Assembly (NCBI GenBank): GCA_937891465.1
Contig: CALAHF010000223.1
Location: 1 to 34,580 of the forward strand
Source: an uncultured Verrucomicrobiales bacterium
GTDB taxonomy: Bacteria > Verrucomicrobiota > Verrucomicrobiia > Verrucomicrobiales > DEV007
Direction of reading: 5' to 3'
DNA length: 34,580 nucleotides
The notes beneath the pieces are model-generated. The model was not told where the DNA came from. It did not search any database and saw only the letters and a list, made by a program, of their open reading frames with translations. Positions 1-34,580 of this stretch are shown here, one piece after another; positions within the stretch are counted from its first letter, which is position 1, and each line of letters begins with the position of its first letter. A program made the position numbers and the translations under genes.

Positions 1-1102
1 GCATCGTATCAGCATCGTAGTAATAATCTTCTTCACCCTCGAAGTAGAACGTGGGACTGGTGATTAATTTGGTATATCGAATCGGGCTTCTCAATTCGGT
101 ATCACGCGGACTTTTCTTATGATCATACGGAGTATTTCCGTAGCCGTAGCCCTCCCCCTCTTCGCCGTCAGTCATCAGCGCACCCATATCGGGGCGACCG
201 CCAAAAGAAAATGCTGCACGAAAATCCGTTTCGGAACCGGATACCGCAGCTAGCAACGTGATCGTTCCACCGATGCTATGTCCGCCGATATAGACTCGCT
301 CAGGGTCCACGTAGGGCAACGATTTAACATGCTCGATCGCAGCGATGAAGTCATCGACTTCGCCATAGAAAAGCTCGAACTGACCCAGATTTTCGTTTTC
401 CCCGCGAAACGATGGACACATCAAAACGATTCCCGCATCTCGAAATGCCTGAGCCGATTGATCATTCAGACGATTTTGTTCACCCCATAAAAAATCGCCA
501 ATTCCCCCGAATCCACCTTTCGCCCAGACCATGGCGGGATGCCGTTTCCCATCACCGGGGTCCGGAGTGAGGTAGGCCGACATTTCACCGGCGGGCGAAG
601 TATATTTGATCAAATCGAAATTCTCTTCGTCCGGCGGAGCAGGCGCCTCGCCATCAGATTCAAAATCAACCTCATCGGGATCCAGCCATTCTGTGTCGTG
701 CCCTTTGCGATCTTCCAATAGCGCGACAGGTGCTTGACCCACCATCTGCGCGGCATTCATTAAATCCGAAAACGATTTGAATGCGAGCCCGATCAATCCG
801 ATCACGAGCACTCCAACAATCGCCAACGAAATCCATAGCCATTTTAGGGAACCCTTCTTGGGCGCACTCACAGTGGCCGTCTGTTGCCGGAGCGGCGGCG
901 GAGTTGTGCGAGCAATTGTCGTTGGTCCTGCCTTAGGCAACGGAGGCGGGGCTGTGGGCGCCCCCAGGAGACCCAATACAGTTAACGCTTCGCTCTGCCC
1001 CTCGGGGATCACAAATTGATTGGGATCGATCTGTCCGCTTGAAACCCGTTCCCGGATTTCTGCAATTGTCAGGGCGGTGCCGTCGGGGAAAAAATAATTC
1101 AT
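1..1102 (-). CDS. Membrane-anchored alpha/beta hydrolase with GYF_2-like N-terminus (partial)
   Basis: The frame stays open on the minus strand from an ATG at 1102 to the left edge, giving 367 codons with the C-terminus missing. Residues 1-35 (MNYFFPDGTALTIAEIRERV and on) resemble the small GYF_2 domain often found at the front of PVC membrane proteins. A Pro/Thr-rich linker follows, then one membrane helix at about residues 86-108, then an extracytoplasmic hydrolase domain. The nucleophile elbow GHSIGG is at residues 274-279, with Ser276 as the likely catalytic serine. Upstream of it, a FRGEN motif and the segment VYIGGHSIGG are typical of the dienelactone hydrolase/prolyl oligopeptidase branch. 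The acid and histidine of the triad would lie beyond the window. The substrate is unknown; an esterase or peptidase is most likely. A palindromic repeat begins 14 bp upstream of the start codon. Confidence 0.8.
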   Translation of the reverse strand, partial: MNYFFPDGTALTIAEIRERVSSGQIDPNQFVIPEGQSEALTVLGLLGAPTAPPPLPKAGPTTIARTTPPPLRQQTATVSAPKKGSLKWLWISLAIVGVLVIGLIGLAFKSFSDLMNAAQMVGQAPVALLEDRKGHDTEWLDPDEVDFESDGEAPAPPDEENFDLIKYTSPAGEMSAYLTPDPGDGKRHPAMVWAKGGFGGIGDFLWGEQNRLNDQSAQAFRDAGIVLMCPSFRGENENLGQFELFYGEVDDFIAAIEHVKSLPYVDPERVYIGGHSIGGTITLLAAVSGSETDFRAAFSFGGRPDMGALMTDGEEGEGYGYGNTPYDHKKSPRDTELRSPIRYTKLITSPTFYFEGEEDYYYDADTM

Positions 1103-1116
1103 CAGTAAAAAGATAT

Positions 1117-1165
1117 TTCACGATCCAACAGGGTCGATTCATCGATCAAATACTATTGGATCGTG
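1117..1165. repeat. Palindromic element copy 1
   Basis: This is a member of the dispersed ~50-bp palindrome family. The outer arms CACGATCCAA (1119-1128) and TTGGATCGTG (1156-1165) are perfectly complementary over 10 bp. The centre retains ACAGGGTC and a TTCATCGA-type loop. It lies between the hydrolase start and the 3' end of the propeller gene, so it forms most of the hydrolase leader. Confidence 0.85.
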
Positions 1166-1232
1166 CTACAGCATTTTCTGCGGGACAGCATTGCGTCCGT
1201 CAATCACAGAGCCGTTCACTTCCGTTAAAAAT

Positions 1233-2687
1233 TCATTCTCCATCGACAAATTGAATCGAATAAAGGTCGGATTCGTTCATGACAAATCGAAGCTGAATCA
1301 CCTTACCCACAAGTGAACTGACGTCGGTGTTCCCCTCTTTTTCTTCGCCCCACTTGACGATACGGCTGATGTCATCGCCATAAATATCACGGGAATCGGC
1401 TTCAGAAAATCCAGGAAAAGGGTTGCCGGTTTTTGCATCGAGAATTTCCACCCGCATCCGCCCTGCCGCACTGGTCGAGTAATTGAGATCGAGATGCTTA
1501 CCTGAAAAAATCAGCGGTTTGGTAATAAATTCTCCGGGTTCGTAGCCTGCATGAACAGAAATGAACCCATCCGTTCGGAGAACGTAATGCCCGCCGCCAT
1601 ACATGTACATCGACATCTCGCTTGGACCGGTTGGAACCACGCCCCAGGCAATATAGTTTGAGCGATTCCCCCAGCCTTGAGCGCCGAGCCCTGGCCGGAT
1701 AAACGCTTCTTTAAATGGACGGTCATAGTGATCGCTTCCCGGTCGCGTGCTCATAAAAACGACATCCGTGATCGCAGCTCGCTTGGTCTGAAATCGAGTC
1801 GCCAATGCGATATAAAGGTGCGGAGCCCGAAAATAAGGCTGGGTTCCACTGGTATAAAGATGCTCACCGGGTTGATTCGCCTGCATTTCAGTCGGATCAG
1901 ACCACGTGATGAAATCTTTACTCGTCACCCGACGCATCGAGCGATAGCCATTTCGAAACCACCGATAATAACAGACATAACACTGCTCCGCTTCCGACCA
2001 AAATGACACATTTTGCGAATCAAAATTTCCGATGGCCTCGGGAAGTACGGGTGATTTTTGCATCAATTTCCATCGCAACCCGTCCGGCGAAGAAAAGGCG
2101 CACAATCCGCCCGGCCCGTATTTTTCAATCAGCTTGGCGCGTTCATCTTCAGATTTCCAGCTTCCCCAATTTTCCGCAGGATAACGGCCACCACCAAGGG
2201 CTTTATAGCGCTCTTCTTTGGGAACACCCGGACGATTATCAATGAAGGGCGAGAAATTGTGTGTCTTTAGAAAAGTGCCTTCGTCCACATCCAGAACCAC
2301 ATTTCCTTTCGGCATCGATTCAATGTCATAGATCCCGAGGTCCGGCTCAACCCAGTCGTAACCATTTTTCGACTCAGCATAGAGCGTGACCTCGTTTTCG
2401 TGATACTTCCCCCAGCCGTTTCGCCAATGCATGCCCGGGATTTTGTCACCTCTGTAATATAACCGATAGCGGTCCCCATCTTTGAAAACCGTTGCGTAGT
2501 GACCACTCGGGCGCGGTGGCGACTTCGGCTTGAGCAAGGTCGGTTCATGCAGTTTCAACTTTGTGCCCTCCATTTTCCCGATCAATAAATCATCGACGAA
2601 AAGCTCCCTGCGTCCGCCGATATCGACTGGCTCTTGCGCGAACAGCGGAATTGAAATCAGGGCGAAAAGTTTCAGCAATCGATTCAT
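1233..2687 (-). CDS. Secreted glycoside-hydrolase-like (GH32/GH43-type) beta-propeller protein
   Basis: The 484-residue product starts with a signal peptide (MNRLLKLFALISIPLFAQ, cleavage near residue 18). The mature protein opens with a segment reading GGRRELFVDDLLI, which I know from PVC proteins annotated as GH32/GH43-like five-bladed propellers. Recurrent blade-like segments such as RYRLYYRG, GLCAFSSPDGLRW, CYVCYYRW and HLYIALATRF agree with this fold. The final ~110 residues look like a beta-sandwich (FSGKHLDLNYSTSAAG and on). It probably acts outside the cytoplasm on a carbohydrate. I could not assign catalytic acids, so the activity is inferred from fold only. It is transcribed alone or together with the downstream hydrolase on the same strand. 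Confidence 0.7.
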   Translation of the reverse strand: MNRLLKLFALISIPLFAQEPVDIGGRRELFVDDLLIGKMEGTKLKLHEPTLLKPKSPPRPSGHYATVFKDGDRYRLYYRGDKIPGMHWRNGWGKYHENEVTLYAESKNGYDWVEPDLGIYDIESMPKGNVVLDVDEGTFLKTHNFSPFIDNRPGVPKEERYKALGGGRYPAENWGSWKSEDERAKLIEKYGPGGLCAFSSPDGLRWKLMQKSPVLPEAIGNFDSQNVSFWSEAEQCYVCYYRWFRNGYRSMRRVTSKDFITWSDPTEMQANQPGEHLYTSGTQPYFRAPHLYIALATRFQTKRAAITDVVFMSTRPGSDHYDRPFKEAFIRPGLGAQGWGNRSNYIAWGVVPTGPSEMSMYMYGGGHYVLRTDGFISVHAGYEPGEFITKPLIFSGKHLDLNYSTSAAGRMRVEILDAKTGNPFPGFSEADSRDIYGDDISRIVKWGEEKEGNTDVSSLVGKVIQLRFVMNESDLYSIQFVDGE

Positions 2688-2783
2688 AGAAGCCCTTCAA
2701 GCAAAGCGGAAAGCTCACTTTTTGTGAAGTGCGTGATGACGGAAGTTTTTTCAGGCCGCATGAGTTCCCGGCATTTGCCTACA

Positions 2784-2824
2784 AAAAACGGAGCCGCGAC
2801 TGTTGAAAGCCGGACTCCGTTTTC
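2784..2824 (-). terminator. Rho-independent terminator of the response regulator gene
   Basis: Read on the minus strand, an AACGGAGTCCGGC arm and a GCGGCTCCG arm pair with one mismatch around an ~18-nt loop. They are followed by a run of T. It begins 31 bp after the stop of the response regulator gene. The A-run on the other side means it could also work for plus-strand transcripts. Confidence 0.75.
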
Positions 2825-2854
2825 TAAATAGAAGAAGTTTTTGAAGCTGAAAAA

Positions 2855-4225
2855 TCAGCCGAGAATCTTATCACGCTCGAGCTTAAGCCCCATCTTGCGG
2901 TAAAGCGTCGCAATGGAAACTCCAAGCATCGAAGCCGTTTTCTCACGCGAACCACCATTGTATTTTAGGGTTTCACGGATGAACATTTTCTCCTGCTTCT
3001 TGATGTATTCGGTGAGCTTGCTCCCGATTGGAAGGTGATGCGTGGTCTTCTCGTCTTCGTCAGTAATTTCGACCTTCTGAGCCACTTTTGGCGGAAGATC
3101 GACGGGGCGGATCCGATTTTTCTCTGAAAATGAACAGGCACGCTCCATTGCATTCTGCAATTCTCCAACATTGCCTGGCCAGCTGTAACCTTCGAGCAGA
3201 CGATGCGCATATTTGTCGACCTCCTGAATCGGAGTTCCAGTCCGCTCAGCGTGACGTTTGAGGAAATACTCAGCCAAAAGCGGTATATCTTCAGCACGCC
3301 CCCGCAATGGTGGCACGGCAATTGGGATAACCGAAAGCTTGTAGAAGAGATCTTCACGGAACGTGCCCTTTTCAATGCACTCTTCCAGCGGCTTCGCGGA
3401 TGAAGCAATGAAGCGAACGTCCATATGATTCGGAAGTGCTCCGGTCATCCGGCGACTGTTGATTTCTTCAAGATAGCTTTCAAGCTGCGACTGAAGTCGA
3501 AGTGGAAGCATGTGAATCTCTTCGAGAAGAACGGTTCCACCCATTGCACGAGAGAAAATCGTTTCGCCACGGCTGCCAACCGAACCAAAAAGCTCAGCTT
3601 CAAGAAGGTTTTCAGGAAGCGCAGAACACTGCAACACTTTGAACGGAGCGCTGTTACGCTCGCTTGTGTTGTGAAGACTGCGAGCAACCATTTGCTTACC
3701 GGAACCAAACTCACCTTCAAGTAAAACCGGAGAGTCGCTGTCAGCGATCTTATTGATAATCTCAAAAATCGCCTTCATTTTCGGGCTTTGACCGATCAAC
3801 TCACTTGGAGCAACCGCGAGATCAAAACCGGAGTTTCCAGCGATTTCAGTCTGCTTAGGCTTACCTTTCTGCTGAAGCCCAAGTTCAACTGTCCGCTGAA
3901 GATCAGCGAGTTCGAACGGCTTTGTCAGGTAATCAAATGCACCAAGACGCATTGCCTCAACTGCAGTCTCAATCGTTCCATGACCGGTAACCATAATCAC
4001 CTGAGTCTCAGGGTGGTTCTCCTGGCTATATTCGATGATTTCAATACCTGTCATGTCACCGATCAGGAGATCGACAATCATGAGGTCAGGATTCTCTTTA
4101 TCGAGAGCGGTGAGACCTTCACGGCCTGTTTGAACGGGGACGACGTCGTGACCTTGTTGACGGCACAACTTGGTCATCAAGTTGAGGATGCCGGCTTCGT
4201 CGTCAATGATGAGAATTTTTGCCAT
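2855..4225 (-). CDS. NtrC-family response regulator lacking the GAFTGA motif
   Basis: The 456-residue product has the NtrC architecture. The receiver domain (1-120) has acidic residues D8/D9, the phospho-acceptor D52, T80 and K102. The AAA+ domain (about 140-370) has a Walker A motif GEFGSGK at 161-167, the FREDLFYKLSVIPI segment and YSWPGNVGELQNA. A Fis-type helix-turn-helix closes the protein (REKTASMLGVSIATLYRKMG). Between ELFG (201-204) and the Walker B region, where family members carry GAFTGA to contact sigma-54, the protein reads SVGSRGETIFSRAM and is about seven residues short. Walker B reads TVLLEEI, with Glu replacing the first Asp. It may therefore bind DNA and ATP without activating sigma-54 promoters in the usual way. 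No cognate kinase is adjacent. The gene is monocistronic, with a terminator just downstream. Confidence 0.9.
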   Translation of the reverse strand: MAKILIIDDEAGILNLMTKLCRQQGHDVVPVQTGREGLTALDKENPDLMIVDLLIGDMTGIEIIEYSQENHPETQVIMVTGHGTIETAVEAMRLGAFDYLTKPFELADLQRTVELGLQQKGKPKQTEIAGNSGFDLAVAPSELIGQSPKMKAIFEIINKIADSDSPVLLEGEFGSGKQMVARSLHNTSERNSAPFKVLQCSALPENLLEAELFGSVGSRGETIFSRAMGGTVLLEEIHMLPLRLQSQLESYLEEINSRRMTGALPNHMDVRFIASSAKPLEECIEKGTFREDLFYKLSVIPIAVPPLRGRAEDIPLLAEYFLKRHAERTGTPIQEVDKYAHRLLEGYSWPGNVGELQNAMERACSFSEKNRIRPVDLPPKVAQKVEITDEDEKTTHHLPIGSKLTEYIKKQEKMFIRETLKYNGGSREKTASMLGVSIATLYRKMGLKLERDKILG

Positions 4226-4455
4226 GGGTTGGGTGCGGTTTGAGTTTAACTTAGAACTAAATGACGTTTATCTTCTCAGATATTACAGATTACTTAACAA
4301 TTGCAAAGTAAAAATCTCATATTTGCAAAAAACGTGACTTTCTTTTTTCACGGATGGTTCGCAAATTCGTTACAAAAAGCCCGAAAACAGGGCCTCAGCG
4401 GCGTAAAAATGAGTTTTGTGGGCATTTGCTTTTCAAAACCGAAAAAAGCACCTCA

Positions 4456-5901
4456 TCACTCAGCTTTTGGAGCCGGGATCAGATTATTCCATGATTTTCT
4501 GATTTTCAGCCAGCGGAAAAGCCACAAACCAGTCATAGCAAGAAGGATATACATCCACCACCAGCTGGCAGCTTCCGCAAATACCTGATGACCCAATTCA
4601 TCGCGCTCCGCTTTTAGCATTGCCTCTGGATTCGCCGGGCCCAGTTTTTCCATCAAAATCTTTGTCTGAAGTCCAAAAGCCCACGTCATGATTCCGTAAG
4701 ACAAGTTCATAGTCAGACCTTTAAAACTCAAAATGGTGGCCCGATTTTCGGAATCAGTGACCCGATTTAGATAATTCGAGAGGAAAAAATGGAGAAACCG
4801 CATGGCAATCCACAACAATGGCAAAAACAAAACCGACCAATATTGGATCGGAAACGCAAGGCTCAGAATTCCTCCAAATACAAGCACAGCGAGCAACCGG
4901 AAATTAAAATTCGGCGTGTGATTCCGGATCAGTCGCTCACCCAGGATCGCTGCCAATATCCCCATGAACGATCCAGCCACGCTGATGATTCCAAATTGAG
5001 CTGGTTGGTAGCCGATCACCTCCAACCAAATTGACCCGACCGTATAATACAGCCGGATGATACTGTCGTAAAACAGTCCCACGAGAATCAGCATCAGCGC
5101 GACAGGCGTTCGTAAAATCCATCCTCCCGCAGCGAACGTGCGCTTAAAACTGCGTCGGATGGCTTCCCCCAGCGGAAGATCTGATTTCGGCCGCATTGAG
5201 GCCGGTTCTTGCATCTTCAAAGCCGTAATCAACGCGCCAATCGCCATTCCGAACGTCAGATAAATCGGAAATTTCACCGTTTGGTTTTGAACGAACCCGC
5301 CCACTCCTCCAAACAACGACGTAAACCAATTCAGAGTTTCAGGATCATAAACACAGGCCCCGATCAGAGTGACCACTATAAAAGCGACTGATTGCCACTT
5401 CATCAAATTTGTCGTCAATCGCGCCCAGCCACTACCCCGATTTCCTTCAGGAAGCGAATCGTAGGCCAACGCCTCGTCCGCTCCGCTCGCGGCCGCCTCC
5501 GCCGCACCGGAAATGATCCGATTAAAGATAAACACGACGAACAGCACCATCGCCGCAGCGCTGAGCCCCTCAGGATCCCCCGCAAAACTGTCTCGATCAA
5601 CCACCGGCATTGCACACATCACCCCGATCTCGATGAGCATTAGCACCGAGGCAAAGATCACAAGCGATCGCCTTCCAATCTGATCAGCCAGCGCTCCCGA
5701 AGGAACTTCCAGCAAAACAATCGACGCCGCCCACGCCACATTCAGCCAGGCAAACTGCTCAGTCGAAAGACCAAAATCGAGAAACAAAATTGCGTAAACC
5801 GGATAGTAAAAGCGGCAATTGAAGAAAATCCGAAACAGAATAAACAGCTTCGGATTTTTGGAGACGTCATCAGGCATTAAAGAAAAGGGTGACGCATTCA
5901 A
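4456..5901 (-). CDS. Major facilitator superfamily transporter
   Basis: The 481-residue product is highly hydrophobic with about twelve predicted membrane helices. The segment EVPSGALADQIGRRSLVI, at about residues 65-82, is the MFS loop 2-3 signature. It resembles the YajR/DHA-type branch often annotated simply as MFS transporter, with a long central loop near residue 245 (MQEPASMRPKSDLPL). The substrate cannot be inferred. An alternative start is the ATG at residue 9 (5877); I prefer 5901 because a GGGG stretch lies just upstream of it. It is not tightly linked to its neighbours, with 230 bp separating it from the response regulator start. Confidence 0.85.
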   Translation of the reverse strand: MNASPFSLMPDDVSKNPKLFILFRIFFNCRFYYPVYAILFLDFGLSTEQFAWLNVAWAASIVLLEVPSGALADQIGRRSLVIFASVLMLIEIGVMCAMPVVDRDSFAGDPEGLSAAAMVLFVVFIFNRIISGAAEAAASGADEALAYDSLPEGNRGSGWARLTTNLMKWQSVAFIVVTLIGACVYDPETLNWFTSLFGGVGGFVQNQTVKFPIYLTFGMAIGALITALKMQEPASMRPKSDLPLGEAIRRSFKRTFAAGGWILRTPVALMLILVGLFYDSIIRLYYTVGSIWLEVIGYQPAQFGIISVAGSFMGILAAILGERLIRNHTPNFNFRLLAVLVFGGILSLAFPIQYWSVLFLPLLWIAMRFLHFFLSNYLNRVTDSENRATILSFKGLTMNLSYGIMTWAFGLQTKILMEKLGPANPEAMLKAERDELGHQVFAEAASWWWMYILLAMTGLWLFRWLKIRKSWNNLIPAPKAE

Positions 5902-6252
5902 CCCCGCGAACTTTCAAGCCACAAGCCAATATCATCAAACCCGCATGAAAGCGGTTTTTCGAGTCTAAACCCGATGCCTGAAAATAAGAACGCCAGTGCC
6001 GCAAGACCTCTCCTTCCCACGACACTAGCTAGATTCCAAGGGAACCTGTTCGAAGTTAGCCGAACTCACATTAATTTTCAACCTCGAACGCATTTGCTGC
6101 CTTAGTATCAACAGTCTAACGAAGAGAGTTACTTTTCGGCTCCTAATTTTCAGGACAAAAAATAGGAGCGACATCTCATTGAGGCGCCAGAATACCCATT
6201 GATTCGTGAACGATCTGATTTATCCAAAGCAAATTAAGCCTCAATTGTTTGA
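5902..6252. other. Intergenic region between divergent MFS and glycosylase genes
   Basis: This 351-bp spacer should carry both divergent promoters. I see no convincing gene. The one clear structure is an inverted repeat with arms GCTCCTA (6139-6145) and TAGGAGC (6163-6169), flanked by A/T bases that extend the stem. It has no T-run in either direction that would make it a clear terminator, so it may be an operator or an RNA hairpin. Confidence 0.5.
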
Positions 6253-7185
6253 ATGATCGATACCCTCCCAACAAACGGCCCTTTCGATCTCGCCGCGACG
6301 CTCAATTCAGGACAAGTTTTTCACTGGAATGAGCATTCCCACAATTCTCATTCGGGATTTCTTGGGACAATCGGTGATGCCCCCACCTTTCTCGCTCAAA
6401 TTGGTGATAATCAAATTTTCACGATCCAACAGGGTCTGTTCGACGAATCAACTGGGTTGGATCGAAACGCTGAAAATCGCCCTCACGATCCAATAGGGTC
6501 CATTCATCGAACGAACCCTGTTGCTTCGTATTTAGCTCTCGATCAGGCCGATGCAGATATCCGCGCAACTTTCCCTCAGAACGATCCGTTTTTTGATTCC
6601 GCACTCAATTATTGTCCGGGACTTCGAATTTTGCATCAACCGATGTGGGAGTGTCTCGCCACTTTCATCACGTCGTCATTAAAACAAGTGGCTCACATTC
6701 GGGACATTTCTCTGACCCTTCGACGCAACCACGGGACGCGGCACGAATTTTTGGGTGAGGAGCTTTTTGCCTATCCCACTCCTGCAGCACTCGCTGAAGC
6801 GGGCGAGGCCAAATTGCGCGCCTGCGCCCTCGGATATCGTGCTAAATCGCTCCACTTAACCGCTGCGGCGATTGCCGATGGCTCCATCGATTTGGCGGAA
6901 CTCGACAGCATCGAAGATCACGCTGAGGCCGTGAAATTTCTCTGCCAGTTTCACGGCGTTGGCGAGAAAATTGCAAATTGCGCGCTCCTGTTTGGAGCGA
7001 ATCGATTGGGCGCATTTCCGATCGATGTATGGATCGAACGCGTCCTCCGGCAGGGATATCGGAAGCGGGTGAAGGGCGCGAAATTACAGCGATGGGCGGA
7101 AGGTTATTTCGGCCCCTACGCTGGATACGCACAGCAGTTTTTGTTTCACTACGGCCGAGTTGGCGGCTTAGGTAAAAACTCATAA
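6253..7185 (+). CDS. OGG1-type 8-oxoguanine DNA glycosylase/AP lyase carrying a repeat-derived insert
   Basis: The 310-residue protein matches the OGG1 family. The N-terminal domain has the FDLAATLNSGQVFHW motif (11-25). The helix-hairpin-helix/GPD region reads GVGEKIANCALLFG, with the catalytic lysine at K239 and the activating aspartate at D258 in AFPIDVW. The family excises 8-oxoguanine from DNA and nicks the abasic site through a lysine Schiff base. Residues about 56-93 do not look like the family. They are encoded by two adjacent copies of the dispersed palindromic element (6417-6530) read in frame, placed between a beta-strand (LAQIGDNQI) and the usual Y-LALDQADADI segment. The catalytic core is intact, so the enzyme is probably active. 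The gene stands alone, with yraN downstream on the same strand. Confidence 0.85.
   Translation: MIDTLPTNGPFDLAATLNSGQVFHWNEHSHNSHSGFLGTIGDAPTFLAQIGDNQIFTIQQGLFDESTGLDRNAENRPHDPIGSIHRTNPVASYLALDQADADIRATFPQNDPFFDSALNYCPGLRILHQPMWECLATFITSSLKQVAHIRDISLTLRRNHGTRHEFLGEELFAYPTPAALAEAGEAKLRACALGYRAKSLHLTAAAIADGSIDLAELDSIEDHAEAVKFLCQFHGVGEKIANCALLFGANRLGAFPIDVWIERVLRQGYRKRVKGAKLQRWAEGYFGPYAGYAQQFLFHYGRVGGLGKNS
6417..6467. repeat. Palindromic element copy 2, inside the glycosylase gene
   Basis: This copy starts TTTTCACGATCCAACAGG, continues with the loop CTGTTCGACGAATCA, and ends with TTGGATCGAAA. The outer arms CGATCCAAC and GTTGGATCG pair perfectly over 9 bp. It is read as FTIQQGLFDESTGLDRN with no stop. 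A 15-nt spacer separates it from copy 3. Confidence 0.9.
6483..6530. repeat. Palindromic element copy 3, inside the glycosylase gene
   Basis: This copy starts TCACGATCCAATAGGGTC and ends AACCCTGTTGCTTCGTA. Relative to the element consensus it is read in a different frame from copy 2, giving HDPIGSIHRTNPVAS, also without a stop. Together with copy 2 and the spacer it spans 114 bp, which is exactly 38 codons. Confidence 0.9.
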
Positions 7186-7421
7186 ACCTCTCAGCCTTCT
7201 GATAAAAGCGACTTTTTATATAATTTCCAGCAAATGTGATGGAATACGCCTCCCTTTAGCATATAAGCTATGCGAAACGGCCTGAAATTCAATGGCTGTG
7301 GGGAGAATTAAAGGCGAAACACTATGAGTTTTAAAAAAACTGCTGATTTTTTAAAATCCAGGAGATCTGAGCCCAATTTTCTACGCTTTTGAATTTTCGT
7401 GCTAACGTTCAAGGATTCCTC

Positions 7422-7895
7422 ATGTCACTCTCGAATTTTCTTTTTCAAAAGCTAGACCGCACACTGACGATGCCGGTGACGTATCCTCCTGATTTCACAG
7501 ATTGGGAGCGGGGAAAACGAAGCGCTTTCATTGGTGAATACGGCGAGCAACTTGCAGCGAAATTCCTTCGGCACGAAGGTCTATCCGTCTTGTATCGAAA
7601 CTACCGCGCACCTCGCGGAGGTGAAGTCGATATCGTCTGCAAACACCGTGGCGGACTTGTTTTTGCGGAAGTTAAAACTCGAACCAGCGTCGACTTCGGC
7701 CGCCCCGCCAGCGCGGTTGATCTGGACAAACAGCGCCTGATTTCAAAAGGCGCGTTGTCGTGGCTTCGCGAATTAAATCATCCCGACTTGGTATTCCGGT
7801 TCGACATAGTCGAAGTGATTCTGATCGAAGGAAAGCCGCCTCAATTCACCAGACTCGAAAATGCATTTCGAATGCCGAAGTCATTCCGCTATTGA
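7422..7895 (+). CDS. yraN: YraN / UPF0102 family endonuclease-like protein
   Basis: The product is 157 residues from the preferred ATG at 7422, which has AAGGA seven bases upstream; an in-frame ATG at 7389 would add eleven residues. The family core is clear: GEYGEQLAAKFL, YRNYRAPRGGEVDIVC and LVFAEVKTRTS form the restriction-endonuclease-like fold with its D-ExK residues. The tail FRFDIVEVILIEG is also typical. UPF0102 proteins are broadly conserved and resemble Holliday-junction-resolvase-like nucleases, but their cellular role is not settled. The N-terminal ~30 residues before GKRSAFIGEYGE are longer than in most members. Confidence 0.9.
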   Translation: MSLSNFLFQKLDRTLTMPVTYPPDFTDWERGKRSAFIGEYGEQLAAKFLRHEGLSVLYRNYRAPRGGEVDIVCKHRGGLVFAEVKTRTSVDFGRPASAVDLDKQRLISKGALSWLRELNHPDLVFRFDIVEVILIEGKPPQFTRLENAFRMPKSFRY

Positions 7896-7945
7896 TCGTT
7901 GATCGGTCCCGCTGTGGTCAGAACTAGATTGGCAGAAAGAAAAGA

Positions 7946-8029
7946 TGCTCACGAGAGGACTCGAACCTCCACGGGTATAACCCCACTAGAACCTGAATCT
8001 AGCGCGTCTACCAATTCCGCCACGTGAGC
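7946..8029 (-). tRNA. tRNA-Leu(CAG)
   Basis: Read on the minus strand, the acceptor arms GCTCACG and CGTGAGC pair over 7 bp. The anticodon arm is CTAGA-TTCAGGT-TCTAG, giving anticodon CAG. There is a long type II variable arm, and the T-loop reads GGTTCGAGTCC. The length is 84 nt and the CCA end is not encoded. It lies between yraN and the antiporter pseudogene. Confidence 0.95.
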
Positions 8030-8112
8030 ATTCAGGATCGCGAACATGCACTTTTTTTTTACCGAAACAACTGGAAAAACGGTCGGATTTCACCAGAAAT
8101 TGCTTTCCTCGA

Positions 8113-9895
8113 TCACTCCGGCATATCGGACAAATCCACTTCACCCAGAATCGTCGCAAAACTGACGATCGTGTCGCCGTCAGCTGCTGGAGGCGACTCG
8201 GAGGTGATTACGTCAGTTCCCCTGCTTTGCGAATGATGAACATGGGCAACACGTCTTCGCCGTTTCGCTCGATGAAATTCTCCTGCATGAACTCATCCGT
8301 AATCGGCGTGAGCTTGGCTTCAGATTCGGTGACTTCGAATTTTTTGATTTGCTCGCTGGTAATATTTTCCCCCAGAATGCTCGGCGTCAATGGGCTGGAG
8401 TTGATAAACGTTAGAACGGCCCAAAGCATGAGCAAAGCCGATGCAGGCAAGCGAGTTTACTTGATCGTTTGGCGTCACCGCTAGCATTCGGCCGATGCCG
8501 GAAAGGTCGATTTCCTCGATCACGAAATCTGAAATCGCATTGGCCGTGACTGCCGGCACCCCGGCCATTCGCGCATTTTTGGTGGCGCTATAATTGGCAT
8601 CAATAATTAAAATCCGGAAACCCGCTTCCTGCAATGCGACGCCCATTTTGATGGTCCAATCGTTTACCCCGGCAAAAATAATGCCCTGAGGGTTTGGTGA
8701 AGCGAGCCCGAGTTTTCGGGCAATCGGAGCAGCAAGAAGTCCATAAAACGTAACGGTTCCAAAAATAATGCTGAATACGACTGGCACGATTTTCGCCGCT
8801 TCTTCCGCGAAGGGACCCGCGGTTTGAGCAAGCTCCAATGCAAAAATAGCCGACACTGCCGCAGCAACAATTCCGCGCGGCGCAAGGAGAGCAAGAAAGA
8901 CTTTCTCGGGAAGCTTCAGATCGGTTCCTATCATGCTGATGAATACGGAAAGCGGACGAATCACAAAAATCAGCGCAGCAATGAAGAGGAGTGATTCCTT
9001 CCAAACGGCCACAATTTCATCAAGACCGACACGACCACCCAGAACGATGAACAAACAGGAAATAAGAATGACGCGGAGGTTTTCTTTGAACTCGACGATG
9101 TGCCGCACCGGCGTGTGATGCTGGTCGGCGAGGCCGATCCCTAAAATCGTCACAGTAAGCAATCCAGACTCGTGCTGGAGTAGATTTGACACAGAAAAAA
9201 GCGCGAGGCCAACCGCGAGGAGAAAGACGCTTTGAAGATAATCCGGAATCCAGTGCCGACGCAACACCGAGACCAGCAGCTTCGCCGCGACATAGCCAAA
9301 ACCGACGCCAATCAGTAAAGTTGCCCCCAGATTGAGCCCGGTTTCTTTCCAGGACGCAGAGTGATCGCCGTGTCCAAAAACGACGCCAAAAACGAGCACG
9401 GCGAGGATTGCCCCGATCGGATCGATCACGATACCCTACCATTTTAGAATCGAATCGAGATGCCGCTTCGGCCGGACATTACGCAGCAACGGCCCAATAA
9501 CCGTTGGTCCAGTGACAACAAGAACCGCCCCAATGAGAGCTGAGAGCTGAGACCTGCCAGCTAAAATTGGCCAAATAATGCAGCGCAGTCATCGACAATC
9601 CCCAGGTCACTGCTGCGCCAACGCTGATAAGCCGTAGCAATGGCTTCCCCGCATCCTTCAAATCGCGGAAGTGAAGCGTCAGGCCGTCTTCTAACATGAT
9701 CACTGCAACCGAAAGCGAGACGACCGCAAAAAGGACATCACTTTTTACAAACTCCGTTTGATCATAAAATTGCCCGGCGATAAAACCGAATACGAGCAGC
9801 GCCAAAATGGAAGGAAAACGAAATTTCCACGCCAGCCATTGCGAGAAAATGCCGAGCAGAATAACGGAGCTGAAAAAGATAAGCCAAATTTCCAT
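8113..9895 (-). pseudogene. CPA1-type cation/proton antiporter with TrkA_N-like domain, decayed
   Basis: Reading across frames reconstructs a Na+(K+)/H+ antiporter of the CPA1 family: membrane helices from MEIWLIFFSSVILLG onward, then a nucleotide-binding domain (PQGIIFAGVNDWTIKMGVAL) and a C-terminal domain ending LGEVDLSDMPE. Four lesions break it. A 7-bp tandem duplication near 9535-9550 (TCTCAGC twice, then TCTCATTGG) shifts the frame after FSWQVSAL. An amber codon at 9436-9438 replaces the residue expected in the ILKW-E-GIVIDPIGA motif. A G-run near 8370 has one base too many after DAEHSG. One base is missing near 8212, between RKAGELT and VITSESPP. Each segment is otherwise well conserved, so the inactivation looks recent, or part of it is sequencing error. 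Confidence 0.85.
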
Positions 9896-10030
9896 GAGGG
9901 GAACGGGTGTCCAAAAAATTGAGGTGAGTTTCCCTCAGTCCTGCGCAAAGACAAAGGAAACGTGAAGCATAGACGAAAACTTCACGGGTCTATTGCAGTG
10001 ATTTCGCATCTTCTGCTACGGCGTAAATTT

Positions 10031-10082
10031 TTCGAAACCACAGGGTCTGTTCGACAAATCAACCCTGTTCGTTCGTGAAAAC
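10031..10082. repeat. Palindromic element copy 4
   Basis: This copy runs from TTCGAAACCACAGGGTC through the loop TGTTCGACAAATCA to AACCCTGTTCGTTCGTGAAA. The inner arms ACAGGGT and ACCCTGT pair. It lies between the antiporter start and the dnaB stop codon, about 8 bp from the latter, in a ~195-bp spacer with nothing else recognisable. Confidence 0.85.
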
Positions 10083-10089
10083 TGTTTCG

Positions 10090-11595
10090 TTAAAAATCAG
10101 CGTGCTCGCCTTCTTCGCGGGCGCGGGAAACAAAACGCATGGATGACGCATTGAAAGTCAGCGGCACTTCACCGGTCGGACCGTTACGCTGTTTCGCGAT
10201 AATCAGCTTGGCGATGCCTTCTTTTTCATCCCGCTCCTCTTCGCTTTCGGCGTAGTAAAGATCACGCATCAGCAATGAAACGAGGTCGGCGTCCTGCTCG
10301 ATTGAGCCCGACTCACGAAGGTCACTCATTTTCGGCGTTCCACCGGTTCGCGCATCAGGATTTCGGTTAAGCTGCGCCAAAACGATGACCGGAATATTCA
10401 GCTCTTTGGCAATTCCTTTGAGACCGCCGGAAATCTCGGAAACCTCTTTCTCACGACCATCCCGTTTTCCGGTGTCGGGCGATTTCAGAAGCTGCAAGTA
10501 GTCAATCATGATCATCTTGATGTCATGCTGCTGCTTGAGCCGGCGGGCTTTCGCCTGCAACTCGTTGATCGATATACCCGGGGTATCATCAATGAAAATC
10601 GGGGCATCCCGAAGCTGCGAGGCGTAGTGAGTAATCTTGTGAAAATCCGCTTTCCCGAGGAAACCTCCCCGCATTTTCTTCATGTCGATCTTCGCGAGCG
10701 AACAGAGCAGTCGTTGAACAAGCTGCTCGCTACTCATCTCCAAACTAAAGACGGCTACGGCGTTTTTATCGACCATGGCAACGTGCTCAACGATGTTCAT
10801 CGCGAATGACGTTTTACCCATCGCAGGACGAGCCGCGATGACGATCATCTCCCCGCCGTGAAAGCCGGTTGTCATTTCATCGAGATCTGGAAACCCGGAC
10901 GAAATACCCGGCTTGGCACCGGTTCCGTATTGATCCTCAAGTGTTTGAATCAGATCCATGACGATTTCCGCCATGTGTTTGATCTCGTTCGAGTTTTCCG
11001 TCTCATCACGAATCGTGAGGATTTTCTTCTCAACAGAATCGAGAAACTGCGAGGCACTTTCAGGACGATCGTAGGCGAGCGACGCCATTTCCGAGCAATC
11101 TTGAATTACCCGACGAAGGATGAATTTGCTCTTTAAAATCTCCGCGTAGTGCTTGAAAAGCGCCGTAGTGGGCAATTCGTTCAGCAAATCGGCAATGAAC
11201 TGGGGGCCGCCGACTTTGTCGATCAGCTCCTTATCCGTCAGCTCTGCGTTCAGCGTGATGATGTCGAGTTCACCATTCGGCCGCGTTTTGTAAAGGTGCA
11301 GAATGGTTTCGAAAACGATCCGGTGACCTGGCAGATAGAAAAAGCCCGGCGACAAATCCTCGACCGCCTTTGGCACAATCTCGCTGGGGTCCAGCAGCAT
11401 GCAACTGAGGACAGCCCGCTCTGCCTCGGCATTTACCGGCATGGAGCGAAGCGCATCATCGACCGCATTCGCGATCTTTTTCTTATTCGGCTTTCCTGAT
11501 TTCAGCGATGCTCCGCCACCGGGAGGCTGGGCATAGCTCTGTCCGGGAGGAGATCCCCCCATGAATTCTTCAGGGTTTTGATACGTATCTGGCAT
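10090..11595 (-). CDS. dnaB: Replicative DNA helicase DnaB
   Basis: This is the hexameric helicase that unwinds DNA ahead of the replisome. The N-terminal primase-interacting domain begins near VNAEAERAVLSCML. The RecA-like ATPase has Walker A ARPAMGKTSF, Walker B MIMIDYLQLL, and the DnaB motif LNRNPDARTGGTPKMSDLRESGSIEQDADLV spread over its C-terminal half. I place the start at the ATG at 11595 (501 residues); an in-frame GTG at 11613 would add six residues, and neither has a strong ribosome binding site. The first ~55 residues are Gly/Pro/Gln-rich and longer than usual for DnaB. rplI lies upstream on the same strand, a common neighbour in bacteria, but a terminator separates them. Confidence 0.96.
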   Translation of the reverse strand: MPDTYQNPEEFMGGSPPGQSYAQPPGGGASLKSGKPNKKKIANAVDDALRSMPVNAEAERAVLSCMLLDPSEIVPKAVEDLSPGFFYLPGHRIVFETILHLYKTRPNGELDIITLNAELTDKELIDKVGGPQFIADLLNELPTTALFKHYAEILKSKFILRRVIQDCSEMASLAYDRPESASQFLDSVEKKILTIRDETENSNEIKHMAEIVMDLIQTLEDQYGTGAKPGISSGFPDLDEMTTGFHGGEMIVIAARPAMGKTSFAMNIVEHVAMVDKNAVAVFSLEMSSEQLVQRLLCSLAKIDMKKMRGGFLGKADFHKITHYASQLRDAPIFIDDTPGISINELQAKARRLKQQHDIKMIMIDYLQLLKSPDTGKRDGREKEVSEISGGLKGIAKELNIPVIVLAQLNRNPDARTGGTPKMSDLRESGSIEQDADLVSLLMRDLYYAESEEERDEKEGIAKLIIAKQRNGPTGEVPLTFNASSMRFVSRAREEGEHADF

Positions 11596-11864
11596 GGTGT
11601 TTTCGGAACCCACGGATCGCGTGGTTTCGCTTCATTTACAAACGAGAAGCTTTGTGGAAGCACAATTCTATTTTGGATTTTATTCAAAGCTGCGCTCAGA
11701 AAGTTGGTCGGGTTCTCTTCGAAGAAATCCGCGTGACCGAAATTACTGAAACCGTTCGCGGAACTTTAGGAACGGCGACCTCGTGGCAATTCATGGTGAC
11801 AATGGACTTTTGAGCGATTTCTAGATTGAGACATGAGCTGAAGTGGTTCCTCCTCCCAGACACA

Positions 11865-11897
11865 AAAACGGGCGGATGGTTAACTAACCGTCCGCCC
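11865..11897 (-). terminator. Rho-independent terminator of rplI
   Basis: On the minus strand, GGGCGGACGGTTA pairs with TAACCATCCGCCC with one G-T type mismatch and almost no loop, and is followed by GTTTTTG. It is a strong hairpin about 95 bp beyond the rplI stop. Confidence 0.8.
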
Positions 11898-11933
11898 AGT
11901 CTTCTCAAAATTGATATAAGTGATTTACAGCAC

Positions 11934-11984
11934 TGTGAACAATGGTGGAAAGCTGTGCATAACTAAACAACTCCCTGTTCACAA
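11934..11984. promoter_or_regulatory. Cluster of DnaA-box-like sequences
   Basis: TGTGCATAA at 11954-11962 is the exact complement of TTATGCACA, which fits the DnaA consensus TTATNCACA. It is flanked by TGTGAACAA (11934-11942) and TGTTCACAA (11976-11984), each close to the consensus on opposite strands. Spacing is about two helical turns. This could be chance, a regulatory DnaA site, or a minor origin-related site. Confidence 0.3.
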
Positions 11985-11992
11985 ATGACTAA

Positions 11993-12478
11993 TCACTCAG
12001 CTGCATTGTCTTCTTCAGAATCTTGCGCCTTAACGGTAATCGTTACCGTCGCTTCCACTTCAGCGTGTAATTTCACAGGAATTGTGAAAGAACCAGTCGA
12101 TTTGATTGGCTTGTCGAGATCGAGCTGATGACGATCGAGAACCGTCTTCTTTGATTTCGCCTGGATCGCTTCAACGATGTCTTTCGTTGTAATCGAACCG
12201 AAAGCTTTGCCGCCTTCACCGATAGAGAGTTCCAAAACCAACTTCATCTTCTTCAACTTAGAAGCGAGCGAAGTAGCTTCGCTGAGCTCATCGGCCTCAC
12301 GAAGTGCACGTGACTTCTTGAGTGATTCAATGTTACGAAGATTCCCTTTGGTGGCTTCAAAAGCCTTTCCTTTTGGGATGAGAAAATTTCGGGCGAAACC
12401 GCGCTTTACGCTTACAACGTCAGCTTCGGCGCCGAGATTGTTGATTTTAGTGCGGAGAATTACGTTTGTAGTGGCCAT
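11993..12478 (-). CDS. rplI: Large ribosomal subunit protein bL9
   Basis: The 161-residue product matches bL9 throughout. The N-terminal RNA-binding domain reads NVILRTKINNLGAEADVVSV then KRGFARNFLIPKGKAFEAT. A long connecting helix and a C-terminal domain with GEGGKAFGSITTKDIVEAI follow. The protein binds 23S rRNA at the base of the L1 stalk. The acidic tail DSEEDNAAE extends a little past the usual ~150-residue length. It lies upstream of dnaB on the same strand, with its own terminator. Confidence 0.97.
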   Translation of the reverse strand: MATTNVILRTKINNLGAEADVVSVKRGFARNFLIPKGKAFEATKGNLRNIESLKKSRALREADELSEATSLASKLKKMKLVLELSIGEGGKAFGSITTKDIVEAIQAKSKKTVLDRHQLDLDKPIKSTGSFTIPVKLHAEVEATVTITVKAQDSEEDNAAE

Positions 12479-12542
12479 GGTTACCTTTGATTATAAAGAT
12501 TCAAAAAAAGGGCAGGACTTTTCGACTCGAACCTACACTTTG

Positions 12543-13220
12543 TCAAGACGCCGAAATGATTTCTAAATCCGGCTTCTTTTCCCGCAGCCGCTTGATGATT
12601 TCCCCTGACCCCTCGAACTTGTAATCGTCGACTTTCAATGATTGCCCGGAATCCGTTTTTAGCACCCCAACTCCACGATCCCACTTGGATAAAGCAAGCG
12701 ACTTAACCGACTCAAAATCAACGTGTTTTTCATTGGTAAAATCAATTCCAGACTGATCACACGCGATGCTTTTTCGTTGCTGCCAGAGTGCGAAAAACAT
12801 TACCAAAACCAAGATCACGACGAACCCGGCGGCAAAGCCCTTCTGCTCATTCATTTCATCTATGCTAAATTTTTTCGGTTCAGAAGCCGCCAAATGGCGA
12901 GTCGCGGCAAATTTTGACCACGTATCTCCTGCTTTTCCGGCATCTACCGCAGCTTGAAGTCCCTCCTGCTGTTTCTCAGAAAATTCAGCGATCGAAAAGT
13001 CTGACGGTTTCGGTAAATCCGACGCAACATCCTTCCCCGATTGAAACGCAGAAAACAAAGCCGCATTGAAATTCTTCTTCGGATAGCCGAACAATCCGTC
13101 GTAGAGAAAGACGAGTGTCGATATCGCCAGTAATCCCATCAGAATCGCCATGCGCCGCCGAAACCAGCTGCCGACGTGGCATACGATTCGATCAGGAGTG
13201 GAGGTTTCGGAATCAGGCAT
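12543..13220 (-). CDS. Hypothetical membrane protein with two membrane helices
   Basis: I do not recognise this family. I place the start at the ATG at 13220 (225 residues) because longer frames run into the tRNA-Pro gene. A cytoplasmic N-terminus (MPDSETSTPDRIVCHVGSWF) is followed by a first membrane helix at about 25-45 (MAILMGLLAISTLVFLYDGL). An extracytoplasmic stretch of ~85 residues comes next, then a second helix at about 130-150 (GFAAGFVVILVLVMFFALW). The C-terminal cytoplasmic domain of ~70 residues ends EIIKRLREKKPDLEIISAS and may be a PH-like beta-rich fold, judging by alternating strands such as GVGVLKTDSGQSLKVDDYKF. It ends about 65 bp before rplI on the same strand. Confidence 0.7.
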   Translation of the reverse strand: MPDSETSTPDRIVCHVGSWFRRRMAILMGLLAISTLVFLYDGLFGYPKKNFNAALFSAFQSGKDVASDLPKPSDFSIAEFSEKQQEGLQAAVDAGKAGDTWSKFAATRHLAASEPKKFSIDEMNEQKGFAAGFVVILVLVMFFALWQQRKSIACDQSGIDFTNEKHVDFESVKSLALSKWDRGVGVLKTDSGQSLKVDDYKFEGSGEIIKRLREKKPDLEIISAS

Positions 13221-13315
13221 GGTGGGTTTGAATTCGGCTGGTTTATGGATGGAAAAATAGCATACCGCAGAATCTTGCGCTTTGAGAAATTTGATGCACC
13301 ATAAATGACAGTCGA

Positions 13316-13389
13316 CGGAATGTGGCGCAGTTTGGTAGCGCATCACACTGGGGGTGTGGGGGTCGCAGGTTCAAATCCTGTCATTCCGA
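13316..13389 (+). tRNA. tRNA-Pro(GGG)
   Basis: Acceptor arms CGGAATG and CATTCCG pair over 7 bp. The D-arm GCGC-GCGC and T-arm GCAGG-TTCAAAT-CCTGT are normal. The anticodon loop is CTGGGGG, giving anticodon GGG. The length is 74 nt and CCA is not encoded. Confidence 0.94.
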
Positions 13390-13400
13390 CTGTTGACTAT

Positions 13401-13865
13401 TCAAACCGCACGGACAAACACACTCGGACCGCGTGTGTCGACCACTTCGATCGACGTTCCTTTCGCAATCACGCCGGATTCCGACATCACATCGAGTTTT
13501 TCGCCGCCGATTTTTGCGTGTCCCGATGGTCTCAAATCTGTAAGCGCCTCTCCGGTTTGACCAACGAGTGTCTGACGCGCTTTTAATTCGTCGTCGCTAC
13601 CCACAGCTGCTTCCAATACCAACTTGCGAGTGAAGGGCAGTCGGTGAAAAAATTTCATCCAGATCCACGTCATTGTCCCCGCAAACGCCAGCATGATCAC
13701 CAGCGCGACGATTCCCCACATCAATCCAAATTCAGCGAACGAGAGCACCACCGCAGCAACCATGCAGATCGCGCCTGCAATACCGAGAATTCCGCCCGGC
13801 AACACCAATTCGAAGAGAAAGGCCAGGATGCCGATGACGGCGAGAACTACAATCGTGGTTACCAT
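13401..13865 (-). CDS. NfeD-like membrane protein
   Basis: The preferred start is the ATG at 13865 (154 residues); a TTG five codons upstream would start within the palindromic element. Two or three membrane helices fill residues 1-75 (TTIVVLAVIGILAFLFELVL, ILGIAGAICMVAAVVLSFA, IVALVIMLAFAGTMTWIWM). A C-terminal OB-fold NfeD domain follows, reading LVGQTGEALTDLRPSGHAKI then GEKLDVMSESGVIAKGTSIEV. NfeD proteins usually partner with SPFH/flotillin-like proteins in membrane organisation; no such partner is next to it here. It diverges from the M14 peptidase gene, with a palindromic element filling the gap. Confidence 0.85.
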   Translation of the reverse strand: MVTTIVVLAVIGILAFLFELVLPGGILGIAGAICMVAAVVLSFAEFGLMWGIVALVIMLAFAGTMTWIWMKFFHRLPFTRKLVLEAAVGSDDELKARQTLVGQTGEALTDLRPSGHAKIGGEKLDVMSESGVIAKGTSIEVVDTRGPSVFVRAV

Positions 13866-13870
13866 GCTTC

Positions 13871-13920
13871 TACGAATCAACAGGGTCTGATCGACAAATC
13901 AACCCTATTTGATCGTGAAA
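13871..13920. repeat. Palindromic element copy 5
   Basis: The sequence runs TACGAATCAACAGGGTC, loop TGATCGACAAATCA, then ACCCTATTTGATCGTGAAA. It sits in the divergent gap between the NfeD-like gene and the M14 peptidase gene, so it overlaps the likely 5' leader of at least one of them. Confidence 0.85.
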
Positions 13921-13998
13921 GACCTGAACTTGAAGACGCCAATTCGACTGCCTTTTTCAACTTCTCGACGTTTGGTTTTCACCCTAAAATCCAAAGAG

Positions 13999-16035
13999 AT
14001 GACTGCCAGTTTCCGACTCATTTTTACAATCAACATCTGCCTAGCTGGATTTTTTTCCGTTCAAGCAGCGCCTCTGAAAATTTCGACGGATCATCCTGGC
14101 GGAAACGGAATTGTTCTCGAAAACACCGGAAATGGCGTGGTAAAAATGAAGCCCGATCTTCGCGGGGGGCGGGATTGGTTTTACTGGAACTTCGAGGCCA
14201 CCCCGACGGAGCCTGGCGACGTGGAATTTATTTTTGAAGGCAAACTTCGCATCGGCGTTCGCGGTCCTGCCGTCAGTCGCGACGGCGGGAAAACGTGGCA
14301 ATGGCTTGGCTACGAAGCCGTTCGGTATTTCGATAAAAATGATGATCCCAAATCGGCTACGGAGTCTTTCACGTTTCGATTTGAGGCAAAAAACGAGACC
14401 GTTCGATTCGCTGTCGCTATTCCCTATCAGAAGAAAAATCTCGATGACTTCGTTCGGGCTTTGGAAGGAATACCCGATGTCTTTCATCGTGAATTCACCA
14501 AATCCCGCAGCGGCAAGTCGGTTAAACTGATTCAAATAGGAAAACCCTTTCCTGAGAAAAAAGCGATCATCGTGACAGCTCGCCATCACGCCTGCGAAAG
14601 CATGGCCAGCTATGTTTTGGAGGGATTTCTCGCCGAAGCCGCCTCCGATTCTCAAAGCAGCCAGGCCTTTCGCGATCAGTATGTAATTTATGCCATTCCG
14701 ATGATGGACAGCGACGGCGTTCAGGCGGGCGATCAGGGGAAATGGCGTTTTCCGCACGATCACAATCGCGACTACGGAACGGATGCAATGTATCCCGAAG
14801 TGCAGGCCGTAATGGCGCTGGCACAGGAGGTTAAACCCACGCTTGCGCTCGATTTTCATTGCCCGTCCTTGCGCGGTGAGACGCACGAAGTTTTTTATTT
14901 CATCGGCATCGGCCTACCTCACATCGACAGTAACACCAATGAACTACGCGGATGGATTGCCGAAGAATGCCCGCAGATTTTTCCGCGTGGACCCCATAAT
15001 TTTCTACGTTATCCGCCTGAAAAAATCCCCGCAGAATTAAAGGATACAAAGTTCTCCGCATGGTTCAGCTATTTTTCAGGAATCAGGTTTGCGGCGACTT
15101 TTGAAATTCCATATTCCCAGCGAAATTTCGATTTTACTCCCGACATGGCTCGCGAATACGGTCGCGCCACGTTGCAAGCTTGGGCAAAAACCGAGTTCGT
15201 TACCGATGAGAAAACGCCCCGAAAAAATGGGATCCAAGACTTGCTGGCCTATCGTAAAAAATTTCATGCTGACATCAAATCGAACTCCAAAAAAGCGAGT
15301 CTTGAACTCTCGAAATCGATCAGCCGAAAAAAGGTCCAACCGAATTCTGAATTGCCAGGCGAGTTGATGATTGTTCAGGAAAATCCGCAAACCATCGCAG
15401 AACTGGGCAATTTGAGAGGGCTCATCGACATGCGACAGCGGGATTTTGAATCGGCGAAAATCTGGTTCGAACGCGAAGCGACAAACACCTCAGCCACTGA
15501 ATCGCAGCGAATGTTTGCGGCCACTCAGCTTGTCGTTGCTGTTACGAAAAATGAAGGTTCTACCGCCAACGACGTTTTGCGAGCGGTCAAAAACTTCGAG
15601 CAATTCCCTTACCCATCCACTGCCGGCCAGTTCGAGGCGTTCGGAGCGGTTGCTGATTGTTTCGAGAAACGCGAAGCACTCCACGATGCCATGAACTTTC
15701 TCGAAAAGCAGCTTCCGCATGCCAAGACTTACGAAAAAGGAGCAGTTCTAAATCGAATCGCTGATTTATCAGCCAAGACCGGTGATTCAGAAAAAGCCCT
15801 CAGAACCTGGCGTGAAGCAGTGACCCATCTTCGCACACAACTCGATCCCGAAGTACCCGTTGGAATATTTGGAGTGTTGATGGCCCGTGATTTATTCGAA
15901 GCGTTAATCGAACTTACTGATACACCCCAAGCCGAACTGGAAGCGGCCGCCGAAATGATTTTTCAGCACAAAGTCGCCTCGCAAATGATTAAAGATCACG
16001 TTCGGGCCGGGTTGGCTGCGAGAGAAAAGAAGTGA
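13999..16035 (+). CDS. Exported M14-family zinc carboxypeptidase with C-terminal TPR-like region
   Basis: From the ATG at 13999 the product has 678 residues; the in-frame start at 13909 would begin in the palindromic element and lacks signal-peptide logic. A signal peptide covers residues 1-23 (MTASFRLIFTINICLAGFFS, cleavage after VQAA). A beta-sandwich precedes the peptidase domain, as in cytosolic-carboxypeptidase-like M14 members. The zinc site is HACE (H197, E200) plus H287 in LALDFHCPS, and the probable catalytic Glu lies in FAATFEIPY. Residues from about 455 onward are helical repeats resembling TPRs (LRGLIDMRQRDFESAKIWF, RIADLSAKTGDSEKALRTW). It probably trims peptides in the periplasm; the substrate is unknown. 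The gene ends 3 bp before the convergent FAD dehydrogenase stop. Confidence 0.85.
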   Translation: MTASFRLIFTINICLAGFFSVQAAPLKISTDHPGGNGIVLENTGNGVVKMKPDLRGGRDWFYWNFEATPTEPGDVEFIFEGKLRIGVRGPAVSRDGGKTWQWLGYEAVRYFDKNDDPKSATESFTFRFEAKNETVRFAVAIPYQKKNLDDFVRALEGIPDVFHREFTKSRSGKSVKLIQIGKPFPEKKAIIVTARHHACESMASYVLEGFLAEAASDSQSSQAFRDQYVIYAIPMMDSDGVQAGDQGKWRFPHDHNRDYGTDAMYPEVQAVMALAQEVKPTLALDFHCPSLRGETHEVFYFIGIGLPHIDSNTNELRGWIAEECPQIFPRGPHNFLRYPPEKIPAELKDTKFSAWFSYFSGIRFAATFEIPYSQRNFDFTPDMAREYGRATLQAWAKTEFVTDEKTPRKNGIQDLLAYRKKFHADIKSNSKKASLELSKSISRKKVQPNSELPGELMIVQENPQTIAELGNLRGLIDMRQRDFESAKIWFEREATNTSATESQRMFAATQLVVAVTKNEGSTANDVLRAVKNFEQFPYPSTAGQFEAFGAVADCFEKREALHDAMNFLEKQLPHAKTYEKGAVLNRIADLSAKTGDSEKALRTWREAVTHLRTQLDPEVPVGIFGVLMARDLFEALIELTDTPQAELEAAAEMIFQHKVASQMIKDHVRAGLAAREKK

Positions 16036-16038
16036 TTG

Positions 16039-17649
16039 CTATAGCGCATCCGCACAGCGCAAACCATCGAGCGCGGCACTGACAATTCCACCGGCAAAAC
16101 CGGCGCCTTCACCACACGGATACAACCCTTCGACATCCGGGTGCTGTAGCGTTTCGTCATCGCGCGGAATCCGCACAGGTGAGCTGGTTCGCGTTTCGAA
16201 ACCGATCAAATTCGCTACGGGACTGGTGAAACCACGCATGGGTTTGTTGAAGCGAATGAGCGCTTCCTGCATCCGATTTACAATCCATTTTGGTAAAATT
16301 TGATCGAGTCGCGCCGGATTGATTCCCGGCGTATAACTCGTCGGATTCAAATTCTCCACGGTTGAATCACGGTTTTTTATGAAGTCGACAACGCGTTGAG
16401 CGGGAGCAACCTGGCCGCCACCACCTGCGATTTTCGCTGCTTGCTCGAGCTTTTTCTGAAAGCCAATTCCGTCGCCGTCTTTGATATCTTTGGGCTCGAC
16501 CGTTACGACAAATCCGCTGTTTGCGAATGGCGAATCGCGTTTGGCGAGACTCATTCCGTTCACGACGACTTCGTCGTTTTTAGTCGCTGCCGGAACAATG
16601 AATCCTCCCGGGCACATGCAAAATGAATGCACGCCCCGACCCCGAATTTTCGTCGCCAGCGTGTAACTCGCCGCCGGCAGGAGCTCGGAGCGCTTGCCGG
16701 TTTCGCTAAGATTATATTGAATCCGGTCGATCAACGGCTGCGGGTGCTCGATCCGAACGCCCACGGCAAAGGCCTTTGCCTCGGTGCGAATGTTCTTCTC
16801 TGCCAAAATTCGATAAATATCTCGCGCCGAATGACCCGTCGCCAAAATAACAGCATCGCCCGTGAACTCGCCGCCATCAGCCGTGATGACTCCTCTCGCC
16901 TTTCCGTCATCGACGATGAAATCCGCGACCTTCGTTTCAAAATGAACCTCGCCGCCCGCCGTTCGAATGCTCTCCCGCATCGCTTTCACGACGTTCGGCA
17001 AGAGGTTCGAGCCAATGTGCGGATGTGCGTCGATCAAAATCCGTTCGGGCGCTCCGTGAGCTACCAGCGTTTCATAAACCGTGCGAACCGGACCGCGTTT
17101 CGTCGCGCGCGTATACAGTTTGCCATCCGAAAATGTGCCTGCACCGCCTTCTCCGAAACAATAATTCGACTCTTCGATAACGGTTCCCTCTTTCAAAATA
17201 GGGCGCAGATCAAAACGACGCGCGGAGGCATCTTTTCCCCGCTCCAAAACAATCGGGCACCAGCCTCGCTCGATCGCCCGCAGCGCAGCAAACATTCCCG
17301 CAGGTCCGCAACCGACGATGACGACGCGTTTTGCGCCAGCTTTCACCTCTGGGTAATCCGGACGAAATTCAGGCTCTACTTCCAACTCCATGCCGATCCC
17401 TACCTCGAATCGCAAATTCACTTTGACGTCCTTTTTTCGCGCATCGATCGAGTGCTTTCGCAACCGCATTTCGTAAATCGCCTTCGGCGGAACGTTCAGC
17501 CTCCGCGAAACGGCACGAAGCTGCGCCTCTTTATCCTCAGATTTCTCCAAAGGTAAAATGACATCACAGGTTTGAGTTCGGGCTTCGCGCATAGGTAGGG
17601 AGCGTCGCACCAAGCGGGGACGATTCAAGGCAAGACCCTTCCTTCGCAT
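16039..17649 (-). CDS. FAD-dependent dehydrogenase (COG2509 family)
   Basis: I choose the ATG at 17649 (536 residues) with GAGG 11 bases upstream. The frame stays open further upstream but there overlaps the divergent gene at 17708; an ATG at 17592 is an alternative. The N-terminal domain has QTCDVILPLEKSEDKEAQLR and the IDARKKDVKVNL segment typical of COG2509. The FAD-binding motif VVIVGCGPAGMFAALRA starts at residue 109. Further signatures are GEGGAGTFSDGKLYTR, HPHIGSNLLPNVV, AVGVRIEHPQPLID and the C-terminal GLYPCGEGAGFAGGIVSAALDG. It is a cytoplasmic flavoprotein whose substrate is not established for the family. Confidence 0.9.
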   Translation of the reverse strand: MRRKGLALNRPRLVRRSLPMREARTQTCDVILPLEKSEDKEAQLRAVSRRLNVPPKAIYEMRLRKHSIDARKKDVKVNLRFEVGIGMELEVEPEFRPDYPEVKAGAKRVVIVGCGPAGMFAALRAIERGWCPIVLERGKDASARRFDLRPILKEGTVIEESNYCFGEGGAGTFSDGKLYTRATKRGPVRTVYETLVAHGAPERILIDAHPHIGSNLLPNVVKAMRESIRTAGGEVHFETKVADFIVDDGKARGVITADGGEFTGDAVILATGHSARDIYRILAEKNIRTEAKAFAVGVRIEHPQPLIDRIQYNLSETGKRSELLPAASYTLATKIRGRGVHSFCMCPGGFIVPAATKNDEVVVNGMSLAKRDSPFANSGFVVTVEPKDIKDGDGIGFQKKLEQAAKIAGGGGQVAPAQRVVDFIKNRDSTVENLNPTSYTPGINPARLDQILPKWIVNRMQEALIRFNKPMRGFTSPVANLIGFETRTSSPVRIPRDDETLQHPDVEGLYPCGEGAGFAGGIVSAALDGLRCADAL

Positions 17650-17707
17650 TACAAATTGCGCCTCGTCGTAGAATTGCCCCACTCCAAATTTCTGACATCG
17701 TATCAAC

Positions 17708-18262
17708 ATGGCCACCGACGACGACACCCCTTCCGTAACCGAATCCCTAAAACGCGAGATCGATTCTCTGATTCTGCAGCTGAATTTGGGAAAAGCTGAT
17801 GCGGTCGATTTTGTAGAAAAACACAAAGGCGATTTCAGCTCCCTGGTTGGGAAAGCCCGGGAAAAAGTCGAGTCTGGCTCGCTCCGGCAAAAGCTCGATA
17901 CCTTAAAACTGCAGCTGGCCCTTGGGAAAATGGAATCGAAAGAAGCCCTCGAAGAACAGCGCGAGAAGATCAAAGCTGCGCTCGACGATGCCAAAAAGGA
18001 GTGGGATCCGGTTCAAGACGAACTTAAAATCGCCTTCGAAGAAACCGGCGAGTCCCTCAAAACGAAGTTCGACGCCCTCGCGCTCGATTTAGGCATTCGT
18101 AAAATCGTCGCCGAAGAAGATTTAAAAATCAGGAAAGACCAAATCAAACACGAATTGGAGTCCGCTAAAGCAAAGCTCGAGCCCGCGCTTCACGAAGCCG
18201 CTGATGAGGCTAAGGAGGCCTTCCATCACGTGCGCGATAATTTGCGCTCGTTGTTTGATTGA
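17708..18262 (+). CDS. Helical protein with three internal repeats, unknown function
   Basis: The 184-residue product is almost entirely charged helix, with no signal peptide or membrane segment. Three repeats start with similar phrases: SLILQLNLGKADAVDFVEKH (about 20), TLKLQLALGKMESKEALEEQ (about 65) and ALALDLGIRKIVAEEDLKIR (about 122). Each is followed by a K/E-rich segment of ~25 residues. This suggests tandem duplication of a ~45-57-residue helical hairpin or coiled-coil unit. I recognise no family. It diverges from the FAD dehydrogenase with a ~58-bp gap, so the two may share a regulatory region. Confidence 0.8.
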   Translation: MATDDDTPSVTESLKREIDSLILQLNLGKADAVDFVEKHKGDFSSLVGKAREKVESGSLRQKLDTLKLQLALGKMESKEALEEQREKIKAALDDAKKEWDPVQDELKIAFEETGESLKTKFDALALDLGIRKIVAEEDLKIRKDQIKHELESAKAKLEPALHEAADEAKEAFHHVRDNLRSLFD

Positions 18263-18279
18263 TCGAATCGAATTCGGCG

Positions 18280-18672
18280 CTATTTCCCCAGATTTGCTTC
18301 TGGAGTCACTCGCAATTCTTCGGCGATCATCTTTGAGAAAGGCGCAAGATGGATCAAGATTGAATATCGTTGGTCTGGTGTTAACCACTGGCTTTGTTTC
18401 GAATATTGCTGCTCCACGGCTTCAACTCGTTGCTCCCGATTTGGTGTAGTAGGGGATAAATCCGGCGCATCGGGCAAGCCTGCAAAAATAGCCTCTACCA
18501 CCAATTCGCGCAATGTGTTGGTTTCGTAGCACTCAGTCAATTGCTCGTGAAATGTCGCCGTGTATTCTTCCGTGAGTCCTCGAGTGAGTTGCCACGGCTT
18601 TCGGTAAAGGATGGGTTTAGCGATCTTGAAATCTCCCGCTTCGATCAAATCGCGACACTCTTTAATTTCCAT
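18280..18672 (-). CDS. Hypothetical protein
   Basis: I do not recognise this family. The ATG at 18672 has AAGGGA just upstream and gives 130 residues; an ATG twelve codons earlier (18708) is possible. The product is soluble and mostly helical, beginning MEIKECRDLIEAGDFKIAK and containing YTATFHEQLTECYE and LVVEAIFAGLPDAPDL. It is the third gene in a minus-strand set with the genes ending at 18823 and 19858, and ends convergently close to the repeat-helix gene. Confidence 0.6.
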   Translation of the reverse strand: MEIKECRDLIEAGDFKIAKPILYRKPWQLTRGLTEEYTATFHEQLTECYETNTLRELVVEAIFAGLPDAPDLSPTTPNREQRVEAVEQQYSKQSQWLTPDQRYSILIHLAPFSKMIAEELRVTPEANLGK

Positions 18673-18822
18673 GATCCCTTCATGCAAATTTTTCGAATGT
18701 TTGAACATGGCCCCAAACTTCGATTGGCTATCGGATAATTTTGCTATCTAAAACAGGTCAACAAAGTGCTGACGATTGTGGGCCACTCGCCCAACTCGGA
18801 GCCGGGCCGGACCATGCGCAGT

Positions 18823-19818
18823 CTAAAATAACGCCGTATTCCCGATATATGATTGAATGAACTCATTTGCGATCGGTTTGAAAGAGTCTGGATTTCCTTC
18901 AACTTTCTCCCGAACCAAACTCTCCAGTTCTATTGTCACCTCCGGGCGGAAATTCGCCTCATGCTCGTGATCAATCTCAAGCTGGATTGTCGCCGAAACC
19001 AACCACTCAATGAATTCATCAGGCAGCGAAATTCGGTCACGTTGCTGAAGGAGAGTCGCAATCGCAGTCATCTTGTAAGCCGGAAACAGCTCTGGGCTTT
19101 CGATCAGTTTTTGATAGAACCCTGCAATTTTTTCAGGAATCTCACGGTCCGCTCCGGAGATGAAAATCGTTGTCGCAATTCCGATTTCTTCAGCAACTGA
19201 CGGATTTAATTTAGCCCGCCCAGAACTACGAATCCACTTATTAACCTCAGTTATAGTCGCGGTATCACAGTGCGAAAAGACTTCGTTCAACAAAACAATC
19301 GCCGCTCCAAATTCGAAGGCTTCTTCATTTATATTAAATAGGAATTCCTTCAAGTGATCGATGTGAATTTCCGCGAGCGAATCCACTGCGAGCAGTTTTT
19401 TGAGCAGCCGATCATTGATGTTCGGGTATCCCCGAGGAACCTCTTTCTCTCGCCAACTTGAGCAGGCAAGAATCAAACCAAGCGCGGAATCCGGCGGAAG
19501 ATCACTCAGCAAGGAACCAACCAGCAAATCATCAAACGGAAAGTCCTGAGTATCTGATACTCTCCACTGTGAATAAGAATTGGACTCAACTGAATTTTCG
19601 ACGTCCTCGGGGCGTAGTAGAATTTGATGCAAAACCTCTGCCAATGGGATGTCCAACTTCCTTACCGCGGTTGAGTTTACCGCTTTTGAGTTTTGATATT
19701 TAGCGAACGAAATACCACCAAGCTCCCGCTCTAGCCATTCAACCAATCGATAATCCAAGAATTCGATTTCGAAATCACGATTAAAACGAGGCATGACATC
19801 TGTGAGGAAAAATGCCAA
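18823..19818 (-). CDS. Hypothetical protein, helical
   Basis: I do not recognise this 331-residue soluble protein. The first in-frame start is a TTG at 19818, with AAGGAG nine bases upstream, which makes the rare start credible; an ATG at 19794 (MPRFNRDFEIEF) is the alternative. The sequence looks like helical repeats, for example PFDDLLVGSLLSDLPPDSAL, EFGAAIVLLNEVFSHCDTAT and SLPDEFIEWLVSATIQLEI. It follows the 508-residue gene by 39 bp on the same strand, so co-transcription is likely. Confidence 0.65.
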   Translation of the reverse strand: MAFFLTDVMPRFNRDFEIEFLDYRLVEWLERELGGISFAKYQNSKAVNSTAVRKLDIPLAEVLHQILLRPEDVENSVESNSYSQWRVSDTQDFPFDDLLVGSLLSDLPPDSALGLILACSSWREKEVPRGYPNINDRLLKKLLAVDSLAEIHIDHLKEFLFNINEEAFEFGAAIVLLNEVFSHCDTATITEVNKWIRSSGRAKLNPSVAEEIGIATTIFISGADREIPEKIAGFYQKLIESPELFPAYKMTAIATLLQQRDRISLPDEFIEWLVSATIQLEIDHEHEANFRPEVTIELESLVREKVEGNPDSFKPIANEFIQSYIGNTALF

Positions 19819-19857
19819 ATCGAACCGCTCCTTGCATGACCATGTTTTGATCTCAGG

Positions 19858-21384
19858 TCATTCATTTAAAATGAGCGCCTCCAATTCAATCTCAGGAGAT
19901 TCAAAAAATGCTGCTCCTGAAATTTTTGGCCCTAACAAATGAGGCTTCTCAGCCTTCATTTTTGCAACCCACTGCTCAAACTCACGGCGGTGCAGGCCAG
20001 AGGCGCGATGAGCCGCCCCATAAATCCAACTCGCCACAGTCCGCCCCATGGGTCCACACCAGCGTGGACAATATCGACCACAATAAATTCCACGATTAAA
20101 AACCGGATCAAATTTCGAGTATGAAAAAGTAGAGCCATCCAAAAAATCTTCGATGCAGTCGACGTATTCCAATTCTTCCGGTGATGTCACAGATTCGCCG
20201 ATCGCCTCAAAAGTCGAGCTTTCATAAGGCAGGTAATCGAACTCTTTCACTGCCTGATGATTCAGTAAAATGCTTTTTGAGAACTCCGCAGGGTCATGAT
20301 GAAAACCTGTTTCAGGGATTCTACGAATATCCGGATACTGGTCGTGCTCATCAAAAAGCCACACGAAATAGGGCTGCTTGGCTCGCTCCACTCCAAAGGC
20401 AGCCTCAGAAGTTCGAACCAACAACGATTCAATTCGATCACGCTGGTCCGTTCTTACATAAGCCGCCGCCAAAGCCGAAAGCGCTCGGTAACAGACTTCT
20501 TTCTCGGACTTCCCCTCTGCTCCCGCAAATCGTTGAAGCAGCGCGTCTTCCAGTTCTACTGGGCAGCCCCGATGTTCCCACGTCTCGATTTTTTTCAGCC
20601 ATGCTCCGTTCGACTTTAGAAAATTCTCCAGAAAATCAGCCTCATCACAAAAATAGAGTTCACCGAGCATTTTTAATTTTTGGGAAGCTCGGTCCGGCTC
20701 TCTTTTGGCCAAAACCAAATCATCGATCCATTCTCGTCGATATTCCTCGTAAGCACGTCTCGCTAAATACTCCAGCGGCCCGGACCAATCATCACGGTAT
20801 GTCCCCCATTGCCTGTAAGAATCGTATTCACGCTCATTCAGCAGCTCAACCTCCTGCACGGTCGATGCAATTTCGATAGAGAGCCGATCGAGTTCCCGCC
20901 GCGAAAAGAAACCACGCTCCTCTGCTTCTCGAAGCCGGTGAAATGCATCAACCGAAAACTCCGGATCGCGCGCCAGTTTTCGAGCCGCATTGATATATAG
21001 CGCCTTTCGCCACGGTTCGATGCGATGATAGGTCACCCACTCGACTGGATTATCAAATCGCGGCTTCCAGGAATTCGTGAGAGAACCAAATTCCATCCCC
21101 CGGGTGCTGCCCGGCGCCCCGGCAATTCGATCCAGAAACTGAATCTTCCGATTCTCAGGAAAAATCCACTCATCAACCGGCTTTCTGATTATCTTTTCAG
21201 CTGCCGCAAAAAATTGATCCGCACTCTTTTCTTGGTAGTGCCGCGTAAGATCAAGCCTCACCACTTCATATTCTGTACCCGAAGGATGAAAACAGAGCCA
21301 AATTCGCGCCCAGTTATAAAAGACCGCAGACATCATCAAAACAGCGGCACTCCAAGAGATAAAATGGCGTTTCCGACGGCTCAT
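19858..21384 (-). CDS. Hypothetical membrane-anchored protein
   Basis: I do not recognise this 508-residue protein. A basic N-terminus (MSRRKRHF) and one hydrophobic segment at about 9-32 (ISWSAAVLMMSAVFYNWARI) suggest an uncleaved signal anchor with the rest outside the cytoplasm. The remainder is rich in charged and aromatic residues, with helical segments such as REAEERGFFSRRELDRLSIE and ALSALAAAYVRTDQRDRIES. A Cys-rich stretch CGRYCPRWCG near residue 437 could bind metal or form disulphides. It heads a probable minus-strand transcription unit of three unknown genes. Confidence 0.65.
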   Translation of the reverse strand: MSRRKRHFISWSAAVLMMSAVFYNWARIWLCFHPSGTEYEVVRLDLTRHYQEKSADQFFAAAEKIIRKPVDEWIFPENRKIQFLDRIAGAPGSTRGMEFGSLTNSWKPRFDNPVEWVTYHRIEPWRKALYINAARKLARDPEFSVDAFHRLREAEERGFFSRRELDRLSIEIASTVQEVELLNEREYDSYRQWGTYRDDWSGPLEYLARRAYEEYRREWIDDLVLAKREPDRASQKLKMLGELYFCDEADFLENFLKSNGAWLKKIETWEHRGCPVELEDALLQRFAGAEGKSEKEVCYRALSALAAAYVRTDQRDRIESLLVRTSEAAFGVERAKQPYFVWLFDEHDQYPDIRRIPETGFHHDPAEFSKSILLNHQAVKEFDYLPYESSTFEAIGESVTSPEELEYVDCIEDFLDGSTFSYSKFDPVFNRGIYCGRYCPRWCGPMGRTVASWIYGAAHRASGLHRREFEQWVAKMKAEKPHLLGPKISGAAFFESPEIELEALILNE

Positions 21385-21468
21385 TGGAATTAGGACGAAT
21401 CAATACCGTGGAAATTAGATGGTTGTTTAATGGGAATCACTCAGGATAGAATTACACCACGATCACTG

Positions 21469-21522
21469 TTCACGAACCAACCCTGTCCATTCATCGAACG
21501 CACCCTGTTCGTTCGTGAAAAC
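21469..21522. repeat. Palindromic element copy 6
   Basis: The outer arms CACGAAC and GTTCGTG pair, and the right half ACCCTGTTCGTTCGTGAAAA matches the consensus. The left inner arm reads AACCCTGTCC where other copies have AACAGGGTC, so the inner stem is lost or inverted in this copy. Confidence 0.8.
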
Positions 21523-21729
21523 GAGATCGCGACGGTTCGACGTGAGTTTTCTAGGAAAAATAATTTTCGGGCTCTGGAGCACCTCAAATTCGGAGCTCTT
21601 TCCTACCGAACGGGTTTAAGCGCAACCCCAGACTCAGTTCCAGAGCTACCGCTATCAGAATAATCAACGCTGTGAGCATGGGGAAAGCGCGCTCGTTTAG
21701 AAAAAATTTAATTAAAGTGATTATATAGC

Positions 21730-21765
21730 TTGACGAATGCCATTAAATCCCGATAAAAATGGCAT
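21730..21765 (+). promoter_or_regulatory. Candidate promoter with overlapping inverted-repeat operator
   Basis: TTGACG (21730-21735) and ATAAAA (21753-21758) are separated by 17 bp and resemble a sigma-70 promoter. The arms ATGCCATT (21737-21744) and AATGGCAT (21758-21765) are an 8-bp perfect inverted repeat bracketing the -10 region. The downstream gene encodes a small ribbon-helix-helix-like protein, so autorepression through this site is plausible. Confidence 0.5.
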
Positions 21766-21795
21766 ACTTATTCGCTAAAACGGTGAATTCATTGA

Positions 21796-22023
21796 ATGGC
21801 CAGACCAAAAAATACGCTCAAGACTGTGCAAGTCACGATCTCGACGACCGAACAGGTGAAGGATGTCCTTGAGGCACTCACTAATTCGGGGATGTACGGC
21901 AAGAATGCCGCGGACACGGCCCAGCGTCTGATGCTGGAACGAATCCGCGACCTTCAGCAAACTGGTATGGCCCCCCGGCCTACGTTCAATGGCTCCACCG
22001 TTGTATCGAATGATGATAACTGA
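21796..22023 (+). CDS. Small ribbon-helix-helix-like DNA-binding protein
   Basis: The 75-residue product begins with a basic tail (MARPKNTLK), then a beta-strand-like segment TVQVTIST. Two predicted helices follow, EQVKDVLEALTNSG and AADTAQRLMLERIRDLQQ, in the order expected for a CopG/Arc-type RHH fold. RHH proteins bind DNA as dimers and often repress their own promoter. The assignment rests on pattern, not on a family I can name. A small acidic protein is encoded 42 bp downstream. An alternative is a short coiled-coil adaptor. Confidence 0.65.
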   Translation: MARPKNTLKTVQVTISTTEQVKDVLEALTNSGMYGKNAADTAQRLMLERIRDLQQTGMAPRPTFNGSTVVSNDDN

Positions 22024-22065
22024 CCTTATTCATTCATTCCTATAACCTCCTGACCCCACACTGCT

Positions 22066-22296
22066 ATGTTCCCAGACGACTCAAATCCCGCTCAAACGGC
22101 TGAAAACCTCCGCGTTCTCGACGCTGGAGCAGACGATGCGAAGTACGCATTCGAAAATGACGCTGAATTCCGCAACACATTCGAAGAAGAACTCCGGACG
22201 CTTGCTGAGGAAATCGTGCAAAGCCACCCCAGTTTGACTCAGCTTTTGCTGTCGATGAGCCAGCCGGAAATGAACCCGGTTCACGGCAAGAACTAA
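22066..22296 (+). CDS. Small acidic hypothetical protein
   Basis: The 76-residue product is acidic and helical (AKYAFENDAEFRNTFEEELR, then TLAEEIVQSHPSLTQLLLSM), with no membrane segment. I recognise no family. It probably shares a transcript with the RHH-like gene 42 bp upstream. The pairing of a small DNA-binding protein with a small acidic partner recalls toxin-antitoxin or phage regulator pairs, but neither protein resembles a known toxin. Confidence 0.55.
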   Translation: MFPDDSNPAQTAENLRVLDAGADDAKYAFENDAEFRNTFEEELRTLAEEIVQSHPSLTQLLLSMSQPEMNPVHGKN

Positions 22297-22304
22297 CCCA
22301 CTCT

Positions 22305-22324
22305 CACCACCCTAAAAGGTGGTG
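22305..22324 (+). terminator. Hairpin after the RHH/acidic gene pair
   Basis: CACCACC (22305-22311) and GGTGGTG (22318-22324) form a perfect 7-bp stem with a 6-nt loop, 8 bp after the stop codon. There is no T-run, so it may stabilise the 3' end rather than terminate by itself. Confidence 0.45.
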
Positions 22325-22516
22325 CAGAATTCTGGACTCGATTCAGCAATTTCCTGCAAAGGTTGCAGGCTCCTCTTCTCAATCAACACGGCTTATTACA
22401 AGCCAAGCTGGGGGAGGAATCGGATTCGGGGTAAATGGACTCTACAAACTTCCATTTGGGCGCGAAAGTGTGCAGAAATCCATTGAATTTACGATATTTC
22501 CAGTAAATCATAATAA

Positions 22517-24063
22517 ATGATGGAACGCTCGATCGCGTTATCGGTACGTATGCTGTGTTTTGGCATTGGTTGGCGGAGGTTCAGTTTGACGCTAATGTAT
22601 TGGGCGGCGTCGCGAGCCTATGAGGATGGGGTTCGTCAGCAGATTCTTACAATCGGGACAACAACGGCCACGAGTCTGGACGGGCAGCTGGTTGAGACGC
22701 TGGCAAAGGACAATGACGACTCGGTTCGACCGCGCCTCGCAAATCGACTGACGGGAATTTGGCAGGTCCCTGCGGGCGCCGAAATCGAGATGTCGCTTCA
22801 GCTGGTGGAAAAGACTGGTAACAGTCTGGCAAGCGTCCTTCTACGGACATGCAGGTCGTGAAAGAGACGATGGCTTCGAATGCGGAGATTGAGTCTGCTT
22901 TTGAGGAACGCCCTAAATCGTCCGGACTCAAGCGAGAAGTGCCATCTCGTACTCCGTTCGACAAATCCCGACAGATGTTTCTTGAGGCTTTCGGTAAAAG
23001 TGTTCCGGCGAATATTTCAGCAGCGGGTCCTATTAAAAACGGATCTGAAATTGTTGCCGTTCTTGCGATGCAGGGTCGAGTGCGTCCGGAAAATTTCGCG
23101 TGGTATTCGCTTCTAGGATGAGAGCAGCTACTCGTTCTAGCAGGTTTGATCCCCGGACTACTGGCTTTGTTTTGGGTGGGATTCGGAATTTCGAATGAGT
23201 TGAAGGGATTGCAAAACGGAATGGAGACGGTTGCTGAAGGTTGTTACGATTTCCGCCTCCCTGAAAATGGACCCACTGAATTCCAGTCAGTCCATATCAT
23301 CTTCAACAAGATGGCTGAGAGTCTTGAGGCAAGTAATGTGAAGATCCACAACTCGATCGAAGAGATTCAAGTGGCTCGCCAACAGGCTGAAGTGGCAAAA
23401 GAAGCGAAATCCGATTTCCTGGCGAACATGAGTCATGAAATTCGCACACCGATGAACGGCGACGAAAAAAACCACTTGGTGCACCTTTTATACAAACCTG
23501 TCAGCGAGCTAAAGTTGATGCGTGCGCTCGTCGAAGTGCTCCATCACTCCGTCGGCACAACGATTCCAGCGAGTTTGATGCACACTTCCGCAGACGGTGG
23601 TGGAACCACAGTTGGCAAATTCGCCGACCAACACGCAGCGCAAATTCTCGTTGTTGAGGACGTTTTGATGAACCAAAAAATCGCCTGAATGGTTTTGCAA
23701 AAACTCGGTTACGAAAACATTCTCTTTGCCAACAATGGCGAGGAAGGTGTCGAAAAAGTCCTCGCAGGTGGCGTCGATTTGATTTTTATGGACCTCCAAA
23801 TGCCGGTGATGGGCAGGATTGATGCGACCTTGAAAATTCGCGAGAGCTTCCACCTTGAACGGCAGCCACTGATCATTGCAATGACCGGCCACGCTCTGGC
23901 AGGTGTGAAAGACAGCTGCCTCCAGGCAGGAATGGATGCTTACATTACCAAACCGATCAGCGTGGATGATGTGAAGCGTTCGTTTGCCGAAGTTTACAAC
24001 AAAGCAGCCCACGCAACCGCCACGACCGCGAACAGCGCGAACGCCCCGTTCGCCCAAGCGTGA
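22517..24063 (+). pseudogene. Hybrid sensor histidine kinase, decayed
   Basis: The remnant reads as sensor region, membrane helix ([17 protein letters not shown]), HAMP domain ([16 protein letters not shown]), coiled coil, H-box ([16 protein letters not shown]), the end of one receiver domain ([19 protein letters not shown]) and a second receiver ([14 protein letters not shown], then LIFMDLQMPVMG, TKPIS). Lesions are a frameshift near 22845 (one base missing before MQVVKETMAS), an in-frame TGA at 23119, a large internal deletion after the H-box at ~23460 that removed the rest of the dimerisation domain, the ATPase domain and most of receiver 1, and a TGA at 23686 inside receiver 2. It cannot act as a kinase. 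The receiver after 23689 might still be made if a start is used there, but I think this unlikely. Confidence 0.85.
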
Positions 24064-24110
24064 TTTCGGGCCTTGTGTCCTCCCGATTCATTCGCTTACG
24101 ATGCCGTTCC

Positions 24111-25334
24111 ATGAATTTGAAACTGCTTGTCGTTGCTCTTTTCTCGATCATTCCCCTAACCTTTGCTCAGGCCGATGACTGGCTACAATGGCGTGGTCCC
24201 AACGGAAACGGCATGGCCGAAGATGGGCAAAACCCGCCCACCAAATTGGAAAAACCAAAGTGGTCGGTCGATCTCACAGGTCGCAGTCACGGCACACCAA
24301 TTGTCGCAAAAGGCCGGGTTTACCTCGCAGCAGCAGACGAAGAAAAACAAACGCAGTCCACGCTTTGTTTTGATCGGAAATCAGGAAAAGAAATTTGGAA
24401 AACAGTGGTTCACGAAGGCAGTTTTAAGCAGAAACTAAACAAAAAGGGAACTTGGGCATCGTCCTCACCCGCGACAGATGGAGAGCGAATTTTTGTGAAT
24501 TTTGTGAACAATAAATCAGCGTTTACGACAGCGCTCGACCTCAATGGAAAGCAGCTTTGGCAGACCAAAATTTGCGATTACAAAGTTCATCAAGCTTACG
24601 GATCTTCTCCGACGATTTACAAAAATCTCGTCATCGTTTCCGCCGACAACAAACTCGGCGGCGCGATTAGCGGACTCGATCGAAAAACCGGCGACGTCGT
24701 CTGGACCGTGAAACGCGAAAAAGAACCGAACTACCCTTCGCCGATTATTTTGAAAGCAGCTGGGAAAGATCAGCTCTTCATGACAGGCACAAAAAAAGTC
24801 ACCAGCATTGATCCTGCAACCGGAGCGATTAATTGGGAAATCGATGGAGCAACCACCGAGTGCGTCACGACAACAGTGACCGATGGAAAGCGAATTTACA
24901 GCTCAGGCGGTTACCCAAAAAATCACGTCGCGGCAATCGAAGCCGACGGCTCAGGAAAGATTTCGTGGGAAACCAAAGACCGAGTTTATGTGCCCTCAAT
25001 GCTGATCAAAGACGGCTTTCTTTTTGCGGTGATGGATAGCGGCGTCGCGATTTGCTGGAATGCCGAAACCGGCGACGAACAGTGGAAAGCTCGTCTAGGA
25101 GGAAACTTTAGCGCCTCGCCGATTCTGGTCGGCGAGAACATTTACGCCGCCAATGAATCCGGAACCGTATACGTCTTCAAAGCAAGCACGAGCGGCCTGG
25201 AGGTAATCTCCGAACAAAAAATCGGCGACGCCATTTTTGCATCGCCGGTCATTTGTGGCGGTCAGATTTTTCTGCGTGTTGCTGATTTTACAGGCGATAA
25301 GCGAAGCGAGCGTCTCGTTTGTTTTGGCGAATAA
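24111..25334 (+). CDS. Exported PQQ-like beta-propeller repeat protein
   Basis: The product has 407 residues from the ATG at 24111, which puts a signal peptide at the start (MNLKLLVVALFSIIPLTFAQ, cleavage after AQA). An upstream GTG overlaps the kinase remnant and breaks the signal peptide, so I reject it. The mature protein begins DDWLQWRGPNGNG, the classic opening of PVC PQQ-binding-like propellers. Repeats with a G-(L/V)-D-x-K-T-G-x-x-x-W pattern follow: CFDRKSGKEIWKT, GLDRKTGDVVWTV, SIDPATGAINWEI and CWNAETGDEQWKA. It resembles BamB in fold, but homologues in these bacteria are usually of unknown function. It is probably periplasmic. Confidence 0.85.
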   Translation: MNLKLLVVALFSIIPLTFAQADDWLQWRGPNGNGMAEDGQNPPTKLEKPKWSVDLTGRSHGTPIVAKGRVYLAAADEEKQTQSTLCFDRKSGKEIWKTVVHEGSFKQKLNKKGTWASSSPATDGERIFVNFVNNKSAFTTALDLNGKQLWQTKICDYKVHQAYGSSPTIYKNLVIVSADNKLGGAISGLDRKTGDVVWTVKREKEPNYPSPIILKAAGKDQLFMTGTKKVTSIDPATGAINWEIDGATTECVTTTVTDGKRIYSSGGYPKNHVAAIEADGSGKISWETKDRVYVPSMLIKDGFLFAVMDSGVAICWNAETGDEQWKARLGGNFSASPILVGENIYAANESGTVYVFKASTSGLEVISEQKIGDAIFASPVICGGQIFLRVADFTGDKRSERLVCFGE

Positions 25335-25423
25335 CGACCGTTCAACGATCCTCGGAAATCTCATCAGTCAGGGTTTACGTGAGGAAAAGGTCGCGTAATT
25401 TTGAGTAGAATTTTCTTCCTGAA

Positions 25424-25984
25424 ATGAATCTGAAAGACCTAAAAGCTCACCTAGCCGCATCACCCGAAAAACTCGTTCAATTGATCCTTCCCGGAGGATC
25501 AACAGTCCCGCAGCATTTCCACGTGACCGAGGTGGGGCAAGTTCAAAAGGACTTCATCGATTGCGGCGGCGAGGTTCGAAACTCCACCGTCTGCTTGATT
25601 CAAGCTTGGGTGGCGAACGACCTCGATCATCGAATCGAAACTGACAAGCTTCTCAAAATCCTCGAACTCGCTGACAAAGTCATTCCATCCGATAACATTC
25701 CCGTCGAATTCGAATACCAAGAGCGCGTCATTTCTCAATATCCGCTCAAAGCATCAGGTATCACCGACGACGGCGAAGCAGTCACCCTGACATTGGGCCT
25801 CAAATTCACCGATTGTCTTTCAAAAGACAAATGCGGTATCCCAGAAGATTATGTCGGCGAGCGTCAATCTGGAGAAGCAGCTACCGCACCTTGTTGCGGT
25901 CCGGGCGAAACGTGTGGGCCAGATTCAGGAGAAACCCGTGATTTTCAGGTGGCGCCAACTTCGTCTCCGATAAAATTCGGATAA
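25424..25984 (+). CDS. DUF6428 family protein with Cys-rich tail
   Basis: The 186-residue soluble protein contains PQHFHVTEVGQVQKDFIDCG, IQAWVANDLDHRIETDKLL and the TDCLSKDKCGI motif. I associate these with DUF6428, a family I recall near arsenic-resistance genes in Bacteroidota and related groups; no arsenic genes are visible here. The C-terminal ~45 residues add a Cys-rich segment APCCGPGETCGPDSG that could bind metal or metalloid. The function is unknown. It converges on the atp operon, with two palindromic elements between them. Confidence 0.75.
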   Translation: MNLKDLKAHLAASPEKLVQLILPGGSTVPQHFHVTEVGQVQKDFIDCGGEVRNSTVCLIQAWVANDLDHRIETDKLLKILELADKVIPSDNIPVEFEYQERVISQYPLKASGITDDGEAVTLTLGLKFTDCLSKDKCGIPEDYVGERQSGEAATAPCCGPGETCGPDSGETRDFQVAPTSSPIKFG

Positions 25985-26000
25985 TCACCAGAAGCCAATT

Positions 26001-26051
26001 TTACGAAGCAATAGGGTAGGTTCAACGAATCATCCCTGTCTGTTCGAAAAC
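26001..26051. repeat. Palindromic element copy 7
   Basis: The sequence runs TTACGAAGCAATAGGGTAGG, loop TTCAACGAATCA, then TCCCTGTCTGTTCGAAAAC. It is the more degenerate half of a tandem pair and sits 17 bp after the DUF6428 stop. Confidence 0.8.
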
Positions 26052-26054
26052 GGA

Positions 26055-26106
26055 TTTCGATCCAATAGGGTACGTTCGATGAACCTACCCTGTTGCTTCG
26101 TGAAAA
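26055..26106. repeat. Palindromic element copy 8
   Basis: The sequence runs TTTCGATCCAATAGGGTACG, loop TTCGATGAACC, then TACCCTGTTGCTTCGTGAAA. Inner arms AGGGTA and TACCCT pair exactly. It ends 6 bp from the atpC stop codon, so it lies in the 3' end of the atp operon transcript. Confidence 0.85.
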
Positions 26107-26111
26107 CCGAA

Positions 26112-26519
26112 TTACGAGCGCTTACCGCGACGGCGAGCAACTTCGAGCATCGCGATGGACTTCATCATGGATGCTTCAGCAGCGGCGCGTTCTTCGCTTC
26201 CGCCGTCTTCTTTTAATGCAGCTTGAGCACGCTCAAGCGCTTTCTCGACCGCATCTTCATCGATATCAGCTTCACCAACCGCAAGGTCAGTAAGAACGGA
26301 AACGTGATTCGGACCGACTTCAACAATCCCGTCGCCAACGGCAACGGCACGTTCTTCGCCGTCTTTGGTGTAACGCAACTCACCAGGCTTTAGCGCACTG
26401 ATGAGTGGTGCGTGGTTTACCATCAAACCCATTTCACCCTCACTCCCAGGGATCACGATGGTACCGTCAACATCATCGCCAAATGTTTTGCCTTCGGGAG
26501 TAACGATTTCGAGTCTCAT
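26112..26519 (-). CDS. atpC: F1F0 ATP synthase subunit epsilon
   Basis: The 135-residue product matches the central-stalk epsilon subunit. The beta-sandwich opens MRLEIVTPEGKTFGDDVDG and includes PGSEGEMGLMVNHAPLISAL and GDGIVEVGPNHVSVLTDLA. A C-terminal two-helix region has EKALERAQAALKEDGG, then AAAEASMMKSIAMLEVARRR. The subunit links rotation to catalysis and can inhibit ATP hydrolysis. It is the last gene of the operon, 31 bp after atpD. Confidence 0.95.
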   Translation of the reverse strand: MRLEIVTPEGKTFGDDVDGTIVIPGSEGEMGLMVNHAPLISALKPGELRYTKDGEERAVAVGDGIVEVGPNHVSVLTDLAVGEADIDEDAVEKALERAQAALKEDGGSEERAAAEASMMKSIAMLEVARRRGKRS

Positions 26520-26550
26520 CGGGAAATAGGATTTTTCAGCAAACTATAAA

Positions 26551-27993
<1,443 letters not shown>

Positions 27994-28035
27994 TTAACTT
28001 CTTAAAATTCTAAACGAAACACTTGAAAATCAGCC

Positions 28036-28941
28036 TCACTCGAGCGCCTTCATGGCTGTCGTAATCTCAAGCAACTCGGCCGTAATCGCAGCCTGACGTT
28101 GCTTATTGTAGTCCAGCGTCAAATCTTTGATCATCTCGTTAGCATTGTCCGTCGCGGCTTTCATCGCCACCATTCGTGCGGAATGCTCAGATGCCCGGTT
28201 CTCGAGAATCATCTGAAAAACCTGATTTCCAACATACTGAGGAACCACGGTATCGAGAACCTTCTCAGGGCTTGGCTCAAAAATATAGCCACTGCCACCT
28301 GATTCAGGATGCTCGCCGTCGATATCTATCGCATCAGACTCGTTGCTCATCCCGACAAAACTCTTGTCGCGTCCCAAATCGATTGGGCGAATCGGAAGCA
28401 ATGTCTCGATCATCGCATCTTGCTTGATCGTATTCACAAAATTGGTAAACGCCACTTTTACAACGTCATATTTACCCGTCAAAAATTGCTCCATGAGGTA
28501 TTTGGAAACGACTTTTGTTTCAGCAAACCCAGCAGGGTCTTTCATTGGGAAATCGGCAACCAAATTGCGATTCGAACGAGAGAGCGACTGCCGCCCCTTG
28601 TTACCGATTGTAACAAAATCAGCATCCGGCCCTACTTCGTCAGCCACCATCCGCAACACGTTCGTGTTCAATGGACCGCAAAGCCCTTTGTCAGTTGAGA
28701 TAACCAGCACCAACTCGCGGTCACCTTGACGATCTTCCAGCAAAGGATGCTGATCTTCATCAGTCTGCTCCTTCAAATTAACCAACACCTTATTCAAAAG
28801 GTCCGCGTAGGAACGGCCAGATGTCGCCTGCTCCTGAGCCTTCTTCATCCGCGAAGCTGCAACCAACTGCATCGCCCGGGTAATTTGGGCGGTGTTTTTG
28901 ACCGACTTAATACGTCGGCGGATGTCGCGAAGGTTGGCCAT
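28036..28941 (-). CDS. atpG: F1F0 ATP synthase subunit gamma
   Basis: The 301-residue rotor-shaft subunit begins MANLRDIRRRIKSVKNTAQI and ends LTLDYNKQRQAAITAELLEI-type, both conserved coiled-coil ends. The central region LVLVISTDKGLCGPLNTNVL is the Rossmann-like part. A modest Asp/Gly-rich stretch (DAIDIDGEHPESGGSGYIFE) near residue 200 is longer than in short gamma subunits. A fragment of the palindromic element lies between this gene and atpA. Confidence 0.97.
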   Translation of the reverse strand: MANLRDIRRRIKSVKNTAQITRAMQLVAASRMKKAQEQATSGRSYADLLNKVLVNLKEQTDEDQHPLLEDRQGDRELVLVISTDKGLCGPLNTNVLRMVADEVGPDADFVTIGNKGRQSLSRSNRNLVADFPMKDPAGFAETKVVSKYLMEQFLTGKYDVVKVAFTNFVNTIKQDAMIETLLPIRPIDLGRDKSFVGMSNESDAIDIDGEHPESGGSGYIFEPSPEKVLDTVVPQYVGNQVFQMILENRASEHSARMVAMKAATDNANEMIKDLTLDYNKQRQAAITAELLEITTAMKALE

Positions 28942-28965
28942 TTGGAAAGATTCAGGGTTCTTGGT

Positions 28966-29003
28966 CAGGGGCTGTTCGATGAACGAACCCTACAAATTCG
29001 TTT
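28966..29003. repeat. Palindromic element copy 9 (core only), inside the atp operon
   Basis: AGGGGCTGTTCGATGAACGA then ACCCT keeps the inner stem and loop of the family, followed by ATTCGTTTTA. The left outer arm is not recognisable. It fills most of the 61-bp gap between the atpA stop and the atpG start. Confidence 0.65.
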
Positions 29004-30538
29004 TAGCCTTTGTAGCTTGATTTGAAGTCTTCGAACGCTTGCTCAAGACCCTCTTTAACGCTGTCAGTAAGAGCTTTCTCGTCACGAATCAGCGTAAGAA
29101 GATCGTCTTTACGAGTTTCGAGATACTCCTGAAGTTTCTTCTGGAAATCTTTCACTTTATCAACATCAACAGAGTCGAACTTTCCGTTCTGAATTCCCCA
29201 GAGGACACACACTTCCATTTCAGTGGTAAGCGGGGTGTACTGCTGCTGCTTGAAAAGCTCAACAATACGCTCACCACGTGAGATCAGCGCTTTCGTCTTG
29301 GCATCGAGATCGGAACCAAACTGAGCAAAGGCCTGCATTTCGCGGAACTGAGCGAGGTCGAGCTTAATCGATCCTGACACCTTCTTAACCGCTTTGGTCT
29401 GCGCGGCAGATCCAACACGAGAAACTGAGAGACCAACTGAAATCGCCGGGCGAATCCCCTGATAGAACAAATCCGTCTCAAGGTAAATCTGACCATCCGT
29501 AATCGAAATCACGTTCGTTGGAATGTATGCCGAAACATCACCGGCCTGAGTCTCAATGATCGGAAGCGCCGTCAATGAACCGCCGCCATTTTCCTCAGAA
29601 AGACGAGCCGAACGCTCAAGAAGACGTGAGTGAAGGTAGAAAACGTCACCAGGATATGCCTCACGACCTGATGGACGACGTAGAACGAGAGAAACCTCAC
29701 GATAAGCAACCGCGTGCTTGGAAAGGTCATCAAAAACGATGAGCGCATCCTCACCTTTATCCATGAAATACTCACCCATCGACGCACCTGAATATGGAGC
29801 CAGATACTGACTCGTCGCAGGGTCAGAAGCCGAAGCAACGACCACCGTGGTATATTCCATCGCACCAGCGTCTTCCAAAACCTGAATGGTCCGCGCCACA
29901 TTTGCCAACTTCTGGCCAATCGCAACGTAGATGCAGTAAACAGGCTTGTGATCTTTCAAAGTGCCTTCTGCAGCAGCCTTGTTTTGTTTCGCCTGGGAAA
30001 TAATCGTATCGATCGCAACGGTCGTTTTACCAGTCGAACGGTCACCAATAATCAACTCACGCTGACCACGACCAACTGGAATCATCGCATCGATCGGAAG
30101 AATCCCGGTCTGAATTGGAACACCCACTGACTGACGAGGAATGATACCAGGAGCAATTTTCTCAACTGGATACGATTGCGAAGTTTTGATTTCACCTTTG
30201 CCGTCGATTGGCTGACCGAGCGCATCAACAACACGTCCAAGCATCTCTTCGCCAACAGGCACCTGGAGCAGCTTGCCTGTAGTCTTGACTTCGTCACCCT
30301 CTTTAATAAGGCGGCCGTCACCAAGAAGAATACAACCGACTTCGGTCTCCTCGAGGTTCAAAGCGAGACCGTAAACTCCACCGGGGAATTCAACCATCTC
30401 ATTGAGCATCACATCACTGAGACCCTCAACTTTGGCGACACCGTCACCAGTTTCACGGACTACGCCGACATTAGATTTCGAAACCGACGTCTTCAACGAC
30501 GCGATTTCGGATTCCAGTTCCTGAAGGATATTGCTCAT
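29003..30538 (-). CDS. atpA: F1F0 ATP synthase subunit alpha
   Basis: The 511-residue non-catalytic nucleotide-binding subunit has the P-loop GDRSTGKT at 165-172, where most homologues have GDRQTGKT. Other signatures are [60 protein letters not shown] and [17 protein letters not shown]. The length is standard. It follows atpH by 38 bp. Confidence 0.98.
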
Positions 30539-30576
30539 GTTCTTTTTGAGTAGGAAATTGGGAAGGTAAAAAGGAT

Positions 30577-30975
30577 TTACTTAAATTTTGCTTCGAGACG
30601 TGCGAGACGATCGCGGACACTGCCGTCCCAAACATCGGAACCGACTTTAATACGCATCCCACCGAGCAACTCGGGGTTTACGCGAAATTCTGAGGTGAGC
30701 TGCGTTCCGTATTTGCTCTGCAAATCGGCTAGCACTTTACTCTGCATTGCCAAATCAAGATCGGCAGCGCTTTCAATGATTGCGTGGTTTTTACCAAGCT
30801 CAAGACGGACAAGACGCCAGAAAGCATCCACCACCCCGAGATAACCACGCGGTTTCTTTTCAGCCAGCGTCGAAACGATCTTGCGCGCAACGGTAGCATC
30901 GACACCCCCATCAGGAGTGACCGCCGCTTCGAGTAATTTTCGAGCAGTGCGTTGAGCGTCTTTGCTGGCTTTCAT
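30577..30975 (-). CDS. atpH: F1F0 ATP synthase subunit delta, short form
   Basis: The 132-residue product occupies the delta position between b and alpha. Its C-terminal half keeps the family pattern ([20 protein letters not shown], then [20 protein letters not shown]). Typical delta subunits have ~175-185 residues, so about 45 residues of the N-terminal helical bundle that grips alpha are absent. No earlier in-frame start is available because atpF ends 42 bp upstream. It should still connect F1 to the b-subunit stalk. Confidence 0.9.
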
Positions 30976-31017
30976 TTAAAATTCTGTTTCTTAAAACAAT
31001 TCAAAAGAAGGATTGAG

Positions 31018-31551
31018 TTAAAGCGCCACCTGGCCGGCTGTTTCCTCATTAATCCGGGACTGATCCTTATCATCAAGAACCTTGCCCGTAACCTTAGAAG
31101 TGGTATCGATGACCATCCGGCCAAAATCGCGCTTCAGATCGGACAACACTCGGTCGTGCTCCAACTTTGCTGCTTCAGCCGCATTTTCGCGAATCTTCTG
31201 AGCATCAGCGATCGCCTTTTGCGTTTCTTTTTCGCCGATCACACCCGCACTTTCACGAGCCTCCGCAATCAACCGCTCGGCATCACCATCGGCCTCATCG
31301 AGCATTTCCTGAACTTTCGTTTCAGCATTGGCAAGCTCACTTTCGATCTTCTTCAAATTATTTTCACCCTCCTCGATACGCTTCCGGCGATCCTCGAGCA
31401 TCCCCATAACCGGACCGAAGGCATACTTATTCAGGATCACAAAAACGATCAGAATAATGATGACCTGCGCCAAAAATGGCCCCCACTGAACGCCAAATGA
31501 TTCGGCAATTGAAGTGAGAATATTCTCCTGGGAAGCGTCGGGTTTTTCCAT
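31018..31551 (-). CDS. atpF: F1F0 ATP synthase subunit b
   Basis: The 177-residue peripheral-stalk subunit has a short N-terminus, one membrane helix at about 24-42 (FLAQVIIILIVFVILNKYAF), the FGPVMGMLEDRRKRIEEG segment typical of subunit b, and a long charged helix to the end. It dimerises to hold F1 against rotation. The gene lies between atpE (100 bp upstream) and atpH. Confidence 0.95.
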   Translation of the reverse strand: MEKPDASQENILTSIAESFGVQWGPFLAQVIIILIVFVILNKYAFGPVMGMLEDRRKRIEEGENNLKKIESELANAETKVQEMLDEADGDAERLIAEARESAGVIGEKETQKAIADAQKIRENAAEAAKLEHDRVLSDLKRDFGRMVIDTTSKVTGKVLDDKDQSRINEETAGQVAL

Positions 31552-31651
31552 ATCTCTGAAAAGGTTGGCTGGGAATAGATGAGTAACAAATTACAACCAG
31601 TAGGGATGCGGGCGATTTTGCATAAAGCAACTTCGCCCGCCCCACAAAGGA

Positions 31652-31894
31652 TTAGCCTTTGAAAGCCATCACAAGACCGTAAATCGCGATTGCCTCAGCG
31701 AGCGCCATTCCGATAATCGCGATGGTAAGGATGTTACCAAACGCGGTAGGGTTACGCCCCACAGCACTGGCAGCAGCCATTCCAGTCAGTCCAACACCAA
31801 TTCCTGCACCAGCACCGGCAACACCGAGTGCGAAGTTACCGTTAAACACGGTATCAGCGAGGATTGGCATGATATCAGCAAGGATAGTCATCAT
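31652..31894 (-). CDS. atpE: F1F0 ATP synthase subunit c
   Basis: The 80-residue proteolipid has two helices joined by the polar loop GRNP (47-50). The first helix carries the Gly-rich AGAGAGIGVGLTG packing motif. The second carries the ion-binding Glu at residue 67 in IGMALAEAIAIYGL. The residue after Glu is Ala rather than Ser or Thr and no Gln is at the usual first-helix position, so the ring is predicted to carry H+ and not Na+. The first ~15 residues extend ahead of the helix; starts at residue 2 or 9 are also possible. Confidence 0.96.
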   Translation of the reverse strand: MMTILADIMPILADTVFNGNFALGVAGAGAGIGVGLTGMAAASAVGRNPTAFGNILTIAIIGMALAEAIAIYGLVMAFKG

Positions 31895-31988
31895 ATTAGT
31901 ATTCTTTCTTTTGTTGTTGTTGTTTCTCTCAACCGCCGCCCACTCACTACGGATGGTCCCGACGGATAAATTAGTTTCGTCTATTCAA

Positions 31989-32969
31989 TCAGTGAGCCTC
32001 TTCGTCGTGCGCAGTTGATAGTTGAATAAACACAGCGCACAAGAGCGCAAAAACGGTTGCCTGAAGAAGCCCCACGAGGATCTCCATAAAGTAAAACGGC
32101 AGCGGAAGCGCGACACTCATAACAAACGAGGCCACTTTCCCAAGTCCAAACGTTGCGCCTAAACCACCCATCGTGTGAAGCAGGGTTTCACCAGCATAAA
32201 TATTACCGAACAGTCGGAGTGACAACGATACCGGACGCGCCACGATCGAAATAATCTCGATCAGGCCAACGAAGATGAAAATAGGAGTCAGCGCGTATTT
32301 CAGAAAACCTTCCAAACCACCTTTCGGGCCGAATGTGTGGACAATAAACCCCCAAACACCCACTTCTCTGACCGTGAGCCACATCCAAACAATCATAAAG
32401 ACGCAGGCCAAACCCAACGTGAAATTCAAGTCTGCCGTCGGCGGACGTAAGATCGGAGTGAAGTGAGCACCGTGATGTTCCTTGGCGGCGTGATCATCAT
32501 GATTTACCTCCACACCAGGAGCCGCGGCATCGTGAACAACTTCTTCAGCTTTTGTCTCACCGCTGTGATCAGGAACAGCAATCGTTAAAGGACCCTGTCT
32601 GTCGCCAAAACCAATCGTTCCAACCCCGGGAATCAAACCCGCGTAGTTTGAAGCCAACACAAAGATGAAAATCGTCGCAAGAAGCGGGAACGCTTTCGGA
32701 GCCACTTTCTTTCCAACAATATTTTCCACCTGATTATAAAGAAATTCGACAACCAGCTCTACAAAGTTTTGCTTCTTCCCCGGCACCATTTCCATCCGCT
32801 TCGTGGCCATCCGAGTGAAAAGCAACACAGCTACCAGAACCAAAATGGCAACAAAAAGCGAGTTCGTAAACCAACCGAGCCCAGGGATCTGGTCCGGTGC
32901 AATGCTCCCAGCTGCAAGAACAGCTGAGTTGGCATGAATTAGGCTTATTGGTATTGAAAAATCCATCAA
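31989..32969 (-). CDS. atpB: F1F0 ATP synthase subunit a with His-rich loop
   Basis: The 326-residue subunit a has the family motifs NYAGLIPG (108-115), PPTADLNFTL (176-185), the essential Arg at R252 in SLSLRLFGN, and a C-terminal LLQATVFALLCAVFIQLSTA helix. Between GLIPG and PPTADLN, a segment of about 50 residues (123-172) replaces the shorter usual loop. It contains seven histidines and many acidic residues (VVHDAAAP, NHDDHAAKEHHGAHF). By the E. coli topology this loop faces the periplasm, next to the proton entry path. It is the first gene of the operon; no atpI is visible upstream. Confidence 0.95.
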   Translation of the reverse strand: MMDFSIPISLIHANSAVLAAGSIAPDQIPGLGWFTNSLFVAILVLVAVLLFTRMATKRMEMVPGKKQNFVELVVEFLYNQVENIVGKKVAPKAFPLLATIFIFVLASNYAGLIPGVGTIGFGDRQGPLTIAVPDHSGETKAEEVVHDAAAPGVEVNHDDHAAKEHHGAHFTPILRPPTADLNFTLGLACVFMIVWMWLTVREVGVWGFIVHTFGPKGGLEGFLKYALTPIFIFVGLIEIISIVARPVSLSLRLFGNIYAGETLLHTMGGLGATFGLGKVASFVMSVALPLPFYFMEILVGLLQATVFALLCAVFIQLSTAHDEEAH

Positions 32970-33091
32970 TAGTGAACGTTGGAAAACGCAATTGAAGATC
33001 AGATAAACGACAGAGGGTGAACGTCGAAGTCCAATTCTTCGTCATGGATTTAGTTCGCCTTTAAAAGAGGTGCAACCGAATTTATGAAAAG

Positions 33092-33111
33092 TTTGTGAAA
33101 AAATTCACAAA
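33092..33111. promoter_or_regulatory. Perfect inverted repeat upstream of atpB
   Basis: TTTGTGAA and TTCACAAA flank AAAA, a 20-bp structure about 120 bp ahead of atpB. On the minus strand TTGTGA followed after 18 bp by CATAAA gives a weak sigma-70-like promoter, so this may be an operator for the atp genes. It is only a candidate. Confidence 0.35.
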
Positions 33112-33220
33112 GTCCCTTTTCTAGGTCGAATTCAGCAGCAAAAATGTCTCCACCTGCAATTACGCCGCTGACTTTCAACGAGACGCGCTTTTTCTCTCGG
33201 CAGAAAAAGAAATCTGCGCC

Positions 33221-33270
33221 TCAACGAACCAACAGGGTCTGTTCGACGAAGATACCCTATACGTTCGAAA
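33221..33270. repeat. Palindromic element copy 10
   Basis: The sequence runs TCAACGAACCAACAGGGTC, loop TGTTCGACGAAGA, then TACCCTATACGTTCGAAA. The arms CGAAC / GTTCG and AGGGT / ACCCT pair. Confidence 0.85.
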
Positions 33271-33375
33271 TGGCTTCACGAAGCAACGGCAAAATATGAC
33301 CGGCGATACCGCCTGCCAAAACCCCACCAAACCGCGACAACGCTTATGCTGAAGTTCGGCAAGTTAACCCTGACG

Positions 33376-33422
33376 CGATTTGGCAGGGTTCGTTCGTTGA
33401 ATCAATCGGGTTGGATCGAAAA
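33376..33422. repeat. Palindromic element copy 11
   Basis: The sequence runs CGATTTGGCAGGGTTCG, loop TTCGTTGAATCAA, then TCGGGTTGGATCGAAAA. The right arm GGGTTGGATCGAAA matches copy 2 closely. It ends 8 bp from the stop codon of the Gfo/Idh/MocA gene. Confidence 0.75.
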
Positions 33423-33430
33423 ACTGGGCG

Positions 33431-34423
33431 TCACCCAATTTTCACAGCCTCCCCTGTCCGCGCTGATTCCTCTGCTGCCAAGCACGCGCGAACGGCTTCG
33501 CGACTTTCTTCGGGAGAAATGATTGCTGGAGTTTGCTTCGTCTCGACACAGTTGGTGAAATACGCCAACTCATCTCGCAACGCCCCACTCAGCCGACCGT
33601 GAATCTCCGGCCAGTAAGTTGTGTCGGGACATGTCGAACCGTCTTTGTCGACAATCATCAAATTCGGATGGGTGTCGTGAATCGAGATACTTCCCTCGGT
33701 CCCGATAATTTCGAGTCGCTCATCGATTTGAAACGGCGTCGTATCCGGCAAACACCAGACAGCCTCCAAAATACAACTCGCTCCGTTTTCCAACCGGTAC
33801 ATCACTTGCCCGAGATCTGGATTGGCATATTCCCTCACTTGAACGGTCTGAGCGTAGGCAGAAATCGCGCGGCTTTCCGAAAACCAAAACATCAGATCGG
33901 TGTCGTGAACGCCATCCCCAATGATCGGTCCGATTTTATCGAGCACGCTCGCCCCTACCCAGCTGGGTAAATTCCGCCGCGCATACATCGAAACGATCTT
34001 GCCGATTTTTCCATCCGCGATCGCCTGCTTTGCCGCCGCGTATCGTGGATTGAACCGGCAGATGTGACCCGTCATAAAATACGCGTCCGACTTTTTCGTC
34101 GCCGCGACAATCGCATCGCAATCCTCCAGCGTTGAAGCCATCGGCTTTTCGAGAAAGACATGTTTTCCAGCTTCCAAAGCCGCAATCACCGGCTCGCGGT
34201 GCTGATCCCACATCGTGACGATGCTCACCGATTCCAATTCCGGATCGGCCAGCATTTCGTGATAATCCGTATATCGTTTTTCAACGCCAAACCGATCGCC
34301 GACTTCATTGAGCCGACTTTCTGTTCGCGTGCAAATCGAATGGATATCCACATTTGGAATCGCTGAGAGCGCTTCCGCATGTTTTTCACCAAACCAACCG
34401 AGGCCAATAATTCCGTGTTTCAT
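33431..34423 (-). CDS. Gfo/Idh/MocA family oxidoreductase
   Basis: The 330-residue product is an NAD(P)-dependent sugar or cyclitol oxidoreductase by family. The Rossmann motif GIIGLGWFGEKH starts at residue 4. The catalytic-lysine motif reads HVFLEKPMAST (about 88-98), followed by TGHICRFNPRY and the GDGVHDTDLMFWF motif with the family's conserved His and Asp. No signal peptide is present. No sugar-pathway genes are adjacent, so the substrate is unknown. Confidence 0.9.
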   Translation of the reverse strand: MKHGIIGLGWFGEKHAEALSAIPNVDIHSICTRTESRLNEVGDRFGVEKRYTDYHEMLADPELESVSIVTMWDQHREPVIAALEAGKHVFLEKPMASTLEDCDAIVAATKKSDAYFMTGHICRFNPRYAAAKQAIADGKIGKIVSMYARRNLPSWVGASVLDKIGPIIGDGVHDTDLMFWFSESRAISAYAQTVQVREYANPDLGQVMYRLENGASCILEAVWCLPDTTPFQIDERLEIIGTEGSISIHDTHPNLMIVDKDGSTCPDTTYWPEIHGRLSGALRDELAYFTNCVETKQTPAIISPEESREAVRACLAAEESARTGEAVKIG

Positions 34424-34439
34424 GATTTTTAAAAAAGGA

Positions 34440-34501
34440 GCTTGGAGCTAGGAGTCAGAATTCCAGCCCAGTTAAGATTTAATTTCAGCGATCCTGACTC
34501 C
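34440..34501. repeat. Inverted repeat ahead of the heptamer array
   Basis: GGAGTCAG (34451-34458) and CTGACTCC (34494-34501) form an 8-bp perfect inverted repeat. The GGAGCTAGGAG just before the first arm is complementary, with one mismatch, to CTCCTAGCTTC at the start of the heptamer array, extending the larger symmetry. Confidence 0.6.
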
Positions 34502-34523
34502 AAAAATTCCAGCTACCAACTCC

Positions 34524-34580
34524 TAGCTTCTAGCTTCTAGCTTCTAGCTTCTAGCTTCTAGCTTCTAGCTTCTAGCTTCT
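34524..34580. repeat. Heptanucleotide tandem repeat (TAGCTTC)n, open at the right edge
   Basis: The unit TAGCTTC repeats about eight times without a mismatch and runs off the window. It lies upstream of the Gfo/Idh/MocA start, separated by the inverted repeat. Perfect short tandem arrays like this are prone to copy-number slippage. Confidence 0.95.

Follow-up and report, generated by a model that had tools for sequence, protein, structure and literature searches.

A gene for a DNA glycosylase contains, in frame, two adjacent copies of a palindromic repeat that is also found between genes in the same stretch of DNA. How did the repeat come to form part of a protein, and what kind of element is it? 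Dispersed bacterial palindromes are usually regarded as selfish or as local RNA signals. The window, the whole stretch of DNA that we have analyzed (34,580 nt), corresponds to the complete contig C223 of a 5.97-Mb draft genome (G000).

The glycosylase and its insert

The gene and its insert have the following features:

6253..7185, + strand: gene for an OGG1-type 8-oxoguanine DNA glycosylase (open reading frame, Pfam, PDB matches, invariant columns)
6417..6469, + strand: first repeat copy, read as FTIQQGLFDESTGLDRN (nhmmer match 6419-6465, 51.6 bits)
6429-6435 and 6451-6457, + strand: half-site cores of the first copy, ACAGGGT and ACTGGGT, 22 bp apart
6470..6480, + strand: spacer separating the copies (19 nt when measured from the nhmmer borders)
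6481..6533, + strand: second repeat copy, read as PHDPIGSIHRTNPVASY in another frame (nhmmer match 6485-6530, 48.5 bits)
6493-6499 and 6515-6521, + strand: half-site cores of the second copy, ATAGGGT and ACCCTGT, 22 bp apart

The open reading frame codes for 310 amino acids, with a TGA directly before its ATG. Its identification as an OGG1-type enzyme is confirmed by the Pfam domains OGG_N (1.2e-11) and HhH-GPD, and also by its AlphaFold model (mean pLDDT 89.7), which matches solved 8-oxoguanine glycosylases; the best match is 3f10 (E 4.9e-19). K239 and D258, which we take to be the catalytic Lys and Asp, are invariant in a 26-row alignment.

The original prediction that residues ~56–93 are encoded by two adjacent repeat copies holds, and the window contains 10 copies of the family in register. 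Both glycosylase copies are free of stops and are read in two frames, as the open reading frame and the codon phases of the cores indicate (phase 2 for ACAGGGT at 6429, phase 0 for ATAGGGT at 6493). The 114 bp from 6417 to 6530 are indeed stop-free; on the other hand, their equivalence to exactly 38 codons depends on where the borders are placed, and the net gain is 24–26 residues.

The interval between G41 and Y93 has 52 residues here, 50 in G001, the only genome of the same genus that we have found, and 26–28 in the 24 other aligned orthologues. It has 28 residues in 11 further genomes of genus g2, and 26–32 in 66 of the 79 named relatives measured, some of which are the same genomes as in our numbered set. 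These relatives come from a search with an alignment, which kept 80 named relatives of 582, mostly Verrucomicrobiota; a scan of genome contigs with the single protein found no relative. In G001 the doublet occupies the corresponding position (47.0 and 32.4 bits); the insert is thus not confined to the genome of the window. Relatives had been expected to lack residues 56–93: this is true outside the genus, in the sets we have compared, and fails for G001. Two findings that would have spoken against an insertion did not occur. No close relative with the insert has a genome free of the element, G001 is full of them, and the segment does not align normally with distant OGG1 proteins: orthologues outside the genus are without it. 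Since the glycosylases of both species carry the doublet (their identity is 67%), its gain is older than the split between them.

As anticipated, residues ~61–88 are modelled, with low confidence, as a loop at a distance from the catalytic residues. The pLDDT is below 50 at residues 65–69 and 71–85, between a strand (54–59) and a helix (89–93); this counts little as evidence of disorder, because only 2 of the 26 alignment rows inform that stretch. Translation of the insert probably yields a disordered surface loop without effect on catalysis, and the enzyme would stay active in spite of it.

The same loop is long (35–67 residues) in 13 of the 79 measured relatives. Long-loop loci include L129, L132, L133, L135, L137, L139, L152 and L175, at about 2109–2290 of each locus (510–641 in L175). 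Their extra DNA is strongly palindromic in some cases (z of −7.0 in L133, −4.2 in L132 and −3.9 in L175): 12 of the 13 were folded, with z ≤ −2.4 in 5 and not in 7. This DNA does not match the repeat family of the window, and nhmmer (E 0.01) did not detect the element at any of the 80 named-relative glycosylase loci. As a lead, other palindromes may have landed in this loop repeatedly.

The repeat family

Allowing up to two mismatches, CGATCCAACAGGGT has 645+598 matches in the whole genome, whereas its backward control has 3+6. We have sampled about 14% of G000 (834,580 bp), namely the window and 40 stretches, each of 20 kb, taken from eight contigs; an iterated profile detects 171 copies in this sample, which extrapolates to about 1,200 copies per genome. 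The consensus copy is 46 bp long and a doublet about 100 bp. Each repeat has two (sometimes one or three) quasi-palindromic units of 22 bp, approximately TCGAnnCAAC(AGG or CCT)GTTGnnTCGA; the cores ACAGGGT and ACCCTGT differ only in the AGG or CCT at the middle of this palindromic unit. The phase is practically fixed: the distance between cores is 22 bp in 108 of the 109 copies in which both are recognisable with one mismatch. Overlapping profile matches indicate three-unit and partial forms. Doublets are frequent, with 35 of 162 neighbour gaps of 20 nt or less (0.7 expected), 22 of them with a 7–9 nt spacer. The doublet folds as a hairpin (z −4.85, DNA parameters), and the first copy in the glycosylase folds to −18.2. 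The orientation of the units, in 127 copies with up to two mismatches, is FR in 87, FF in 20, RR in 19 and RF in 1: their order matters, which counts against a simple orientation-blind site. We saw no bias with GC skew or transcription strand in the 39 copies whose units have the same orientation.

The pattern ACAGGGT-N{10,20}-ACCCTGT appears 93 times in G000, 537 in G001, 64–162 in four genomes of genus g12 and 1–73 in g2 genomes. The other genera searched have 0–1 per genome, like the control (58 genomes). The family spans three genera (g1, which includes G000 and G001, g2 and g12), and its consensus differs from genus to genus.

The other copies in the window, together with its tRNA genes, are the following:

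1120..1165, − strand: intergenic copy (nhmmer, 43.5 bits)
7946-8029, − strand: tRNA gene (Rfam at gathering scores)
10030..10076, + strand: intergenic copy 14 nt downstream of dnaB (nhmmer); G001 and G012, a g12 genome, likewise have one downstream of dnaB
13316-13389, + strand: tRNA gene (Rfam at gathering scores)
13871..13916, + strand: intergenic copy upstream of an NfeD-like gene (nhmmer), present there in G001
21472..21518, − strand: intergenic copy (nhmmer, 42.2 bits)
26001..26101, no strand assigned: intergenic doublet downstream of atpC (nhmmer), with an element there in G001 and G012
28966..28999, + strand: degenerate copy in the atpA-atpG spacer (nhmmer, 19.8 bits)
33224..33268, + strand: intergenic copy (nhmmer, 42.7 bits)
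33384..33420, + strand: intergenic copy (nhmmer, 31.9 bits)

Rfam at gathering scores finds nothing in the window but the two tRNAs. By eye, two open reading frames at 8320-9895 (− strand) resemble the two parts of a single cation/proton antiporter, lying in different frames through a frameshift or an assembly error, and several short adjacent ones at 22595-24063 (+ strand) resemble fragments of a hybrid sensor kinase gene that may be broken. The contig ends (34523-34580) in a perfect tandem array of the 7-bp repeat CTAGCTT, with 8.3 copies.

Most copies in the sample are intergenic (140 of 171, with the glycosylase pair wrongly among them), 23 overlap gene ends and 8 lie inside genes. Our rough gene finder set the glycosylase start too far downstream, and this pair was re-counted by hand as genic. 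Predicted genes make up 88.6% of the sample. There are 33 copies in 14.7 kb of convergent spacers, 79 in 47.1 kb of tandem ones and 28 in 26.2 kb of divergent ones. The median distance is 14 nt from the gene 3' ends which have a copy within 300 bp (n=126).

Many positions are shared between species. Four of the eight intergenic places in the window were tested in G001 (3' of dnaB, 3' of atpC, atpA-atpG and 5' of nfeD), and all four have a copy; the matches in the atpA-atpG spacer are weak (18.7 bits in G001, 17.1 in G029, 11.6 in G035). We have also drawn 28 clusters at random from 75 candidates. The flanking gene is found in G001 for 21 of them and missing for 7; three second-best gene matches were left out. 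A counterpart near the same gene end is present in 10 of the 21, always within 70 bp, one of them weak (16.4 bits). As a base rate, 237 of 1,390 gene ends in G000 have a copy within 300 bp, and 165 within 70 bp; scaling by 1.25 for density, the excess of shared positions has P=0.007 for the 300-bp window, which was set beforehand, and P=0.0004 for 70 bp. The other 11 copies have no counterpart within 300 bp, which means that turnover is real. Copies at shared positions have a likeness of 0.705 (8 of the 10 pairs, those in register), versus 0.684 for random cross-species pairs. They are no more alike than random pairs, so copies this old, if neutral, would be expected to have decayed: in this family, position outlives sequence.

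Copies inside genes and spacing along the chromosome

Open-frame listing combined with Pfam and NCBIfam finds in-frame copies in eight further genes in the 14% of G000 sampled: CysS, PanC, PyrD, DnaE, NfeD, LdtF, a DUF1501 protein and a HEAT-repeat PVC protein. The LdtF/DpaA-type carrier was identified below its curated cut-off. We have left out copies close to the N-terminus of CrtC-like and PSD1 proteins, since they may precede the true start. Frame-specific Markov scores on 150-bp flanks, used with a threshold, were discarded as too strict: they missed the glycosylase itself.

G000 and G001 have the site in common in six of seven testable genes (glycosylase, CysS, DUF1501, LdtF, DnaE and NfeD). 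It is absent in PyrD of G001, and PanC was not found in this genome. In g12, CysS and PanC carry the site in all four genomes and PyrD in three (it is absent in G029). DnaE has it in G012 and more weakly in G029, with 9.7 bits in G023, and a HEAT protein of G012 has it in the same context. Paired cores (up to one mismatch) are found in PyrD in four of seven g2 genomes. The glycosylase and NfeD sites are absent in g12 and confined to the genus of G000 and G001; the LdtF site is also absent in g12 and limited to the genus, save for a weak trace in the g2 genome G078. DUF1501 appears to be highly multicopy: a query containing one DUF1501 gave 36–101 matches per genome in six relatives. Nearly all of the matches listed fell on this piece of the query, whose dozens of paralogues crowded out other genes; for DUF1501 we have kept the best rows of six genomes only.

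NfeD has a net gain of 14–26 residues. PanC and CysS carriers are not longer than most non-carriers, with no net length change, so a genic copy does not necessarily mean an added segment. In the PanC model, the encoded residues (215–229) run from the end of one helix through a turn into the following one.

Within these genes, the cores are also constrained at synonymous positions. In 18 genic sites with up to one core mismatch, the codons match the cores at a log10 probability of −2.8 to −3.9 each, given the codon usage of the same genes. At codons for the same residue, the third base within cores is identical in 27/27 cases in CysS, 23/23 in PanC and 52/52 in PyrD (102/102 in total), versus 58%, 56% and 57% outside the cores; the comparisons cannot be treated as independent, and presence of the site was the reason for choosing the PyrD genomes, those for CysS and PanC being all four g12 genomes. 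Genus profiles give a mixed picture: for the six genic copies of g1 and the three of G012, without exception, the best fit is to the profile of their own genus. In the other g12 genomes, three genic copies fit their own profile best and four of seven fit g1 better (PanC in G023, G029 and G035, CysS in G029), with a g12 profile built from 18 copies of G012 alone.

Copies are evenly spaced along the chromosome. The 133 clusters in G000 have a mean interval of 6.26 kb and a CV of 0.59, versus 0.86–0.88 for random allocation to spacers, and only 2 of 124 intervals are below 1.5 kb (about 20 expected). None of 2,000 simulations is as even under each of three nulls, and five stricter nulls agree. 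The situation is similar in G012, with 57 clusters, a CV of 0.45 versus 0.87, and none of 53 intervals below 3 kb (12.6 expected). In G000, genic copies are farther from intergenic copies than random genic points are (4.05 versus 2.22 kb, P=0.005, n=9). Such gap-filling is not significant in G012 (P=0.157, n=10), where some predicted genes look spurious.

Possible explanations and known systems

On balance, we favour a dispersed DNA site of a Verrucomicrobiota lineage, REP-like but constrained and regularly spaced, some of whose copies write protein segments. Even spacing, a 22-bp phase (about two helical turns), positions kept despite turnover and synonymous conservation fit a site which is bound as DNA. 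Roughly even chromosomal intervals would be kept by selection, or by a drive which renews the sequence in place. Most copies lie in intergenic spacers, many near gene ends, and some in tolerant parts of proteins (loops, linkers, stretches after a signal peptide), where the open frames of the site would write about 15 residues per copy. The glycosylase of the genus ancestor gained its doublet in the loop between strand 54–59 and helix 89–93. A putative protein would bind the site, most likely for chromosome organization. A more specific version is possible, and we propose it tentatively: a class of chromosome-organizing sites with paired 22-bp units and a predicted lineage-specific binder every ~6–9 kb, in which selection on spacing would be strong enough to put sites into essential enzymes, at the cost of changed residues, wherever a suitable spacer is lacking.

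A selfish palindrome, similar to Rickettsia palindromic elements (RPEs) or MITEs, would insert anywhere, and its genic copies would survive only when in frame and harmless. High copy number, doublets and stop-free frames agree with this explanation, as do the residues gained by the glycosylase and NfeD, the long loops in glycosylase relatives, with hairpins in 5 of the 12 folded, and the in-frame REPs described for Opitutus terrae in an excerpt of PMC3733652. We nevertheless find it rather unlikely. In 77 isolated copies there is no target duplication: the longest word shared by the flanks averages 3.51, versus 3.47 for the null. GTAG and CGTC tags do not exceed random levels at copy ends: of 136 full-length copies, they mark 10 and 11, versus 8 and 21 at random places. 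No intact RAYT (Y1 transposase, PF01797) was found in G000, with one match with an internal stop, or in G001, with one partial match; genomes of g12 and g2 have more, with 3–18 matches in the seven other genomes searched. Tags, target duplications and an intact RAYT are all lacking in G000, which speaks against a REP/RAYT or MITE cycle that is still running; the original spread of the repeat may have followed such a route. Even spacing, and shared positions with turned-over sequence and synonymous-site conservation, also go against a selfish element: target immunity could yield even spacing, but not shared codon positions.

The original prediction likened the insert to RPEs. The likeness is correct as far as in-frame palindromes which add a protein segment are concerned. 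It does not extend to the entire family: few copies are genic (8 of 171, plus the glycosylase pair), at least PanC and CysS have no net length change, positions are shared across species and in some cases genera, cores are held at synonymous sites and spacing is regular. Taken together, these features suggest a DNA site that is maintained, and not a selfish repeat that inserts freely.

DNA uptake sequences have dialects, and a similar signal might accumulate by molecular drive, through preferred uptake of site-bearing DNA, with one dialect per genus. Our consensus also differs between genera, PanC and CysS look as if their sites had been built by substitution, and uptake sequences are also placed in tolerant coding regions, according to an excerpt of PMC1939737. 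We give this explanation little credit, as the site is about 46 bp long, mostly paired and palindromic. Least probable of all is an RNA element, a transcribed hairpin near stop codons which would tune mRNA stability or translation, as proposed for REPs: closeness to 3' ends, higher density between convergent genes and the folding of the doublet are in its favour, but the two units point the same way in 39 of 127 copies, which removes core pairing (outer arms can still pair), these copies have no strand bias, and it predicts neither even spacing nor sites inside genes.

The dispersed site that we favour combines regular spacing with many positions kept between species, and some between genera, despite sequence turnover, so whether such repeats serve the chromosome becomes testable. 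It suggests that a demand at the DNA level dictates residues of CysS, PanC and PyrD, and in the glycosylase loop the gain of a new protein segment is dated before the split of two species in a genus.

A literature search, which included few subscription journals, found no report of this repeat family, its spacing or its positional conservation across genera. In-frame residence of palindromes is already known in Rickettsia (PMC10969869) and in Opitutus terrae (PMC3733652), as stated in excerpts of these papers. RPEs are described in the former excerpt as palindromes of about 150 bp, nearly half of them in open reading frames, read in frame in unrelated genes. Judging from their sequence, our repeats are also found in frame inside unrelated genes and add predicted peptide segments. 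They are set apart, by description, by a 46-bp unit, a doublet of about 100 bp and a mostly intergenic location; even spacing and synonymous-site conservation, found here, are not mentioned for RPEs in the excerpt. Like the uptake sequences DUS and USS, our repeats have many copies and are tolerated in non-critical coding regions; unlike them, they are much longer, paired and palindromic, with a spacing more even than the excerpt of PMC1939737 grants uptake sequences.

Our repeats agree with REPs in a wide sense: a short palindrome with high copy number, intergenic bias and dimers. The GTAG/CGTC families of REPs and BIMEs, which include those of Opitutus terrae, another member of Verrucomicrobiota, are small, numerous, mostly intergenic, near 3' ends and often dimers, as described in the excerpt of PMC3733652. 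The same source reports intragenic REPs in O. terrae, many of them in DNA-repair genes, and as in our case some are in frame in genes for DNA repair, replication and tRNA synthetases. Unlike REPs and BIMEs, the repeat described here has a fixed phase of its 22-bp units, even spacing along the chromosome and positions conserved across genera.
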